From positions 62,001 to 126,000 of the IMG/VR virus record IMGVR_UViG_3300021068_000001: a DNA stretch of 64,000 nucleotides; one strand, written 5' to 3'. The notes under the pieces were generated by a model. It was not told where the DNA came from. It saw only the letters and a program-made list of their open reading frames with translations, and made no database searches. Shown here one piece after another: positions 1 to 64,000 of this stretch (position 1 is the first letter of the stretch; every line of letters starts with the position of its first letter). The position numbers and the translations under genes were made by a program. This DNA comes from a virus.

Positions 1-25
1 GACTATAACAAAAGAAGTTTATATT

Positions 26-307
26 ATGAAAAATAAAGATGAAAAAAACCACATTGACGAATGGTTAAAAATACAAATTAAAAAAGGTATTGAAATCATT
101 GATAATGTTTTAAGAAACAATAATAATAAGTGGGAATTATATTATACAGGTCATTTACAAAAAGACATTTTCAATAATTTTCCAGGCAGAACTAGTAAAA
201 AGATATTCAAAGGCTATAGAGCACATTTGGATAATAATAAACTTTTGTTTGTTCAAAAGAAGTTTGAACATAACGGATATGAATATTATGTAAAGAGAGG
301 TATATAA
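26..307 (+). CDS. hypothetical protein, 93 aa
   Basis: I do not recognise this family. The protein is basic and polar (many Lys and Asn), with no membrane segment or signal peptide. The ATG at 26 is the first in the window, but the frame stays open to the left edge, so the true start could lie outside. The stop overlaps the next ATG in a TAATG junction, which suggests translational coupling with the following gene. Confidence 0.65.
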   Translation: MKNKDEKNHIDEWLKIQIKKGIEIIDNVLRNNNNKWELYYTGHLQKDIFNNFPGRTSKKIFKGYRAHLDNNKLLFVQKKFEHNGYEYYVKRGI

Positions 308-591
308 TGAAAAAACTTGATAAAAAATCTAAAGACATATTGAAACTATTGGTTAAAGGTAAAGGCTTCTATAAGACGCCGATTGTACCTAAAGACCATA
401 CGGATGGAAACATTAACTTGCTTGTACCGTTGTACCTTGCAGGTCTTCTTTCCTTTCAAAGACAATACGACATCCCCCTTATAGGTCCTTCTAACGAACA
501 CCTAGTAAGGTTTAAATGGTATGATGTTATGATAGACAAAAAGAAAACTGTAAAGGATTTAAAAAAGGTAATTAAAAATGGCCAAATTTAA
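307..591 (+). CDS. hypothetical protein, 94 aa
   Basis: Unrecognised small soluble protein. Its middle (about residues 30-60) is hydrophobic and proline-containing, and its tail is Lys-rich. It shares its first base with the upstream stop codon and overlaps the downstream glucosaminidase gene by 14 bases, so it sits in a tightly coupled operon. Function unknown. Confidence 0.65.
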   Translation: MKKLDKKSKDILKLLVKGKGFYKTPIVPKDHTDGNINLLVPLYLAGLLSFQRQYDIPLIGPSNEHLVRFKWYDVMIDKKKTVKDLKKVIKNGQI

Positions 592-1270
592 ACTAACAAT
601 GAAGTGGCAAAAAGTATTAGATAGAACCTGGTTTTTGACCAAAGTATTTGCTATTCTATGTATTATGTGTGGAGTTGCTTTTACGTGGGGTACTTTTTAT
701 CCCAATCAAACTGCTGTGAAGAACGTCAATTTAAAACTGGATCAGTTTTATATGCAGAAGATAAAAGATATGGACCTACGAGAACCTGAATTTACATACA
801 ATAACGATATTCAATTTGTACGTGCTATGCACAAATGTATAAATTATATAAATTTTTCATTACCTAAAACTAAAAGAGTTCCATATGAAATGATTATAGG
901 TCAGGCTGCATTAGAGTCTGGTTGGGGAACTAGTAGATTTGGAACAGAAGGTAATAATTTATTCGGGATAAGAACTTGGACCAAAGAAGTGCCACACCTT
1001 ATGCCTTTAGGTATTAAGAAATGGCCTGGTTGGGGTGTTAAAGTATTTGCTAGTAAGTGTGATAGTGTAAAAGAATATATTAGATTATTAAATGAACATC
1101 CTGCTTATAAAGAATTTAGAGAAATCAGAGCAAATATGCTTAAACAAAATAAACAATTAGATAGTTTGGTCTTAATAAAGACACTTGATAAATTTTCTAC
1201 AACTGCTGACTATGATAAAAGAGTTACTAGAATGATTATGAAGATAAGAAAACTTGAGGTGAACAAATGA
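578..1270 (+). CDS. membrane-anchored glucosaminidase (Bax/FlgJ-like lysin)
   Basis: A peptidoglycan hydrolase of the glucosaminidase family, which cuts beta-1,4 bonds next to N-acetylglucosamine. One membrane segment lies at about residues 22-40 and the catalytic domain at about 75-225. The family signature AALESGWGTS sits at 110-119 with E113 as predicted catalytic acid, followed by GNNLFGIR at 125-132. The N-terminal anchor resembles signal-arrest lysins, so it may act at the inner membrane or periplasm during lysis or host entry. A second wall enzyme, an M15 peptidase, lies at 4.8 kb. It overlaps both neighbours. Confidence 0.85.
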   Translation: MAKFKLTMKWQKVLDRTWFLTKVFAILCIMCGVAFTWGTFYPNQTAVKNVNLKLDQFYMQKIKDMDLREPEFTYNNDIQFVRAMHKCINYINFSLPKTKRVPYEMIIGQAALESGWGTSRFGTEGNNLFGIRTWTKEVPHLMPLGIKKWPGWGVKVFASKCDSVKEYIRLLNEHPAYKEFREIRANMLKQNKQLDSLVLIKTLDKFSTTADYDKRVTRMIMKIRKLEVNK

Positions 1271-1425
1271 TGACAATTGCAGATGGAATATTACTATTTT
1301 TTATAGGGTGTACATTAACAGTAATTGGATTTGGTATTGCTTTACACATAGGAAGTAAATCACTTAAACCAAAAGAGAAATTAACAACTGTACAACAATC
1401 ATTAAAAGATATAAGGGGTAAATAA
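1267..1425 (+). CDS. small single-span membrane protein, 52 aa
   Basis: Begins with tandem ATG codons overlapping the stop of the glucosaminidase gene (ATGATGA), a typical phage coupling. One hydrophobic segment covers about residues 5-28 and is followed by a basic cytoplasmic-type tail. A membrane protein directly behind a lysin could be holin- or spanin-like, but nothing specific supports that. Function unknown. Confidence 0.6.
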   Translation: MMTIADGILLFFIGCTLTVIGFGIALHIGSKSLKPKEKLTTVQQSLKDIRGK

Positions 1426-1426
1426 T

Positions 1427-1534
1427 ATGCTTTGGTTAATATTAATATGTATGTTGCTGGGATATATTATAGCAACAAGAAATGAAATTATTAGTTATTT
1501 AAAAATGAAATGGGATAAATTTAAACAATGCTAG
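1427..1534 (+). CDS. tiny membrane peptide, 35 aa
   Basis: The ATG lies one base after the preceding TAA. Residues 2-17 are strongly hydrophobic and the C-terminal half is basic (KMKWDKFKQ). This is the shape of small phage inner-membrane peptides. It overlaps the next ATG by 7 bases. Function unknown; the reading is supported by tight packing and composition only. Confidence 0.45.
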   Translation: MLWLILICMLLGYIIATRNEIISYLKMKWDKFKQC

Positions 1535-1701
1535 TGTGGGCAGAAAGACAAGGTATGAGTGATACAGAAATATTATTTTGGCATAGAGTTGAAAACCTAG
1601 AGAAGGCAATTGAGAATGCCCAAAGTATAGATTTTAAAGCGGTATGGACAGATAAGTTAAGAGAACTTATGAAGAAACTACCAAAACGATTAATTAACTA
1701 G
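1528..1701 (+). CDS. hypothetical protein, 57 aa
   Basis: Starts inside the end of the preceding small gene and ends ten bases before the next ATG, which has GGAG ahead of it. It is predicted helical with mixed charge, and no known motif is visible. Kept because it fills the space exactly with phage-like overlaps. Confidence 0.5.
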   Translation: MLVWAERQGMSDTEILFWHRVENLEKAIENAQSIDFKAVWTDKLRELMKKLPKRLIN

Positions 1702-1710
1702 GAGTATATT

Positions 1711-1893
1711 ATGATTGAACTATTAAAATTTATAGAAGAATTAAAAGAAATTAAAGAACAATTACATAAAGGTAAATTGTTAGCACAAAAGGAAACGTAT
1801 GACGTTTTAAAAAGTGTTCAAAATAAAATAGATAAATATGAAAAACAAGTAAGGGACTTTGAGGACGAAATGGCTAGTTCCATTGTAATGTAG
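1711..1893 (+). CDS. hypothetical coiled-coil protein, 60 aa
   Basis: GGAG at 1701-1704 precedes the ATG. Almost the whole protein is Lys/Glu/Leu-rich with heptad-like spacing, so it is predicted to be one long helix or coiled coil. No enzymatic motif. Function unknown. Confidence 0.55.
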   Translation: MIELLKFIEELKEIKEQLHKGKLLAQKETYDVLKSVQNKIDKYEKQVRDFEDEMASSIVM

Positions 1894-1895
1894 TT

Positions 1896-2045
1896 ATGCC
1901 AGGTAAATGGGACGGGAAAAGTAGAATACCAACTAAAAAATATAAAGATAATTATAATAGAATCTTTAATGTCAAAAATACACAAAAGAATATTAAAGTT
2001 AAAAAAAATATTAGACAAGAAGGCTTTAAGAGAACCAAGAAGTAG
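1896..2045 (+). CDS. hypothetical basic peptide, 49 aa
   Basis: ATG two bases after the previous stop. Very Lys/Asn-rich with no motif. It overlaps a second short frame (1969-2115) by 77 bases. Both fit the tight spacing of the operon, so either or both may be real. Low confidence. Confidence 0.4.
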   Translation: MPGKWDGKSRIPTKKYKDNYNRIFNVKNTQKNIKVKKNIRQEGFKRTKK

Positions 2046-2115
2046 AAAACAAAAAATAGATAGAATTAATTGGGAAAGGGTAAGAACAATTTTACACAAA
2101 CGTTATGAAAGATAA
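1969..2115 (+). CDS. hypothetical basic peptide, 48 aa
   Basis: An alternative or additional short frame that ends inside the start of the MIP18-family gene (11-base overlap). It is Lys/Arg/Leu-rich and predicted helical, so it could bind nucleic acid, but that is inference from charge alone. It competes with the frame at 1896-2045. Confidence 0.35.
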   Translation: MSKIHKRILKLKKILDKKALREPRSRKQKIDRINWERVRTILHKRYER

Positions 2116-2398
2116 AGTTATAGAAGAATTAAAAAAGGTTTATGATCCAGAAATGCCATCAATTGATGTGTTTAATCTAGGATTGATATATGACATTGAC
2201 ATTAAGGATAAAGATGTTACTATTACACATACATTAACATCCATGCTTTGTCCTATGGCAGATCAAATAAGCAAAGACATTAAAGAAGCTGCAGAGCGAG
2301 TAGAAGGTGTCGGTACTGTAAAGGTTATACTTACACATACACCACCATTTACTAGAGAAATGTTAAGTGAAGAAGCAAAATTAATATTAAATTTATGA
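2105..2398 (+). CDS. MIP18 (DUF59/SufT/PaaD-like) Fe-S assembly protein
   Basis: A 97-residue single-domain protein of the MIP18 family, whose members help insert or mature Fe-S clusters (SufT, PaaD, eukaryotic CIA2). Visible marks: the N-terminal DPEMP..DVFNLGLIY stretch at about 14-29, the central T...CP motif with C49, and the C-terminal THTPPF strand. Length is normal for the domain. It is followed two genes later by a SufE-like gene, and an IscA-like gene lies at 21.6 kb, so this phage carries several Fe-S assembly parts. Likely role: adaptor for cluster delivery in the host cytoplasm. Confidence 0.85.
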   Translation: MKDKVIEELKKVYDPEMPSIDVFNLGLIYDIDIKDKDVTITHTLTSMLCPMADQISKDIKEAAERVEGVGTVKVILTHTPPFTREMLSEEAKLILNL

Positions 2399-2721
2399 CA
2401 CATAAAAAAAGTGAAGTGTTGAGAATATTAGAAGGAACTACAATTACTAATTTTTTTGCCAAGGTATCAAATTGTTTTATGAAAACAACAGATAAAGATT
2501 TTTTAGAACACGCCAAAAAAGAACAAGAAGAATTAGAGTCATCTATGAAATCTTCCAGACACCAAGAGTATGTTAGAAAAGAAATGGATAAAATTAGAGC
2601 AGAAGGTAAAATGAAGGAAGAAAGTGTGTCTGATACACACGCTATTATTAAAGAGGCAGAAAAAAGAGTAAAAACACCGTCAGAAAAAATGCAAGAGGAG
2701 TTGGAACCAATAAGTGAATAG
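2395..2721 (+). CDS. hypothetical helical protein, 108 aa
   Basis: Starts four bases inside the end of the MIP18 gene (ATGACA overlapping TGA) and overlaps the SufE-like gene by 8 bases. From about residue 35 onward it is highly charged (Glu/Lys) and predicted helical. Lying between two Fe-S assembly genes may mean a related role, but no motif supports it. Confidence 0.6.
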   Translation: MTHKKSEVLRILEGTTITNFFAKVSNCFMKTTDKDFLEHAKKEQEELESSMKSSRHQEYVRKEMDKIRAEGKMKEESVSDTHAIIKEAEKRVKTPSEKMQEELEPISE

Positions 2722-3127
2722 TATAATAAAAGAACGAATAGAACAAAAAGGTGCTGATTTAAAAATGTTAGAAGGACACGACAGATTGCATTACCTCATA
2801 GACATTGCTAAAGATGTAACACCACTTCCTAATGAAGTTAAAATAGAGGAAAATAGAATACGTGGTTGTGCTAGTAATTTATGGTTAATAGGTGGGTGTA
2901 ACGAAGATAATACAATGATATATAAAATAGACGCTGAAGCCTTTATAACAAAAGGTACAGCTAAACTTGTAACTGATCTTGTACAAGATTGTCCTAAAGA
3001 TGAAGTTGCTAGTTTAACAATTGATGATTTTCTACCTTTAGGGATTAGAGAGTTATTAACAATGCAAAGACAGAATGGTCTAGGCAGTTTAATTGAAAGG
3101 ATAGTATCAATAGCGAGTACTAAATAA
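2714..3127 (+). CDS. sufE-like: SufE-like sulfur acceptor protein
   Basis: Matches the SufE/CsdE fold, which takes sulfane sulfur from a cysteine desulfurase and passes it to a scaffold. The hallmark is the sequence RIRGCASNLWLIGG, with C52 in the position of the SufE sulfur-accepting cysteine. The downstream AFITKGTAKLV region is also typical. The only start fitting the full domain is GTG at 2714, inside the previous gene. The cysteine desulfurase partner would have to be the host SufS, since none is encoded here. Confidence 0.85.
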   Translation: MNSIIKERIEQKGADLKMLEGHDRLHYLIDIAKDVTPLPNEVKIEENRIRGCASNLWLIGGCNEDNTMIYKIDAEAFITKGTAKLVTDLVQDCPKDEVASLTIDDFLPLGIRELLTMQRQNGLGSLIERIVSIASTK

Positions 3128-3131
3128 ACAT

Positions 3132-3518
3132 ATGGATAAGATAATTGAATTTATACAAGATAATATAAACTTTTTAAATAACATACAAAGTTATCATTGG
3201 CAGACTAGGTCATATTCTGAACACGAAACTTTAACTGAATACCACGAAAAGTTTAATAGATTAAATGATGAGTTTGTGGAAGCATGGCAAGGCAAAACAG
3301 GCCAACGAGTTAATTTTAGTGCCGAGTTAAGACCAGGCATAATGAACTATGCTGATAACAGACAAGTTTCAGGAGATGTACAAAGACAAGCTTTAAGTAT
3401 AGAAGAATTTTCTAAATTAAAAGAGGTGCAAGGCCAAATAGATTTAGAAAGTGTATTAGAAGATATGCTTTTATGTACCAATCAGTTACTATATCATTTA
3501 ACCTTAATCTGTAAATAA
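3132..3518 (+). CDS. ferritin-like/DUF5856-type phage protein
   Basis: 128 residues, predicted all-helical. The start resembles the Dps/ferritin-like helix (FLNNIQSYHWQT at about 13-24, then EYHEKFNRLNDEFVEAW), with His and Glu at positions that could bind metal. Similar proteins occur in marine T4-like phages as a family of unknown function (DUF5856, from memory). An iron-binding role next to Fe-S genes is attractive but unproven. The stop overlaps the next ATG. Confidence 0.55.
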   Translation: MDKIIEFIQDNINFLNNIQSYHWQTRSYSEHETLTEYHEKFNRLNDEFVEAWQGKTGQRVNFSAELRPGIMNYADNRQVSGDVQRQALSIEEFSKLKEVQGQIDLESVLEDMLLCTNQLLYHLTLICK

Positions 3519-3832
3519 TGCCAACATACACATTTAAAAATAAGAAGACAGGTAAAGTATTTACTGATATGATGAGCATTGCTGATAAGGAAGAATACTT
3601 GTCTAAAAATAAACACATTACACAAGAAATAACAAAGCTTAATATTGTTGCTGGGGTTAGTGGTCAAAGTTATAGAAGCGATTCAGGTTGGAAAGAAACA
3701 CTATCAAAGGTTGCAGAAGCACACCCATTGAGCCCATTAGCAGGAGAAATGGGTACACGGTCAACAAAACAAATCAAAACACAACAAGTTATGAAAAAGC
3801 ATAAGGCTAGGCAAAGTGCAAAAACTAAATAA
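3518..3832 (+). CDS. FmdB-like N-terminus protein, 104 aa
   Basis: Opens with MPTYTFKNKKTGK, the start seen in FmdB-type regulatory/zinc-ribbon proteins, but the usual Cys pairs are missing, so no zinc site is expected. The C-terminal third is basic (repeated KKHKARQSAK). Conserved companions of this type are common in T4-like marine phages; function unknown. Confidence 0.6.
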   Translation: MPTYTFKNKKTGKVFTDMMSIADKEEYLSKNKHITQEITKLNIVAGVSGQSYRSDSGWKETLSKVAEAHPLSPLAGEMGTRSTKQIKTQQVMKKHKARQSAKTK

Positions 3833-4256
3833 TAGAGATATAATACAAAGCGAGCAACTGAAACGCAACGGTCGTATACCAGAGTCTAGTAGGTCAATCC
3901 GCTTATTGTATAATCTCATAGGGCAGGAGTTATCCTGCTTAAAACACAAGAGAGTCCTGCCCATAGCTATGGTTGGTCTATTATTGTCGGGTTGTGGTAG
4001 TTTACCAGCGTTTGTTGGTACTAGTGCCAGTACATATGAAACGTACAAAACAATAACATTTACAAAAACAGGAGCCGATATTGCTTTAGCCGCAAATGAT
4101 ATGCCTACCACCAACGATTATGCCCTATCCAAGATAACAGGCTATGATTGTAAGGTTAGTAGAGTATTAGATGAAGGCTTAGAAGCAGTATGTCAAAGCA
4201 TAAAAGTACACGCACCAGACGGCACCACAATTAACAAAAACAAGGAGAAAAAATAA
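3816..4256 (+). CDS. putative lipoprotein, start uncertain
   Basis: The credible part is a short basic stretch (KHKR) followed by a hydrophobic run and a lipobox LLSGC (C60 counted from the GTG at 3816), then about 85 residues of exported-type sequence. Any start giving a normal signal peptide lies near 3906-3970, where no ATG with a Shine-Dalgarno is present: TTG at 3906 is possible, and ATG at 3969 is very close to the lipobox. The segment before it (3835-3965) folds into alternative hairpins and may be non-coding. A GGAG precedes the next gene. Confidence 0.5.
   Translation: MQKLNNRDIIQSEQLKRNGRIPESSRSIRLLYNLIGQELSCLKHKRVLPIAMVGLLLSGCGSLPAFVGTSASTYETYKTITFTKTGADIALAANDMPTTNDYALSKITGYDCKVSRVLDEGLEAVCQSIKVHAPDGTTINKNKEKK
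3921..3962 (+). promoter_or_regulatory. two mutually exclusive RNA hairpins
   Basis: GCAGGA (3923-3928), loop GTTA, TCCTGC (3933-3938) forms one perfect hairpin. GGGCAGGA (3921-3928) can instead pair with TCCTGCCC (3955-3962). Both use the AGGA of a Shine-Dalgarno-like AGGAG (3925-3929) just before the lipoprotein coding part, so pairing would mask it. This is structure seen in sequence; a regulatory role is inference. Confidence 0.4.
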
Positions 4257-4654
4257 TGGCAAAAGATATTCCAGATTTTATGAGGGAATTTGATACGGAT
4301 GTAGATTATGGTTTTACTCCTGTATCACAGAAACCAGCTGACGAAACAACACAGCCAGCTATTGACCCGAAAGCAATTGATAGCCAAAGTTTAGAATTAG
4401 CAAAAGTAAAGGGTGATGTTTCTGATATTAAAAGTATGATGAACGAAGTTATGCAGATTGTAGCTGAGAAAGATACTGTTAATAAAGAAATACAGGACGC
4501 TGATATCGTAGGAAGATTTAAAGAGATTGAAAAGATTGTACTACCATTTTTATACAATCTTTCAAAATCCAGTGAACCATATATACATTGGCCAAATAGA
4601 GGTCCAATTATTAAGGCACAAATGGATAAATTATTAAAACTAACAAGGGGGTAA
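4256..4654 (+). CDS. hypothetical protein, 132 aa
   Basis: Starts right after a GGAG site, overlapping the preceding stop by one base. The N-terminal 50 residues are acidic and proline-containing, residues about 55-100 look like a coiled coil, and the C-terminus has a WPNRGPII motif. Such proteins occur among marine T4-like phages, but no function is known to me. Confidence 0.6.
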   Translation: MAKDIPDFMREFDTDVDYGFTPVSQKPADETTQPAIDPKAIDSQSLELAKVKGDVSDIKSMMNEVMQIVAEKDTVNKEIQDADIVGRFKEIEKIVLPFLYNLSKSSEPYIHWPNRGPIIKAQMDKLLKLTRG

Positions 4655-4657
4655 TAT

Positions 4658-4831
4658 ATGTTAGAGCAAAAGGCACATCATAAAGAACTTAAAAGAGCAG
4701 TCAACGAAATTGAAACAAAAAGATTAAACGACAGGTCTTTTAAATCGTGGTTTGATTTAAGAACCCTAAAGAAGATTAAACTACAAGCAAAGGATAAATT
4801 AAATGAGATTAAGCAAAAATTTCACGCTTAA
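4658..4831 (+). CDS. hypothetical basic helical protein, 57 aa
   Basis: Preceded by AAGGGGG and spaced three bases from the previous stop. It is Lys-rich and helical, with an LRTLKKIKLQAKDKL amphipathic stretch. It overlaps the next gene by 29 bases in another frame. No known family. Confidence 0.5.
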   Translation: MLEQKAHHKELKRAVNEIETKRLNDRSFKSWFDLRTLKKIKLQAKDKLNEIKQKFHA

Positions 4832-5303
4832 AGAGTTAGTAACCAGTCAAACTGCTGAACGTAAGGGTATTAATAATAACCCTAACGAGGATCAGATTGA
4901 AGGATTACAAAGATTATGTGAAAATATTTTACAACCAGTCCGTGACCAATATGCTACACCTGTCACAGTATCAAGTGGATTTAGAAGTCCCGATTTATGT
5001 GTGGCAATAGGATCATCTATAAACTCACAACACGCAAAAGGCCAAGCCGCTGATTTTGAAATCTTTGGAGTGTCTAATCAGGAATTAGCACATTACATAG
5101 ATAAAAATTTAGACTATGATCAGCTTATCTTGGAGTATTGGAAACCAGAAGAACCTAGTAGTGGTTGGATTCATTGCTCTTTTAAAAATAAAGAAGATAA
5201 TAGAAAGCAATTTTTAAGAGCATATAGAGATCATAATGGCAAAACGAAGTATGAGGAATACTCATATAGGGTTCACGCAAAACCTAAGCCAGCTAGTGAG
5301 TGA
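4803..5303 (+). CDS. M15A-family zinc D-Ala peptidase (endolysin-like)
   Basis: A zinc peptidase of the M15A group (as in DD-carboxypeptidases and some phage endolysins), which cuts the stem peptide of peptidoglycan. Metal ligands are visible: SQHAKGQAAD gives H77 and D84, and GWIHCS gives H124. The conserved SSGFRSP lies at 57-63. It has no signal peptide, so release needs a holin or another route. With the anchored glucosaminidase at 0.6 kb it provides two different wall-cutting activities. It is the last gene before a strong new promoter. Confidence 0.85.
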   Translation: MRLSKNFTLKELVTSQTAERKGINNNPNEDQIEGLQRLCENILQPVRDQYATPVTVSSGFRSPDLCVAIGSSINSQHAKGQAADFEIFGVSNQELAHYIDKNLDYDQLILEYWKPEEPSSGWIHCSFKNKEDNRKQFLRAYRDHNGKTKYEEYSYRVHAKPKPASE

Positions 5304-5355
5304 ACGGCAGAAGAAATTAATAATTTATACACCGAGAAGGGTGTATAATGACAGC

Positions 5356-5384
5356 TTGACACGCTTGAAATAGTGTGATATAAT
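5356..5384 (+). promoter_or_regulatory. consensus sigma70 promoter
   Basis: TTGACA at 5356-5361, a 17-base spacer, and TATAAT at 5379-5384: an exact match to the bacterial vegetative consensus. It reads into the nuclease gene at 5413, which has GGAAGG ahead of its ATG. Presumably an early promoter served by unmodified host polymerase. Confidence 0.85.
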
Positions 5385-5412
5385 TGTTATATAAAATTAA
5401 GGAAGGTATATT

Positions 5413-6123
5413 ATGGCTTTTAATTATATAAAACTGAATGAAGATGTATTGCCTAAATCTTTAGGTGTGAAAGGTAAGAACCGAGATGGTGTAAGATATT
5501 ATACTATTGACGGTGTTAATATGCCTTCCGTTACCTCAATATTAGGACAATTACCCGAAAAGAAAAAAATATTAGACGCATGGAGAACAGCTGTTGGTGA
5601 GAAGATGGCTAAATATATTTCTGTGACGGCTACAACAAGGGGTAAAACTACCCACACTCTCATAGAAAACCATTTAAGAAACGAAGATAAAAAATCTAAC
5701 GGCATAACTGCTGTGACACCATTAGGTCTTTTTAGAATTATGAGACCTTATCTTGCTAGACTAGATAACATACATTGTTTAGAAGAATACCTATATTCAA
5801 AAGAAATAGGTGTAGCAGGTCAGGTAGATTGTATTGCAGAATATAAAGGTAAGTTATCTGTAGTTGATTTTAAAACTTCTACAAAGAGAAGGGACGCAGA
5901 TTACAATTACGGTAACTTCTTACAGACTTCAGCATATGCTAAAATGTTTGAAGAATTATTTCCCGATAAGAAAATAGAACAAACTGTTATTTTAGCTGCT
6001 TGTGAAGACGGATTTGTACAAGAGTGGATACACGGAGTAGATAAGGTAAAAGAACACCAAGAGTTGTTTTATAAACACGCAAAAGATTTTTTAGATAGTC
6101 ATTCCTTCAATTCTACCTATTGA
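5413..6123 (+). CDS. PD-(D/E)XK exonuclease (MGME1/Cas4-like)
   Basis: A nuclease of the PD-(D/E)XK superfamily, related to phage exonucleases annotated like mitochondrial genome maintenance exonuclease 1. The active-site pattern is visible: H81 in TTHTLIENH, D139 in GQVDC, and D152-F-K154 followed by TS. Length (236) is normal. It probably processes DNA ends in recombination or host DNA breakdown. It has its own early consensus promoter, which fits early DNA metabolism. Confidence 0.8.
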   Translation: MAFNYIKLNEDVLPKSLGVKGKNRDGVRYYTIDGVNMPSVTSILGQLPEKKKILDAWRTAVGEKMAKYISVTATTRGKTTHTLIENHLRNEDKKSNGITAVTPLGLFRIMRPYLARLDNIHCLEEYLYSKEIGVAGQVDCIAEYKGKLSVVDFKTSTKRRDADYNYGNFLQTSAYAKMFEELFPDKKIEQTVILAACEDGFVQEWIHGVDKVKEHQELFYKHAKDFLDSHSFNSTY

Positions 6124-6139
6124 TTTAGCACACATCTTT

Positions 6140-6147
6140 AATAAATA
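6140..6147 (+). promoter_or_regulatory. T4-type late promoter (AATAAATA)
   Basis: AATAAATAGT between the nuclease and the secreted protein at 6204. It matches the T4 late box TATAAATA with one change and shares the GT extension seen at other sites in this genome. Confidence 0.4.
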
Positions 6148-6203
6148 GTTTAATAAAGATTAAACCAAAAGATATTCAAAAATATCAGCAAAGAGGAAAC
6201 GAA

Positions 6204-6647
6204 ATGAAGAAATTTCTAGCTTCTATATTAATGTCAGTTTTATTAATATTTGTTGTAATGCAATTTGCGAATGCTGAAGAACCAAAACTACTTGATGAAG
6301 AACCAAAGATAAAGAGAGAATCACCTGAAGTAACGCCATATGAAGAAGGCAGACTTTATTGGATGCAAATGCCAGTTGTTTGTGGTACTACTAAAACAGT
6401 AAAAGATTATATTGATGAACATAAATTTATATTAGTTTATGTTGGTGTTGGTAAACAAGGTGGTAAAGATACTGGCGAACCAGTTTACTTGATAAGTGAA
6501 TATGTAACGCAAGATATGAAACAATCTTTGTCAGTAACAACAACATTGACATTAACAGAATCGTGTATAATGTTAAGAGGTTTTGATTTACAGTTTAGAA
6601 AATCACCTTTAACAAAGGGGACTTCAATATTGGAGCTCCAAACTTGA
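6204..6647 (+). CDS. secreted hypothetical protein
   Basis: Clear signal peptide: MKK, a hydrophobic core, and the cleavage motif FANA-EE at about residue 24. The mature 120 residues include two Cys (VVCGTTK and ESCIM) that could form a disulfide in the periplasm. AGAGG lies 5-9 bases before the ATG. Family not recognised. The 3' end lies against the tmRNA acceptor piece. Confidence 0.65.
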   Translation: MKKFLASILMSVLLIFVVMQFANAEEPKLLDEEPKIKRESPEVTPYEEGRLYWMQMPVVCGTTKTVKDYIDEHKFILVYVGVGKQGGKDTGEPVYLISEYVTQDMKQSLSVTTTLTLTESCIMLRGFDLQFRKSPLTKGTSILELQT

Positions 6648-6654
6648 AATTTGA

Positions 6655-6889
6655 CGTTGAAGAATAGACAATAACTAGTGAGGACGTGGGTGCGATTCCC
6701 ACCACCTCCACCAATTCAAAACACATTATAGTGTGCTTTAAGGGGGTGAGTAGATTCGACTGCTACTAAAACTATTTGGAGTTAAATCGCTGACAGCGTA
6801 CTGTTAAAACTATAAACGACAATCACATAGATTATCGTATGGCTGCTTAGGCAGTCGGGGTTTGCCTGTACCTTGCAACAGAAACAGGC
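6655..6889 (+). ncRNA. ssrA: circularly permuted two-piece tmRNA
   Basis: The acceptor piece comes first: T-stem GTGGG (6686-6690), loop TGCGATT, CCCAC (6698-6702), then acceptor strand CACCTCC (6703-6709), A and CCA (6711-6713). A 28-base linker (6714-6741) with an ACAC/GTGT hairpin follows. The coding piece starts GGGGGTG (6742-6748), which pairs over all seven positions with the acceptor strand. The third pair is G-U, the alanine identity element. AGATTCGACT matches the tmRNA D-region, and CTATT (6772-6776) can pair with AATAG (6663-6667) as helix P2. A tag frame from about 6812 ends at TAG 6848-6850. GCCTGT/ACAGGC closes the 3' end. Outer ends are estimates. Confidence 0.9.
6812..6850 (+). 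other. tmRNA tag reading frame
   Basis: Aligning AAACGAC with the same stretch of E. coli tmRNA places the resume codon at ATA (6812-6814). The frame reads INDNHIDYRMAA then TAG. It keeps the ND core and the hydrophobic-Ala-Ala end that ClpXP-type proteases recognise. An ATA first codon instead of the usual GCN is odd. The first residue of the tag would be the alanine carried by the tmRNA itself. Confidence 0.7.
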
Positions 6890-6917
6890 TTGACATTTTA
6901 CGCTAATATGATATAAT
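6890..6917 (+). promoter_or_regulatory. sigma70 promoter
   Basis: TTGACA (6890-6895), 16-base spacer, TATAAT (6912-6917), immediately after the tmRNA coding piece. It drives the gene at 6942 and, through overlaps, the gp33-gp59 operon. Both hexamers are exact consensus. Confidence 0.75.
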
Positions 6918-6941
6918 ATATTAATAAGAGGTAAAAATTAT

Positions 6942-7169
6942 ATGAGTACATTTATGAATGATGATGAACAAGACCGAGCAAATGCAGCTACCTATGAAGA
7001 CGAGGTGACTTCCAGAAGAACGGTTACTATCCCATTAAGAGAATACGACAAATTAAAAGAAGAACAACATTTTATCAAAGACAAATCATTGATTGCTGTT
7101 ATTGATAAGATTGAAGAATTAGTTAGAGCATTAAGAAAGCACATAGTTAGAACTAATGCTAATGAATAG
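6942..7169 (+). CDS. hypothetical protein, 75 aa
   Basis: First gene of the gp33/gp59 operon, preceded by AAGAGG. The N-terminus is acidic, then a REYDKLKEE...VIDKIEELVRALRKH helical region suggests a coiled coil. No family recognised. It ends 14 bases inside the longest frame of gp33 and 8 bases past the more likely gp33 start. Confidence 0.6.
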   Translation: MSTFMNDDEQDRANAATYEDEVTSRRTVTIPLREYDKLKEEQHFIKDKSLIAVIDKIEELVRALRKHIVRTNANE

Positions 7170-7377
7170 TAAAAAGTTTGCTCTGATAATAGAAGGTATT
7201 GTCAAAGAAAAAAAAATGTCCTATATGGATGCTGTAGTCAAATATTGTGGAGATAATGATATTGATACAGCGTCTGTAGGACCTTTAGTCAACAAAGTAT
7301 TAAAAGAGAAGATAAAAGAAGAGGCAGAAAACCTAAACTTGGTTGAGAAATCAAGTACAGCAATCTTACCCCTATGA
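7162..7377 (+). CDS. 33: gp33 late transcription co-activator
   Basis: Resembles T4-like gp33, which links the sliding clamp to RNA polymerase carrying the late sigma gp55. It is a short helical protein containing YMDAVVKYCGDNDID, then VNKVLKEKIKEEAENLNL, the conserved C-terminal pattern in marine T4-like phages. The start is either ATG 7156 or 7162; 7162 gives the more typical N-terminus. Its presence agrees with the TATAAATA late promoters found across the window. gp55 and the clamp are outside this window. Confidence 0.75.
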   Translation: MNSKKFALIIEGIVKEKKMSYMDAVVKYCGDNDIDTASVGPLVNKVLKEKIKEEAENLNLVEKSSTAILPL

Positions 7378-7976
7378 ATAGTTATGAAGCATATACATTA
7401 TATTTAGCCATTAAACTTCACTTTACTTCTGATTCTTATGATTTCTACAAACACAATGCTAAAGTCAATTCATCATTTAATACATTTTTGAAACGCAATG
7501 ATAGATTCTTTTTTCACAAACTTACAACTAAATACAATAAGGAAGAGATGTTAGATTATTTTGTATGTAATTTCTTTCACAATTCAAAGACTTGGATTGG
7601 AGATTTAGTTAGAGCAGATGGAGAAACTATTTACAATAAATGGAAAAAGTATAATCAATCATTTACGTACAATTTTAGAGGCGATTGTGTACTTCTTTCT
7701 AATACTATCAATGATGGTAGTATTCAGTTTGATGATCTGTTTAGTGTTTCTAAAGGTCAGCATCCAAAATTGCTACGACTATTTCTATCACAAAAAATAT
7801 CAATCCAAACGTTAATCATACTAGATAAAGTTTTATCCTTTATTAAAAAATGGGATAAGGAGATTGCTGAGAATATTATCTGGCCTGAAAAATCATTTAA
7901 AGTCAAAAAACTACAACCATTTATAAACTTCAATTTAACAAAGTGTAAATTTATTATGAAAGAGATTTTTGTATGA
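7374..7976 (+). CDS. 59: gp59 helicase loader
   Basis: Similar to T4-like gp59, which loads the gp41 helicase on gp32-coated forks. The 200-residue length is normal. Conserved blocks include the start YEAYTLYLAIKLHFTS, KRNDRFFFHKL and the central WIGDLV. It overlaps gp33 by four bases (ATGA) and is followed by another ATGA overlap, so the operon is coupled. gp32 is encoded 1.5 kb downstream. Confidence 0.8.
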   Translation: MNSYEAYTLYLAIKLHFTSDSYDFYKHNAKVNSSFNTFLKRNDRFFFHKLTTKYNKEEMLDYFVCNFFHNSKTWIGDLVRADGETIYNKWKKYNQSFTYNFRGDCVLLSNTINDGSIQFDDLFSVSKGQHPKLLRLFLSQKISIQTLIILDKVLSFIKKWDKEIAENIIWPEKSFKVKKLQPFINFNLTKCKFIMKEIFV

Positions 7977-8137
7977 GTGAAAAGAAACTTACAGAAAAAG
8001 AAGTTAGAAAAGAATATAAAGACCACAGAAAAGATAAAGCATTTGCACAATGTTGGCCTGATACAAATCGTGCCTTCTATGAATGGTGCTCAGGTTATTT
8101 AAATTATAAACACATAAAAGAAAAAGATGTCAGATAG
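7973..8137 (+). CDS. hypothetical protein, 54 aa
   Basis: ATGA overlap with the end of gp59. Strongly charged N-terminal half (Lys/Glu), then a WPDTNRAFYEWCSGYLNYKHI stretch that looks like a compact helical motif with conserved aromatics. No known function. Ends 11 bases inside the next gene. Confidence 0.55.
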   Translation: MSEKKLTEKEVRKEYKDHRKDKAFAQCWPDTNRAFYEWCSGYLNYKHIKEKDVR

Positions 8138-8492
8138 ATTCCCTACAGCAGAAGAAAGAGCATTTGGTAAAATCAAAGAGAAGATTGACCCTATTGAAGA
8201 AAAACTAGATGAGAAGATTGCTAAACTAAACAGCAGCCGTGTATATAAAAAGGTTACACCAAAAGGTGACCTGTCTTGGTATGTAAAATGGGTATCAGTT
8301 TTTCTTATACTGTTTGCAACTATGGCCAGAAGTGTAGGTACAATACCACAGTATGATATGTGGTTAGGTTTGTTTGGTACAGCAGGTTGGGCATACGTAG
8401 GATTCTTATGGCACGATAGAGCATTATTATTTTTGAATGCAATATTGGTATCTTTATTATTATTAGGATTGACGAATTATTATTTTTTATGA
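8127..8492 (+). CDS. hypothetical membrane protein, 121 aa
   Basis: A soluble N-terminal helix region (1-45, charged) is followed by about three membrane segments (roughly 51-66, 77-95 and 101-119). Coupled by overlap to both neighbours. Unrecognised; could be a host-membrane modifier. Confidence 0.6.
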   Translation: MSDRFPTAEERAFGKIKEKIDPIEEKLDEKIAKLNSSRVYKKVTPKGDLSWYVKWVSVFLILFATMARSVGTIPQYDMWLGLFGTAGWAYVGFLWHDRALLFLNAILVSLLLLGLTNYYFL

Positions 8493-9328
8493 TTAGAACA
8501 TTTTTAATTGGTAATGGTGAGAGTCGTAAAGACTTTGATTTAAATGTATTGAAACCTTATGGCAAGATATATGGTTGTAATGCCATTTATAGAGACCATC
8601 CTGACCTATGTGACGCATTGATAGCTGTTGACGCTGGTATGATACACGAATTATATCATAATGGTATGTGTGCTGATGTGCCTTGCTATTTTAGAGAATG
8701 GACCAAAGTACCTATTCATATGTATGATACAATGTTACAAAGTATGCTACAAACACAAAACAAAGAACAGGCTGATTTGGTTGTAGAGAACGAAAGAGGT
8801 GAGAGCGACCACTTTGTTATGAACGCTCATACTATTAAAGGTCCTGTTGTCATACGAAAAGCAAATGATGATAGAGAGAAAAAAAATATAGACAATGCTC
8901 ACATATATGTGTCTTGGATAAAAGAACCAGACAAGTCACACAATATATCTGAATGTTGTTTTGGCGCTGAAGATTTAGGTTGGTGTGCAGGTACTACAAG
9001 TGGGTATGTTGCTAGTCTAGTTGAAGCACCAGATGAAATGTATCTAATAGGACAAGACCTTATATCAGATACAAAGACAGTTAACAATCTATACAAATCT
9101 ACAAGGTATTATGTATCAGAACATTTTGAGCCCAATCCGTCAGGTATATGGGAAACAGAATGGCTCACACTTATGCAGAACAACCCTAACGTTAAGTTTT
9201 ACAAAGTGAATAAGGCATTTGATGATAAACCTACTAATCAAAAAGTAGAGAGATTCGCAGTACAGGAAGACAAGAATTTAGAGTATATCACCCAAGCACA
9301 GCTGCTTGACAAAATGAGTAAATGGTGA
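8489..9328 (+). CDS. DUF115/MptE-like (Rossmann) phage protein
   Basis: The N-terminus FLIGNGESRKDFDL then GCNAIYRD and AVDAGM follows the pattern of DUF115/MptE-like proteins (GNGPSL...NA....D...D). These relate to the sialyltransferase/pyrophosphokinase-like fold. Related genes are common in marine T4-like phages. Substrate unknown; a nucleotide-sugar or nucleotide-binding role is inference. A later motif LGWCAGTTSGYVA is well suited to a ligand loop. Confidence 0.6.
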   Translation: MIRTFLIGNGESRKDFDLNVLKPYGKIYGCNAIYRDHPDLCDALIAVDAGMIHELYHNGMCADVPCYFREWTKVPIHMYDTMLQSMLQTQNKEQADLVVENERGESDHFVMNAHTIKGPVVIRKANDDREKKNIDNAHIYVSWIKEPDKSHNISECCFGAEDLGWCAGTTSGYVASLVEAPDEMYLIGQDLISDTKTVNNLYKSTRYYVSEHFEPNPSGIWETEWLTLMQNNPNVKFYKVNKAFDDKPTNQKVERFAVQEDKNLEYITQAQLLDKMSKW

Positions 9329-9349
9329 TATTATATAATAATAATAGAA

Positions 9350-9373
9350 TTTTATCTTAATTATGAGATAAAA
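9350..9373. other. 8-bp hairpin before the gp32 promoter
   Basis: TTTTATCT (9350-9357), loop TAATTATG, AGATAAAA (9366-9373). It lies just after the DUF115-like gene. On the plus strand it is followed by A-runs, not T-runs, so it is not a standard plus-strand terminator. Confidence 0.35.
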
Positions 9374-9398
9374 AAAAGGGTTAATAGTATAACAAAAG

Positions 9399-9406
9399 TA
9401 TAAATA
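9399..9406 (+). promoter_or_regulatory. T4-type late promoter before gp32 (TATAAATA)
   Basis: Exact TATAAATA followed by ATAA, 60 bases upstream of the gp32 ATG, which has its own AAGGAG site. gp32 is needed throughout infection, so this would add late transcription. Confidence 0.5.
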
Positions 9407-9466
9407 ATAACATACTTACATTAATACAATTAATACGTACAACAATATATACAAGGAGAAAATACA

Positions 9467-10369
9467 ATGTCAAGTGCATTAGAAGCCCTAAAAAAGTCAA
9501 AGTCCAATTTTGACTCTCTAACAAAACAGTTAGAAAAAACAATAGATCAACCCGATAGAAAAAACAAATACCAAGACGACAGGTTATGGAAACCTGAACT
9601 TGATAAATCAGGTAATGGTTACGCTGTAATCAGATTTTTACCTGCAATAGAAGGTGAAGATATGCCATGGCAACGAGTCTGGCACCACGCTTTCCAAGGA
9701 CCAGGTGGTCAATGGTACATTGAAAACTCATTAACAACTTTAAACAAAAAGGATCCTGTTAGTGAAGAAAATACTAGGTTGTGGAATACAGGCATAGAAG
9801 CCGATAAAGAAATTGCTAGAAAAAGAAAAAGAAAGTTACAATACTATTCTAATATTTTTGTAGTAAGTGATCCTAAACATCCTGAAAATGATGGTAAAAT
9901 ATTCTTATACAAATTTGGTAAAAAGATTTTTGATAAGATTACTGAAGCAATGAACCCAGCATTTGAAGATGAAAAGGCCACAAACCCATTTGATTTTTGG
10001 GAAGGTGCAAACTTTAAACTAAAAATCAGAAAAGTTGATGGCTATTGGAATTATGATAAATCCGAATTTGAGCCAATTAGTAAATTGAAAAATACTGATG
10101 ATGAGATTGACAAAGTATGGAAATCTCAACACGCTCTAAAGCCCTTCGTTGATCCTAGTAATTTTAAATCTTATGAGGAACTCAAAGAGAAACTGAATAA
10201 GACGCTTACTGGACAAAGAAGTACCGAGTCTGTGGAAGATATTGACCTCCCACCTGTCACAAACGACATACCAACGTCTTCTAACAACTCGGTAGAGAAA
10301 GTTGGAACTACGTCCAACGGTAGCGATGACCTATCGTATTTTAGTAAATTAGCTGAGGACGATTCCTAA
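9467..10369 (+). CDS. 32: gp32 single-stranded DNA-binding protein
   Basis: T4-type gp32, which coats ssDNA in replication and recombination. Conserved core blocks: GNGYAVIRFLPA (about 45-56), GGQWYIENS, RKRKLQYYSNIFVVSDPKHPENDGKIF, FKLKIRKVDGYWNYDKS and FKSYEELKEKLN. The C-terminus ends acidic (YFSKLAEDDS), the partner-binding tail. The T4 zinc site is not kept: where T4 has CPVC this protein has DPVSE, so it should not bind zinc, as I recall for marine relatives. A late promoter lies upstream and a UUCG hairpin follows. Confidence 0.95.
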   Translation: MSSALEALKKSKSNFDSLTKQLEKTIDQPDRKNKYQDDRLWKPELDKSGNGYAVIRFLPAIEGEDMPWQRVWHHAFQGPGGQWYIENSLTTLNKKDPVSEENTRLWNTGIEADKEIARKRKRKLQYYSNIFVVSDPKHPENDGKIFLYKFGKKIFDKITEAMNPAFEDEKATNPFDFWEGANFKLKIRKVDGYWNYDKSEFEPISKLKNTDDEIDKVWKSQHALKPFVDPSNFKSYEELKEKLNKTLTGQRSTESVEDIDLPPVTNDIPTSSNNSVEKVGTTSNGSDDLSYFSKLAEDDS

Positions 10370-10393
10370 TCTATCTCTCTCACTTTCTCAATT

Positions 10394-10413
10394 GGGTAGC
10401 CTTCGGGCTACCC
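10394..10413 (+). terminator. UUCG-loop hairpin after gp32
   Basis: GGGTAGCC (10394-10401), loop TTCG, GGCTACCC (10406-10413): a perfect 8-bp stem with the very stable UUCG tetraloop, 25 bases after the gp32 stop. The following sequence is only mildly T-rich, so it may act as a terminator or as a 3' mRNA-stabilising structure. Confidence 0.75.
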
Positions 10414-10429
10414 ATAATACTTCTCTAAT

Positions 10430-11065
10430 ATGTTACCAATAAAAATAGACAGACCTAAAGATTACTTTAAAAATAATATCCATAAGATAGTTTCGGATTA
10501 TCATAATAAGATTATGACTAATATTACTGAAACTCAAAATAAAATGGATAGTTTCATCAATGAACACCATTTAGTTTATGAACTTTTTTACGATAAAAAG
10601 GAATTAAAACTAATGGAGAAATATCACAATAGAGCAAGAATATTAAGTACAAACGCAGGACGAATATTTGACACAGCAGTTAAATTTATTATAACAGACG
10701 TTGAAGGTGGTAAAAGTGAATACATTAATAACCCTAACCAACACCCTTCCAGATTTGAAATTGATGTTATCAACCACGATAAAAAAATAGCATATGAAAT
10801 CAAATGGCGTGACGCAGGCACAGATGGCGACCATACAAATAAAGAGTTTAGAAAAGTAGATTTACTTGTTGAACAAGGTTATACACCTATTAGATTAACA
10901 TTTTTTATGCCAGAGCTAGAACGTTCATTAAAATCTCAAACACAAATTATAAACTATTATGGAAAGTATGGTAAAACCTATACACAAGATAAAGCATTTG
11001 AATATATAAATCAAATGGCAGATATAGATTTACTACAAATATTAAAAGATTTTAAAACGTTTTAA
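10430..11065 (+). CDS. ApaLI-like restriction endonuclease
   Basis: Matches my recollection of the ApaLI-type restriction endonuclease family (PD-(D/E)XK; ApaLI itself cuts GTGCAC). The active-site pattern is D112 in FEIDV and E123-I-K125, followed by WRDAGTDGDHTNKE, a very conserved stretch of that family. Also typical is GYTPIRLTFF. There is no methyltransferase next to it, so it is not a standard restriction-modification pair. A role in degrading host or rival DNA, or in mobility, is inference. It converges on gp4 with a 14-base overlap. Confidence 0.65.
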   Translation: MLPIKIDRPKDYFKNNIHKIVSDYHNKIMTNITETQNKMDSFINEHHLVYELFYDKKELKLMEKYHNRARILSTNAGRIFDTAVKFIITDVEGGKSEYINNPNQHPSRFEIDVINHDKKIAYEIKWRDAGTDGDHTNKEFRKVDLLVEQGYTPIRLTFFMPELERSLKSQTQIINYYGKYGKTYTQDKAFEYINQMADIDLLQILKDFKTF

Positions 11066-11534
11066 GATGGTCTTCGGTTAGTATAATAAAATTCATATCA
11101 CGTTTTGTACACCAAGCAGCCGCCGTTGACCACTTTCTCATATTTCTCTCAAAAGTCAATAACGCATTTTTATAAACCCTACTTTCACGTAGAGGTTTTT
11201 TAGGTTTACGTGTCTGTTTTTTAGGTTTGATTTCAACAACATATTTTTTAAGTGACTTATTTGCTAGTCTTACTTTCATATAGAAATCAGGATAGTATCT
11301 ATGAGGCTTATTATCAATTGAGCGATACCAAATAACAATTTCTTCACTACCCCATTCTACCACATCTTTGTTCTTATCACAATAGAGCATAAACCTTTTC
11401 TCCCAACTAGACCTATAAATAATGTTGTTAACATTGCCTTTGTACTTTTTTATGTTCAATGGTTTGAATATACCTGTATAGGGACGTTTATCTATATTCT
11501 TCAATTTCTTCATAAATCTATTTATTAACAACAT
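11052..11534 (-). CDS. 4: gp4 head completion protein
   Basis: T4-like gp4 (50/65), needed to complete DNA-filled heads so that tails can join; it has a nuclease-like fold. Conserved blocks: YRSSWEKRFMLYCD (about 40-53), WGSEEIVIWY, HRYYPDFY and VEIKPKKQTRKPKKP, plus WSTAAAWCTKRD near the end. Length 160 is normal. It alone is on the minus strand among the plus-strand structural genes here. The first in-frame ATG is used; a start a few codons in (MKK) is also possible. Confidence 0.85.
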   Translation of the reverse strand: MLLINRFMKKLKNIDKRPYTGIFKPLNIKKYKGNVNNIIYRSSWEKRFMLYCDKNKDVVEWGSEEIVIWYRSIDNKPHRYYPDFYMKVRLANKSLKKYVVEIKPKKQTRKPKKPLRESRVYKNALLTFERNMRKWSTAAAWCTKRDMNFIILTEDHLKTF

Positions 11535-11539
11535 AAATA
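11532..11539 (+). promoter_or_regulatory. T4-type late promoter (CATAAATA)
   Basis: CATAAATAGTAGTATGG lies immediately before the structural gene at 11545 and opens the long plus-strand tail operon. The box ends only six bases before the ATG, so the transcript would be nearly leaderless or the true start is further in. Confidence 0.5.
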
Positions 11540-11544
11540 GTAGT

Positions 11545-12099
11545 ATGGCAAGTGTATTTGACAGAATTAAACTAAAAGCAGGAGATAGTGATAGGTCTGC
11601 TACTTGGTATAGACAACAAGTAAATAAGATAGCAAGTGGTACTACTGCTAGACAACTGTTTAGAGCAGGTAGACTTAACGGAAGACCTAGTATAGGAAGA
11701 CTAAATTTATTTGGTTATAATCCTAAAGGGAGAGCAACACTACCCTACTATGACATATTTCCTTTAGTGTTGCCATTAGAGCCAATACCAGCTGGGTTTA
11801 TGGGTATGAACTTTCATTATTTACCACCGTTGTTAAGATTTAGGTTGTTAGAGAAAATGCAAGCAACAGCGTCTGACCAACGATTTAATAAAAACACAAG
11901 ATTTGAAGTGGCTTATGATGATGTAAAAAGTATAAAAATGGTTAAACCAACAATTAAGAAATATCTGTGGTCACATTTACAAACAGGATTTTTAAGAATT
12001 AATGTTGATGAGGCTGCAATAGCAATAATGTTGCCTGTACAAAGATTTAAAAAGGCAAGTGTGGGACAAGTTTATTCAGATAGTAGGAGATTTATTTAA
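11545..12099 (+). CDS. conserved T4-like structural protein (unnamed)
   Basis: 184 residues. The conserved centre LPYYDIFPLVLPLEPIP...GMNFHYLPP is one I associate with marine T4-like phage structural genes next to gp4. It is not gp53, which is found at 17.3 kb. The position between gp4 and the tube initiator suggests a virion or baseplate part. Function not established. Confidence 0.6.
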   Translation: MASVFDRIKLKAGDSDRSATWYRQQVNKIASGTTARQLFRAGRLNGRPSIGRLNLFGYNPKGRATLPYYDIFPLVLPLEPIPAGFMGMNFHYLPPLLRFRLLEKMQATASDQRFNKNTRFEVAYDDVKSIKMVKPTIKKYLWSHLQTGFLRINVDEAAIAIMLPVQRFKKASVGQVYSDSRRFI

Positions 12100-13196
12100 T
12101 GTCAATTATTAGTGTAGGTAAAAGAATAGGTGATATGGATATCAGATTAGGTATCCCACCATCAAAGCCACATTTTGGCGTTTCAGATATCAACAAAAGA
12201 ATATCATACAATAACGTTACATCTAATTACAATTCACAATATAACATATTCAGGTCAGGTATAACATCAGCAGGTGGGTTTGCAAGACCTTCACAATTCC
12301 TTTGTACGATTGATGGACCTCCAGTTAGATTACAACGTGGCATTTCTATTTATCCTGACTTTAATAGTAAAAAACAAGATATCCGTATGGACAAGAGTGC
12401 GGCATTAGCTAATGCAATTAAAAAGAATTTACAATTAAGAATGGACCTATTTTGCTCAAACGTAAGTTTACCATCCAGAACAATTACAGATGATGTAAAC
12501 GAAACATACTATGGTCCTAAAAGAGCTCACGCAAAGAATGTTCAATATGAAGAAGTAACATTAGAGTTTTATACGAGTATAAACTATGACGAAAGATTAT
12601 ATTTTGAGGCATGGCAAAACTGTATAATTGATCCTATTAGCCATAACGTAGGTTACTATGATGATTATGCTGAACCTTGTATGATTACTATAACACCATT
12701 AACAAAAACATTTACAGCAGCCCTAGCTAATTTTCAACCGACTGGCAACCCTACTGAAGATAGACAGCAAATAAGAAAAAGTTTAGGTAATACTTCTGGT
12801 TACTCATCTTATCAAGTGCAAATGTATGAGGTATGGCCTAAAACTATTGCTGCTACACCATTATCATATGATTCTCAAAATGCAATAATTAAAACAAGTG
12901 TTACATTTACATACAGAAACTTTGCTACAACAGCATGGAATTGGATGGCAGATAGAGCCGCACCAATGAATAGAGAAAAGAAAAAAAATAGGCAAGAATA
13001 TAGAAATAACACTACAGCCATACAGGCTAGTTTTTTAGATAATTTACCATTTGGTATTGGTAATGAAATTGGTAGAGTAGGCAGAGAGGTCTATGAAAAA
13101 ATAAAAAGAAATTTGCCTATAGGGCGAGTAACAGGAGGACGAGTATTTCCTAAGGGTTTACCAGATCCTAAAATTATACGAGATATACTATATTAA
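12099..13196 (+). CDS. 54: gp54-like tail tube initiator at the baseplate
   Basis: Overlaps the previous stop by one base. The tube-protein-like domain runs about 60-290. It includes FLCTIDGPP, a LFCSNVSLPSRTI segment resembling gp54, TLEFYTSINYDERLYFEAWQNCIIDP (matching the T4 pattern of a residue stretch ending in WV..V.DP), and the C-terminal TSVTFTYRNF strand. gp54 sits on the baseplate with gp48 and starts tail-tube growth. 365 residues against about 320 in T4; the extra C-terminal tail is basic. Confidence 0.7.
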   Translation: MSIISVGKRIGDMDIRLGIPPSKPHFGVSDINKRISYNNVTSNYNSQYNIFRSGITSAGGFARPSQFLCTIDGPPVRLQRGISIYPDFNSKKQDIRMDKSAALANAIKKNLQLRMDLFCSNVSLPSRTITDDVNETYYGPKRAHAKNVQYEEVTLEFYTSINYDERLYFEAWQNCIIDPISHNVGYYDDYAEPCMITITPLTKTFTAALANFQPTGNPTEDRQQIRKSLGNTSGYSSYQVQMYEVWPKTIAATPLSYDSQNAIIKTSVTFTYRNFATTAWNWMADRAAPMNREKKKNRQEYRNNTTAIQASFLDNLPFGIGNEIGRVGREVYEKIKRNLPIGRVTGGRVFPKGLPDPKIIRDILY

Positions 13197-13215
13197 TATT
13201 TAAAGGAGTGAAACA

Positions 13216-13935
13216 ATGAGTTTACCATTAATGAATACACCAGAATATGAATTGACTTTATCAAGGAATATAAAGGTGAAATTTAGACCGTTTTTAGTAA
13301 AAGAAGAAAAGATTTTACTAATGGCGATAGAGAACAACAACGAAGAGGAGATGATCAATATATTAATTCAAACTGTACAAACTTGTATGGTGACTAAAGA
13401 TATTGATGTTACAAAATTACCAGTTTATGATTTTGAATGGTTATGGTTAAACATAAGGTCAAAATCAATTGGTGAGGTTATAGATTTAAAACTGAAATGT
13501 CCAGATGATGAAACACAAGTGGTTGATTATAATTTTAACATTGACCAAGTTAAACCAGATTTTAATAAAGAAGTGGAAACTAATATAAAGTTTTCAGAAA
13601 ATTATGGTGTAATTATGAAAGTGCCAACTGTTAAAGAAGTAGCAAATAAGAAAACCATAATGGATTTAACAGTTAATTTGATGAAGGAGTGTATTGCACA
13701 GATTTATAACGGAGAGGAGATATTTGAAGTTAAGGATATTGAACCAAAGGAACTAGACGAATTTATAGATAATTTGACAATGCCTCAATTTAAAAAGATA
13801 AGAGCATATTTTGAGGAGTTGCCAATCATATCTCATACAATTAAGTATAAGAATCCTAAATCTGGTGCTGAACACGAAATGTTGTTACAAGGTGCGGCTG
13901 ATTTTTTTCAGTTACCCTCTTACACGAAAGCCTAG
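13216..13935 (+). CDS. 26: gp26 baseplate hub assembly protein
   Basis: T4_baseplate family (gp26). It starts MSLPLMNTPEYELTLSR then KVKFRPFLVKEEKILLMA, the typical opening, and has the DFEWLWLNIRSKSIGE block. 239 residues. AAGGAG precedes the ATG. Near its 3' end a run of seven T (13902-13908) is phased as T TTT TTT. A -1 slip there would fuse it to the gp51-like frame (see that entry), as in tail assembly chaperone pairs of other tailed phages. It probably acts with gp51 in hub and tape-measure assembly. Confidence 0.85.
   Translation: MSLPLMNTPEYELTLSRNIKVKFRPFLVKEEKILLMAIENNNEEEMINILIQTVQTCMVTKDIDVTKLPVYDFEWLWLNIRSKSIGEVIDLKLKCPDDETQVVDYNFNIDQVKPDFNKEVETNIKFSENYGVIMKVPTVKEVANKKTIMDLTVNLMKECIAQIYNGEEIFEVKDIEPKELDEFIDNLTMPQFKKIRAYFEELPIISHTIKYKNPKSGAEHEMLLQGAADFFQLPSYTKA
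13902..13908 (+). other. putative -1 frameshift slippery heptamer (U7)
   Basis: In the gp26 frame the codons are GAT TTT TTT CAG, so the heptamer reads U UUU UUU, an exact X XXY YYZ slippery site. A -1 slip enters TCA at 13908 and continues in the gp51 frame for 63 codons. I see only a weak CTCT/AGAG hairpin downstream, so stimulation is unclear. Confidence 0.6.
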
Positions 13936-14099
13936 AGAGTTTTTATAGGACGAATTTTGCTTTAATGCAATACCATAAATACTCATTGAACGATTTAGAG
14001 TCAATGCTACCGTATGAGAGGGAGATATATGTAGATTTACTGATACAGCACATTAGAGAAGAAAACGAAAAGTTAAGAGAGAAACAAAGGGGAAATTAA
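13902..14099 (+). CDS. 51: gp51-like protein, probably made as gp26-gp51 fusion
   Basis: The frame opens after TGA at 13899 and reads LLHESLESFYRTNFALM, then HKYSLNDLESMLPYEREIYV and LLIQHIREENEKL, the pattern of short gp51-like proteins of marine T4-like phages. No start codon exists before ATG 13965. That ATG would remove the conserved ESLESFYRTNFAL part and has no well-placed Shine-Dalgarno (AGGA about 13 bases away). Hence I favour expression by a -1 shift from gp26, giving a product of about 294 residues. Independent start at 13965 (44 aa) remains possible. Confidence 0.7.
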   Translation, partial: FFSVTLLHESLESFYRTNFALMQYHKYSLNDLESMLPYEREIYVDLLIQHIREENEKLREKQRGN

Positions 14100-14100
14100 A

Positions 14101-14415
14101 ATGTTAGAAGGAACTATAACAAAAGCAAAGAAAACAGGAATAGATACCATTAAGTTGGTGTGGGAATTCTTTACAGATGAAATACCACACGTGCTATCTA
14201 ATTGGAGATTTGTTCCAAGAGCAATGATGTTATTATATTGTTATGCTTTCTATAGTACTATGAACTGGTTTATGGCATTACCTGAACCTAACAACGCACA
14301 GGCTGGTTTTGTATCAGTAGTTGTTGGTGCTGGCGCTGCCTGGTTTGGTTTATATGTTAATAGTGGTGGAGTTAATAAGAAACCAGAGAAGAAAAAAGAT
14401 ACAACAATAGGTTAA
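14101..14415 (+). CDS. putative holin-like two-span membrane protein
   Basis: 104 residues: an N-terminal amphipathic region, hydrophobic spans at about 43-60 and 69-87, and a charged Lys-rich C-terminal tail. This is the layout of class II holins. The segment ALPEPNNAQAGFVSVVVGAGAAWFGLYV is typical of phage holin-type proteins as I recall them. It is placed, unusually, between gp51 and the tape measure. Holin is an inference from topology; another membrane role is possible. Confidence 0.5.
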   Translation: MLEGTITKAKKTGIDTIKLVWEFFTDEIPHVLSNWRFVPRAMMLLYCYAFYSTMNWFMALPEPNNAQAGFVSVVVGAGAAWFGLYVNSGGVNKKPEKKKDTTIG

Positions 14416-14420
14416 GTTAA

Positions 14421-16193
14421 ATGGCAGTTAAATCAGCAATCTTTAAAAAAGGAACAGCAGATAATTTTAATAAGATTCTTAAAAAGCAAAAACTGGAAGA
14501 GTCCGATCCGAAGTTTGCCATATCTGATTCTTTACAAGAATACCAGCAACAATTAGAAAAGTCAGCTGGTTATCAGAACCAAGTCAAGCTTGATAAGGCG
14601 AATATTAGACAAGATGTAATTAATTTTGTTATTGATTATACTGTTGGCGACCTTGACCAATTAAAAGGTATGGACTTTGATGAAGCCAAAACACAACAAA
14701 AGGTTACAGAAAAGACCATTAAAGAGTATGAAGGTTTACATAAAAAAGGTGTATTAAATGATGAAGAAATTGTTTACATAAAAGAAACTGTTGGTAGAAC
14801 AAATGCTGAATTAAAAAAGGTGTTAGGTCTTTCAACCAGATTATCATTATCATTTAGAGATTTCAAAAAAGAATTAAAACCACTTAAATTAGCACAACGA
14901 TTTGGTATGACAAGAATACCAATACTTGGTAAGAAAATAGAAAGAGCAATTGAAGCAGACGAAAGAGCTGAATCTAAAGCCTTAGGAATGAAAAGGCAAT
15001 TGCGTAGAAAAGGACAAAAGGCCGAGTTTAAATCAGGTGGATTTAATCAGGCTGATTTAGCGTCTCCAAAATCATCAGGTGGTAGAGAAGATTTGGCTGG
15101 AAGAGCAGCCACTTCAGGCATATTAGGTATGGGTGCAAAGAGTACTGGAGATCCAGAAAAAGATGTTGAAGAAGAACGAGAGTCAGATAAACAATTTGAT
15201 ACATCATCTGGCCTATTAGAAAGAATACTTGAGGAGAGTGAATTAACAAATGAATTACTAGGGGCAGAGAAAAAACAAGGTAAAAGCTTTTTACAAAAAA
15301 TGGCAACATTGGCATTGGCTATAGGAGGAATAGGTGCGGCCATAGGTTTAGCAATGACGCCATTGCTTGCGCCATTGGCGACAATGGGAGCATCCATTGC
15401 CAATTCGGTGAGAAGTGCGCTTGGGTTCCCTAAAACAAATGTAAAAGGTGGGAATGTAAAAGGTGGGGCAACCAATGCTCATATGCGAAGTAAGACCAAG
15501 ACATTTAAAAAACCTGTCAAACCACCACTTCTTTTAACCGACCAGAGTAAGAAAAACTTAAAGATAAAAGATTCAAAAGTAGCTAACGTAAAAAACACCA
15601 AGGTAGTAGCTAATGCCGCTAAAAAAGGAAGTGCCCTTGCCAAGTCAGCCAAGTTTGCTGGAAATGCAGTTAGAGTAGGTGGTAAATGGTTATGGCCAGT
15701 TGCAGCTGTTATGGGAGCATTTGACGCTGCTAGTGGTTATGCAAATGCAGGTGAAATATTAGGTAAAGAAGAAGGTGACGAGGTAACTACAAGAGATAAA
15801 GCATCAGCAAGTTTTGCTTCATTCTTATCTGGTGTAACAATAGGTCTTATAAACCAAGAGAAAACTGCTAAATGGTTTGCTGGTAAAGACCACCTGAATC
15901 AGGATCAAATAGAATTAACTCAATCACATTCAAGGGCGAACTTGTACAACAAGGCATGGAATCATCCAATGGCTAAAAATGACAAATCTAAATTGGCAAA
16001 AGTAGAGGAGATGAAATTAGATAACGTTGAGAAATTAGATATTATATACAACGGCAGTAAATTGCCATTCAATGTAAACAATCAAAACAACATAGACAAC
16101 ACAAGTAAAACAACAATAATTGATAATAAAACTACATCAATCAAATCAGAAAATCCAGATGGGCTGGTATCTGAATTTAGTCAAATAAAGTAG
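14421..16193 (+). CDS. 29: gp29-like tape measure/hub protein
   Basis: 590 residues, the same length as T4 gp29, the tail-length tape measure that extends from the hub. It follows gp26/gp51 and precedes gp48, the T4 order. It has long helical charged regions (1-200), a hydrophobic Gly/Ala-rich stretch at about 292-330 suited to membrane insertion during DNA delivery, and a second one at about 415-440. Sequence similarity is weak, so the call rests on length, composition and order. Confidence 0.7.
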   Translation: MAVKSAIFKKGTADNFNKILKKQKLEESDPKFAISDSLQEYQQQLEKSAGYQNQVKLDKANIRQDVINFVIDYTVGDLDQLKGMDFDEAKTQQKVTEKTIKEYEGLHKKGVLNDEEIVYIKETVGRTNAELKKVLGLSTRLSLSFRDFKKELKPLKLAQRFGMTRIPILGKKIERAIEADERAESKALGMKRQLRRKGQKAEFKSGGFNQADLASPKSSGGREDLAGRAATSGILGMGAKSTGDPEKDVEEERESDKQFDTSSGLLERILEESELTNELLGAEKKQGKSFLQKMATLALAIGGIGAAIGLAMTPLLAPLATMGASIANSVRSALGFPKTNVKGGNVKGGATNAHMRSKTKTFKKPVKPPLLLTDQSKKNLKIKDSKVANVKNTKVVANAAKKGSALAKSAKFAGNAVRVGGKWLWPVAAVMGAFDAASGYANAGEILGKEEGDEVTTRDKASASFASFLSGVTIGLINQEKTAKWFAGKDHLNQDQIELTQSHSRANLYNKAWNHPMAKNDKSKLAKVEEMKLDNVEKLDIIYNGSKLPFNVNNQNNIDNTSKTTIIDNKTTSIKSENPDGLVSEFSQIK

Positions 16194-16211
16194 GATTAAC
16201 TAAATAGTATT

Positions 16212-17312
16212 ATGGGATTTCAACCTTTCAAAGCATTAAAAACAATAATAAATGGACTGAAACAACCTTCGTCTGTTTTACAAGGACCTACTATAGGTGG
16301 ATGGAATAAAAAGACAATAGCACCAAATAAAAGAGGTATTATTCATTACAACCCTACTGATATGGACTATTCAGGCCATGTGCATTCAGGATCTGATAAG
16401 TTTTATGTTTATCCATTAGACCACAAAGACCAAGAGCATTACATTTTATTTGATATCATAGAGCGTATACCAGATAAATCAGGAGTTGAATTTAACGTGG
16501 TTCAAGGTGCAGGTCATTCAAAACACCAAGACAATTTAAGCAAGGTTGTATATGGTACAAATAGATTTTTTTCTGAAGGTACAGGTAATCTTATATGGGG
16601 GATGCCTACAGGTAAAGGCAATCATAGAGTTGTAAAACATACAATTGCAGTCTATATGCCACAAACACTTAAATTTAATATGCAGGCAGACTATGGCGCT
16701 GAAGAAGTAGGTTTTGCTATAGGTGCGTTTGCAAAACTAAAAGACGCCCTTGCTGGCGATAAATTTTGGGGCGAGGATATAAAGTCTATAGCTGTAGCGT
16801 CACAAGGGTTAGTAGCAAATATTGCCTCCTTTGCAAGTGGTGGATTACTGGCAGGTGCTGGAGCGGCCTTGCAACGTAGAACTGGTATTGCACCAGCAGC
16901 TATGACAGAAATGGTATTTAATGGTATAGATTACCGAACATTTAGTTTCACATTTAAATTTACACCTAGAAGCAAAAAAGAATCCGATGTTGTAAATAGT
17001 ATGCTACACACTATAAAAGACGCCATGTTACCTATGAAATTTGGCAAAGGTCCATCTGTTGCAGCCTATCGTGTACCACACGAATTTGTAATTAGATTTA
17101 TGAAAGGCACTAATATTAACCCATACATAGACCAAATCGGATTGTGTGCTTGTACAGGTGTTGATATAGATTATGGTAGTGATAAGTTTTCAACACACGT
17201 TGCTGGTGATCCTGTGTCAATAGACGCAACACTAACTTTTAAAGAATTAGAACTAATGGAAAGAAGTAGATATAACCAATTAAGACAAAGTGCTTCTGAA
17301 AGTAGAACATAA
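16212..17312 (+). CDS. 48: gp48 baseplate tail-tube cap
   Basis: T4-like gp48, which with gp54 forms the platform for the tail tube. Recognisable parts: the hydrophobic Ala/Gly stretch near 195-225, MVFNGIDYRTFSFTFKFTPRS at about 235-255, and the C-terminal region with CTGVDIDYG and TLTFKELELM. 366 residues, about T4 length (364). A CTAAATAGTA sequence overlaps the leader. It overlaps gp53 by one base. Confidence 0.8.
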   Translation: MGFQPFKALKTIINGLKQPSSVLQGPTIGGWNKKTIAPNKRGIIHYNPTDMDYSGHVHSGSDKFYVYPLDHKDQEHYILFDIIERIPDKSGVEFNVVQGAGHSKHQDNLSKVVYGTNRFFSEGTGNLIWGMPTGKGNHRVVKHTIAVYMPQTLKFNMQADYGAEEVGFAIGAFAKLKDALAGDKFWGEDIKSIAVASQGLVANIASFASGGLLAGAGAALQRRTGIAPAAMTEMVFNGIDYRTFSFTFKFTPRSKKESDVVNSMLHTIKDAMLPMKFGKGPSVAAYRVPHEFVIRFMKGTNINPYIDQIGLCACTGVDIDYGSDKFSTHVAGDPVSIDATLTFKELELMERSRYNQLRQSASESRT

Positions 17313-17842
17313 TGCCAGAATATTTTACTCATTTTCCTAAGATATATTATGACGCCGCTGGTAAAGGTAACTTTAAACTTGTTACAAACCTATTAAGACG
17401 AGTGCAAATGACAGCTGGATTAAAAGAGATTGCAGCTGTATTTGACGAGTATGATATAGGTGGCGAAGATACACCTGAATCAGTATCAGAATCGCAGTAT
17501 GGAGACCAAAGTTACTACTGGATTATATTGTTGTTTAATAATATCAAGGACAGATTTTATGACTGGCCTTTAACTACAGCTCAACTTGAAACATATATAA
17601 ACGACAAGTATGCTGATCCTAATGGCGCTCATCATTATGAAATAGTACAAACTAGTGGTGCAACAACTTCATATGACGACTCACACACAATAAAAGTTAA
17701 TAGTACAGAAGCAGGTGCTACCCTTATTACAAATTCCGAATACGAACAACGATTACAACACAAAAAGGGACGGATTAGACTAGTCAGGCCTGAATTTTTA
17801 GATTTAATAACAGACGAGTTTACAACATTGATAGGAGCATAA
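17312..17842 (+). CDS. 53: gp53 baseplate wedge protein
   Basis: Matches T4 gp53, which with gp25 and gp6 clamps the wedges. The conserved core YGDQSYYWIILLFNNIKD then YDWPLTTAQLETYINDKY (about 72-110) aligns with the T4 segment having YWVLLMCN and Y.GW. 176 residues against 196 in T4. The start overlaps gp48. Confidence 0.8.
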   Translation: MPEYFTHFPKIYYDAAGKGNFKLVTNLLRRVQMTAGLKEIAAVFDEYDIGGEDTPESVSESQYGDQSYYWIILLFNNIKDRFYDWPLTTAQLETYINDKYADPNGAHHYEIVQTSGATTSYDDSHTIKVNSTEAGATLITNSEYEQRLQHKKGRIRLVRPEFLDLITDEFTTLIGA

Positions 17843-17843
17843 T

Positions 17844-19847
17844 ATGGCCTTTGCCAATACTACTGGTCACAAATATAATGATTTCTCCTACAGATATCCT
17901 GGTGACTTTCGGACATCTGAAATAATCCTATACAGTTATGGTGGTTCTCAAATTGAAATAGCAGGACTTACTGGTACTGTAAATATATACCAATCTTTAG
18001 ATTCAGGATTTCTATCAGGTAACATTCTGTTCTTTGATAGTGTAGGCGCTGTAAATAAATTACCTATTATTGGTAATGAGTTTTTAGAGTTTAAGTTTAG
18101 AACACCTATAGACGCAGGTGGTGATGAAGAACTGGATGCTACAAACCATAGATTTCAGGTCTATGAAAAGAAGTCAGTAAAAACAACCCAAAATGTACAG
18201 GCTGTTGGCTTGTATTTTACATCAATAGAATCAATCAGAAATGAGCGAACAAGAGTATCCAAATCCCTTGCAGGTTCATATGCTGAAATGGTTAATAATA
18301 TTGTCAAAGAGGACAAACAATTATTGGCTAGTAAGAAGGACTTGTTTATTGATCCAACACTAGGCAATTACAAATACACATTCCCCAATTGTAGACCAAT
18401 AGAAGCTGTACGTCATATGGCCTATATGGCAGAACCAGTTAATTTCAAAACACCACATTATATGTTTTATGAAAACAATAGAGGTTTTCACTTCAGGTGT
18501 TTGGAGAGTTTATATAGAGAGAGTGCTAACAACCAAGACAATAGAAAGTTTGTTGCTTATTTTGATTTACTATCAGCATTTAATCCTAGTTTCGGACCAA
18601 GTGATATTCAAACTGAATCACCAATTGTTAAACCATATTCATTTAAATTTAACGACTCATACAATACACTAACAAATACAAGACGTGGTATGTTTGGTAG
18701 TGTGATGTATAAGCATAATATGATTGACAAGAAATTTGAAAAAACTAAAATGTCATATACAAGCTATTATGAACAGGCATTACACATAGACGCACCAGAT
18801 GGTTCGCCTTCACAAATGAACAAGTACCAAGGTGTTATGCCACCTGGTCCTGCTGATTTTGATGAAGACATTACAGTTGATGATAAATCAGCTGGTTCAG
18901 ATAGTCACCACCACGTTGAAGCATTAAAGAAATCAATATTGTCAAAAGCAAATGGTGCTGATCAACGTAAATACATGGACGATTATTTTGCTCGTGTATT
19001 TGTGGTACCTGAAACAAAGAAGAACCATAATATGAATATAGATGGCGACCACCTTGATCCTAGATTGGAACAGAAACAAAACCTATCAGAAGCATTACGA
19101 GATTATTTCTCAATGACTATAGATGTACCAGGCAATTTCACATACAACGTGGGTGATTTAGTATGGTGTGAAGTGCCATCATTTAATGCTGCTGAGGCGA
19201 CCAATGATGGTACGATTAAAAGATATGATGTAATAGACCAATTGTTAACAGGTCGTTACCTAATCAAATCTCTACACCATCAAATGGACTTCATAGAACG
19301 AAAGCACACTACTTCGGTAACTGTAGTTAGGAACATATTTGCGACAGATTTACCAAATGCAGATACCTTTAAGGCACAAGCACATTTCAGAACGAAATCA
19401 GTAGATGTAATAGGGTCAGGTATTGATATCTCAACCCTAGTACCTTTAAAGATTAAGAATTTGAAGATACCATCCCCTCAAATTAAGACGGTAGAAGACA
19501 TAGCCAAACAATTAGGGGTAGATATCAACAGTACAGACTTAAACATCAAGGATGCCGCTAATAAGGCGGTTAACAACGTGCTAAACAGTACTTCTAATAG
19601 AGTAATACAATTAAAACATCTTGCGAAAATCAACAGTACTATATTAACACGTAAAACTGTAATTGAGAAAATCGCAGAAAAGGCGAAACTAGCATTAGGG
19701 GGTATCAATTTATCAAACGTAAACAACATACCACCATCAATGCGTGGGACAATGAAGGGCAATATCAGTAGTTTTGTTCAATCAGCAACGGTGGCATTTA
19801 AGCAGAACTTCTCTAAAGCCAAGAGTTTCTTTAAAGGATTCTTCTAA
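17844..19847 (+). CDS. 27: gp27-like baseplate hub protein, enlarged
   Basis: The N-terminal 240 residues resemble the gp27 hub: SQIEIAGLTGTVNIYQSLDSGFLSGNILFFDS parallels the T4 strand pattern with a short loop and FYDS. Later, GNFTYNVGDLVWCEV and GRYLIKSLHHQMDF match the gp27/VgrG-type OB barrel region. At 667 residues it is far longer than T4 gp27 (391), with an added C-terminal segment (about 520-667) rich in Lys/Ile/Asn. It precedes gp5, the spike that sits in the gp27 trimer. Confidence 0.65.
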   Translation: MAFANTTGHKYNDFSYRYPGDFRTSEIILYSYGGSQIEIAGLTGTVNIYQSLDSGFLSGNILFFDSVGAVNKLPIIGNEFLEFKFRTPIDAGGDEELDATNHRFQVYEKKSVKTTQNVQAVGLYFTSIESIRNERTRVSKSLAGSYAEMVNNIVKEDKQLLASKKDLFIDPTLGNYKYTFPNCRPIEAVRHMAYMAEPVNFKTPHYMFYENNRGFHFRCLESLYRESANNQDNRKFVAYFDLLSAFNPSFGPSDIQTESPIVKPYSFKFNDSYNTLTNTRRGMFGSVMYKHNMIDKKFEKTKMSYTSYYEQALHIDAPDGSPSQMNKYQGVMPPGPADFDEDITVDDKSAGSDSHHHVEALKKSILSKANGADQRKYMDDYFARVFVVPETKKNHNMNIDGDHLDPRLEQKQNLSEALRDYFSMTIDVPGNFTYNVGDLVWCEVPSFNAAEATNDGTIKRYDVIDQLLTGRYLIKSLHHQMDFIERKHTTSVTVVRNIFATDLPNADTFKAQAHFRTKSVDVIGSGIDISTLVPLKIKNLKIPSPQIKTVEDIAKQLGVDINSTDLNIKDAANKAVNNVLNSTSNRVIQLKHLAKINSTILTRKTVIEKIAEKAKLALGGINLSNVNNIPPSMRGTMKGNISSFVQSATVAFKQNFSKAKSFFKGFF

Positions 19848-20165
19848 ATGAACAAAACATTGAGCCAGCTCAAAGTTTACTGCGAGTTTGAAAAAATTTT
19901 CCATAAGGGTATGGCCACAAGAGAGGCCACATTAGAGATATGTACAAACAATGTAAGAGAGAACTATTTTGAACTATACAAAAGGATCAAAGACAATTTG
20001 AAACAAATGAAAGATATAATCACAAATAAATCAATGAAACAAAGAGGATATCAAAGATGGCCTCAGCGTAGTGCTACGCACGGCGGCGCCTACGCAGCTT
20101 CATTAAATACGGATAAATATAATAGCGTGAGTGGTTTAAATACGGCTCTTTATGGGAATTTTTAA
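19848..20165 (+). CDS. hypothetical protein between hub genes, 105 aa
   Basis: ATG directly after the gp27-like stop; ends directly before the gp5 ATG. The N-terminal half is helical with Cys, the C-terminal half is Tyr/Gly/Ala-rich (HGGAYAASLNT). Its position suggests a hub or spike assembly factor such as gp28, but no clear similarity is visible. Base composition turns G+C-rich in its last 100 bases. Confidence 0.6.
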   Translation: MNKTLSQLKVYCEFEKIFHKGMATREATLEICTNNVRENYFELYKRIKDNLKQMKDIITNKSMKQRGYQRWPQRSATHGGAYAASLNTDKYNSVSGLNTALYGNF

Positions 20166-21272
20166 ATGATTACAACAGATTTTATGGGACGAGATGGCTT
20201 CACTTGGTTCACAGGTGTGGTAGAAGATAGAGCAGACCCGCTTAAACTTGGCCGAGTTAGAGTACGCCAGTTAGGTTATCACACGGAAGACAAGGAGGCC
20301 TTGCCGACCGCTGACCTACCATGGGCGCATCCCCTATTACCGATTACATCCTCTGGCATCAGCGGCATTGGCCATACGCCACTTGGCTTGCTTGAAGGCA
20401 GCTGGGTGATTGGTTTCTTTAGGGACGCAGATACGAAACAAGACGCAGTAATCATCGGAGCATTGCCAGGCAAGCCCCTTACAGATGGCGCAACGAACCT
20501 GGCCGTGGGCCAAGGCTTCTCGGACCCCAATGGGATTTATCCGAGATACGCTGAGGAGTCAGACGTAAATAGATTAGCGCGGAATGACGCAGACACAGAG
20601 GAGGCCTCATACCAACACATCACATTGGAGGCCAGAAAGACTTTCAGAGCGGCCTCATATACAAACATACCAACAGGTAATATTATCCCAATACAAGCTC
20701 CGCCAGTGAATACGCCCCTATCAGAAGGAGACGTATGGTCCTTACCTGCTAATACGTATGCGGCCGAGTACCCATACAACCACGTATTCGAATCAGAAAG
20801 CGGCCACCTATTAGAATTTGACGATACGCCCAATAAGGAGAGAATCCTTTTATATCACCATAGTGGGACAGAAACAGAAATCACGGCCGCAGGTACCAAG
20901 GCCGAAGTCAACAAAGATTCAACATACAATATAACTGAAAAGGACAATAAGGTCTACATTAAGGGCACCTCCGACATTACAATAGGTGGCCGCCATAAGG
21001 TCATTATCAATGCTGATGGTGCGGCCGATAACAATTACGATATACAGATAGGGCCTAATGCTAATGTAAACATACAGGTAGATAAAGGGAATGTGAACAT
21101 AGCCGCTTTGGATGGTAATATGAATTTGTTTGCTAATAACAATTTCAACCTATCGGTAGGGGGTGTACTGGACATACAAGCAGGCCAGATTAAAGAACAT
21201 TCACACAGCACCTCTACACGTACAGCTGCTGGGGAGTACCACACGTATGGCTCACCAATTGACCATAACTAG
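20166..21272 (+). CDS. 5: gp5-like spike/hub protein without lysozyme domain
   Basis: The N-terminal OB-fold (about 1-110) reads FTGVVEDRADPLKLGRVRVRQLGYH, then LPWAHPLLP and PLGLLEGSWVIGFFRD, the gp5/VgrG pattern. A linker follows, and then a C-terminal beta-helix with repeating short strands (about 250-350: ITIGGRHKVII, IQIGPNANVNIQV, VNIAALDGNMNLFA). T4 gp5 has a lysozyme domain in between; here it is absent, so wall cutting must come from other enzymes. The gene is markedly richer in G+C than its neighbours (see findings). The PAAR tip gene is at 29.9 kb. Confidence 0.85.
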   Translation: MITTDFMGRDGFTWFTGVVEDRADPLKLGRVRVRQLGYHTEDKEALPTADLPWAHPLLPITSSGISGIGHTPLGLLEGSWVIGFFRDADTKQDAVIIGALPGKPLTDGATNLAVGQGFSDPNGIYPRYAEESDVNRLARNDADTEEASYQHITLEARKTFRAASYTNIPTGNIIPIQAPPVNTPLSEGDVWSLPANTYAAEYPYNHVFESESGHLLEFDDTPNKERILLYHHSGTETEITAAGTKAEVNKDSTYNITEKDNKVYIKGTSDITIGGRHKVIINADGAADNNYDIQIGPNANVNIQVDKGNVNIAALDGNMNLFANNNFNLSVGGVLDIQAGQIKEHSHSTSTRTAAGEYHTYGSPIDHN

Positions 21273-21338
21273 GACGTGTCACAGGAGCACTATTAGGACT
21301 GGCTGGCTTTGTTAATCTATAAAAGTAGTAAGTAACAT

Positions 21339-21527
21339 ATGAATATAACGAAGCAGGCTTTTATGGTCCTACATATAGGATTTTTTTTCGTATTAATTTT
21401 ATTACTATTAAGTTGTGCTAATGTAAAGTTTAATTGTGATATAACTAATATAGAAAGTCCCAACATAGAGGGCGCGGTTGAGGAATGCAGGGATAACCCA
21501 ACTGCAATGATTACAAAGGAATTCTGA
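21339..21527 (+). CDS. putative small lipoprotein, 62 aa
   Basis: Short N-region (MNITKQ), hydrophobic core and lipobox LLLSCAN with C26, then a 36-residue exported part with two further Cys. The size and shape resemble Rz1-type outer-membrane spanin lipoproteins, though it lacks their proline richness. Role unknown. Confidence 0.5.
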   Translation: MNITKQAFMVLHIGFFFVLILLLLSCANVKFNCDITNIESPNIEGAVEECRDNPTAMITKEF

Positions 21528-21529
21528 GG

Positions 21530-21610
21530 ATGGCTAATATTATACATAGTGATGTTAGTCCCTCCAGAGAAGTGCTAGAGCTAGCATTATTACATATAAG
21601 GAAGGTATGA
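21530..21610 (+). CDS. possible 26-aa peptide upstream of IscA-like gene
   Basis: ATG preceded by GAGG; the frame ends TGA overlapping the ATG of the next gene (ATGA). It may be a short leader peptide that couples translation. No other evidence. Confidence 0.3.
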   Translation: MANIIHSDVSPSREVLELALLHIRKV

Positions 21611-21948
21611 TTACACTTACGCAAAACGCAATCACGCAATTAACTAACATAGCAAGTAAAGCAAATACTCGTTATGTGAGATTAGATATTAAGGGTGGTG
21701 GTTGTGCAGGCTACGAATACAAATGGTCTACTACAGATATAAGGGAAGATACAGATTGTTTATTGGAAGATGTACTTATTGTTTCAATGGAATTAGAAAT
21801 GTATTTACTAGGGACTTCGTTAGATTGGACAACGGATACGTTTAAGTCGGAGTTTACGATAACTAATCCTCAAAGCAAATCAGGATGTGGCTGTGGTGAA
21901 TCGTTTAGTTTAAGGGAAGATATAGGAGATGGAGGTAATTACTCCTAA
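21607..21948 (+). CDS. iscA-like: IscA/HesB-like Fe-S carrier protein
   Basis: A-type carrier that binds and hands over Fe-S clusters or iron. The three cluster cysteines are in the expected places: C33 in GGGCAGYEY and the C-terminal pair in SGCGCGESF (C94, C96). The middle has the family's beta-rich pattern, and the D-F-K-S-E-F-T-I-T-NP segment replaces the usual bdy. 113 residues, normal length. hesB-like genes are known in marine T4-like phages. It complements the MIP18- and SufE-like genes at 2-3 kb. Confidence 0.9.
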   Translation: MITLTQNAITQLTNIASKANTRYVRLDIKGGGCAGYEYKWSTTDIREDTDCLLEDVLIVSMELEMYLLGTSLDWTTDTFKSEFTITNPQSKSGCGCGESFSLREDIGDGGNYS

Positions 21949-22002
21949 AAAATTTTCGCATATCTTCGAGTCTATTTAAAGTGTAACTGTGCGGCCTTTT
22001 TC

Positions 22003-22010
22003 AATAAATA
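22003..22010 (+). promoter_or_regulatory. T4-type late promoter (AATAAATA)
   Basis: AATAAATAGTAATATG, with the box followed by GTA and, six bases after the box, the ATG of a 28-residue peptide. Serves the sulfotransferase transcription unit. Confidence 0.45.
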
Positions 22011-22015
22011 GTAAT

Positions 22016-22102
22016 ATGTTAAAACTGTTTATTATCTTTTGGTTATTAATGATATTGATTGCTGTGGGTATGGGATATTACCATGGACATATAATAATAT
22101 GA
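22016..22102 (+). CDS. tiny membrane peptide, 28 aa
   Basis: A single hydrophobic span (LFIIFWLLMILIAVGMG) forms nearly the whole peptide. It ends ATGA-overlapped with the sulfotransferase start at 22099, so it probably couples to that gene. Function unknown. Confidence 0.4.
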   Translation: MLKLFIIFWLLMILIAVGMGYYHGHIII

Positions 22103-22965
22103 TTCATAAGACAACCACACCTGTATTGATATCTATGCCACGTAGTGGTTCTCATTACGTAGGTTCCTTTTTAAGAGAAACATACAAAGGACGTGGGGTA
22201 ACATTCCCTGGTGGTAGTGAATTATTTTCACCTGACTTTGTTACTAGAACCACCGATGTGATAGAGTTGTTTGAATTTATACGTAATAAAAGCAAGATGG
22301 ATATCTTCACCGTATTTCATTCTGACCATTTATCTAATAACATAAACATACCAGCAAGGCCAAAGTATGAAACCTTGTTTGATTGGTTTAAAGAATTTTA
22401 TGATGGTTATCAAATATGCTTATTACGTAGAAAGAATTTATGGAAGACCTATATCAGTTGGTTGTTTCATCATTCTATAAAGACTGCTTTTCTAAAAGGT
22501 ACCGAGAGTTTTTCAGCAAGGGATTATGAAACCTTGGATGATGTCCACCCTTGGCATAACATACGAGGTAGTCAAAACAATGAAATCGTAAAATCAACAA
22601 TACAACAAATATCACCAAAGTTTGTGCATAGAGAAAAGCTGTGGCAAAATTTTTTACGTGAGTTGCGTTATTTTGAGGAAGAAATTATTACCTATTATGT
22701 CAAAGGTAAATACAATCATTTAAATGTACGTAGTTGGTGGTTAGAGGATTTAGATGATGAGAAGCTTTCAGAATGGTATGTACCAGAAGAAAGACGTTTT
22801 ACAAAGGCAGGTGGTATAAACACTTTTGCTATGGAAGAACAAATAATTCCTTTTGATATTAAGTATGAAACCTACTTTAAGAAAAGTGAGTTAGAAAAAA
22901 TTAAAGAAAAATTAGATAAAGTAGTAGATACTGAATTTAAGCATTATGGGTACGTGGTAAATTAA
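22099..22965 (+). CDS. sulfotransferase-like protein
   Basis: The N-terminal VLISMPRSGSHYVGSFL (about 9-25) is the 5'-phosphosulfate-binding P-loop of sulfotransferases (P-R-S-G-S/T). The later CLLRRKNLWKTYISWLF corresponds to the 3'-phosphate-binding R...S region. The longest frame begins at a TTG (22039), but ATG 22099 overlaps the preceding peptide and starts exactly at the domain. It would move sulfate from PAPS to a glycan or other acceptor; the acceptor is unknown. It converges with the PP-loop ATPase gene (29-base overlap). Confidence 0.7.
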   Translation: MIHKTTTPVLISMPRSGSHYVGSFLRETYKGRGVTFPGGSELFSPDFVTRTTDVIELFEFIRNKSKMDIFTVFHSDHLSNNINIPARPKYETLFDWFKEFYDGYQICLLRRKNLWKTYISWLFHHSIKTAFLKGTESFSARDYETLDDVHPWHNIRGSQNNEIVKSTIQQISPKFVHREKLWQNFLRELRYFEEEIITYYVKGKYNHLNVRSWWLEDLDDEKLSEWYVPEERRFTKAGGINTFAMEEQIIPFDIKYETYFKKSELEKIKEKLDKVVDTEFKHYGYVVN

Positions 22966-23794
22966 ACGCCCACGCTTTTTCATAACACCAGAAACATTGC
23001 CAACACCAAGCATTAAAATCTCTTGTTTGTCTAGCAGAACCTACACAAGACCGAGTTATAGGAAATAAGTCTTTCATTAGACCTTCTTCTCTAAAGACAC
23101 CAGCAACAAATTTCTTATTAACATTTAACCAAGGTTGATATACATTATATCTTAATTCTGGTTTGTCATTTACATCACGTCTTGCTTCTCCTTGTACTCT
23201 ATCAATATCTGTTGCTGTATAATTGTTTGATGGAAATCTAGCTTTCACAGCGTCACCAAATGCCATACGAACAGCCTTCGGTGGGTTCTTACTCATACCG
23301 TCAAGTCTAATAGGTCGGTCAATTGTTTTCATAAAGTTTGGTATTAATTTATCCAGTTGCATTACCTTTGCTACCTGTACTACAGACATTGTGCTGTATG
23401 CGTCATCTGAAGCTATAAGTTCTTTTGCTTTAGGCCAGTAACCACCAACCTCTCTATCATTAAAATCACCTATGGTAATATCATTTAACTTACCATCTGG
23501 AAATCTCATTTGGAGATATTCTACTATTGCTGTAGCTGCTACAGCGTCTTTCGGTGCGTTTACATCATTACAACAATACGGATATATTTCTATTTGTGGA
23601 AAGTGTTTTAATGTTAGATAAGTTGCAGCCGCTGAATCACAACCACCTGATAGTGATACAACAACCCTTTTAGGTATAAACTTTTCATCAAAGTCTATAT
23701 CTTTTAAACAATTTTCTTTGTAAGGTGATTTTTCTACCAATGATTTTATTTTTGTATAAAACTCTACTGTTTGATTACCATATGTTATGTGCAT
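22937..23794 (-). CDS. QueC-like PP-loop ATPase with 4-Cys site
   Basis: An N-type ATP pyrophosphatase: the PP-loop SLSGGCDSAAA lies at 47-57. Such enzymes adenylate a carboxylate or carbonyl before amide or thio formation (QueC, asparagine synthetase, PAPS reductase, TilS relatives). The C-terminus has four Cys, C250 then C264-x2-C267-x2-C270 (WCWQCFWCYEK). This resembles the QueC zinc site but with a wider first gap. It is the last gene of a nitroreductase/SPASM/radical SAM operon. The rest of the queuosine pathway is absent, so deazaguanine synthesis is unlikely. Substrate unknown. Confidence 0.7.
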   Translation of the reverse strand: MHITYGNQTVEFYTKIKSLVEKSPYKENCLKDIDFDEKFIPKRVVVSLSGGCDSAAATYLTLKHFPQIEIYPYCCNDVNAPKDAVAATAIVEYLQMRFPDGKLNDITIGDFNDREVGGYWPKAKELIASDDAYSTMSVVQVAKVMQLDKLIPNFMKTIDRPIRLDGMSKNPPKAVRMAFGDAVKARFPSNNYTATDIDRVQGEARRDVNDKPELRYNVYQPWLNVNKKFVAGVFREEGLMKDLFPITRSCVGSARQTRDFNAWCWQCFWCYEKAWAFNLPRTHNA

Positions 23795-23795
23795 A

Positions 23796-24566
23796 TTATT
23801 TAAATACTCCTTGTCTTACTTTTCTCCAACGCTCTAGTTCTGGCGTTACATTAAAGTATTCCTCATTTTTTATTTTTTTAACTATATTTTTTTCACTAGG
23901 TTTAGGAAAGTTCTCATATTGCTTTTGTACATTTTTTCTTAATGTTCTGGACTTTGGATCAAAACCTCTATTTGTTTTAACCAGTAATAAGGTCATACCT
24001 TCCTTTTGTGCAATTTCTTTTGCTTGTTCTATTTCGTGTTCGTTGTAACCGAATATAATATATTGCCATACAATAGCGTGTCCCATTTGTACACCTAGTT
24101 GCATTGATTCCCATACTTGTTTAAAGTTTGAACCAATACGATAGATTTCGCTTTTAACATCTAAGCCATCTACACCAAAGTACCAAGAGTTTTCTCCTAA
24201 TCCATAACTGTATGCTTTTTCCCACCACTTCATATCCATACTACCGTCTTTTGTATTTGTACCATTGGTTGCAATTCTCAACCCTTTACCTAAACCGTCC
24301 ATCATTTCTAAAAATGCTAGAAAATCAGGATGATATATTGGGTCTGATATTTGGCCACAAAAGGTTATTTGATTTTCGTAATAGTTCAATATTTTTCTAA
24401 ACTCGTTTTTACCTATATCAAATGATCTTTTTATTCTTGGAAGGCCTTCTACTTTTTGACGGAGACATTGTGGACAACGCAATATACATCTATGCGATAA
24501 ATCCATATTCGGTGATGAAAGTTTTTGATTTCTTATATAGAAGTCTGTTAGTTTTTCTTGTATCAT
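23796..24566 (-). CDS. radical SAM enzyme (split from its SPASM domain)
   Basis: Radical SAM signature CxxxCxxC with C27, C31, C34 in SHRCILRCPQC. Further conserved blocks: FCGQISDPIYHPDF, RIATNGT, YFGVDGLD, WQYIIFGYNEHE. These blocks recur in the protein at 55469-56152, so the two are paralogues. At 256 residues it has no C-terminal SPASM domain; two proteins with that Cys pattern are encoded directly upstream. Start at 24566 overlaps the SPASM gene by four bases. Likely modifies a peptide or small molecule; substrate unknown. Confidence 0.85.
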   Translation of the reverse strand: MIQEKLTDFYIRNQKLSSPNMDLSHRCILRCPQCLRQKVEGLPRIKRSFDIGKNEFRKILNYYENQITFCGQISDPIYHPDFLAFLEMMDGLGKGLRIATNGTNTKDGSMDMKWWEKAYSYGLGENSWYFGVDGLDVKSEIYRIGSNFKQVWESMQLGVQMGHAIVWQYIIFGYNEHEIEQAKEIAQKEGMTLLLVKTNRGFDPKSRTLRKNVQKQYENFPKPSEKNIVKKIKNEEYFNVTPELERWRKVRQGVFK

Positions 24567-24886
24567 TTTTTATAAGTATCTTTTTCTCTATTGCCACATT
24601 TATATTGGCATTGTTTCAAAGCACAACTAGGATTATTTATTAGAGCGTCAAAGAAGTTTTCCCATTCTTTAGAACCATATATGTCTTCTAACTTCTCTAC
24701 ATTTTTTAAAGCAAGGTGTTCATCTTTCAAATGGAATACTTCTTCTACACCGTGGTCGTTTTTAGGGTCATCTAACCAACAACAAGGTAACATAAAACCG
24801 TCTGCTGTATATGCAGCTGGTTTATGATAACTTTTAGGTTGATAAGTCAAACATCTAGGTTTGATTTTTATATCTTTTGCTTCCAT
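24563..24886 (-). CDS. stand-alone SPASM-like protein, copy 1
   Basis: 107 residues with Cys at 12, 35, 36, 88, 93 and 97 (RC..., FMLPCCW, NPSCAL, CQYKCG). This fits a SPASM-type auxiliary Fe-S domain normally fused to radical SAM enzymes. It contains TADGFMLPCC, the usual strand-loop before the CC. It is about two-thirds identical to the next copy and overlaps it by 19 bases, so the pair arose by tandem duplication. Probably pairs with the radical SAM protein encoded right after it. Confidence 0.7.
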   Translation of the reverse strand: MEAKDIKIKPRCLTYQPKSYHKPAAYTADGFMLPCCWLDDPKNDHGVEEVFHLKDEHLALKNVEKLEDIYGSKEWENFFDALINNPSCALKQCQYKCGNREKDTYKK

Positions 24887-25191
24887 TTCACATTACCACA
24901 TTTATATTGACAATAATTCATAGCCTTACTAGGTCTATTTATTATAGTATCAAAAAATGCTTCCCATTCTTTAGAACCATATATTTCTTCTAACTTGTTA
25001 ACGTTCTTTACTGCAAGATGATTATCTTTTAAGTGCCATACTTTTTCTACATCATCATCCACTTCAGGCTGATCTAACCAGCAACAAGGCAACATAAAAC
25101 CATCTGCTGTATATGCAGCTGGTGTATGATATTCATTCTCCATTGGAAAAGTCAAACATCTAGGTTTTATCTTTATGTCTTTTTCGTCCAT
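24868..25191 (-). CDS. stand-alone SPASM-like protein, copy 2
   Basis: 107 residues with Cys at 12, 36, 37, 94 and 98; the Cys at 88 of copy 1 is Ser here. Same layout and near-identical N-terminus (KDIKIKPRCLT). It has its own consensus promoter directly upstream (25198-25226), with the predicted -10 only seven bases before the ATG, so its mRNA would be leaderless or nearly so. Two non-identical copies may serve as two substrate adaptors for one radical SAM enzyme; that is inference. Confidence 0.7.
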   Translation of the reverse strand: MDEKDIKIKPRCLTFPMENEYHTPAAYTADGFMLPCCWLDQPEVDDDVEKVWHLKDNHLAVKNVNKLEEIYGSKEWEAFFDTIINRPSKAMNYCQYKCGNVKWKQKI

Positions 25192-25197
25192 AGTATA

Positions 25198-25226
25198 ATT
25201 ATATCACTTAATCTTACTATTGTCAA
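25198..25226 (-). promoter_or_regulatory. consensus sigma70 promoter, minus strand
   Basis: On the minus strand: TTGACA (25221-25226), 17-base spacer, TATAAT (25198-25203), an exact consensus. It lies between the nitroreductase and the SPASM genes, so the SPASM-radical SAM-PP-loop part can be expressed early and apart from the nitroreductase. Confidence 0.75.
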
Positions 25227-26083
25227 GCCTTGCCATTTCCTGAACCATTGGCCATTTTCTTTTTGAATACTTCCCAATCTTGTTCATATCTTTCGTCATT
25301 TACCCATACATCAATTTTTTCAAAGTTATACCAATACTTCTTTATTATATCTTCATCTATCATTGATGGAAAAACCCAGTTTTCATCTGGTAGTCCTTTT
25401 TTAGCTTCCTTGACTTTTATATCTCTATTATATACATACGGATGTACTTTACGTTCCAAATTTTCATTTGGGTAACCAACACCCACAAGTAATCTAGGCT
25501 CTGTTAAACAACTCAATAGATTTTCTATAGAGTCTGGATTATTAGCACCTTTCTCAAAGGCACTACAGAAACCTGTTTTGTAACCAAGTAAGGCTGCTGA
25601 CATAGTTAATTGGCCAGACGATATCCCTATTGACATTGCTTTTTGTTCAAACAAAGTTTCTTTTGCTATTGGCGAAGCTTTGTCTGATCTAGCAGCTATT
25701 ATATGTGTACCACCTCTTAAATTTTTCTGGTCATCACAAAACACAAAAACAGCGCTAGCACGTATTTGTGAATTTTCAACAGCATATCTTTTATCTGACT
25801 TGTGAAGGTTGTCCTTCGCCTTATCAGTAAAAATTTTATCTGTTTCTTTGTTTGTTTGAAAAGTAAAATTTTTTGATCTATCATAAATTTCTTTTATGAC
25901 AACAGGATCAGTATATACTCTTAAATTAAAATGTGTTTCATTTTGTTTTGATGGAGAATTTGAAGCAACATAAATTAGAGTTTCTAAATCCTTTTGTGGT
26001 ATGGATTTAGTCAAGTCATAGTTTCGCTGTGCTCTTTTCGCCACATCAATTGCATTAATTATTTCATTATTTGTATTATTCAT
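25223..26083 (-). CDS. nitroreductase-family flavoprotein
   Basis: FMN-dependent nitroreductase fold. AKRAQRNYDL at about 14-23 is the phosphate-binding start, SNSPSKQNETHFNLRVYTD is the second FMN block, and the C-terminal half has ISSGQLTMSAALLGYKTGFCSA and LLVGVGYP. 286 residues is long for the family (usually 190-230), with an extra C-terminal tail. AAGGAG precedes the ATG. In peptide-natural-product clusters such enzymes act as dehydrogenases or reductases. Here it heads a cluster with radical SAM and PP-loop enzymes. Confidence 0.8.
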   Translation of the reverse strand: MNNTNNEIINAIDVAKRAQRNYDLTKSIPQKDLETLIYVASNSPSKQNETHFNLRVYTDPVVIKEIYDRSKNFTFQTNKETDKIFTDKAKDNLHKSDKRYAVENSQIRASAVFVFCDDQKNLRGGTHIIAARSDKASPIAKETLFEQKAMSIGISSGQLTMSAALLGYKTGFCSAFEKGANNPDSIENLLSCLTEPRLLVGVGYPNENLERKVHPYVYNRDIKVKEAKKGLPDENWVFPSMIDEDIIKKYWYNFEKIDVWVNDERYEQDWEVFKKKMANGSGNGKA

Positions 26084-26099
26084 TTTGTCTCCTTTTAAT

Positions 26100-26107
26100 T
26101 ATTTATT
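26100..26107 (-). promoter_or_regulatory. late-type promoter, minus strand (AATAAATA)
   Basis: Read on the minus strand the site is TATAATAAATAAT, 17 bases before the nitroreductase start. It overlaps by one base the plus-strand TATAAATA box, so the two could be divergent. Confidence 0.35.
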
Positions 26108-26114
26108 ATAAATA
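26107..26114 (+). promoter_or_regulatory. T4-type late promoter (TATAAATA)
   Basis: Exact TATAAATA box, 67 bases before the ATG at 26181. Divergent from the nitroreductase operon. Confidence 0.5.
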
Positions 26115-26180
26115 TAAGTGAGTATATAATCTTATATTTAAATCCCGAACATTGCTAGAAATCAAACGAAGGACTTATAT

Positions 26181-26438
26181 ATGGCAGTAAAGCCTAAAAA
26201 GATTACTATGTCTTCCTTAAAGAGGAAAGCTCCAAAAGTGCCTGGCTTGACGTGTATTAATATTGATAACGTTATAGGGCAATTGGAGAAGTTAGTTGAA
26301 CATAAGAAGAAATTAGATAAAAGACAATTAAAGTCTTTAGTGAAAAGATTAGAAAGATTACGAAGCACCAATGAATCATTAAGAGATAGTGGTATCTATT
26401 GGTATGAAAAACTTAAACACTTATTAAAAACGAGGTAG
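26181..26438 (+). CDS. hypothetical basic protein, 85 aa
   Basis: Very basic (many Lys and Arg), with a heptad-like helix at about 28-65 (LEKLVEHKKKLDKRQLKSLVKRLERL). Located downstream of a late promoter and surrounded by minus-strand genes. It may bind nucleic acid or be a packaged protein; not recognised. Confidence 0.55.
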   Translation: MAVKPKKITMSSLKRKAPKVPGLTCINIDNVIGQLEKLVEHKKKLDKRQLKSLVKRLERLRSTNESLRDSGIYWYEKLKHLLKTR

Positions 26439-26442
26439 ATTT

Positions 26443-26526
26443 ATGAATTACTACTTTACAGGTATTTTGATATTAATGTTTATAGCACTAACATTGCTAG
26501 TGAGCCCTAATTGGCCGATATCTTAA
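26443..26526 (+). CDS. tiny membrane peptide, 27 aa
   Basis: ATG four bases after the preceding stop, with GAGGTAG before it. One hydrophobic span covers nearly the whole peptide. It ends just before a convergent minus-strand peptide. Function unknown. Confidence 0.4.
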   Translation: MNYYFTGILILMFIALTLLVSPNWPIS

Positions 26527-26530
26527 TTGA

Positions 26531-26632
26531 TTAACGTTTAGTTAAAAAGAAAAAAGAACAGAATATAGCACCTAATACAATTACTCTCAACTCTATTGGT
26601 GAATTCCAGAATATGTCAAATATTTCTATCAT
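26531..26632 (-). CDS. tiny membrane peptide, 33 aa
   Basis: Follows the serine hydrolase gene on the minus strand: its ATG is two bases past that stop. One hydrophobic span at about 15-29 and a basic end (TKR). Low-level support from spacing only. Confidence 0.35.
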   Translation of the reverse strand: MIEIFDIFWNSPIELRVIVLGAIFCSFFFLTKR

Positions 26633-26634
26633 TA

Positions 26635-27954
26635 TTAAAATTTGTTGTGGACTAATTTCATCCAGTTATAGTTTCTATGAATGGCCAGTACCGAAGTGAT
26701 CTTATTATTTTCAAAATCAATAACAATGTTTTGACCACCGAAGCCGTCCATAATTAATATAGGTTTATTTCTTTTACCAGACATACCTACATAAAATTGT
26801 CCAGCATACGAGTTTGAATTAGACATACCCTTTGTAGTATCGTTTACTCTAAAACCTTTATCTATTTTATTTTCATATAAAGATTTTAAATATTGTCCTT
26901 CGCAAGTATTATTATTCCAATCATTTAACATTGCAACAGCAATTCTTAAATAATCATATCTTGTTATGTGCATTCCATAAGTTACTGTGGGTTGTTTTCT
27001 TTTTGCACCACGTTGTTTATAAAATACCATATCATATTCAATTCCCACTTTATCAACAAAAATTTCATTTAACATTTTTTTAAATTCTTTATCACCCATT
27101 TTATATAATATATAACTAGCAATTATGTTTGTATTCATATTTGAATACCAATATTTTTTATTTTCTGACGCCGTTGAGTTTTTTAATTCTTTACTTAATA
27201 GACTTTGAACGGAGTGACCGTTAACCCATCTTTTTGAGTTTCTAAAACTTGTATTATCAAAATACTTTTGGTCACCAGCAGCCATATTTAAAAGATTGAT
27301 TAATGGTTGTCCTTCGTATAATGTATTTTCTAAAATATCCCAATTTAATGGTTGATGTATACCATCAACGTATCCTCTACAAACAGCGTGGCCTGTTATG
27401 TATGAGAATATAGATTTACCAACCGAGTTGGAAACGTATCTAGTTTTATTTTTAAAAATTTTACCAAATCTATCTTTAGGAGTAATTTCATCTATCACAA
27501 CCGCACCATTAACATACATTAAATAACTTAATAGTGCTGTTTCATTTAATTGTTCAATTACAAAATCGTCCGTTTTAAGATTAAACTTAAATTCTTTTAT
27601 TTTATTCTTTTTCTTTTTTATTTTAAAGAAAACACGATTCATCTCATTAGGATTACCATAACTAATATATTTTTTTAAATAATGTTTTAAGATTTTATTA
27701 TCTGGAGTTGCATCCTGTGGAATCTCACCTGAATTATAAGGATAACCTTTCGTAGGAGTATTTCTATCATCAATTGTTTTAACTTTAGGTTCTTCTTTAT
27801 CACCACCACACTCATTATAATACCAGAGCATGGAATATTGTTTTTCTGTATTACAATCAAACGCATTCGCTCTCGGTACATAACATAGGAATAAACCTAT
27901 TGTTATAAGTCCCAAAAGTAGATTTATTTTAATTATCGTCCAAATTATTCTCAT
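26635..27954 (-). CDS. exported beta-lactamase-fold serine hydrolase
   Basis: Class C beta-lactamase/PBP-like hydrolase. The signal segment lies at about 8-31 (ending ANA-FD). The active-site triad pattern is present: S177-V-G-K180 (SxxK), Y270-S-N272 (YxN), and a late GG motif (DGFGGQN) in place of the KTG strand. LLNMAAGD at about 221-228 replaces the usual LLtHtSG. 439 residues. It likely acts in the periplasm on a peptidoglycan-like, ester or amide substrate. Antibiotic resistance is not implied. Two Cys pairs could form disulfides. Confidence 0.75.
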   Translation of the reverse strand: MRIIWTIIKINLLLGLITIGLFLCYVPRANAFDCNTEKQYSMLWYYNECGGDKEEPKVKTIDDRNTPTKGYPYNSGEIPQDATPDNKILKHYLKKYISYGNPNEMNRVFFKIKKKKNKIKEFKFNLKTDDFVIEQLNETALLSYLMYVNGAVVIDEITPKDRFGKIFKNKTRYVSNSVGKSIFSYITGHAVCRGYVDGIHQPLNWDILENTLYEGQPLINLLNMAAGDQKYFDNTSFRNSKRWVNGHSVQSLLSKELKNSTASENKKYWYSNMNTNIIASYILYKMGDKEFKKMLNEIFVDKVGIEYDMVFYKQRGAKRKQPTVTYGMHITRYDYLRIAVAMLNDWNNNTCEGQYLKSLYENKIDKGFRVNDTTKGMSNSNSYAGQFYVGMSGKRNKPILIMDGFGGQNIVIDFENNKITSVLAIHRNYNWMKLVHNKF

Positions 27955-27957
27955 ATA

Positions 27958-28299
27958 TTATCTTTTATAAATTGCAAATGATGTAGCGTGTTGTTTTATA
28001 CAATGTGATTGGTCTCTATTGTAGATACCTGGGATACTAGGACCCCTATATTTAATTCTCCAACTACCGTTCAATTTACCAAAGGCATAATACAACCCTA
28101 ATAGATACATAGGTATATTTTTTGCAATTGATTCTTCATTGTCGGGACTTCTATAAGTTCTTAAAAAAGCGTCAAAGTTATTACTCATATTTTTAAGAGA
28201 AATTCCCTTTATAAAATTTGGGAAAGGTTGTTCGTTTGGAATATTGAAAACAACACCATTTTTCATAAAAGTGTTATTGTTTAATTTTAAAGTACTCAT
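27958..28299 (-). CDS. hypothetical protein, 113 aa
   Basis: Compact soluble protein with no signal peptide; the C-terminal half has WRIKYRGPSIPGIYNRDQSHC. The start overlaps the upstream stop by one base, so it is coupled to the small genes at 28.3-29.3 kb. No family recognised. Confidence 0.55.
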   Translation of the reverse strand: MSTLKLNNNTFMKNGVVFNIPNEQPFPNFIKGISLKNMSNNFDAFLRTYRSPDNEESIAKNIPMYLLGLYYAFGKLNGSWRIKYRGPSIPGIYNRDQSHCIKQHATSFAIYKR

Positions 28300-28535
28300 T
28301 ATGCAGTCTCCTTTACAAAGTGATAAAATGCAAAGTCATTAGTAGGTGACAATACAGTTTTGTTTTCTAAATTACTTCTTAAATATGATTCTTTAGAGAA
28401 TACACACTCAATAGAATCGGTTTGTATTAATTTATTAATAACTACATCAATTTGAGAATTGATTATATTATTAGTATGTGGATTTTTTTGTATATTCATC
28501 AACGATTTGATGATTTGTGATTTTTCTATTTTCAT
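28299..28535 (-). CDS. hypothetical protein, 78 aa
   Basis: Small helical protein in the coupled minus-strand operon (one-base overlaps at both ends). The N-terminal MKIEKSQIIKSLMNIQ helix is followed by polar sequence. Not recognised. Confidence 0.5.
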   Translation of the reverse strand: MKIEKSQIIKSLMNIQKNPHTNNIINSQIDVVINKLIQTDSIECVFSKESYLRSNLENKTVLSPTNDFAFYHFVKETA

Positions 28536-28792
28536 TATGATATCCTCGCTGGGTCTTGGTTAACAATTTCGTCATATCCGTGAACACCACGAGCAGAGCG
28601 TAAACCGTTGTTTAAAGTATCATATCCGTTTTGGATATGTGAAACTTGGTCGTGTAAATTCATTGAACCACCGTGTGATTCAGAATGCATACGATCCAAA
28701 TTTGATAATATGTTTAAATTTAATTCTATTTGGTCGTTCAATCTTTGCATATTTGCAAGTGCTTGAGCAATCATTTGGTCAGTAGTAATCAT
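28535..28792 (-). CDS. hypothetical coiled-coil protein, 85 aa
   Basis: Residues about 5-40 form a Leu/Asn-rich helix (QALANMQRLNDQIELNLNILSNL) typical of a coiled coil. The rest is polar with a HGYDEIVNQDP end. One-base overlaps with neighbours. Function unknown. Confidence 0.5.
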   Translation of the reverse strand: MITTDQMIAQALANMQRLNDQIELNLNILSNLDRMHSESHGGSMNLHDQVSHIQNGYDTLNNGLRSARGVHGYDEIVNQDPARIS

Positions 28793-29091
28793 TATATTCT
28801 TTCATTATTAGAATACCAAATAGACTCATATGTTCCGTCTCCTGATACTCTTTCCGTTTCGTGTACTGGTCCTCTAATTGTAAAGTTCCAATGTTGAAAC
28901 ATTGTGTTGTTAGTGATTAATCTTTTATACATTTTACGTGCTTTTTCTAAAGTCGTATAAGGACCAGCATAATCAGTATGATCCATAAGTTTAAAGTCTA
29001 AATCAGCGTCTCCCATATGCAATTCAGAAATATAATAGTTCTTTTCTAAATGTGCAGGATATTCGGATTTAACTAGTAGGGTTTCCAACAT
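28792..29091 (-). CDS. hypothetical protein, 99 aa
   Basis: I use ATG 29091, which overlaps the upstream stop as TAATG, instead of the longer frame from 29172 that would overlap the previous gene in another phase. The protein contains YTTLEKARKMYKRLI followed by HWNFTIRGPV, a pattern of short modulator-like phage proteins. Not recognised. Confidence 0.5.
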   Translation of the reverse strand: MLETLLVKSEYPAHLEKNYYISELHMGDADLDFKLMDHTDYAGPYTTLEKARKMYKRLITNNTMFQHWNFTIRGPVHETERVSGDGTYESIWYSNNERI

Positions 29092-29267
29092 TACTTGTTT
29101 TCTCCCATAGTATAGATTGATAAAAATGCCGAAACTATCATAATTCCGAACATTACAAAAAACATTGCCCAATTGTCATTTCCTAGACAATGTCCTCCAC
29201 AATCCTCAATAAATCCAACTGCCATAATAGCAGCGAATATCGTAGTTAATGAAAATATAAAATTCAT
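29091..29267 (-). CDS. small two-span membrane protein, 58 aa
   Basis: Start at 29267, because AAGGA lies nine bases before it and the protein then begins with a membrane span (about 3-20). A short loop with two Cys (EDCGGHCLGN) joins a second span (about 31-52). First gene of the minus-strand operon behind the promoter at 29296-29325. Could alter the host membrane (immunity/exclusion type), but this is only shape-based. Confidence 0.5.
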   Translation of the reverse strand: MNFIFSLTTIFAAIMAVGFIEDCGGHCLGNDNWAMFFVMFGIMIVSAFLSIYTMGENK

Positions 29268-29295
29268 AGTGTTTTTCCTTCTGTTTTCTCTCATT

Positions 29296-29325
29296 ATTAT
29301 AAGTATATAATACACTATTTTTCAA
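29296..29325 (-). promoter_or_regulatory. sigma70-like promoter, minus strand
   Basis: On the minus strand: TTGAAA (29320-29325), 18-base spacer, TATAAT (29296-29301). It drives the operon of small genes leading to the serine hydrolase. Confidence 0.5.
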
Positions 29326-29471
29326 CGGAAAACAAGCAAAAAATGGTGAAAAAGTCCGTTTTTTTCCCTTATTTTCTGCGATTTTTTGGTATTTTTGGCA
29401 AAAGATGTTCTTATTTTGTTCTTTTCCTTGATTTCCCTTGTTTTTTCAACAAAAAGCCGTCATTTCTATCA

Positions 29472-29479
29472 TATAAATA
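29472..29479 (+). promoter_or_regulatory. T4-type late promoter (TATAAATA)
   Basis: TATAAATAGTAG, exact box with the GTA extension, 28 bases before the ATG at 29507. Opens the second plus-strand structural block. Confidence 0.55.
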
Positions 29480-29506
29480 GTAGAAACGAACCAAAATGAG
29501 GTAATT

Positions 29507-29719
29507 ATGCCAAAAATGAGAAAGTTTAAATTTACGGATGGAAAAGATTTTAACGAAATAATTGAATCTCTTTCCTTTAAAAAAGCAGTTAAATCTATAC
29601 AAAGAAAAATTGATTTAAAGAAAAATCAAGGTTTATTTTGTGAATGGATTACTAAAAAAGGGAAAGAAATAAAAAGTTGGGTTAAAATGCCTATAGGAAG
29701 AAAGAAAAAATTAGACTAG
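29507..29719 (+). CDS. hypothetical basic protein, 70 aa
   Basis: First gene after a late promoter. Lys-rich throughout, with a central helix (IIESLSFKKAVKSIQRKI) and a WITKKGKEIKSWVK strand-like part. Possibly nucleic-acid binding by charge; not recognised. Confidence 0.5.
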   Translation: MPKMRKFKFTDGKDFNEIIESLSFKKAVKSIQRKIDLKKNQGLFCEWITKKGKEIKSWVKMPIGRKKKLD

Positions 29720-29723
29720 ATAA

Positions 29724-29867
29724 ATGAGATTAGCTAAATCTTACGTAGCACACGTAGGAACATATAAAAGAACATCACAATCACAAAGAAAAAGATCCGT
29801 CAAAAAGTCAAGTATGAATAAGAGTAAAAAAAGATCATATAAACCATACAACGCACAAGGGAGGTAA
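29724..29867 (+). CDS. very basic small protein, 47 aa
   Basis: Four bases after the previous stop. About a third of residues are Arg or Lys, with many Ser (SQSQRKRSVKKSSM). Composition is similar to DNA-compacting or packaged peptides. It lies directly before the PAAR gene in the late unit. Confidence 0.45.
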   Translation: MRLAKSYVAHVGTYKRTSQSQRKRSVKKSSMNKSKKRSYKPYNAQGR

Positions 29868-29871
29868 CATA

Positions 29872-30171
29872 ATGGCTGTAAGAGAGGGAGATAGTCTTAC
29901 AACAGGACACGCTTGTACTGCAATTACTAAATTAGCAATATCTTTAATAAGAACAGTAAAAGCAAATGGTATTCCTGGTGCTGTTGTAGGCACTCCTACT
30001 ATATCACATACTGCCCCACCATTACCTGCTTGCCCAGCACACATTATGTTTTTAAATGCAGGATCACCAAATGTTAAGATAGGCGGTATAAATTGGGGAC
30101 GTATAGGTGATAGTGCTGACCTAGGTGCAATGATTTCAGGTTCTTTAAATGTATTAGCAAATGGTAAGTAA
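29872..30171 (+). CDS. 5.4: PAAR-domain spike tip (gp5.4-like)
   Basis: PAAR proteins cap the central spike and bind a metal ion through His/Cys. The pattern fits: GDSLTTGHACT, then GTPTISHTAPPLPACPAHI, with candidate ligands H13, H44, C51 and H54. Later KIGGINWGRIGDSADLGA gives the repeated short-turn strands of the domain. 99 residues, the T4 gp5.4 size. It completes the gp27-gp5 hub encoded 9 kb upstream. Confidence 0.85.
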   Translation: MAVREGDSLTTGHACTAITKLAISLIRTVKANGIPGAVVGTPTISHTAPPLPACPAHIMFLNAGSPNVKIGGINWGRIGDSADLGAMISGSLNVLANGK

Positions 30172-30176
30172 TATCT

Positions 30177-30184
30177 TATAAATA
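30177..30184 (+). promoter_or_regulatory. T4-type late promoter before gp25 (TATAAATA)
   Basis: Exact TATAAATA followed by TAGG, six bases before the gp25 ATG. Confidence 0.5.
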
Positions 30185-30189
30185 TAGGT

Positions 30190-30621
30190 ATGGCTTTCTC
30201 AAACTATGACGCAACTACAACAAATAAAAGTAAAAGATCAAATCGTATCTATAGCGATTTGAATTTAAGTTTTACTAAAAATCCTGCTACAAAGGATGTT
30301 GCAAGATTATTTGATGTACAAGCAATTAAGAGAGCTGTTAAAAATATTATTTTAACAAACAAATATGAAAGACCTTTTAATTCAGATTTCGGTTGTAATT
30401 TAAGAGGATTTTTATTTGAAAATATAACTGAACCTTTATTGGTACTAATTAAAGATAGAATATCTATGGCAATTGAAAAATATGAGCCAAGAGTTTCAGT
30501 TGAAGATGTTGTTGTTCAGGATGATGAAGAAAATAATGGTTTAAACATTATGGTTTCTTTTATGGTTAATGGTGTTGAACAACCAATCACAGTATCAACG
30601 TTTTTACAAAGAGTAAGATAA
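30190..30621 (+). CDS. 25: gp25 baseplate wedge protein
   Basis: gp25/W-like wedge protein, part of the gp25-gp6-gp53 core bundle. RSNRIYSDLNLSF at the start, then AIKRAVKNIILTNKYERPFNSDFGCNLRGFLFENI is the family signature (the EPR-like core is YERPFN.DFG). 143 residues against 132 in T4. It is followed at one base by gp6, its structural partner. Confidence 0.9.
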   Translation: MAFSNYDATTTNKSKRSNRIYSDLNLSFTKNPATKDVARLFDVQAIKRAVKNIILTNKYERPFNSDFGCNLRGFLFENITEPLLVLIKDRISMAIEKYEPRVSVEDVVVQDDEENNGLNIMVSFMVNGVEQPITVSTFLQRVR

Positions 30622-30622
30622 A

Positions 30623-32479
30623 ATGGCACAACACAGACTAGAGATATCGGAATTAGATTTTGAAAATATAAAAGGTTCACTAAAAAGATTTCTATCAAAC
30701 CAAAACGAATTTAAAGATTACGATTTTGAAGGAAGTTCAATAGCAGTTCTATTAGACTTACTTTCTTACAACACTCATTATTTAGCTTACAATGCAAATT
30801 TCGTAGCAAACGAAATGTTTATGGACACAGCACAATTAAGAAGTAGTGTTGCGTCATTAGCTAAATTAGTTGGTTATACACCAAACTCATCCAGAGCACC
30901 AGTCGCTGATTTAAAATTAGTAATCAATGATGGTACAGGTTCTTCAATTACAATTCCTGCAGGTACAAAATGGACATCATCAATAGATGGTCTTACATAC
31001 ACGTTTGTTTCCATATCAGACAAAGTTGTACAACCAATTGATGGCGTTTATACTTGCCAAAGTTTAAATGTTTATGAAGGTACCTATGTAACTTACAATT
31101 ATACAGTTGAAGTAAACGATATAGACCAAAGATTTTTAATACCAAGTGATAGAGCAGATACAACTACAATAAAGGTTGTGATACAAAATAGTATTTCAGA
31201 CGTTACACAAAGTACATATACACAAGCAAGTTCAATTACAGAATTAGATAGTACAAGTAAAGTTTATTTTTTACAAGAAGCTGAAGATGGCCAATATGAA
31301 ATATATTTTGGTGATGGTGTTATAGGTAAAAAATTAAATGATGGTAACATTATTAATATAAGTTATATTGTAACAAACAAAACAGAAGCTAATGCTGCTT
31401 CAACATTTAATTTATCAGGTTCTATTTCTGGTTTTACAGATGTAACTACAACTATTAATTCAAATGCTCAAGGTGGTGCTGATCCAGAAAGTTTACAAAG
31501 TATTAAATTTAATGCTCCTAATTTCTATGCGTCACAGGATAGAGCAGTAACAGTAGAAGATTATAAATCAAAAGTAAAACAACTTTATGCTAACACACAA
31601 TCAGTTAGTGCTTGGGGTGGTGAAGACGCTGAAACACCATTTTATGGTAGAGTTTATATTTCTATTTTACCAACAAGTGGTTCAAATTTAACAGACGCAA
31701 CAAAAGAAAGAATTGTAAAAGATTTAAAAAAATATTCAGTTGCTTCAGTTACTCCAGTAATTATTGATTCTGAAACTACAAATATATTATTAACATCAAC
31801 AGTTAAGTTTGATGAAACAAGTACACCAAAAACTGCTGACACTTTAAAATCAAATGTTGTTACAACATTAACAGATTATAATACAAATACTTTACAATCT
31901 TTTGATACAATTTTTAGATACTCAAAACTTTCCAGTTTAATAGACGATACAGACGAAAGTATTTTATCAAATATCACAACAGTTCAATTAAGAAAATCTT
32001 TTTTACCAACAATTGGAACTTCTACAAAATATACAATTAACTTTGCAAACTCATTATACAATCCACATTCAGGACATAATGCAACAGCAGGTGGTATAGT
32101 AAGTTCAACAGGATTTAAAATAGAAGGCGATACTACAAACATTTGGTATTTGGATGATGATGGTGAAGGTAATATAAGAAGATATAGACAAGACGGCTCT
32201 GTTAGAGCATATGGTACTAGTACACAAGGTTCAATTAATTATTCAACAGGACTAGTTGAGGTAAATTCTTTAAATGTTTCTAATATAGAAAATGTTAGAG
32301 GTGTGGCTTCAACAGTTATAGAGATTACAGTAAAACCACAATCAAATGATATAGTACCTATCCGAAATCAAATATTAGAAATGGATATAGCAAATAGTAC
32401 AGTCACAGTTGAGGCTGATGCTCTAGTAGGAGGCTCAGCAAACGCTGGTATAGGATATACCACAACAAGTAGTTACTAA
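30623..32479 (+). CDS. 6: gp6 baseplate wedge protein
   Basis: Large wedge subunit that forms the inner baseplate ring. The N-terminal FENIKGSLKRFLSNQNEFKDYDFEGSSIAVLLDLLSYNTHYLAYNANFVANEMFMDTAQ block is strongly conserved among T4-like phages (residues about 12-70). The middle IPAGTKWTS... and QYEIYFGDGVIGKKL match J-like baseplate domains. 618 residues (T4: 660). Confidence 0.9.
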   Translation: MAQHRLEISELDFENIKGSLKRFLSNQNEFKDYDFEGSSIAVLLDLLSYNTHYLAYNANFVANEMFMDTAQLRSSVASLAKLVGYTPNSSRAPVADLKLVINDGTGSSITIPAGTKWTSSIDGLTYTFVSISDKVVQPIDGVYTCQSLNVYEGTYVTYNYTVEVNDIDQRFLIPSDRADTTTIKVVIQNSISDVTQSTYTQASSITELDSTSKVYFLQEAEDGQYEIYFGDGVIGKKLNDGNIINISYIVTNKTEANAASTFNLSGSISGFTDVTTTINSNAQGGADPESLQSIKFNAPNFYASQDRAVTVEDYKSKVKQLYANTQSVSAWGGEDAETPFYGRVYISILPTSGSNLTDATKERIVKDLKKYSVASVTPVIIDSETTNILLTSTVKFDETSTPKTADTLKSNVVTTLTDYNTNTLQSFDTIFRYSKLSSLIDDTDESILSNITTVQLRKSFLPTIGTSTKYTINFANSLYNPHSGHNATAGGIVSSTGFKIEGDTTNIWYLDDDGEGNIRRYRQDGSVRAYGTSTQGSINYSTGLVEVNSLNVSNIENVRGVASTVIEITVKPQSNDIVPIRNQILEMDIANSTVTVEADALVGGSANAGIGYTTTSSY

Positions 32480-32483
32480 TGAG

Positions 32484-35078
32484 ATGGCCAACTTTAAAGA
32501 GAAATTATCAAACCTTTTAACTTCACAAGTACCTGATTTTGTACTTGAAGATCACCCATTATTTTTAGATTTTGTAAAAGCATATTATCAACTATTAGAA
32601 TCAGCAGAAATTACATTAACTAATATTGGTGATCCTGACCATTTAATATTAGAAGGTTCTACAGGTAGTACAATATTATTAGATGGTTCAAATGTAAAAT
32701 ATGATGACAATGGTGATAGAATACTTTTAGAAGATACAAGTTATGGTGATTTTATAAATGGTGAAACAATTACTGGTGCTACATCTGGTGCAACTGCTAT
32801 AGTTTTAGTAGAAGATGTTGATAGTGGTGCTCGTTTATTCGTTACACATCAAAACAAATTTATAGAAGGTGAATTAATTACAGGAGCAGCTTCAAGCGCT
32901 CAGGCAACTATAGGAAAATATAGAGCCAATCCAGTACAAAACATACAACAACTTTTAGATTATGCTGATGTAGATAAAACTATTTCAGCTTTCTTAACTA
33001 AATTTAGAAATTCTTTTTTAACTTCTATACCAGATACTTTACATTCTAGTATTGAAAAAGAACAATTAATTAAAAATGTTAAAACACTATATCAATCAAA
33101 AGGTACAAAACGTGCAAGTGAAATATTTTTTAAATTATTATTCAATGAAACAGCAGAAATAAGATATCCCAAAGATAGTATTTGGAGAGCTTCTGATGGT
33201 AAATGGGATACAAGAAAAATATTACGTTGTTTAGAATTAGGAACTTCAGACGCTTCCAATCTTGTTGGTCAGACAATTACTCAAGCAAATGATCCGTCCG
33301 ATACAGGTGTAAATGAAGCTACTGCTATTGTTGAAGATGTATATAAGTTTATTATTGGTGGCACTACAGTTACAGAATTAGTATTAGGAGATGAATCTGT
33401 TACTGGTACATTTATAGCTGACCAAACTATAACAGGTATAGATAATACAGATTTAGACGTTTTAGTTTCATTGTCTGTTTCTTCTATCATTAATAATAAA
33501 ACAATTTCAACTGATGGTACATTATATAGTGAAGATGATAATATAACTTTGAGTGGTGGTGGTACAGGTGGAACTTTAAAAGTAGGAACAATAGGTCCAG
33601 GTTCAATAGACGAAGTAATTGTAAATAGTGGTGGTAGTGGTTATGCTGTAGGTGATGTTGTAAATTTTGGATCAGGTAATGCAGCTGCAAAAGTTTCAGT
33701 TGTAAGTGGTGGTGTTACACTTGAAAGTGGTACAGGTACTGGTCAACTAGTTTTAGAAGATGAAACAGGTAAAGAAGATCAATATTTTGGCGATAAGGTT
33801 GTACAAGAAAGTGGTACAGGTAATGCTGATATAACAGATATTAGAATGATAGATATTGGTAATGGTTATACCTCTTTACCAGCTTTAACAGTTACCTCAT
33901 CAGGAGGAACAGGTGCAAAACTTTTAGCATATGGTTCAGAAATTGGTCGTGCATTAACAATAAATGTAATTGAGTCTGGATATAATTATCAACAAAGTCC
34001 AGCACCAACAATTGTTTTACCAACGTATATTTTATATACAGCCCTTTCAGGAGGATTTACAGCTTTAGAAACAGTTACAGGTGGAACAAGTAGCAAAACT
34101 GCAACAGTAGTATCAATAGACACAGATTTAAATATTTTAAAACTTAAAAACGCAAGTGGCGCCTTTACACAAGGAGAAACAATAACTGGTAGTGGTGGTG
34201 GAACAATTTCTGCAACAAGATTAGAACAAGCAACTGGTACAGTATCCATATCACCAGTTGTAACTACAGATGGTAGTTTCATTAATGAAGATGGTTTTTT
34301 ATCTGATAACGCAATGAAAGTACAGGATAGTTTAAAGTACCAAGATTATTCATATATTATAAAAGTAGGTAGATCAATTAATGAATGGAGAGATAGTTAT
34401 ATTAAAACTTTACACTCTGCTGGTTTTTATTTTCAAGGTGAGATTACAATTGAAACACAATTGGATGCTCAGATTAAAAGAATAACAGGAATGAACTCTG
34501 GTATAACAGAAATAATAAAATCTGTTATTACAAGAATGTACTCAAAACTTATTGGTCGTAGATTAGGAACTGAAACAGACGGTACTAGTTTAAGATCAAA
34601 TGCTAATGCTGTTGTTTCTGCTGATTTTGATACAGATACAATTACACAATTTGATAGAACAACAAGAGATTTAACTTTAAAATCGCCAGCAATAGGAATA
34701 GATTATGTAAGTAGAGTTAGAAGAAACATACAACCTGCGTCTGGTAATGCAATAAATGTAAGACAAGGTTTTGCATATGCTGGGCCAAGATTTGGTGTAT
34801 TAAATAAATTTATTAATACTGCATTTGGTATTACTGCAAACAATACTTTTAGTAAAAGTGGTATAACGTTTGCTGTATTAAGTGGTATCAAAGTACAAGG
34901 CACAAGAACATCATTAGATGGTTCAAATGCTATATTTTTGATGACTTCTTCAGAGGATGGAAGAAAACTTAAAACCAATTTTACAATACCTGCACAAGTA
35001 GGTGAAATAAATCAAAATTCTATGGATGAAACTATTACGTCTATGGATAGCACAAATGTTTCAATGGATGCAGGATAA
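32484..35078 (+). CDS. 7: gp7-like baseplate wedge initiator
   Basis: 864 residues following gp6, the T4 order. The N-terminus LTSQVPDFVLEDHPLFLDFVKAYYQLLE is typical of the marine T4-like wedge protein annotated gp7. Around 70-150 and again about 530-585 it carries repeats of a GE-T/L-I-T-G-A/S motif followed by T/A-rich strands, seen in many marine phage baseplate proteins. The 600-700 region with MKVQDSLKYQDYSYIIKVGRSINEWRDSYIKTLHSAGF is another conserved block. It should bind gp8, gp10-type proteins and the hub. Confidence 0.75.
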   Translation: MANFKEKLSNLLTSQVPDFVLEDHPLFLDFVKAYYQLLESAEITLTNIGDPDHLILEGSTGSTILLDGSNVKYDDNGDRILLEDTSYGDFINGETITGATSGATAIVLVEDVDSGARLFVTHQNKFIEGELITGAASSAQATIGKYRANPVQNIQQLLDYADVDKTISAFLTKFRNSFLTSIPDTLHSSIEKEQLIKNVKTLYQSKGTKRASEIFFKLLFNETAEIRYPKDSIWRASDGKWDTRKILRCLELGTSDASNLVGQTITQANDPSDTGVNEATAIVEDVYKFIIGGTTVTELVLGDESVTGTFIADQTITGIDNTDLDVLVSLSVSSIINNKTISTDGTLYSEDDNITLSGGGTGGTLKVGTIGPGSIDEVIVNSGGSGYAVGDVVNFGSGNAAAKVSVVSGGVTLESGTGTGQLVLEDETGKEDQYFGDKVVQESGTGNADITDIRMIDIGNGYTSLPALTVTSSGGTGAKLLAYGSEIGRALTINVIESGYNYQQSPAPTIVLPTYILYTALSGGFTALETVTGGTSSKTATVVSIDTDLNILKLKNASGAFTQGETITGSGGGTISATRLEQATGTVSISPVVTTDGSFINEDGFLSDNAMKVQDSLKYQDYSYIIKVGRSINEWRDSYIKTLHSAGFYFQGEITIETQLDAQIKRITGMNSGITEIIKSVITRMYSKLIGRRLGTETDGTSLRSNANAVVSADFDTDTITQFDRTTRDLTLKSPAIGIDYVSRVRRNIQPASGNAINVRQGFAYAGPRFGVLNKFINTAFGITANNTFSKSGITFAVLSGIKVQGTRTSLDGSNAIFLMTSSEDGRKLKTNFTIPAQVGEINQNSMDETITSMDSTNVSMDAG

Positions 35079-35080
35079 TA

Positions 35081-35088
35081 TATAAATA
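35081..35088 (+). promoter_or_regulatory. T4-type late promoter (TATAAATA)
   Basis: Exact TATAAATA with the GTA extension, followed by AGAGAGAG, which may also serve as ribosome site for the gene at 35102. Confidence 0.55.
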
Positions 35089-35101
35089 GTAAGAGAGAGA
35101 T

Positions 35102-36208
35102 ATGACAAAACAAGTAATAGACATAGGATCAGTAGCAAACGACGGAACAGGTAGTACTTTACGTGCGGCTGGCGATTTAGTTAACGATAATTTTAATGAA
35201 ATCTACACAGCAATTGGTGATGGCACTACTTTAACGAGTGGTTATATTACTGCAACAAGTACAACTACATTAACAAATAAATCACTAGATTTAGGCACTA
35301 ATACTTTCACAGGTTCATTAGCTGAATTTAATACAGCTTTGCAAAGTGATAGCTTCGTTAGTTTAACAGGATCTGAAACACTTACAAATAAGACTTTAAC
35401 AACACCAACAATTGCAGAAATAGATTCAGGTGCTGATATTATGCTTGACGCAACTGGCGATATTTTTTTAGACGCAGGTGGTAAAGATATTATTTTTAGA
35501 TATGACGGAGCTCAATTTGCTCTATTTACATCTTCAGGTGGTAACTTATTACTTCAATCAGGAACAACAACTGCAATAACTTTTACTGGTGCAAATGCTG
35601 CTTTTGCAGGTGATATATCTGCTGCTGGTGATCTTACGATTACAGGTGATTTAACAGTTAATGGAACAACAACTACTGTCAACTCTACAAATACTACTTT
35701 AGATGATAACTTATTAGAATTAAATAGTGGTGCTGGTTCAAATGCAAATGATACTGGTATTATTATGGAAAGAGGTTCTACTGGAGATAATGCAATTGTA
35801 GCCTGGGACGAGTCAGCAGACAAGTTCATTATGGGAACTACAACTGCAACTGCTTCAGATACAGGAAATCTCTCAATTACTGCAGCTACATTAGTTGCAA
35901 ATTTAGAAGGTACAGTAACAGGTAATGTTACTGGAAACGTATCAGGTAGTTCAGGATCAACAACAGGAAATGCCGCAACAGCAACATTAGCTACAGACGC
36001 AACAGGATTAGCAACAGGTCGTACACTTGCAATGACAGGAGATGTTGTATGGAATTCAGGAAGTTTTGACGGAACAGCCAATGTAACTGCAGCTGCAACA
36101 ATACAAGCGGGAGTCATCAGCTCAACTGAATTGGCTAGTGCTGTACAATTGGATATCGTAGATTCAAGTGGATCAACGGTAAAGACAATATTTGGTGCAG
36201 GAAATTAA
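35102..36208 (+). CDS. baseplate/tail fibre-like structural protein
   Basis: The N-terminal VIDIGSVANDGTGSTLRAAGDLVNDNFNEIY is the anchoring motif of gp10-type and fibre proteins in marine T4-like phages. The remaining 330 residues are Thr/Ala/Gly/Ser-rich short repeats (including TGNVTGNVSGSSGSTTGN), expected to form a trimeric beta-fibre. The last 20 residues (IVDSSGSTVKTIFGAGN) recur in the protein at 44060-44893. The exact T4 counterpart is unclear. Confidence 0.65.
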   Translation: MTKQVIDIGSVANDGTGSTLRAAGDLVNDNFNEIYTAIGDGTTLTSGYITATSTTTLTNKSLDLGTNTFTGSLAEFNTALQSDSFVSLTGSETLTNKTLTTPTIAEIDSGADIMLDATGDIFLDAGGKDIIFRYDGAQFALFTSSGGNLLLQSGTTTAITFTGANAAFAGDISAAGDLTITGDLTVNGTTTTVNSTNTTLDDNLLELNSGAGSNANDTGIIMERGSTGDNAIVAWDESADKFIMGTTTATASDTGNLSITAATLVANLEGTVTGNVTGNVSGSSGSTTGNAATATLATDATGLATGRTLAMTGDVVWNSGSFDGTANVTAAATIQAGVISSTELASAVQLDIVDSSGSTVKTIFGAGN

Positions 36209-36219
36209 ACAAAAATGAT

Positions 36220-36227
36220 TATAAATA
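36220..36227 (+). promoter_or_regulatory. T4-type late promoter before gp8 (TATAAATA)
   Basis: Exact TATAAATA followed by TAATTAAGGA, giving a ribosome site 5 bases before the gp8 ATG at 36246. Confidence 0.55.
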
Positions 36228-36245
36228 TAATTAAGGAATAGAAAA

Positions 36246-37742
36246 ATGCCAGCAATAATAACAAACAAATTTAGAATGAACAACGCTGAACAATTTGAGG
36301 AATCATTTTCAGAGGCGACCCCAACAGTTTACTACTTAGGAATAGGTAGAGCACAACCATTTGGTACTTTAACAAGACCAGACGGTAGAACAGATTACGA
36401 AGGTACAGAAACAACACCTACTACACCAGGAGATAGTGTATTAAATGAATTTAAAAACTATGATGATTTATTAGCCGCTAAGAAAATTACAAGTTCAGGT
36501 GTTAGTTATGTAATACCAAGAAGAAATTGGACAACAGGAACTACATACGATATATACAGACACGATTATGAGGAGTATATAACAGGAAGTACTTCAACAA
36601 AACAAACAGGTAATAGTGGTGCAACAACTTTGTTTGACTCAACTTTTTATGTACTAACTTCAGACAGAAATGTTTATAAATGTTTAGACAACGCAGGTAA
36701 CGCTACTTCAACAGATGAGCCAACAGGTACTTCAACTTCAGTTATAACAACTTCAGATAGTTATAAATGGAAGTATATGTACACTTTATCAGCTGCACAA
36801 CAAGCAAACTTTTTATCAACTGACTTTATGGCAGTTGGAACAGATTCAACTGTTTCAGCAGCTGCTGTTGATGGTGCTTTAGATATAGTAAAAATTAAAG
36901 CTGCAGGTTCAAGTTATACAGTTTCAGGTGGTGCAACATCAGGAACAATTACTGCTGTCCCTATAAGAGGAGACGGTTCAAGTGGTGTATGTTCAGTTGT
37001 ACTCACTTCAGGTGCCATTTCAGCTGTTACAGTAACAACTGCTGGAACAGGTTATACATCTGGTTATATTAGAAACGCTGATATTATTGCAGCTACAAAT
37101 GCTGGCGGTGCAGGATCAGGTGCTGAATTAGATGTAATTATTTCACCAAAAGGTGGACACGGTTTTAATTCTGTAGAAGAATTAGGTGGATTTTTTGTAA
37201 TGTTAAATACTTCTTTAGAAGGAACAGAAAGTTCAAACACAGGTGACTTTACAGCCGCAAATGATTTTAGAAAGATTACTTTAATTAAAAATCCTAACAA
37301 CGCAGCTGGTTCAGCTGCTTCTGCAACTACATTAAGAGGAACTTACGCTGTTAAGATTAATACCTCTCCAACTCCAGGCACATTTACTGCTGATGAAGAA
37401 ATTAATCAGGCAACAACTGGTGCTGTTGGTAAAGTAGTTGAATGGGATGCTACTAACAAAATTTTATATTATGTTCAGACAAGGCATAATGACGCTGGTG
37501 CTGATACTAATGGAAACGTTACTGCCTTATCAGGTGCGAATGTAATTACAGGACAAAGTTCAACTGCGACAGGTACTCCTGACGCTTCAACTCAAACTGT
37601 AAACAATGTTGCCTTTACTTCAGGATATGCACAACCAGAATTAGCACACGACTCTGGTGAAATCTTATATGTTGAAAATAGAACAAAGATCGCAAGAGCA
37701 ACTGACCAGACAGAAAATATAAAATTAATAATTGAGTTTTAA
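36246..37742 (+). CDS. 8: gp8 baseplate wedge protein
   Basis: The N-terminus PAIITNKFRMNNAEQFEESF and YYLGIGRAQPF, then FYVLTSDRNVYKCLDNAGNATST...PTGTST and YKWKYMYTLS, give the gp8 fold signature seen in T4 and cyanophages. 498 residues against 334 in T4; the extra middle part is Gly/Ser/Thr-rich (about 215-330). Forms the wedge with gp7 and gp10. Confidence 0.85.
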   Translation: MPAIITNKFRMNNAEQFEESFSEATPTVYYLGIGRAQPFGTLTRPDGRTDYEGTETTPTTPGDSVLNEFKNYDDLLAAKKITSSGVSYVIPRRNWTTGTTYDIYRHDYEEYITGSTSTKQTGNSGATTLFDSTFYVLTSDRNVYKCLDNAGNATSTDEPTGTSTSVITTSDSYKWKYMYTLSAAQQANFLSTDFMAVGTDSTVSAAAVDGALDIVKIKAAGSSYTVSGGATSGTITAVPIRGDGSSGVCSVVLTSGAISAVTVTTAGTGYTSGYIRNADIIAATNAGGAGSGAELDVIISPKGGHGFNSVEELGGFFVMLNTSLEGTESSNTGDFTAANDFRKITLIKNPNNAAGSAASATTLRGTYAVKINTSPTPGTFTADEEINQATTGAVGKVVEWDATNKILYYVQTRHNDAGADTNGNVTALSGANVITGQSSTATGTPDASTQTVNNVAFTSGYAQPELAHDSGEILYVENRTKIARATDQTENIKLIIEF

Positions 37743-37758
37743 AGAATAGAGGAGAAAA

Positions 37759-40700
37759 ATGCCAAGTCCAACTGATTTTAATGTCAGTCCTTACTATGAC
37801 GATTTTACAGAGTCGAAAAAGTTTCATCGGATTCTTTTTAGACCTGCGTTTGCTGTACAGGCTAGAGAATTAACTCAATCACAAACTCAAATACAGAATC
37901 AAATAGAAAGTTTATCTGATCACCTTTTTGATAAAGGTGCAATGATTATTCCAGGTGAAATTGGATATGATTTAAATTATTATGCTGTTAAATTAACATC
38001 TAAATCTGCTTCAACTTTAACCGATTATGTTGACACTACACTAACAGGTGGTACTTCAGGTGTTACTGCAAAAGTTGTAAATGCTGTTGTAACTGATGGT
38101 ACTGATCCAGATACATTATTTGTAAAATATATGAACACCGCTTCAGACGGTTCTACAATATCTTTTACTAATGGTGAAACATTAACATCTGATGGTTCTG
38201 GCAATCCAACAGTAGTTGTTGCTTCAACTGCAACAGGTTCAGCTGCACAAATTAAACAAGGTATCTATTACATTAATGGTTATCACGTTCAAGTATCTGC
38301 ACAAACATTAATACTTGACAAATATTCATCAACACCAAGTTATAGAGTAGGTTTAACAGTAACAGAATCTTTTGTTACTCCAGGTGATGACACTACTCTT
38401 AACGATAATGCTCAAGGGGTTTCAAACACAAATGCTCCTGGTGCTCATAGATTTAAAATATTATTAACACTTGCTAAAAAAGCATTAAACAGTACTGAAG
38501 ATAGTAATTTTTATGAATTATTAAGACTATCTAGTGGTGTTTTACAAAATCAAGTTAGAACAACTGATTATGCTGTATTAGAAGACACATTGGCTCGTAG
38601 AACATTTGACGAGTCTGGTGATTATGTTGTTAGACCATTTGATATAGATGTTAGAGAACATTTAATATCTGGAACAAATAGAGGAATTTATACAGGTGGA
38701 CAAGGTGGTGACGCTACTAAACTTGCAGTAGGATTTTCTCCAGGAAAAGCATACGTAAAAGGTTATGAAATTAATACTATATCTACAACATATGTTGATG
38801 TAGATAAGGCTAGAGATTATGATACACAAGGTAATTTTAATACAAGATTTGATGTAGGTAACTTTGTAAATGTAACAAACGTTTATGGTTCTCCAGACAT
38901 TGTTACTGCTTCAGGTGTTGAGGCATTTAAAGGTTTAACATTACACAATACAGCAACAAGTTCTCGTGGTACTGCAAACGCAGGAGCAAATTCAAACATA
39001 ACAACAATTGGTAGAGCAAAAACTAGAGGCTTTGAATATTCTTCTGGTACTGCTACGGGTAATATTTTTTCAAATGCAAGTATAACAAGTGCTGTTTATA
39101 AACACCATCTTTTTGATGTTGTTTTATTTACACACTTAAATATTACAACTGCTCAAGCATATTCAGATGGTGTAACTATAACTGGTGGCACTTCAGGTGC
39201 TACAGGTATTGTACAAGAATCTTCTACTGTAGAAAGTGCTACAATTACTGGTGCAACGGCAGCTAATCCTGTAGTTGTAACAGCTACAAATAAATTTAAA
39301 GAAGGTCAACAAATTACTATTACTGGTGTTGCTGGTATGACAGAATTAAATGGTAACGTTTATACAGTCAGAAATCCAACCTCATCAAACTTCCAATTAT
39401 ACGATACAGATGGAACTTCATCAATTAATGGTGGAAGTTATTCAGCATGGTCTAGTTCTTCTGGTGTTGCTACACACGGTGTTGTTATATTATCAAATGT
39501 ACAAGGTATATTCCAAGCAAGTGAATCAATTACAGATGGTTCTAGTGCTTCAACTATTCAAGCAAACGCTGTTGGATTAAAAGGTGTTACTACACACGAT
39601 ATATCTTCAGTAAAACAAATTGCAATGGCAGGAAGTCCAACATTTACTGCTGATACATCATTAGACGCTACAAGTGGTGACAATGCTACTTTAACTGGTA
39701 CATTATCAATTGCAAATAGTGGTACAGCTGTCACAGGTTTCAATACAAGATTTACAGACGAATTAAGAGTTGGAGATTCAATTTCATTTACAACGGATGC
39801 TGGGAGTTCTCTTACAAAAATTGTAGAAGCTATTATTAGTAATAGTTCTATCTCATTATTAGCTGCTGTAGGTGGTTCAGACGTATCAACAAAAACAATT
39901 GCTACAAGACGAAGAGCAAAAATGCAATCGCCTGAAAAAAATGTTTCTATATTTAAATTGCCATATGAAAATATTAAAACATTAAAAACTACTGTAAACA
40001 GTAATGTTTCAGATACAACTTATTCATTTAGAAAACACTCAATTACAACACTTACTGGAGATGGTATTGCTACTTTCTCTGCTGGTGTCAATGAAACTTT
40101 TGCTGATTTATCTGAAGGAGATTATACAATATCAATAACAAGTACAGGTGGTGGTGGAACAGGTGCTGTTGGAGATGTATTAAGTTTAACAGGTAACAAC
40201 CACGAAAGTTCTGCTATATTTGCATTGAACGGTGCTAAAACAACTTTAACTTTAGACTTTGGTGCCAACTATGCTGGACACGATATTAAAGCATTAGTAA
40301 CATTGCACAAAACAGTAGGTACTTCAAAAACAAAAACATTAAATGCAGCTTCAACTGTTGCAATTTCAACTCAAGCTACAATTGTAAGTGGCACTATTGG
40401 ATTAGCTAAGGCTGATGTTAAACAAATAAACAATGTTTATATGGCTGCTGACTTTAGTACTGCTGCTGATACATCTGATACAGATATTTCAAGTAGATTT
40501 GAATTAGATACAGGACAAAGAGATAACTTCTATGATATTGGAAGAATTAAATTAAAAACTGGTGAATTAACACCAACAGGTAGATTACTAGTTAACTTTG
40601 ATTATTACTCTCATAGTTCAGGAGATTATTTTGATGTTGATTCATATTCAGCAATAAGTTATACAGATATTCCTGCTTATACTTCATCTAATACAGGTGT

Positions 40701-43700
40701 TAGATATGAGTTAAGAGATAGTTTAGATTTCAGACCAAGAGTTGATGACGCTTCAACAATAGACGCTGGTGTACAAGATAGATCATTTGACGGATCAGGT
40801 GCTTCTGTAGTACAACCTATTAAATTTAGTTCAGACGTAAGGTCAGATTTTGAATATTATTTAGGAAGAGTTGATAAAGTATTTTTAGATAAAGATGGTA
40901 ATATGAAAATATTAAAAGGCGCTAGTTCAGTTGCGCCAAGAATACCAGGTACATTAGATAATGCTATGCACCTATACACTTTATTTTTACCTGCATACAC
41001 ATTAGATACTTCTGAAGTTGGTATAGAACACGTAGATAATAAACGATATACAATGAGAGATATTGGTAGAATAGAAAATAGAATTGAAACTGCTGAATAT
41101 TATACACAACTTTCATTATTAGAAACAGCTGCACAAACTTTACAAATACAAGACTCAAATGGTTTAGATAGATTTAAAAATGGTTTTGTAGTAGATAACT
41201 TTACAGGCCATAATATTGGTGATGTAGGTAATGGAGATTACAAAGTTGCTATAGATTATGCAAATGGAGAAATGAGACCAACATTCCACGAAGACGCTGT
41301 ACAATTAATTGAAAGAGATGAAGATGGTACTGCTCTAGTAGCTGCTGATAGAACAGACGCTAATTATCAAAAAACTGGAGACTTAATTACTTTACCTTAT
41401 ACTGAATCAACTTTAATAGACCAACCTTATGCAAGTAAGGCTATCAATGTAAATCCATTTGGAGTATTTACATGGATAGGTTCAATAGACTTAACACCTC
41501 CAGGTGATGAATGGAAAGAAACAGAAAGAGCACCAGAATTAGTTATAAACAATCCTAATGGAAGTTGGGATAACTTAACAAAAAATACTGGTAACTCTAG
41601 TACACTATCAGAATTCCCTATGTCAACAGTTTGGAACTCTTGGCAAGATACTTGGACAGGTAAGGCTGTTGAAACAGAAAGAAAAAGTGTAGGCACATAT
41701 GAGAAAAGAGGAGGCCACGGTTGGAGAGTTATGGCCAAAGAAGAAATTACAACTGCTCAACAAGTTTCACAAACAAGAACAGGTATAAGAGCTGTTGCAA
41801 TTCCTCAAACAGTAAGAACATCTATTGGAGATAGAGTTGTTTCAGTTGCATTTGTTCCATTTATTAGAAGTAGAACAATAACATTTAACGCAACAAGATT
41901 AAAACCAAATACAAGAGTTTATCCTTTCTTTGATAATGTTGATATATCTGCATATGTAACACCAGATGGTGGTTCATTAGGAGGCAATTTAGTTTCAGAC
42001 ACAAATGGTAAAGTAGAAGGTACGTTTGCTATACCAGATCCAAAAGTAAATGCAAATCCTAGATGGAGAACAGGTCAAAGATTATTCAGATTAACAAGTT
42101 CATCTACAAACAGTTTAACAAACGCTAATGTTGAAACAGCTGCAAACGTTGAATATGTTGCAAGAGGTTTATTAGAAACTGTAAGAGAAACTATACTTTC
42201 AAGTAGAGAAGCACGTGTAGAGATGAGAAGTGTTACTGAAAGTCAAACTATTACTAGAACATCTACAAGAACGGAAGAAAGACAAGTTGGATACCACGAT
42301 CCTTTGGCACAAACTTTTTTAATTGATGACGCTGGTGGTGTATTCGTAACATCTATTGATTTATTCTTTAGTACAAAAGATAGTAACATTCCAGTTACAG
42401 TACAAATAAGAGATGTTGTAAATGGTTATCCTGGACAAAAAATATTACCATTTTCAGAAGTTACAAAGAATCCAGGTGATGTTAGCGTAAGTACAGATGG
42501 TACTACTGCAACTAAATTTACATTCCTAAGTCCTGTTTACATACAAGCAAACGTAGAGTATTGTTTTGTCATAATGGCAAACTCACAAGATTATAATGCT
42601 TACGTAGCAAGAATAGGTGAAACATCATTAGATACAAATAGAACAATATCAGCACAACCTTACGCTGGTGTTTTATTTAAATCTCAAAATGGTATGACTT
42701 GGAGTGCTGAACAAAATGAAGATATGAAATTTAAATTAAGAAGAGCAGAATTTAGTCAAGTTACAGGTACAGTTACTTTAACAAATGATACTTTATCTAC
42801 AAGAGCACTTAAAAACAATCCATTAAGAACAACAAGCGGTTCTAAAGTTATTAGAGTATTCCATCCTAACCATGGTATGCACGGTACAAGTAATAACGTA
42901 ACAATTGCTGGTGTGGAAAGTGGTACTCTTAATGGTATTGCTCATTCAGACATTAATGGAACATATACAAGTATTTCAAACGTAACTTTAGATAGTTATG
43001 ATATAACTTCAGGAAGTTCATCAAACGCAAGTGCTAGTGGAGATGTTGGTAGTACTACTGTAACAGCAACACAAAACAGATTGTTTGATGTATTAAATTT
43101 AGGCGGTGTTCAAACAGTAACTTTACCAGATACAAATATAGACTATTACATAAGAACAGCTACAGGTAAATCTGTACACGGTTCTGAAACAGAATTTGCG
43201 TTAACAGCAAATGAAAGTAAACTTGCTGTAGTCAATAATGACAATATTGCTTTCCCAGCGCCTCAAATGGTTGCAAGTGAAATCAATGAAACAAATGAAA
43301 GTATTACAGGCGGTAAATCTTTCTATACAATTTTAGAATTAACAACATCAAATACTAAATTATCTCCTGTTTTAGATACTCAAAGAATGAGTGCATTTAC
43401 AATTCAAAGTAGATTAAATAATCCTAGTTCAAGTAATACACCTGACTTTGTTGCTGATACAGTTAAATCAGGAACATCATCAGCTGCTGTTTATTTAACT
43501 AAACCAATTATATTGGAAAATAATTCAAAAGCATTAGACATAAGATTAACTGCTAACATAAGATCAACATCCGAAGTAGAAATGTATTATAGAGTTTCAG
43601 GTACAGACAACGATACTCAATTAGATGATTTAAGTTGGACAGCATTTAATACAGATGGAAGTTCAGACGCTACTGTAACACCTGCTGAAGATGATACAAC

Positions 43701-43836
43701 ATTTAAAGAATACAAATATAGTGATAATGATATAAATGAATTTACATCATTCCAGCTAAAAATTGTAATGAAAGGAAGTAATTCTTCATATCCACCAGTA
43801 TTGAGAGATATGAGAGGAATTGCTCTGGCAGTATAA
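37759..43836 (+). CDS. giant DUF4815-like virion structural protein, 2025 aa
   Basis: The N-terminus (FNVSPYYDDFTESKKFHRILFRPAFAVQARELTQ...QIQNQIESLSDHLFDKGAMIIPGE) is the DUF4815 start found in large structural proteins of marine T4-like phages. Residues about 85-150 and 470-600 have G-x-T-S-G-x-T-A repeats. About 500-545 reads FKEGQQITITGVAGMTELNGNVYTV, like the E1 FCCH-type repeat seen in phage tails; a second, weaker version is near 1690-1730. Probably a baseplate-attached long structural or fibre-base protein. It is the longest gene in the window. Confidence 0.7.
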   Translation: MPSPTDFNVSPYYDDFTESKKFHRILFRPAFAVQARELTQSQTQIQNQIESLSDHLFDKGAMIIPGEIGYDLNYYAVKLTSKSASTLTDYVDTTLTGGTSGVTAKVVNAVVTDGTDPDTLFVKYMNTASDGSTISFTNGETLTSDGSGNPTVVVASTATGSAAQIKQGIYYINGYHVQVSAQTLILDKYSSTPSYRVGLTVTESFVTPGDDTTLNDNAQGVSNTNAPGAHRFKILLTLAKKALNSTEDSNFYELLRLSSGVLQNQVRTTDYAVLEDTLARRTFDESGDYVVRPFDIDVREHLISGTNRGIYTGGQGGDATKLAVGFSPGKAYVKGYEINTISTTYVDVDKARDYDTQGNFNTRFDVGNFVNVTNVYGSPDIVTASGVEAFKGLTLHNTATSSRGTANAGANSNITTIGRAKTRGFEYSSGTATGNIFSNASITSAVYKHHLFDVVLFTHLNITTAQAYSDGVTITGGTSGATGIVQESSTVESATITGATAANPVVVTATNKFKEGQQITITGVAGMTELNGNVYTVRNPTSSNFQLYDTDGTSSINGGSYSAWSSSSGVATHGVVILSNVQGIFQASESITDGSSASTIQANAVGLKGVTTHDISSVKQIAMAGSPTFTADTSLDATSGDNATLTGTLSIANSGTAVTGFNTRFTDELRVGDSISFTTDAGSSLTKIVEAIISNSSISLLAAVGGSDVSTKTIATRRRAKMQSPEKNVSIFKLPYENIKTLKTTVNSNVSDTTYSFRKHSITTLTGDGIATFSAGVNETFADLSEGDYTISITSTGGGGTGAVGDVLSLTGNNHESSAIFALNGAKTTLTLDFGANYAGHDIKALVTLHKTVGTSKTKTLNAASTVAISTQATIVSGTIGLAKADVKQINNVYMAADFSTAADTSDTDISSRFELDTGQRDNFYDIGRIKLKTGELTPTGRLLVNFDYYSHSSGDYFDVDSYSAISYTDIPAYTSSNTGVRYELRDSLDFRPRVDDASTIDAGVQDRSFDGSGASVVQPIKFSSDVRSDFEYYLGRVDKVFLDKDGNMKILKGASSVAPRIPGTLDNAMHLYTLFLPAYTLDTSEVGIEHVDNKRYTMRDIGRIENRIETAEYYTQLSLLETAAQTLQIQDSNGLDRFKNGFVVDNFTGHNIGDVGNGDYKVAIDYANGEMRPTFHEDAVQLIERDEDGTALVAADRTDANYQKTGDLITLPYTESTLIDQPYASKAINVNPFGVFTWIGSIDLTPPGDEWKETERAPELVINNPNGSWDNLTKNTGNSSTLSEFPMSTVWNSWQDTWTGKAVETERKSVGTYEKRGGHGWRVMAKEEITTAQQVSQTRTGIRAVAIPQTVRTSIGDRVVSVAFVPFIRSRTITFNATRLKPNTRVYPFFDNVDISAYVTPDGGSLGGNLVSDTNGKVEGTFAIPDPKVNANPRWRTGQRLFRLTSSSTNSLTNANVETAANVEYVARGLLETVRETILSSREARVEMRSVTESQTITRTSTRTEERQVGYHDPLAQTFLIDDAGGVFVTSIDLFFSTKDSNIPVTVQIRDVVNGYPGQKILPFSEVTKNPGDVSVSTDGTTATKFTFLSPVYIQANVEYCFVIMANSQDYNAYVARIGETSLDTNRTISAQPYAGVLFKSQNGMTWSAEQNEDMKFKLRRAEFSQVTGTVTLTNDTLSTRALKNNPLRTTSGSKVIRVFHPNHGMHGTSNNVTIAGVESGTLNGIAHSDINGTYTSISNVTLDSYDITSGSSSNASASGDVGSTTVTATQNRLFDVLNLGGVQTVTLPDTNIDYYIRTATGKSVHGSETEFALTANESKLAVVNNDNIAFPAPQMVASEINETNESITGGKSFYTILELTTSNTKLSPVLDTQRMSAFTIQSRLNNPSSSNTPDFVADTVKSGTSSAAVYLTKPIILENNSKALDIRLTANIRSTSEVEMYYRVSGTDNDTQLDDLSWTAFNTDGSSDATVTPAEDDTTFKEYKYSDNDINEFTSFQLKIVMKGSNSSYPPVLRDMRGIALAV

Positions 43837-44060
43837 TGAGTATTAAAGTTAGAGTTGAAGGATTTACAGGACTTATAAGAGATACACATTCTAACGCAAT
43901 CGTAAATGTAAACAAATCTGATTATGAATTGTATATGTTAAGACATAAAAGTAGAGAAAGACAAAGTGACGTGTTAAGAGATACAGTAAAAGAAATAAAT
44001 ACTTTAAAACAAGAATTGAAAGAAATTAAAAAGTTATTACAAGGAGTAATTAAAAACTAA
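43836..44060 (+). CDS. hypothetical coiled-coil protein, 74 aa
   Basis: Overlaps both neighbours by one base. N-terminal beta-like part, MSIKVRVEGFTGLIRDTHSNAIVN, then a helix at about 45-72 (LRDTVKEINTLKQELKEIKKLLQ) with heptads. Likely a small assembly or capping partner of the adjacent fibre proteins; similar genes accompany them in related phages. Confidence 0.6.
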   Translation: MSIKVRVEGFTGLIRDTHSNAIVNVNKSDYELYMLRHKSRERQSDVLRDTVKEINTLKQELKEIKKLLQGVIKN

Positions 44061-44893
44061 TGGCTGCAAGACAGATAACACAAACGCAAACACTAGAAGA
44101 CTTTAGAACACAGTTTAATGCTCTATCGGCAACTGACTTTGGTGATATTGCTACACTTGACTCTGGTCTTTCTGCAACGTCTGTAATAGGCGCTGTAAAT
44201 GAATTATATGCAGCTATTGCTGGTGCATTATCATTTACACTTTCAGATGGTTCAAATACTCAAACTCTTGTAAATGGAAATACATTATTATTTAATGGTA
44301 CAGCAAATCAAATTACAACAACAGTAGCAGCAACAGATAAAGTAACTGTAGCATTAACTGAAGATGTAACAATTGCTGGGGAATTTATTGCTTCAGGTAC
44401 TGGTGCTCACAAATTAGGAACAATTCAAACGTATGGTAATACAATTTCATCAACAGACGCAACTACAGTTACAATAGATGACAATTTAACACTTTCTGCT
44501 GGTAAAACATTAGTAGCAGATATTATATCAAGTTCACAATCATATGTGTCTTTTGGTGCAAAAAATATATCAACTAGTGGGTACTTCTATACAGAAGCTG
44601 CAACAGGTGGTATCATATTTGAAGGTGCAACAGCAGACGCACACGAAACAAACGTTAGAGTAGTAGATCCTACAGCAGATAGAACAATTACTCTACCTGA
44701 TGAAACAGGTACTGTTATAACAACTGGCAGTTCTGCCGCTATAACAGGTGCAATGATAGCACTAAATACAGTTGCAGAAGCTAATATGGCAGATGACTCT
44801 ATTGGTCAGGATCAACTAAAAAGTGTAGTAACCTTACAGATTATAGACTCTGGAGGTACAGTAGTGAAGACAATGTACGCTGCTGGGGCATAG
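44060..44893 (+). CDS. tail fibre-like structural protein, 277 aa
   Basis: The N-terminus QITQTQTLEDFRTQFNALSATDFGDIATL...SVIGAVNELYAAI is the common anchor of marine phage fibres. The middle is Thr/Ala/Gly-rich, and the segment DRTITLPDETGTVITTG matches a frequent fibre repeat. The C-terminus IIDSGGTVVKTMYAAG closely resembles the end of the protein at 35102. Late-expressed virion part by context. Confidence 0.65.
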   Translation: MAARQITQTQTLEDFRTQFNALSATDFGDIATLDSGLSATSVIGAVNELYAAIAGALSFTLSDGSNTQTLVNGNTLLFNGTANQITTTVAATDKVTVALTEDVTIAGEFIASGTGAHKLGTIQTYGNTISSTDATTVTIDDNLTLSAGKTLVADIISSSQSYVSFGAKNISTSGYFYTEAATGGIIFEGATADAHETNVRVVDPTADRTITLPDETGTVITTGSSAAITGAMIALNTVAEANMADDSIGQDQLKSVVTLQIIDSGGTVVKTMYAAGA

Positions 44894-44905
44894 ACTTAAA
44901 AGATG

Positions 44906-44913
44906 TATAAATA
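44906..44913 (+). promoter_or_regulatory. T4-type late promoter (TATAAATA)
   Basis: Exact box five bases past ... AAAAGATG, and 12 bases before the ATG of the 34-residue frame at 44918. Confidence 0.5.
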
Positions 44914-44917
44914 TATT

Positions 44918-45022
44918 ATGGATATAGGTGAAAGAATTTATAAATATGTAAATAGAGAGGTACTTACTAATAATTATAATATGAATGAGTACCAGAAATT
45001 AATGGAGACAACATGGCAGTAA
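44918..45022 (+). CDS. possible 34-aa peptide
   Basis: ATG just after a late box; ends overlapping the next gene by 10 bases. Reads MDIGERIYKYVNREVL..., polar. A second TATAAATA (44939) lies inside it, so the region may instead be a long leader. Confidence 0.35.
   Translation: MDIGERIYKYVNREVLTNNYNMNEYQKLMETTWQ
44939..44946 (+). promoter_or_regulatory. T4-type late promoter (TATAAATA), second copy
   Basis: Exact box 67 bases before the ATG of the structural gene at 45013, 33 bases after another copy. Confidence 0.5.
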
Positions 45023-45948
45023 GAAAACCTTTATATGTAGCAAGTAGCAACTTACGAGAGATGACAACCGCAATGGTTTTAGAAATCGTACAAGCTGCTG
45101 TCTATCAATATTCACTAAATCCTGGCGTTGCTTTAACTGTATCTGCAGGCGGTGGAAACATCGGAAGTATTTCAGATACAAGAAAACAAGCAGGTGCTCA
45201 ATCAACAAGTACAACTGCATTTCCAAGTGAGGGTACAACAGCTGAACCTAGTACGGTTACAGTAACTTACAATCACGTTGTATCAACGGATGCTAGTTTA
45301 ACACCAACAGCTGACTCAGGCAAAACATGGCCTGTATATTACAATTCAAGTGGACAGATTCAAGCAATGAATTTAGCAGACGTAAAAGATACTTTTTTAC
45401 ATCCTGCAATTGACTTATTAGCTTCAGGTTCAACAGGAACAGATCAAGCTGGAACTTATACAGTAAGTACTGGAACATCTTTAGCAGGTAGTACCAACAT
45501 AAGTACAACAGCAATATATGCAGATACAAGAGCTGACACAGGTGCATATGCAGCTGGCAGTATTCCAGAAACACAAGATCAACCTACAACAATTACAAGT
45601 TATTACCTACATAGAATAAATGGAAATGATAATTCATTTACTGAACCGTATTATTTGGATGGTTCAAACAATGTTAAAGAATATACAACCGCAGCTATTC
45701 AATCATTATTACAAGAATGGATGAGAAAAACAGCGGCTGATTCTGGTGATGGTTATGCTTTGAGTTATACTATAGGAACTACAGCAACTGGTAACACAAG
45801 AGGTTCTGGTATGGCTGATACAATTTTAAATGGTTCTGGTAATTATCAGACAAGATATGTAAATACAGATGACTATAGGGCGCAAGAGTTTCCTAATGGA
45901 TCATCTACAACAGCAAACACTTATTATTTAAGAATTATTAAATCGTAA
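45013..45948 (+). CDS. virion structural/fibre-associated protein, 311 aa
   Basis: MAVRKPLYVASSNLREMTTAMVLEIVQAAVYQYS is a conserved start of a marine T4-like structural protein. The rest is Ser/Thr/Gly-rich with aromatic spots and ends YYLRIIKS. GGAG lies six bases before the ATG. Last gene of the structural block before the glycan island. T4 counterpart not clear. Confidence 0.6.
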   Translation: MAVRKPLYVASSNLREMTTAMVLEIVQAAVYQYSLNPGVALTVSAGGGNIGSISDTRKQAGAQSTSTTAFPSEGTTAEPSTVTVTYNHVVSTDASLTPTADSGKTWPVYYNSSGQIQAMNLADVKDTFLHPAIDLLASGSTGTDQAGTYTVSTGTSLAGSTNISTTAIYADTRADTGAYAAGSIPETQDQPTTITSYYLHRINGNDNSFTEPYYLDGSNNVKEYTTAAIQSLLQEWMRKTAADSGDGYALSYTIGTTATGNTRGSGMADTILNGSGNYQTRYVNTDDYRAQEFPNGSSTTANTYYLRIIKS

Positions 45949-45982
45949 TATCATTCCTCCCGATATTGCTTTGTTATGAATT

Positions 45983-46732
45983 ATGAATATATTATTAACA
46001 GGTAGTGAAGGCTTTGTTGGCCAACATTTATTTAAATATTTAAAACCCAATCATAAAATAATTTGTTTAGACAAGTTAGCAGGTAATGATTTATTATCCT
46101 GTGACTTAAAATATTCCGTAGATTTAGTTATACATCTTGCTGGTTTATCTGGCGTAAGAGATAGTTTAGAAAGATCAACAGAATATTGGATACAAAATGT
46201 AATCGCAGGTCAAAGACTTTTTGATTATTTCAAAGACACAAGAATCCTATACGCAAGTTCATCAACAGCACACGAGCCTTGGAAAAATCCATATGCAATG
46301 AGTAAATATAGTTTGGAGCGTATTGCTCCTGCTAATAGTCTTGGTATGAGATTTACAACCATATATGGTCCTAATGCTAGAGAAAGTATGTTAATACCTA
46401 GAATATTAAGAAATGATGTGCCTTATATTAATACAAATCATAGTAGAGATTTTATACACGTGGAAGATGTTTGTTCGGCAATTTATTCTTTAATAACACA
46501 CAATGCTATTACAGCTTATCCAAATCATACAGGTGTCATAGATGTAGGTTCTGGTACGACAAACAATCTTATAAAGTTAATTGATTACTTCAAAATTGAC
46601 TGTGAGCGTGTTATAGGAGATGAGTATGAAAGAATAGATAATCTTGCCGATACTGCTATACTAAATAGTACTGGCTGGTCACCAAAGATTAATTTATATG
46701 ACTATATTAAGGAGAATAAAAATGACAACTGA
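45983..46732 (+). CDS. short NAD-dependent sugar epimerase/dehydratase
   Basis: Extended short-chain dehydrogenase fold. Rossmann motif GSEGFVG at 7-13 (GxxGFxG), HLAG at 51-54, catalytic ASSS at 91-94 and Y104-x3-K108. Then MRFTTIYGPNARESMLIPRI and SRDFIHVEDV, both typical of nucleotide-sugar epimerases. At 249 residues it is shorter than usual (about 310). It probably prepares a nucleotide sugar for the glycosyltransferases that follow on the opposite strand. Confidence 0.85.
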   Translation: MNILLTGSEGFVGQHLFKYLKPNHKIICLDKLAGNDLLSCDLKYSVDLVIHLAGLSGVRDSLERSTEYWIQNVIAGQRLFDYFKDTRILYASSSTAHEPWKNPYAMSKYSLERIAPANSLGMRFTTIYGPNARESMLIPRILRNDVPYINTNHSRDFIHVEDVCSAIYSLITHNAITAYPNHTGVIDVGSGTTNNLIKLIDYFKIDCERVIGDEYERIDNLADTAILNSTGWSPKINLYDYIKENKNDN

Positions 46733-47267
46733 AATTAGTGAAGCAAGTGCAATAACTGAAGAATATTTAAAAGATAATTTTTTAACAGCGTACTTCATTG
46801 ACAATGAAAGACAAAACATAGAGATACAAACTACAACTAGAGATAAGAAACAAGTTATAACAAATATTATACCTTTTGATGAAGAAGATGTAAAATTTAA
46901 AGCACTACAAAGTGTTATGAATGTGGATCAATTACACGAGTCTACATACCAAAAAGTTAAAAACGAAAGAAAATTGTTTGAAGAAACAGTTTTAAGAATC
47001 GCAAAAAAAGATGGTATTGTTATGGACTCTGCTAAGATTGATACAAAATTTTATCCAAAAGTAATTGACGCTCTTTTTAATGATGAGGAGAATGCAGATC
47101 ATCTCTTTGCATTGAAATTAGCTGTATTTGAATTAGAAAAAATTAAAGATTCACAAGAAGAAGATTTAAAAAAACAAATAAGACAATCTAAATCTAAAAC
47201 AGAAATTATAGCAAAAGTTTGTGAGATTTTACTTCCTAAACGAGATATCCCTATTGGGGATATGTAA
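46722..47267 (+). CDS. hypothetical protein, 181 aa
   Basis: AAGGAG lies 8 bases before ATG 46722, which is preferred over an upstream in-frame ATG at 46698. An acidic, helical protein with no signal peptide; the last third is a Lys/Glu helix. It overlaps the epimerase by 11 bases and converges with a glycosyltransferase (17-base overlap). Not recognised; may be a fibre-related chaperone by position. Confidence 0.55.
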   Translation: MTTEISEASAITEEYLKDNFLTAYFIDNERQNIEIQTTTRDKKQVITNIIPFDEEDVKFKALQSVMNVDQLHESTYQKVKNERKLFEETVLRIAKKDGIVMDSAKIDTKFYPKVIDALFNDEENADHLFALKLAVFELEKIKDSQEEDLKKQIRQSKSKTEIIAKVCEILLPKRDIPIGDM

Positions 47268-47865
47268 GATCCGACTTTAAAAAATATTTAGAATACCAAC
47301 CAGTCCATCCTACTTCCATTATGTGGTGCATTTGACCAAGCGTACACATACTAATTTGAGATGTAGTATCAAAGGTCGCCCTTTGAGATGGTTTATTATA
47401 GATGTAATCCTTTATTGAAGGACATACTCTACCATAAGTTTTGTATTTTATATTTTTGTAATACCATTCATCACTACCTCTTGTATAAGTGTCTATAAAA
47501 TGCTTGTCATTAGCTTTAAATGTATTCCAGATGTGTGATACATCACCTGTCCAAGATACAACAGACGAATTTAAAGGTGTATGATTAGGTTCTCTCCACC
47601 AAGTATCATCTAAAAGTGTAAAATCTTTTCTAATTAAGTTGGGTAATTTATCAAAGATAATAACATCCAAATCAAAGTATAAATTTTCACCATCTCTAAA
47701 TCTATCATACATTTGAAATTTATTAAACCAATTACCATATAAGTCATCTTCAACAACTTCAAAACTATCATATTTTAGACCAGAGTATTTGTCTATCATA
47801 TGTTTTAAGTTATCAACGTGCCATTGAGTAAACTTATTACCGAATCTACAACAAATAATCCGCAT
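47251..47865 (-). CDS. GT-A glycosyltransferase-like protein
   Basis: 204 residues. The central NLYFDLDVIIF (D65-L-D67) is a DxD metal/nucleotide-sugar motif of GT-A enzymes. DDTWWREPNHTPLNSSVVSW has the NSSV acceptor-loop pattern seen in GT8-like proteins. Last gene of the long minus-strand glycan operon. Confidence 0.65.
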   Translation of the reverse strand: MRIICCRFGNKFTQWHVDNLKHMIDKYSGLKYDSFEVVEDDLYGNWFNKFQMYDRFRDGENLYFDLDVIIFDKLPNLIRKDFTLLDDTWWREPNHTPLNSSVVSWTGDVSHIWNTFKANDKHFIDTYTRGSDEWYYKNIKYKTYGRVCPSIKDYIYNKPSQRATFDTTSQISMCTLGQMHHIMEVGWTGWYSKYFLKSDLTYPQ

Positions 47866-48586
47866 TTATTTTTCTTCCTACTCCTGTGTAGTGTATAACT
47901 TTAAGTTTTTCGTTTACTTCTTTATCTAATATCATATAATCAGTATTAAACTTTTTCATATACATTTGATTGAGTTGTAGATTTTCTTTAAAGTCATCTG
48001 TATATTTTGCAATCCATTCCTTAGGTGTTGTTGTTAGTTTTGCTTTATGTTCTAATACTTTCAATTTAACGTAATTTTGTTCGCCGTAGTATTTTTTATG
48101 TACAGTACCGTTATTATAAAAATGTAGTTGCCAGTATTCTGGATTAAGTGCGAAGTCATCCCAAACAAACTTCAAAGAACCTGATTTAAATTTATAAAAC
48201 CCACCATTAATACCTAACTTGTTTTCCCACCATTGACCATATGTAACTAATTCATTTTCTTCAACAGGCCAATTCAATAAATCATCTACATTGCTTACAA
48301 TGACTTGATCTATATCCATAATGATAATATCATCACCTGGATTTTGATGTGCAAATTGTGGACTGAAAAATTTTAGTTTGTGCCAATGTTTAACTATATT
48401 ACTATGATGGTTGTAGGGGTAGATAAAGTCAGCCTTCATCCCTGGATGTTCAAAAGGATGTTTTCTATCTGCTAAACATATAAACTGAAAGGGAACTGTT
48501 GAATGTTTTTTTAAACCTTCGTAAAGTTTAGAAACATAAACTGGTGGATAAAAACCTTCAAAGAAGACTGTACATATTTTAAGCAT
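47846..48586 (-). CDS. GT-A glycosyltransferase-like protein
   Basis: DxD motif DIIIMDIDQVIV (D91-I-D93) after HKLKFFSP, and a later LGINGGFYKF acceptor loop. Start taken at ATG 48586, overlapping the upstream gene by 8 bases, instead of the longer frame from 48610. About 246 residues. Paralogous in layout to the next downstream glycosyltransferase. Confidence 0.7.
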   Translation of the reverse strand: MLKICTVFFEGFYPPVYVSKLYEGLKKHSTVPFQFICLADRKHPFEHPGMKADFIYPYNHHSNIVKHWHKLKFFSPQFAHQNPGDDIIIMDIDQVIVSNVDDLLNWPVEENELVTYGQWWENKLGINGGFYKFKSGSLKFVWDDFALNPEYWQLHFYNNGTVHKKYYGEQNYVKLKVLEHKAKLTTTPKEWIAKYTDDFKENLQLNQMYMKKFNTDYMILDKEVNEKLKVIHYTGVGRKINADYLL

Positions 48587-49514
48587 TAAGTCTTCTCCAC
48601 ACAAGGTCAAAATCTTTATTAATCGTGTGGCAAAGGATTGTTTCTTCAGGTATAAAACCTTGATTATATAAAAAGTAGTGCCATTTGCTGTCTAACCACA
48701 GAACAGGTACCTCATTTTCTTTTAACTTAACTGAAAATAATGTTTCATTATCCCAACCAAAGTATTGTCTTATTCTATCAGGAAATATGTTAGTTACATA
48801 TTTGTCATTTACTGTTACGATTTGAGGATCTTCTCTACCTTTAGGAATATATAAAATATCTCTTGTTTGGATTTTTAAATGTGACATTAAAGCCATATTC
48901 TCCTCAAACTCACCAAAGTAATCTAATCTTGCAAGATTTAATTTATTAATACCTACAATGCCAGTATTAATAACATCATTTTTAATACTCATTTTTTTTT
49001 CAAACAACATTGCTTGAGCATTATAATATTTTGATGATGGACTTCTTATTGTTTGAGAGGTGTCAGTAATAGCTTCAATTGTATTAATTCTATCATTGTT
49101 ATTTAATATTGCTATACCTTCATTTAAATTCCAATGTTCAAAAAAGTTTTCATTCTTCATAGGTACAACATCAAAATCCAAATATAATATTTCATCATAT
49201 TCTTCAGCCAATAGATACATTAAATGTATCTTATAAAAGTTTATTATATTATACATTGTTAAGAAAGGATACTTTGTTTTCATTTTGGAATGATAAATCA
49301 TAAAATCAGTATCATATTCATACAATTTAAAATCAGCACCTATTTTGTTAGCATACATTTCTTTTACAGCACAAAGGTCGCCATAATGAAGTTTAAACTG
49401 ATTTTTTGTTCTTACGTTGACAGGAGTATCACCTTCTTTAAGGAGGTTTTTATCAAAGATATCTATGTCATCTTTTGGTATCTCAATATATAAAGTATAA
49501 ATTATTCTTTTCAT
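48579..49514 (-). CDS. glycosyltransferase-like protein (GT8-type)
   Basis: 311 residues. The DxD motif is ILYLDFDVVPM (D113-F-D115), preceded by the helix INFYKIHLMYLLAEEYDEI, as in GT8-like enzymes. Later NTGIVGINKLNLARLDYF is an acceptor region. Its first bases overlap a small membrane gene. Confidence 0.7.
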   Translation of the reverse strand: MKRIIYTLYIEIPKDDIDIFDKNLLKEGDTPVNVRTKNQFKLHYGDLCAVKEMYANKIGADFKLYEYDTDFMIYHSKMKTKYPFLTMYNIINFYKIHLMYLLAEEYDEILYLDFDVVPMKNENFFEHWNLNEGIAILNNNDRINTIEAITDTSQTIRSPSSKYYNAQAMLFEKKMSIKNDVINTGIVGINKLNLARLDYFGEFEENMALMSHLKIQTRDILYIPKGREDPQIVTVNDKYVTNIFPDRIRQYFGWDNETLFSVKLKENEVPVLWLDSKWHYFLYNQGFIPEETILCHTINKDFDLVWRRLNA

Positions 49515-49639
49515 AATATTGCTCCTATTAGTAAACCAATTAATATTCCTTCAACCCAAAATGCCCACCTATGCGAACCTTTGGCTGTATGTTTTTTTAT
49601 AAATTCTTTTAACCATATGTCAAATTCTTTATTTTCCAT
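49511..49639 (-). CDS. small membrane protein, 42 aa
   Basis: Polar N-terminal helix (NKEFDIWLKEFIKKH) and one hydrophobic span at about 26-42. The stop overlaps the glycosyltransferase start (TGA within ATGA), so translation is coupled. May tether the glycan enzymes to the membrane; unproven. Confidence 0.5.
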   Translation of the reverse strand: MENKEFDIWLKEFIKKHTAKGSHRWAFWVEGILIGLLIGAIL

Positions 49640-49649
49640 AATATTATTC

Positions 49650-50528
49650 CTATGCTGGCAAAGGATTCTTTTCTAAATCCTCAACTCTTGGAAGCCTTCC
49701 AATTAATGTAAATCTTGTTCCTCTTTCATCATTAATTTCATCTTCTATAAGTATTTCGCAATCTAAAGGTATTTGTGTTTTAAATTCTTTTACATTGTTT
49801 ACACAATTTATATGAGTATCAATATTGAACATATCATTTGATTGGAACGCAAAATGAGCAGTCTTTTTCATTCTTGTCCACCATGGAACTTTACGTGTAA
49901 CTGGTACACCAAATTTAGAATCAAAGTATAGGGATTTAGGTCCTGGAGGTCCCCATTCAGACATTGGTCTCATATGTTCACAAGCGGTGTTAATGAAGAT
50001 ATCAGCATTTGTATATTCTTGTCTAAATTTTTCAAATACATCATCCGCAATAAAATTTACATTTGGGTAATCCATAAACAATCTATTTTTAGCTACATTT
50101 ATTACTCTCTCGTCCATATCTATTGCTGTTATTTTTTTAACTCTAGGTGCTAATGCAGGGACTAGAATGCTTCCAAACCAACAACCAAATATAACTATTT
50201 CTGTTTGCTCGTTAATTAATCCAAATTCGTCAAGGTGATTTATGATATTAAATTTTGCGTTAACTTGTGGTGTACTGAAAGAATCTAAAAGACTATATTC
50301 TATATCTGGTTCTTTTTTTATAGTTTGTAATACGTTGTCAAGCAATCTATAATCAATGCCGTCATTTGTTGCCTTTAATATATTGTGTAAGAAACCAAAT
50401 TGGTCATCCTCTTTTATTGCATATAATATATCATCAAGTGTTCTATAGTTTATATTTTTATTTTGCAAATCTATAATATTTTTAAAAAATTTCAAATTTT
50501 CTCGTTCTATCATTTTCTTATAATCCAA
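49650..50528 (-). CDS. SAM-dependent methyltransferase
   Basis: The class I methyltransferase motif I is IVIFGCWFGS (111-120), with the acidic AIDMDE at 135-140 for the ribose. A repeated unit occupies residues 28-84: YRTLDDILYAIKEDD and YRLLDNVLQTIKKEP, two helical repeats. The middle NTACEHMRPMSEW may be catalytic. Overlaps the carbamoyltransferase gene by 19 bases. Probably methylates a sugar of the island's glycan. Confidence 0.7.
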   Translation of the reverse strand: MDYKKMIERENLKFFKNIIDLQNKNINYRTLDDILYAIKEDDQFGFLHNILKATNDGIDYRLLDNVLQTIKKEPDIEYSLLDSFSTPQVNAKFNIINHLDEFGLINEQTEIVIFGCWFGSILVPALAPRVKKITAIDMDERVINVAKNRLFMDYPNVNFIADDVFEKFRQEYTNADIFINTACEHMRPMSEWGPPGPKSLYFDSKFGVPVTRKVPWWTRMKKTAHFAFQSNDMFNIDTHINCVNNVKEFKTQIPLDCEILIEDEINDERGTRFTLIGRLPRVEDLEKNPLPA

Positions 50529-52024
50529 TCATTTATTATTAATATATCCAAATCAGTTCTTCTAAAGGTTCTTAAAGCGTGTTGTGGTGTTTCTACAATT
50601 GGTTCCTGACAATTGAAACTTGTATTTAACAACATCGGTATGCCTGTTATCTTATAAAACTCATTCACTATATTATAAAACTTTTTGTTATCTTTTATAT
50701 TTATAGTCTGTATTCTAGCCGTATTATCAACGTGAGTAATCCCTGGCACTTTATCAGTTTTAACTTGACATATACGTGACATATAAGGACTAGGTCCTCC
50801 TCTTGTATCAAAATATTCTTGGTAATGTTCTTCTAATACAACAGGTGCAAACGGTCTAAAATCTTCTCTCTTTTTTACTGTATGATTAATAATATCTTTA
50901 ATATCAGGATTGCGTGGGTCTGCTAATATGCTTCTATTACCTAATGCTCTATTACCACTTTCTGATTTACCTTGAAACCAACCTACAATTTTTCCATCAG
51001 CAATTGCTTGTGCCACTTCTTTGTAATCTGCTTTTTCTTCACCTAGGTAATTATATTCTCTACCAGCATATGTGTTTGTTTTGTGTATATTATTATTTAA
51101 AGTAAAGTCAGCGTGTTGATATGTTCCTATTGCTTGTCCTTCATCACCTACAGCAGGTGGTATGAAAACACTTTTATAATGTTTAGTAAATTCTTCGTTC
51201 ATATATCCATTGTAAGCAACGCCACCTGCAATACATAAGTTATCACAAGTCTTTAATGGGTACACATATTTTTTAATTTTATCAATTGTAAATTTTTGAA
51301 GTGTGTATGCTAGGTCATCCATGCCGTGTGTTTCAACATCAATTTTTTTAAACTCTTTATATTTTCTTTCTAATACAGGTCCGTCCATTATGATTTCAAA
51401 CGCATTATAATAATAACTACTATACTTACCATATCCAACTTTACCCATAAGTTTACTTGCACCAAGTGTACCAAAACCTGTAAGATTAGACATATGGTTC
51501 CATAACCAACCAAGAGGTAGTACATCTGATAAGTCTATTAAATTTTGATCTTTGTCAAAGAATACACATCTAAATTTTGATCCTATACCATCAATTGCTA
51601 GTATATCTGATTGTTTAAAACCAGAGTTTATAAATGCGTAAGCAGCGTGTGATTGATGATGGTCTATAAAGTAGATATTATCTTTGTAATAATAATCCCA
51701 TAATTTTTTAGGGTCGTAATTAAATATTTCATCATGGCCTTTTAAAACTGTTTTTAGTAATTCATCTTTTGATTTTCTTACACCACCATAAGTATATGTC
51801 CAAGCTAGAATACCATCATCAGGTTTTTTAAAATATCTTTCAGTAAACTCATCATTTAATCTATAGTCGCCAGGATCCAATATGTCTGATTGATGAGCAT
51901 ATGCCTCGGCTCTATATGGTAAGTTGTGTTTAAATCTTGTTTGTCTTTCTGCTTGATAATGATATGCACCATCATAGGTATTGTGGTCGTGTAAATTTAA
52001 TGCTACGGAATATATTTTACTCAT
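50510..52024 (-). CDS. NodU/CmcH-family carbamoyltransferase
   Basis: Carbamoyltransferase that puts a carbamoyl group on a sugar or antibiotic hydroxyl. The N-terminal Kae1-like domain has the metal-binding DHHQSHAAYAF at 121-131 and ILAIDGIGSKF. The C-terminal domain has FQGKSESGNRALGNRSILADPR, REDFRPFAPVVLEEH and LLNTSFNCQEPIVETP, all family signatures. 504 residues, slightly short but complete. Known in some T4-like cyanophages. Likely acts on a sugar made by the surrounding genes. Confidence 0.9.
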   Translation of the reverse strand: MSKIYSVALNLHDHNTYDGAYHYQAERQTRFKHNLPYRAEAYAHQSDILDPGDYRLNDEFTERYFKKPDDGILAWTYTYGGVRKSKDELLKTVLKGHDEIFNYDPKKLWDYYYKDNIYFIDHHQSHAAYAFINSGFKQSDILAIDGIGSKFRCVFFDKDQNLIDLSDVLPLGWLWNHMSNLTGFGTLGASKLMGKVGYGKYSSYYYNAFEIIMDGPVLERKYKEFKKIDVETHGMDDLAYTLQKFTIDKIKKYVYPLKTCDNLCIAGGVAYNGYMNEEFTKHYKSVFIPPAVGDEGQAIGTYQHADFTLNNNIHKTNTYAGREYNYLGEEKADYKEVAQAIADGKIVGWFQGKSESGNRALGNRSILADPRNPDIKDIINHTVKKREDFRPFAPVVLEEHYQEYFDTRGGPSPYMSRICQVKTDKVPGITHVDNTARIQTINIKDNKKFYNIVNEFYKITGIPMLLNTSFNCQEPIVETPQHALRTFRRTDLDILIINDWIIRK

Positions 52025-52856
52025 TTAATACACTCCCATATTTTGATATAGGAAAATGACCTTTAGGGTTAACATATTCCATACAACTTTTACAATAACT
52101 CTCATATTTAAATAATCTATAATTCATCATTTTGTCAACGTTCTCCTGTGTAATTTCAAAATTTTTAGATACTATTAAATTATTAGCAAACTTTTTGCTA
52201 CAATGTACTATGTGTCTTTTCTCAAAATCTATAACTGGCACCATAGGGAAAGCTGCACACATTTTTCTATCTATCTCGGCTGATTGTTCATCAATAACTT
52301 CTTTCATATTATCTTTGTTAGGCGTTCTACCATTAAAGGTTTTAAACATTGTGTTGTTATGACTTATTGCTTTTATATCTTCGGGAAAGTTATCTTTGTA
52401 TTTAAAATAGTTAGGTGTTTTAACAACTAGATTGTAATTGTTAAAATTATTCTCTGGTAACCAAGGAAAATTACCTAACTTCTCAATTCTGTCTTCATAA
52501 AAATCTTCTGTTGAGTGTTCTACATAAAGTATATCTTTATCTTCTAGTATTTCAGGATATCTTTTTCTAACAAAAGAGTTTGATAATACTGAACAAACAA
52601 AATTAGGATACTTTTTAATTTCATTAATAACATCTCTTAAATTTTTAATTAGACCTGGCTCACCACCTAATAGACAAACACGAATTTTATATTTCCTTAA
52701 CTTCTCTAAAGTACTCTTTAGAAAATCCATATCAACAGTTAAGTTTCTCATCTCTAAAGTATAACTTGTACAATAATGGCAAGATTTATTACACGACATA
52801 GATAGGAAGAAGTCTATGGCTAAATAATCTTGTTGTATTTCTTTTAAATTTTTCAT
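52017..52856 (-). CDS. radical SAM enzyme
   Basis: CxxxCxxC signature with C22, C26 and C29 (SMSCNKSCHYC), then CLLGGEPGL for the GGEP motif. The C-terminal part carries C...C...CxxC (AAFPMVP, HCSKK, SYCKSCMEYV), perhaps a second cluster of SPASM/twitch type. Unlike the radical SAM proteins at 24 and 55 kb, it seems to contain its own auxiliary Cys. Sits between the carbamoyltransferase and aminotransferase genes. Substrate unknown. Confidence 0.85.
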   Translation of the reverse strand: MKNLKEIQQDYLAIDFFLSMSCNKSCHYCTSYTLEMRNLTVDMDFLKSTLEKLRKYKIRVCLLGGEPGLIKNLRDVINEIKKYPNFVCSVLSNSFVRKRYPEILEDKDILYVEHSTEDFYEDRIEKLGNFPWLPENNFNNYNLVVKTPNYFKYKDNFPEDIKAISHNNTMFKTFNGRTPNKDNMKEVIDEQSAEIDRKMCAAFPMVPVIDFEKRHIVHCSKKFANNLIVSKNFEITQENVDKMMNYRLFKYESYCKSCMEYVNPKGHFPISKYGSVLNE

Positions 52857-53173
52857 CTATTATCAAATTTGTTAAAGAACAGTTTATTAAATGCTATTAA
52901 CAACTTCTCTTTAGGTCTACTTTTAAAATTGGTTTTTTTGAAAAGATAATCAGACCTTTCGTAACATTTTTCTATAATATATTCATAAATGTCCTCATTT
53001 TCTTTTTCAGTAAGTGACCTGTCTATAACTAATTTATCTCCAAATATAAATTGCATTCTTTTAACAAACTGGATTAATCTGTATGGAATATCATCTGTTA
53101 TATCAACCATATTATTAGTATCATCAACATAACAAAAATTAGTTCCTTTTGGACTTACAATTATCTCATTCAT
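52853..53173 (-). CDS. hypothetical protein, 106 aa
   Basis: Soluble, mixed-charge protein ending in a Lys/Phe-rich helix. ATGA overlaps with both neighbours. A sigma70-like promoter lies just upstream (53180-53207), so it may start an internal transcript. Not recognised. Confidence 0.55.
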   Translation of the reverse strand: MNEIIVSPKGTNFCYVDDTNNMVDITDDIPYRLIQFVKRMQFIFGDKLVIDRSLTEKENEDIYEYIIEKCYERSDYLFKKTNFKSRPKEKLLIAFNKLFFNKFDNR

Positions 53174-54264
53174 ATTGTCATTATAATTATATCACATATC
53201 TTATCAACTTCATCATCTGTTACGTATGGATGAATTGGTAAAGATAAAATAGTTTCGGTTACTTTTTTACAATTTATACAATCGTCTTTTCTATGTATAA
53301 TGGATTTATACATTTCATTTTCAGATATAGGTTTGTTGTAATGTACATCTGCTTTCAATCTTTCTTTTAATAAATCTCTTGTTTTTTTGTCTTTTAATCT
53401 TATAACATATTTGTGATAGTTATGATTAAGACCGTTCGTTCTTGGTTGTATAATTACAGGCAATTGTTTTAAATTGTTATCATATCTTATTGCAACATTT
53501 AAACGACTATCTTGCCATTCATCCATCTTCTTTAATCTAAAGTTTATAAACTCAGCATTGAATAATAACATTTTAGAATTATATCCTAACACTTCATTGT
53601 TTCCGTGTCTTCTTAATTTTCTTACTAAATTTGCTTGTTCTTTATTGTCTGTTAAAAAAGCACCACCGCCTGCAATACCAGCTACAGGTTTATTTGCATT
53701 GAAACTTATAGCGCTTACGTCTCCAATTGTACCTGCCTTAATACCATTAAAACTAGAACCTAATGATTGACAAGCGTCCTCTATAAATGCAATATTCTTT
53801 TCTCTACAAAATTCTAATATCTCAAATGTCTCCGACATACTTCCAAACAAGTGTGGATATATAATTGCTTTTACTTTTGGAGACCACATTTTTTTAATAC
53901 TCTCTAAAGACATATGGTAAGTATCTGGATCAATATCACAAAATACAGGTGTTGCACCTACCATAGTGATACAAGAAGCAGTTGATATCCAGGAGAAGTT
54001 AGTTGTTAATACTTCATCACCAGGTTTAATTCCTATACCATCTTTAATACCTAAACTAATTAAAGCAAAATGTAATGCGTCTGTTCCACTACCTACAGCA
54101 ACAGCATATTTTCTATCGGTTACTCCATATAATGAATGTAAAATACTCTTTTCTAAAAACTCTATATTTCTTTCTTGTTCTTTTTGCATAACTCTATCAA
54201 AAAGTTTTAAGTATTCTTCTTTGTTTTCTAAATATTCTCTACCCCAACCTGTGTAGTCTGTCAT
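53170..54264 (-). CDS. DegT/DnrJ/EryC1 sugar aminotransferase
   Basis: PLP-dependent transaminase making amino sugars from keto nucleotide sugars. GSGTDALHFAL at 58-68 binds the cofactor phosphate, DEVLTTNFSWISTA follows, EDACQSLGSSFNG at 162-174 holds the ring-binding Asp, and SFNANKPVAG has the Schiff-base lysine K192. The C-terminus has the NYHKYVIRL strand. 364 residues, normal. Supplies an amino sugar to the glycan pathway here. Confidence 0.9.
   Translation of the reverse strand: MTDYTGWGREYLENKEEYLKLFDRVMQKEQERNIEFLEKSILHSLYGVTDRKYAVAVGSGTDALHFALISLGIKDGIGIKPGDEVLTTNFSWISTASCITMVGATPVFCDIDPDTYHMSLESIKKMWSPKVKAIIYPHLFGSMSETFEILEFCREKNIAFIEDACQSLGSSFNGIKAGTIGDVSAISFNANKPVAGIAGGGAFLTDNKEQANLVRKLRRHGNNEVLGYNSKMLLFNAEFINFRLKKMDEWQDSRLNVAIRYDNNLKQLPVIIQPRTNGLNHNYHKYVIRLKDKKTRDLLKERLKADVHYNKPISENEMYKSIIHRKDDCINCKKVTETILSLPIHPYVTDDEVDKICDIIIMTI
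53180..53207 (-). promoter_or_regulatory. sigma70-like promoter, minus strand
   Basis: TTGATA (53202-53207), 16-base spacer, TATAAT (53180-53185), inside the end of the aminotransferase gene and reading toward 53173. Confidence 0.4.
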
Positions 54265-55124
54265 ATATAAACTCCTATTTTGTTCATACCTTTACTATAT
54301 CCTAATTTGTCAAATATAAATTGTGCTATTTGTTCTTGCCCTTTTGCGTTTGGATGTAAATCTAATTTAGATATTCTTTCAACACCGATCCAATCATCTG
54401 ATAAAGCAAAAGCATTTACTTCTAAATCTTTTTCTGTAGGCCAACCTAGGAAGTTACTATTAATTTTATTGTAATAAGGATTCTCTACCATTTGCTTTCT
54501 TAACTTTTTTGCGGATTCGTGTTTGTAAGCCATCTCTACTGTTGTTAGTTGATCGTTTGTATTTGGGATTCCCAAATCCCAACCAACGTGCTCTTGTTCT
54601 TTTTGCCAATTTTTGTGCTTAAAATGGTATTGTTTTTGATGGAGATGTCCTGCCCTTTCAATCGCTATCTGTTCCCATATATAACCTCTATATAAATTTA
54701 ATATTTGGACTTGTCTATATGGCACTTTAAGATTTTCACAAACATTTTGAAAACTATAATAATATCTTATACTTCTATCTACCCAATATTCAATACAACC
54801 TTTAACATCTGTACTATCATTAGTCCAATATCTATTGTTAGTGATTCTGGTTGAGAGTTGGTAGTCACGTCTAGGTGCTGTTGTCCAAGCAGGAAGAACT
54901 AGCCCTATCCTATTTGTATTAAGTGTTTGTATTTTATCTATTAGTGAACTGTAAATATATTCTTGTCCTGCACCAGACTTACATAGATTGATACATTCCA
55001 TATTTACTTTTTCAGCCAATATTTCAGGCCACTTTGGCCAGTCACAATCCATATCAGGATGTGAAGCAGACGTCCAATTAACATCACCCCAACTACAACC
55101 ACTTACTAATAATATATCTTTCAT
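54261..55124 (-). CDS. SGNH hydrolase-like protein
   Basis: SGNH/GDSL-like esterase or acyltransferase fold. Block I is LLVSGCSWGD (Ser 11 in place of the Ser in GDS), block II is NLCKSGAGQEYIYSSL with the oxyanion Gly, and block V is KLDLHPNAKGQEQIA with the D-x-H pair. 287 residues, cytoplasmic. Such proteins deacetylate or acylate sugars; here it sits between the aminotransferase and a SPASM gene. Confidence 0.7.
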   Translation of the reverse strand: MKDILLVSGCSWGDVNWTSASHPDMDCDWPKWPEILAEKVNMECINLCKSGAGQEYIYSSLIDKIQTLNTNRIGLVLPAWTTAPRRDYQLSTRITNNRYWTNDSTDVKGCIEYWVDRSIRYYYSFQNVCENLKVPYRQVQILNLYRGYIWEQIAIERAGHLHQKQYHFKHKNWQKEQEHVGWDLGIPNTNDQLTTVEMAYKHESAKKLRKQMVENPYYNKINSNFLGWPTEKDLEVNAFALSDDWIGVERISKLDLHPNAKGQEQIAQFIFDKLGYSKGMNKIGVYI

Positions 55125-55125
55125 A

Positions 55126-55485
55126 CTAAACTTCTTCCTTGATTATAGACTTACCTTCCTCATCAAAGTGATGGTTTATTTTTACTTTATCTTTGCCTCT
55201 ATTTAAACAATGATACAAACAGTTATGAGGAATTTTTGAGTGGTCACCCTTCTCACCTTCTCTCATTAGTTTTTCAAAACCTCTCCATTCATCTGACAAT
55301 AATATTTCATCTATAGATTCAACTTCACTTACTTTACTAACTTTTAACATCTTTTGAAATAAAGGTGTACTTAAAGTATATTCTTGGTCACAATAACAAC
55401 AAGGTAATAAATGGCCTCTATTATTCATGGCCACTTGCATTTTACCATTTAAACATTTTGCAACAAACTTACCTTTCTTTGTCAT
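55126..55485 (-). CDS. stand-alone SPASM-like protein, copy 3
   Basis: 119 residues with Cys at 11, 29, 30, 32, 89 and 93: AKCLNGK, RGHLLPCCYC, NCLYHCL. It has the same plan as the two SPASM-like proteins at 24.6-25.2 kb (an RG/DG turn before LPCC, then S.EW at about 64-67). Directly follows, and overlaps by 17 bases, a paralogous radical SAM gene. So the split radical SAM + SPASM pair occurs twice in this genome. Confidence 0.65.
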   Translation of the reverse strand: MTKKGKFVAKCLNGKMQVAMNNRGHLLPCCYCDQEYTLSTPLFQKMLKVSKVSEVESIDEILLSDEWRGFEKLMREGEKGDHSKIPHNCLYHCLNRGKDKVKINHHFDEEGKSIIKEEV

Positions 55486-56152
55486 CTCTTACGTATCCTT
55501 GGTATGCTAAATTATATTCTTTCTTTGTAGGTCTCAATGGATCACTTTCATTCTTCCACCTTGATGAGTGTAACACTATAAACATTAGACCAAAATCTTT
55601 TGCCATCTGTTTAGCAATGTCTAAATGATTTTCATTATAACTAAACACTATGTACTGCCACGATGGTGTTTTTTCTAAATGTTTTTTTGCCTCTAACATA
55701 ACTCTAAAGAGTTTGTTACCATCTTGGTTTATTCTATACAAATTACTTTCTTCAGGTAGTCCATCAATTCCAAATATCCATTTTGCTTTAGGGTGTGCTT
55801 TAAATGCTTTTACGTACCACCTTTCAGGCTTTTGAGATGAGGCATTATGTATTGCAACATCTATATTTTTTTTATAAAGATAGTCTAATATTTCTACAAA
55901 TTTAGGATGGTGTACAGGATCAGATAATTGACCACAGAAATTAAATGAAGTAAAATGATCTGATAACTTTCTTATTTCGTCCATAGTAGCATCTCTTCCG
56001 TACACTTTTCTTCCTTTAAGTGTAAAGTTGGTTTGTCTTTGACATCTCATACATTGTAAAGGACATCTATTGCTTATATCAATATTTATTCCTCTAGTTG
56101 GACGCCTAAAAAACGAAATAGGACTTGTATCTGTTATAATTTCTCTATCCAT
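55469..56152 (-). CDS. radical SAM enzyme (paralogue of 24 kb gene)
   Basis: C30, C34 and C37 form CxxxCxxC (NRCPLQCMRC). Shared with the protein at 23796-24566: FCGQLSDPVHHPKF, GIDGLPEESNLYRI and WQYIVFSYNE. At 227 residues it lacks its own SPASM region, which is supplied by the next gene. Its place within glycan genes suggests a sugar or lipid-linked substrate, unlike the 24 kb locus. Confidence 0.85.
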   Translation of the reverse strand: MDREIITDTSPISFFRRPTRGINIDISNRCPLQCMRCQRQTNFTLKGRKVYGRDATMDEIRKLSDHFTSFNFCGQLSDPVHHPKFVEILDYLYKKNIDVAIHNASSQKPERWYVKAFKAHPKAKWIFGIDGLPEESNLYRINQDGNKLFRVMLEAKKHLEKTPSWQYIVFSYNENHLDIAKQMAKDFGLMFIVLHSSRWKNESDPLRPTKKEYNLAYQGYVRDDKER

Positions 56153-57009
56153 GCTAATAAATTTTTTACTTTGTCTTTGTTACGATTATCTGTTAAGCAC
56201 CACGCAGGTCTTTTCCAATAGATAGGACCACCATCTTTAAAGGATTTATCTCTTAAATAAATGACTTCTTTTCCTAACCATTTGCATTCTTGTATAATTC
56301 TAGGTGCAGGATCAAAATTAGGTTTAGTATAAACATATGTATCAAACAGACCTAATAAGTTTTTCACAGGAACAAAAACGTGATTACGTTTTTCATTTAT
56401 ATATTTGTCTTTGTATGCTAGAATACCGTGTGAAGGATAGTCTTTGATATGTTTTTCAACCTCTCTATAATATGTTCTATTTGTTCCTAGAAATAGATAT
56501 TTAAATTTTATATCATCTACTACAGGTTTGTATATACTAAAGTTAATTATTTTTTCAAATTGTTCACCAACACCATTTACATATACTTCGTGGTCACATA
56601 AATTGACAACTTGCTTTGGTTTAAAATGTTCAAGTGCTAAAGGATATTCCTTTGGATGATTTTCTGAATATACAGAAATAAGTTTACCACCAAACACCTG
56701 ATGTAGTGTTAATTTTTGTTCTTCACTATAAGTATTATAATCCAAGTATGCTAAAGTAATTTGACTTCTACCCATAATCAATGTTATGTCATTTGAGTGA
56801 GAAATAAAATTATTAAATATAACATTTTCGTACTTGGAATACGACTCATAAATGGCGTCTATATAGTCCTGCTCTGTATGTTTTTTATTGGGTATGATTA
56901 TAAGTTTTGCATTTATGCCTTGGTCGTTGAGATAACAACAATGTTCGTAACTATAATGAAACAGTCCGTCACCAGGCTTACTTGTACATACTAAATTAAC
57001 ATTTTTCAT
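56134..57009 (-). CDS. GT-B-like glycosyltransferase
   Basis: 291 residues. The C-terminal half has the donor-binding style of GT-B/GT4-type enzymes: FDPAPRIIQECKWLGKEVIYL (the E in RIIQE would be the phosphate/ribose-binding Glu), and YLFLGTNRTYY for the central Rossmann strand. First gene of the minus-strand glycan operon, behind a sigma70 promoter. Confidence 0.6.
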   Translation of the reverse strand: MKNVNLVCTSKPGDGLFHYSYEHCCYLNDQGINAKLIIIPNKKHTEQDYIDAIYESYSKYENVIFNNFISHSNDITLIMGRSQITLAYLDYNTYSEEQKLTLHQVFGGKLISVYSENHPKEYPLALEHFKPKQVVNLCDHEVYVNGVGEQFEKIINFSIYKPVVDDIKFKYLFLGTNRTYYREVEKHIKDYPSHGILAYKDKYINEKRNHVFVPVKNLLGLFDTYVYTKPNFDPAPRIIQECKWLGKEVIYLRDKSFKDGGPIYWKRPAWCLTDNRNKDKVKNLLAWIEKL

Positions 57010-57014
57010 AACTC

Positions 57015-57043
57015 ATTATAACATATTTATGTATAAATATCAA
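57015..57043 (-). promoter_or_regulatory. sigma70 promoter of the glycan operon
   Basis: On the minus strand: TTGATA (57038-57043), 17-base spacer, TATAAT (57015-57020), six bases before the ATG at 57009. The spacer holds a minus-strand CATAAATA (57024-57031), so one site may serve both early and late polymerase. Confidence 0.6.
57032..57039 (+). promoter_or_regulatory. T4-type late promoter (TATAAATA)
   Basis: Exact TATAAATA on the plus strand, 51 bases before the ATG at 57090, inside the divergent promoter region of the glycan operon. Confidence 0.5.
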
Positions 57044-57089
57044 TAGAGCACTTATAAGTTATGCCAGATAATTTGACAAAGGAGTTGAA

Positions 57090-57434
57090 ATGAGTTGTTT
57101 AGAAATACTAGTAGCAATCACATTACATTTAGGCCTAGAAGGCGATTATAATAACATCCATCCACACGGTAGATGTACGATAGATAATTGGATTTCTGGT
57201 GCATATTATAATAGTGAGGAAAATGTTAGTTTATATGTTGGTAAAAAAATACCTAATGTAGATTATAATTGGGATTTAGAAATAGGTTTAGTTACAGGTT
57301 ATAGTGGTGCTAAAGTTGCACCAATGATACGATACATTAATGATGGATGGTTTGTTGCACCTTCTTATGAAACGACACACGGTGGTAATATAGGAGTAAC
57401 ATTAGGTTATGAATTTAAGTTGGGTGGTCATTAA
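57090..57434 (+). CDS. beta-strand-rich phage protein, 114 aa
   Basis: Alternating polar/hydrophobic strands with aromatic ends: WISGAYYNSEENVSLYVGKK, WDLEIGLVTGYSG, PMIRYINDGWFVAPSYE, GGNIGVTLGYEF. This is a small beta-barrel pattern reminiscent of outer-membrane proteins, and of a protein family I recall from several phages. The N-terminal hydrophobic stretch (EILVAITLHLG) is a poor signal peptide. May alter the host surface; unproven. Confidence 0.5.
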   Translation: MSCLEILVAITLHLGLEGDYNNIHPHGRCTIDNWISGAYYNSEENVSLYVGKKIPNVDYNWDLEIGLVTGYSGAKVAPMIRYINDGWFVAPSYETTHGGNIGVTLGYEFKLGGH

Positions 57435-57676
57435 TGAAAGTGAGAGATGAGATATTAACAATATTAATGGAAGAGTGTGCTGAAACTAGTATTGAGTGTA
57501 GTAAGGTGATCCGTTTTAATATTGATAATACAGAAAGACTTGAAAAAGAATTAGGTGATGTGTTAATGATGGTAGAAATATTATCTGAAAATAAAATAGT
57601 ATCAATGCAACGCATAAGAGAAGCATCCCAACAGAAAAGAGAAAAACTTAAAACTTGGAGTAAGATACCTTTATGA
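57434..57676 (+). CDS. mazG-like: MazG-like nucleotide pyrophosphohydrolase
   Basis: 80 residues, the minimal all-alpha NTP-PPase. Metal ligands: EECAE at 13-17 and ELGDV at 39-43 (EExxE...ExxD). MazG-like enzymes hydrolyse NTPs or ppGpp-like compounds and are common in marine T4-like phages. One-base overlap with the previous gene, four with the next. Confidence 0.8.
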   Translation: MKVRDEILTILMEECAETSIECSKVIRFNIDNTERLEKELGDVLMMVEILSENKIVSMQRIREASQQKREKLKTWSKIPL

Positions 57677-58326
57677 GTACTGAAACAAGAAGTAACAAAG
57701 CACTTCAAAGACTTTCGTTTATGGGTGATTGGTTACAAATGAAACAACGTATTGATACAAGACAAATAATGAAAGACCTTGAGCCTTATAAAGAGGATTG
57801 GAAACCTTACAATTTAAGAAACTCAAACAATAGGTGGGGATTAAGTATTACTAGTTTAGATGGTGGTTTAAGTGGCGTACCTGATTTAGATAGTTTACTA
57901 CAATATAATAAATTAAATAAAACTAATATTACAAATCATCATATAAAAAAATACACCGAAGTATATAAGAACTCGGAAGAACTACAGAAACTTATCGCAC
58001 CTTGGAAAGATTGGTTAGGTAGATGTCATTTTCTAAAACTAAACACAGGTGGATATTTTCCTGAACATTATGATATAAACAAAATAGAATATGGTTTTGA
58101 TGAAATAAGATTAATTGCTTTTATTAATAACTGTAATAAAAAAGATTTAAAATTTATCTATGAGGATACAGTTAGAGATGTAGAAGATGGCACGTTATAT
58201 TATTTTAACGCAAATAAAAGACATTCAGTCTTTAGTACTTCAGACGATATAATAATGGTAGTTTTTTGTATGAAGTTTGATGACACATTGTTTGAAAAAT
58301 TAATAGAAGAATATAGGTTTGCATAA
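57673..58326 (+). CDS. aspartyl/asparaginyl hydroxylase-like oxygenase
   Basis: 217 residues with an HxD...H iron facial triad: FPEHYD (H132, D134) and NKRHSV (H184). The strand between has FINNCNKKDLKF, and a GTLYYFNA turn comes before the distal His, as in 2-oxoglutarate-dependent beta-hydroxylases. The 2OG-binding Arg is not obvious. First of four such proteins in the operon. Confidence 0.65.
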   Translation: MSTETRSNKALQRLSFMGDWLQMKQRIDTRQIMKDLEPYKEDWKPYNLRNSNNRWGLSITSLDGGLSGVPDLDSLLQYNKLNKTNITNHHIKKYTEVYKNSEELQKLIAPWKDWLGRCHFLKLNTGGYFPEHYDINKIEYGFDEIRLIAFINNCNKKDLKFIYEDTVRDVEDGTLYYFNANKRHSVFSTSDDIIMVVFCMKFDDTLFEKLIEEYRFA

Positions 58327-58856
58327 TGTGGTATCATAGAAAATTTAAATTACGATATGACGCTAACGTGTTCAATGATATAATTGAATATGCTAAAACA
58401 GCAGAATGGAAACAAGGTTACGATCAAAATGGTTTAATATGGAACATTGAAGAACTGCCTTTAAAACCTGAACAGTTTCCTATACTAAATGAATTATACG
58501 AAGGTCTAAATGCAGAATTTAAAAGACCTTCTTTTTTCCTCAGCAATGTAAAACCAGGTGGGTTAGTAAATCATATAGACCATAACAAATGGGGTAATCT
58601 TGGTATACCAATACTAGGAGATTTTAAAAATACACCTCAATATTTTTACGACCAATTCAATCATCCTGTAGAGTCATTTATAAATGATAGTCCTGTTATA
58701 TTCAACACACGTATGCTACACGCTGTGCCTAGAGAATTAGACGACACAGGACCGAGATGGATTTTAATGATGGATTTATTTGATTGGGTTGATAAGTTAT
58801 TTGCTAAAGTTGATAATAAAACAATATGGACAGACACAAAGAATTTTAATGCGTAA
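58326..58856 (+). CDS. HxD...H oxygenase-like protein
   Basis: 176 residues. VNHIDHNKWG gives H83 and D85; TRMLHAVPRELDDTGPRW gives H132 and R144, the expected 2OG-binding Arg 12 residues on. KPGGLVNH and TPQYF...VE...PVIF are shared with the proteins at 60.5 and 61.1 kb. Likely a Fe(II)/2-oxoglutarate oxygenase; substrate unknown. Confidence 0.65.
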   Translation: MWYHRKFKLRYDANVFNDIIEYAKTAEWKQGYDQNGLIWNIEELPLKPEQFPILNELYEGLNAEFKRPSFFLSNVKPGGLVNHIDHNKWGNLGIPILGDFKNTPQYFYDQFNHPVESFINDSPVIFNTRMLHAVPRELDDTGPRWILMMDLFDWVDKLFAKVDNKTIWTDTKNFNA

Positions 58857-60540
58857 CTTTTATTTTTTACAATTACCTTTGACAAGTGACGCTGCTTGTT
58901 TACCTCAAGCAATAGGTACTATATGGAGTTATTGTGAACAATTTAAAGAAGTAAATACAAAATATAGACTTTCAGGTGTATGGTGGATAGAAAAGATAGA
59001 CATAATTGAGCCAGACGTTGTGGCTGCAAGTTGTTATATGTGGAACTGGAAAGAAACATATGAAGTATTAAAAGATGTAAGACGTAGGTATCCTAAATGT
59101 AAAATAATTGTAGGTGGTCCTGATCCACAATATACATCTGAATGGTGTAAAAAGCATCCTGAAATAGACGCTGTGATGGCATACTATGGTGAAGAAACTA
59201 TGAGAAGATTTTTAGTTGAGGACAATTTAGATATACCTGGTATAGTTACTAAAGATTTTAACAATGCAGCTCAGGCAGAATATGCTGATCCTAAAATGAT
59301 TCCTAGTCCATATCTAAATGGATTCTTTGATAGGTTATTAAAAGGTGATTGGAGTACTAAAAAATTCCGCTATAATAAGAAACCAATTAGAGTAATATTT
59401 GAAGGTAATAGAGGTTGTCCTTATACTTGTTCCTTCTGTGATATTGGTCACAAGAAATATACTAAAATACAAATGTTTGATACAGAAAAATGTTTACAAG
59501 AATTGCAATGGATGTGTGAAAAAAATGTAAGTTCCATAGATGTTGCTGATAGTAACTTTGGTATATTTCCTAGAGATGAAAAATTTGTAGATTATATAGT
59601 ATCACAAAAAAAACTTGGTGTCTTTAATGGTAGATTTATGCCTACTTGGGCAAAAACACACGGTGACAAAATAATCAGATTAGCAAAAAAATTGCAAGAC
59701 GGTGATGTAGATGAGATATTTGGATTTAGTTTACAAAGTACAAATCCTGAAACTTTAACTAAAATAAAAAGAAGAAATGCGTTTGATATAAAAGACTTTA
59801 GACCTATTATAAAAGATTTAAAAAAGGATGGTGTTTCATCATATACTGAATTAATATTCCCTTTACCAGGAGATACACTTGAAACATTTAAAAATGGTTT
59901 ACACGAAATAGTTAATATGCCTGCACCGTTTGATATGATACAAATTAATACATTAAGTAGATTAAGTAATACAGAATTTAATACTGGATTTCCTGAAATG
60001 AAATGGAAGAATATAAAAGGTACTGCAAAACCATATAACAATGATGTTATAGATGAGATTGCTGTTGCAACAGACACAATGACAGAAGAGGAAGTGTTTG
60101 AAGGATTTTTCTATAGTAGAAGTTTTATTATACCAATGTATTGGTATGGTCTATCAAAATATTTAGCAGATTGTTATTATGATATTAATAACAATAGAAG
60201 TGAATTATATAAAAACATTTATAATAATTTATTTCAACAAAAGGTATTTTCTGATCATAAGTTGGAAGTAAAAGAACATTACTTTAAAGCAATAAACGAT
60301 TATAAAGATATTGGATATAAGATACTTATTGATGATATAAATTACTATACAGATACAGCTTATTCTCATTTGTTTTATGTTGAGAATAATATATTTGGTA
60401 CGCTAAAAGAAATGTATCCTGAATATGATGAAATTATTGACCAAAATAGAAATGATTTCAGACCTATTTTTGATAAAAAGGAATGGCTACGGGATATTCA
60501 CGTAAGAGGAAGATTTGGCGAATCTTGGAAAGATGTATAA
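58849..60540 (+). CDS. B12-binding-domain radical SAM enzyme
   Basis: 563 residues. The N-terminal cobalamin-binding-like Rossmann domain (about 10-130) has PDVVAASCYMWNWKET and CKIIVGGPDPQYT, but no DxHxxG, so base-off B12 binding is not evident. The radical SAM domain starts at about 178: C190, C194 and C197 in NRGCPYTCSFC, then SIDVADSNFG and YTELIFPLPGDT. Class B enzymes of this type methylate unreactive carbons or rearrange rings. Start ATG 58849 overlaps the oxygenase stop. Flanked by oxygenase-like genes on both sides. Confidence 0.85.
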   Translation: MRNFYFLQLPLTSDAACLPQAIGTIWSYCEQFKEVNTKYRLSGVWWIEKIDIIEPDVVAASCYMWNWKETYEVLKDVRRRYPKCKIIVGGPDPQYTSEWCKKHPEIDAVMAYYGEETMRRFLVEDNLDIPGIVTKDFNNAAQAEYADPKMIPSPYLNGFFDRLLKGDWSTKKFRYNKKPIRVIFEGNRGCPYTCSFCDIGHKKYTKIQMFDTEKCLQELQWMCEKNVSSIDVADSNFGIFPRDEKFVDYIVSQKKLGVFNGRFMPTWAKTHGDKIIRLAKKLQDGDVDEIFGFSLQSTNPETLTKIKRRNAFDIKDFRPIIKDLKKDGVSSYTELIFPLPGDTLETFKNGLHEIVNMPAPFDMIQINTLSRLSNTEFNTGFPEMKWKNIKGTAKPYNNDVIDEIAVATDTMTEEEVFEGFFYSRSFIIPMYWYGLSKYLADCYYDINNNRSELYKNIYNNLFQQKVFSDHKLEVKEHYFKAINDYKDIGYKILIDDINYYTDTAYSHLFYVENNIFGTLKEMYPEYDEIIDQNRNDFRPIFDKKEWLRDIHVRGRFGESWKDV

Positions 60541-61151
60541 TGTTAATTGAACAAGGTAAATTTTATGTTAAATGTCATAACATATATTACAACCAACAAT
60601 GGTTAGTTGATGTGTTAGATAGTTTATCTCCTAAAGATTGGGTAGATGGTGTTAGCACAACAGGTGTGGCATGGACAGTTAGTGAATGTAGAACTATTCC
60701 ATACGAAGGAATGTGGAAAGATATTGTAGAAAATATTAATTTAGATACTGTAGGAAGCTCAGAAAGAGGACTAGAAGATAAAAAACCTTGGTGTTTCTTT
60801 TCTAAATTACCACCAGGTGGTATCAATCTTCATTATGACCATAGACGTTGGGGTGCTATACTATTTCCTGTAAGAGGTAAGTTTGAACTTACGCCTCAAA
60901 TATTTGCAACTGAAAATTATACAGAAATAGAAAGATTTAATTTTGAGAAAAGTAAAATACATAACAATGGTACACCAGTATTTTTTGACAGCAGAGTTTT
61001 ACACGCTGTACCTACACCTATAGATGATGAGGAAGAAAGAGTTGTATTTTCTGTCAACATACACTCACACCCTACAGAAATGTATAAGAAGGCAATAGAT
61101 GGAACTTGGTTAAATAAAAATACAGAAAATATAGGAGTATCAAATGACTAA
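60540..61151 (+). CDS. HxD...H oxygenase-like protein
   Basis: 203 residues from ATG 60540, which overlaps the radical SAM stop (TAATG). INLHYDHRRWG gives H98 and D100; SRVLHAVPTPIDDEEERV gives H155 and R167. Same plan as the protein at 58326 (PPGGINLH, LTPQIF, TPVFFDSRVLHAVP). Likely a 2OG-Fe(II) oxygenase. Confidence 0.65.
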   Translation: MLIEQGKFYVKCHNIYYNQQWLVDVLDSLSPKDWVDGVSTTGVAWTVSECRTIPYEGMWKDIVENINLDTVGSSERGLEDKKPWCFFSKLPPGGINLHYDHRRWGAILFPVRGKFELTPQIFATENYTEIERFNFEKSKIHNNGTPVFFDSRVLHAVPTPIDDEEERVVFSVNIHSHPTEMYKKAIDGTWLNKNTENIGVSND

Positions 61152-61746
61152 TTTCTATTCTATACAAGCAGATAAATTAAAGTTTGATAGAGATATGCTG
61201 GTTGACTTTTATAAAACTGTGGATCAAACTAAATGGATACATAGACAGGACAAGTTACCTCAATATTGGCCTATAGATGAAAATAATAGTTTTGATCGTA
61301 ACCATGAATTTTATAAACTACTCGTAGAGAATATCAATGTTGATGTAGATGAAAATAGAATATATTTTAGTAGAGTACATCCTGGTGGTATACCAAATCA
61401 TTGGGACTTTGAAAATTTTACTAAATTACAATTTCCAGTTATTTGTGATGAGAAGAATGATGACTGGTCTAAAACACCAGTAATTTTTATAGACCAATTT
61501 GATCAAACTGTAGAGCGTGTAGAACATACAAATAATACACCTCTACTTTATAGTGCTAATTATATGCACGGTACAATTAAATCTTTAGATAACCATAATG
61601 ATAGAATAACATTTGTTGTTGATTTAAAATTTTGGTTTGAAAGAGTTAGGATAAAGTATAACGAGGGTACTTTATTTACGAATAACAAAGCGTTTTCTTG
61701 GAGTGACACCACGTTTGTTATGGACGAGGACCCACTCGTTAATTAA
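61144..61746 (+). CDS. HxD...H oxygenase-like protein
   Basis: 200 residues. PNHWDFENF gives H86 and D88; ANYMHGTIKSLDNHNDRI gives H142 and R154. HPGGIPNH and KTPVIFID...VERVEHTNNTPLLY follow the family plan. Ends the operon with the B12-radical SAM gene. Confidence 0.65.
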   Translation: MTNFYSIQADKLKFDRDMLVDFYKTVDQTKWIHRQDKLPQYWPIDENNSFDRNHEFYKLLVENINVDVDENRIYFSRVHPGGIPNHWDFENFTKLQFPVICDEKNDDWSKTPVIFIDQFDQTVERVEHTNNTPLLYSANYMHGTIKSLDNHNDRITFVVDLKFWFERVRIKYNEGTLFTNNKAFSWSDTTFVMDEDPLVN

Positions 61747-61775
61747 GAGATAAGTATAATATAGAAAAGGAAACA

Positions 61776-61976
61776 ATGAAAAAAATAGTAATGATAATAG
61801 GAACACTTTTAATAACAGCTGCAATAGCAGGTTGTTCTATACCTAAAAATCCAAAACTAACTTTTGGTAAGAAGTGTGTAGATAAAGGTGAAAATATTGT
61901 ATATTCATATGTATGGTTATATGATAAAGAAGGTGGCTTAGAAGCCAACGAAGATACTTGTAAAAAGATTGACTAA
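61776..61976 (+). CDS. small lipoprotein, 66 aa
   Basis: Clear lipoprotein signal: MKK, hydrophobic core and lipobox AIAGC (C20). The mature part has two more Cys (KKCVD, EDTCKK) likely in a disulfide. AAAGGA precedes the ATG. Function unknown; may be a spanin or exclusion factor. Confidence 0.65.
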   Translation: MKKIVMIIGTLLITAAIAGCSIPKNPKLTFGKKCVDKGENIVYSYVWLYDKEGGLEANEDTCKKID

Positions 61977-62007
61977 ATAACAACACTAGTTTATTGTGAG
62001 GTATATT

Positions 62008-62514
62008 ATGATGAGATTGATTATGACATTTTTATGTATTTCAGGCGTTCTTGCCTTGGGAAGGATAATTCCACATCCCCCAAATTTCACACCAATATTA
62101 GCTACAGCAATCTATACTCCATATTTGATTAATGATAGATGGATTGCAATGGCTATTCCTTTGTTAGCAATGTTTATTGCTGATATAGTTATAGGTTTTC
62201 ATCCATATATGTTATGGGTATATGGTGCGATAGGTTTATCAACTTTAATTAGTGATTGGTCAATGCAGTTTAATAAAAAGTATATTCAATTAGGTGCAAT
62301 GGCAATTGTATCTTCTGTATTATTTTTTATCATAACAAATTTTGCAGTATGGACTATGTGGGATTATTATCCAAAAACAATTGATGGTTTAATAATGTGC
62401 TATACAATGGCAATACCTTTTTTTAAAAATACATTATTAGGAACTATAGTATATACATCACTTATAGTATTAACAGTTCAGAAAGGAATGAAATATGCGA
62501 AAAATTATATTTAA
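62008..62514 (+). CDS. DUF6580-like polytopic membrane protein
   Basis: About five membrane spans. The N-terminal LALGRIIPHPPNFTPILATAIY is the signature of a small bacterial membrane family (DUF6580, from memory), possibly substrate-binding-component-like. ATG 62008 has GAGG 7-10 bases upstream, and a GTG at 61996 is less likely. The host-like character suggests acquisition from bacteria. Overlaps the following lipoprotein. Confidence 0.65.
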   Translation: MMRLIMTFLCISGVLALGRIIPHPPNFTPILATAIYTPYLINDRWIAMAIPLLAMFIADIVIGFHPYMLWVYGAIGLSTLISDWSMQFNKKYIQLGAMAIVSSVLFFIITNFAVWTMWDYYPKTIDGLIMCYTMAIPFFKNTLLGTIVYTSLIVLTVQKGMKYAKNYI

Positions 62515-62680
62515 AATAATTTTGTTAATGGGATTAGTAGGCTGTTCAAGTCATACATTCGCACCAGATACAACGACATTAAAATATGGTCAAACTGGCC
62601 AAGATGGTGATGGTGTTAATGGTGATTACGATTCAAATAATTTTGCCATTACACAAACGTTTAAATGGTCAAAACAGTAA
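62495..62680 (+). CDS. small lipoprotein, 61 aa
   Basis: MRK, hydrophobic core and lipobox GLVGC (C17), followed by a short Gly/Asp/Thr-rich part (GQTGQDGDGVNGDY) that may bind calcium or be flexible. AAAGGAATG-type spacing before the start. Function unknown. Confidence 0.6.
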   Translation: MRKIIFKIILLMGLVGCSSHTFAPDTTTLKYGQTGQDGDGVNGDYDSNNFAITQTFKWSKQ

Positions 62681-62694
62681 GGTAGTTTTTAATA

Positions 62695-63984
62695 ATGCCA
62701 CCCGATCTTATACTTTGGGCAATAATTGGTACCTTTAGTGGTGTATTATTTGGTCTTATACCTGGTGCAGGAGCTTTTATTGCAACAGCAATTTTATATC
62801 CTTGGTTAACTGATATATCTTCCATCAATGTTATGATGTATTATGTAACAGTTTTGATAGCGACACAATATACAAATAGTGTTACAGCAATTCTATATGG
62901 TATACCTGGTGACGCAGCTGCTATGGTTACAGCCCGAAATGGACATAGACTATTCTTAAAAGGTTTTGGTCACTTAGCCGTGACTAGTAATGCAGTCAGC
63001 AGTACAGTTGGAGTTATATTTGCAACAACTGTTTTTATTTTAATATTACCCACAGTTATAGAAGTGTTTAGATTTTATAATAGTGTACTACAAACTTTTA
63101 TTATTGCAGCTGTAATATTAATGATTACTTTTTTAACTAAACAAAACAAATTGATAACAATATCATTTTTTGCATTGGGAGGTATACTTGCAAAAATAGG
63201 TGTTGATGGTGTTACATTTGATAAATTTCTAGTGTTTAATAATTCATATTTGGCAATAGGTGTACCTTTTGCAAGTGTGATGATTGGGTTGTATATTGTA
63301 CCTGAATTATTAAGATTGAAAAGTTTTAAAATTGAAACACCTAAACGTATAAATACTTTTACAGTTGGTAAAGATACAACTACGCCTACACTCATAGGAT
63401 GCTTCGTAGGTTTTTGGTGTGGTCTTGTACCAGGTGTTACAAATATTCTTGGCAGTTATGCTAGTGCAAATATTGTTAAACGGTTTTTCAAAAAACCAGT
63501 ACTAAAAAGCATAGCAGCCGCAGAGGCAGCAAATAATAGTGGCGCTCTAAGCTCACTCTTGCCTTTGCTTATACTAGCGATACCTATCACAGGTAGTGAA
63601 GTGTTGATATTTTATATTATGTTAGAAAATGGTTTTACTTTCAACGCTACAAATACAGTTAATAAATTAGGAGATATAATTTATATTATTCCTTTTGTTA
63701 CTGTTTTTTGCCTTTGGTTAAGTTGGTATGGCTTCAATCTGTTAGGAAAGATTGCATATTACTATAAGAGATATAGAAATATTGCCAATCTCATTCTCCT
63801 CTCTACAATCGGTACAGTAAGTATTTTAATATTTACTGTACCGATTGTAGTGTTAATTTGCATACTTACTCTTTCTGCTATCGGTTTTTTACTCAAACGC
63901 TGGGATACAAGTCCTGTTATATATGGATATTTCTTAAGCGATTTATTTTACGAAAATTTAATTAGAACACTAATTATCTTATAA
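62695..63984 (+). CDS. tctA-like: TctA-family permease
   Basis: 429 residues with about ten or more membrane spans. The TctA signature G-L-I-P-G-A-G (20-26) recurs in the second half as GLVPGVTNILGSYA, reflecting the two-fold repeat. AILYGIPGDAAAMVTARNGH is the second signature. The usual TctA is about 500 residues, so it is short. TctA works with TctB and a periplasmic TctC; neither is in the window, so host partners would be needed. A perfect 18-bp inverted repeat lies in its last quarter. Confidence 0.85.
   Translation: MPPDLILWAIIGTFSGVLFGLIPGAGAFIATAILYPWLTDISSINVMMYYVTVLIATQYTNSVTAILYGIPGDAAAMVTARNGHRLFLKGFGHLAVTSNAVSSTVGVIFATTVFILILPTVIEVFRFYNSVLQTFIIAAVILMITFLTKQNKLITISFFALGGILAKIGVDGVTFDKFLVFNNSYLAIGVPFASVMIGLYIVPELLRLKSFKIETPKRINTFTVGKDTTTPTLIGCFVGFWCGLVPGVTNILGSYASANIVKRFFKKPVLKSIAAAEAANNSGALSSLLPLLILAIPITGSEVLIFYIMLENGFTFNATNTVNKLGDIIYIIPFVTVFCLWLSWYGFNLLGKIAYYYKRYRNIANLILLSTIGTVSILIFTVPIVVLICILTLSAIGFLLKRWDTSPVIYGYFLSDLFYENLIRTLIIL
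63803..63850. repeat. 18-bp perfect inverted repeat inside TctA gene
   Basis: CTACAATCGGTACAGTAA (63803-63820) and its exact reverse complement (63833-63850), separated by 12 bases that can pair further. It lies within coding sequence for a membrane span and would form a very stable hairpin in DNA or RNA. Confidence 0.9.
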
Positions 63985-64000
63985 TAAAAAAGGAAAAAAA

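Follow-up and report, generated by a model that had tools for sequence, protein, structure and literature searches.

The analysed window, a 64-kb stretch of DNA that covers bases 62001–126000 of a 170,818-base virus record (IMGVR_UViG_3300021068_000001), contains a complete gene for a circularly permuted (two-piece) tmRNA at positions 6649–6892 of the plus strand, as recognized by Rfam models and ARAGORN. Judged by its sequence, this is quite probably a functional phage ssrA of the alphaproteobacterial permuted type, which would carry out ordinary trans-translation on the machinery of its host. Two-piece phage tmRNAs are already known, including one at the same site in a cultured relative, from the work of Buchholz et al. 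2022 and from the phages Mosig and Melnitz. What is new here is a detail, an unusual recoded tag with an aspartate (GAC) resume codon.

A scan of the whole 64-kb window gave full-length matches to the Rfam models tmRNA_permuted (RF04321; 87.7 bits, E = 1.8e-15) and alpha_tmRNA (RF01849; 83.4 bits, E = 4.4e-21), both clearly above the curated cut-offs of 47 and 50 bits, respectively. These are the only Rfam matches above cut-off within the 64 kb, and such scores and E-values over this length indicate that the tmRNA is not a chance match. ARAGORN independently identified a permuted tmRNA with the tag DNHIDYRMAA. The bit scores are below those of the SAR11 host genes (125–132 bits). An initial annotation had proposed a phage-encoded permuted tmRNA at 6655–6889; the covariance-model test that it suggested confirms the identification and the locus, but the gene is slightly longer than proposed, with long-range helices beginning at 6649 and the alpha-model alignment extending to 6892. 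The parts of the gene are as follows.

6649–6713, plus strand: acceptor (3') piece (RF04321 and RF01849 alignments, cofold, covariation; 5' end approximate)
6649–6655 and 6662–6667, plus strand: long-range strands of the acceptor piece (model alignments, cofold)
6686–6702, plus strand: T-arm of the acceptor piece (model alignments, cofold, covariation)
6703–6709, plus strand: acceptor strand CACCUCC of the acceptor piece (model alignments, cofold, covariation)
6710–6713, plus strand: discriminator A and encoded CCA, the latter at 6711–6713 (sequence, model alignments)
6714–6741, plus strand: intervening sequence of 28 nt with a short hairpin, 6721–6724 with 6731–6734 (sequence)
6742–6892, plus strand: coding (5') piece (Rfam alignment, cofold)
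6742–6748, plus strand: acceptor strand GGGGGUG of the coding piece (Rfam alignment, cofold)
near 6772–6777 and 6781–6787, plus strand: long-range strands of the coding piece (Rfam alignment, cofold)
6818–6850, plus strand: tag reading frame DNHIDYRMAA-stop with resume codon GAC (ARAGORN; preceding ATAAAC)
6864–6889, plus strand: 3' hairpin of the coding piece (Rfam alignment, cofold)

The anatomy agrees with the earlier description of an acceptor piece with T-arm and CCA placed ahead of the coding piece, a hairpin in the linker, and a tag frame that ends in Ala-Ala. The tRNA-like domain comprises a 5-bp T-stem and a 7-bp acceptor stem, in which GGGGGUG pairs perfectly with CACCUCC and which includes G3-U70, the alanine identity pair, as had also been noticed. 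In two-piece tmRNAs the intervening sequence is excised.

When the two pieces were cofolded, the energy was −60.8 kcal/mol, compared with −52.5 ± 4.3 kcal/mol in shuffled sequences, and 8 of 300 shuffles were as low. In the free cofold the pieces pair with each other, forming the acceptor stem and two more inter-piece helices, and the T-arm is present as well. The piece-to-piece binding energy taken alone is unremarkable, with 84 of 300 shuffles equally strong, so that the evidence for pairing comes from the models and from covariation. The latter was assessed on 13 distinct sequences from the window phage, its relatives, and SAR11 hosts, leaving out the relatives L322 and L336, whose T-loop is odd. 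In the acceptor stem and T-arm all 156 of 156 cells form standard pairs, and both sides have changed in 31 cells, against 9.9 in shuffles. The covariation score is 0.543, compared with 0.129 for shuffles and at most 0.135 for slid versions, and G3-U70 is invariant in all 13 sequences. In L322 and L336 (about 3733–3917, plus strand), the alignment and the T-arm comparison show a T-loop of apparently six bases instead of seven.

The proteins of the record are T4-like and include baseplate proteins, gp5 lysozyme, gp33, gp59, and gp32, in line with the phage context assumed initially. For the largest gene, the nearest annotated phages are the Pelagibacter phages HTVC008M and Mosig, the latter with 69% DNA identity along the gene's full length. 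By these comparisons the record is a T4-like phage related to both, and its host, judged from these relatives, is most likely SAR11. The only tRNA of the record is tRNA-Thr(UGU). Just downstream of gp32, an ApaLI-like restriction endonuclease domain is found at 10430–11065 on the plus strand (PF09499, E = 5.1e-29). The gene order around the tmRNA is PD-(D/E)XK nuclease, 147-residue hypothetical protein, tmRNA, 75-residue ORF, gp33, and gp59, with the following elements.

5356–5384, plus strand: sigma-70-type promoter, TTGACA-17 nt-TATAAT with TG before the second hexamer (12/12 consensus)
5413–6123, plus strand: PD-(D/E)XK nuclease (PF12705, E = 1.1e-5; phrog_298 exonuclease, E = 2.3e-53)
6204–6647, plus strand: hypothetical 147-residue protein, immediate upstream neighbour (conserved in 71 of 80 related contigs)
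6890–6917, plus strand: sigma-70-type promoter abutting the tmRNA 3' hairpin (12/12 consensus; also in the close relative L294)
6942–7169, plus strand: 75-residue ORF between tmRNA and gp33 (conserved in 53 of 80 related contigs)
7156–7377, plus strand: gp33-like late-transcription coactivator, conserved downstream neighbour (PF16805, E = 9.5e-23)

The nuclease is a conserved upstream neighbour, and the order matches that in Mosig and Melnitz. Neither the 147-residue protein nor the 75-residue ORF has a family match in Pfam or PHROG; the ORF is retained also in contigs that lack the tmRNA. The first promoter lies upstream of the unit formed by the nuclease, the hypothetical gene, and the tmRNA, and the second reads into the 75-residue ORF, gp33, and gp59. 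Perfect sites of this type occur three times in the 64-kb window, where 0.18 would be expected by chance. The T4-type late motif is overall no commoner than chance, and its nearest copy, TATAAATA at 9399, is downstream of the tmRNA. The consensus promoter upstream, together with the lack of a nearby T4 late promoter, suggests that the tmRNA is likely transcribed early.

A DNA search of a phage collection with the 500-bp tmRNA region gave no match, even in distant mode, and relatives were therefore sought through the neighbouring gp33. This yielded 80 IMG/VR contigs with a close gp33, in which tmRNAs were found by profile. A tmRNA lies between the same neighbours in 59 of the 80 contigs, although these counts do not represent independent events, as many contigs are near copies. 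In 18 contigs with an intact neighbourhood the tmRNA was undetected, and five of these were negative with Rfam as well, which indicates that the gene is dispensable in some lineages. A quick tree, to be taken as a guide only because the sequence is short, places the phage tmRNAs of the gp33 locus and the SAR11 tmRNAs on opposite sides of a branch, each with a support of 99, and tmRNAs of other viral contigs are interspersed.

Cultured phages have similar genes. The annotated tmRNA of Mosig (MT647606, Mosig_00148), a phage that infects SAR11, is permuted, follows the nuclease and a hypothetical gene and precedes gp33 in the same order, and has the same acceptor stem, GGGGGUG with CACCUCC. Its tag GEDNFALAA, GGC resume codon, and 44-nt linker differ from those of the window. 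In the Mosig genome (L125), a manA RNA motif (RF01745, 64 bits) that is absent from the record's annotation occurs at 13165–13372 on the minus strand, between a rubrerythrin gene and a hypothetical gene. The Methylophilales/OM43 phage Melnitz (MZ577097) likewise has an annotated tmRNA between the nuclease and gp33, published as a two-piece ssrA of the alphaproteobacterial kind that precedes the late-transcription coactivator (PMC9004378). It differs from the window in its 142-nt linker, its tag ANDNYVPVDYALAA, and a glutamine riboswitch directly after the tmRNA, which was sought in the window and not found. HTVC008M (KC465899) contains an unannotated permuted tmRNA near gp33 (7162–7371 of contig L127, about 145161–145370 of the record; RF04321, 90.6 bits; RF01849, 83.8 bits) and, unlike the window, has the tag ANFNEYALAA. 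The ssrA of SAR11 hosts, when compared as the initial annotation had proposed, is also permuted, with the same acceptor stem, T-stem, and G3-U70, but it belongs to a separate clade in the quick tree and has a linker of 11–12 nt.

The tag of the SAR11 hosts is ANESYALAA in 9 of 10 genomes and ANDKFALAA in the other. Several phage lineages encode exactly ANESYALAA with codons that differ synonymously from those of the hosts, which indicates selection on the tag peptide. All phage tags read at the gp33 locus end in [L/M/I]AA followed by a stop, and MAA replaces LAA in many phages of the group. The window lineage recodes the SAR11 tag to D-N-...-YRMAA. When host and phage sequences are aligned, the GAC of the phage falls at the position of the host resume codon, GCU, and follows a conserved ATAAAC/T block; the ATAAAC before GAC comprises the same bases that precede the GCA resume codon of relatives. 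Among 107 tags, the resume codon is GCA in 55, GCT in 42, GGC in 5, GCC in 3, and GAC in 2; GAC, encoding aspartate, is restricted to the window and L294. The tmRNA of L294 is 95% identical to that of the window over 218 columns, and its tag DNESYRMAA is intermediate between ANESYALAA and the window tag. A six-base deletion relative to Melnitz at the start of the tag was considered and rejected, as the alignment with SAR11 and L294 shows an in-register substitution instead. An upstream AUA or AAC was likewise discarded as resume codon, because the conserved block ends immediately before GAC.

No SmpB (PF01668) was matched in the 170.8-kb record, which may be incomplete, and on the record searched the phage does not have a self-sufficient tmRNA-SmpB system. 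Ten SAR11 genomes with a permuted tmRNA served as the host sample; SmpB is present in eight and ClpX is above cut-off in nine, and as these genomes are drafts, single absences mean little. Since the phage lacks a detectable SmpB and most SAR11 genomes have both SmpB and ClpX, the phage tmRNA most likely uses host machinery.

The gene is real and looks functional from its anatomy, which is evident in the sequence; its processing, charging, tagging, and benefit we infer from tmRNA biology. The acceptor piece, the 28-nt spacer, and the coding piece would lie on a single transcript, in which the tRNA-like domain, the tag frame, and the 3' hairpin are all intact. Host tRNA-processing enzymes would cleave it into two paired RNAs, and host AlaRS would charge the tmRNA by virtue of G3-U70. 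Delivered by host SmpB and EF-Tu, it would let a ribosome stalled on broken mRNA move to the GAC resume codon, append Ala-DNHIDYRMAA, terminate, and be released, after which the tagged fragment would pass to host ClpXP. The phage might thus benefit from added capacity for rescue, and from the recycling of ribosomes and amino acids, at a time when host (and phage) mRNA is being broken down. Both functions proposed by the initial annotation, ribosome rescue amid mRNA breakdown and the addition of the phage's own tag, are plausible.

The altered tag could itself be the main benefit of a working trans-translation system. With D at the start and R-M for A-L near the end, it would change the speed or the protease of destruction and thereby protect phage fragments or single out those of the host, so that the recoded tag would act as a virus-specific degradation code on host ribosomes. 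If so, proteins tagged during infection would meet another fate than host-tagged ones. The departure from the SAR11 consensus, the intermediate tag of L294, the confinement of GAC to this lineage, and the frequent MAA in the group all favour such a role. We nevertheless consider it unlikely, because other phages of the group keep the exact host tag, which shows that the group does not generally require an altered one, and the change from L to M is mild. Evasion of the adaptor SspB was rejected as the cause, as SspB was found in none of the ten SAR11 genomes.

Still less probable is a captured host gene that persists as a passenger with no present function. Its absence from the 18 contigs with intact neighbourhood and the lower bit score of the window relative to host genes would fit a passenger, but pairing has been kept by compensatory changes and the tag has remained intact in a phage clade clearly distinct from that of the SAR11 hosts, which is evidence of long-term constraint. 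It is most improbable that the RNA is a decoy that sequesters host SmpB or blocks the tmRNA of the host and so disables host quality control. A precedent for this exists in tmRNAs reduced to the tRNA-like domain, such as that of mycobacteriophage DS6A (PMC4131195, PMC11915505). The window, however, retains a tag frame, stop codon, and 3' hairpin, which a decoy does not need, and dozens of relatives keep the frame and stop. Selection on the tag peptide and the [L/M/I]AA-stop endings argue that the RNA is neither decoy nor relic, and ordinary trans-translation on host machinery is the preferred reading.

Two-piece tmRNA was reported in Melnitz by Buchholz et al. 2022, who counted 53 unique two-piece tmRNAs among phage genomes, of which 50 came from marine or aquatic samples, and discussed sustaining of the hijacked machinery or tagging of host proteins for amino-acid recycling (PMC9004378). 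The initial annotation had placed permuted tmRNA in alphaproteobacteria and some cyanobacteria, which is correct for those groups, but the range also includes phages (PMC9004378). The tmRNA database holds 79 bacteriophage sequences (PMC11915505), and the main text of a pelagimyophage survey (PMC7029224) has no mention of tmRNA. A non-exhaustive literature search found no earlier description of the recoded D...YRMAA tag or of how widely the gene occurs at the gp33 site among pelagimyophage-like contigs, and no remark that the HTVC008M annotation omits its tmRNA. Phage tmRNAs are seldom annotated, as this omission illustrates. The phages form a natural series, with a tag shared with the host, a mildly changed tag, one recoded lineage, and phages without the gene at this site, so that cultured SAR11 phage systems offer a way to test why phages carry tmRNA.

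Permuted tmRNAs with unusually long tags of about 22–25 residues, such as ANAFKPEVTVPMSVFADQELVAA and ANKKALGFADLTVSMPELRLAA, were also observed in 11 viral contigs (L007, L035, L040, L042, L050, L059, L083, L098, L105, L115, and L122). The gp33 neighbour was not found beside these tmRNAs, and the contigs possibly represent a different phage group.
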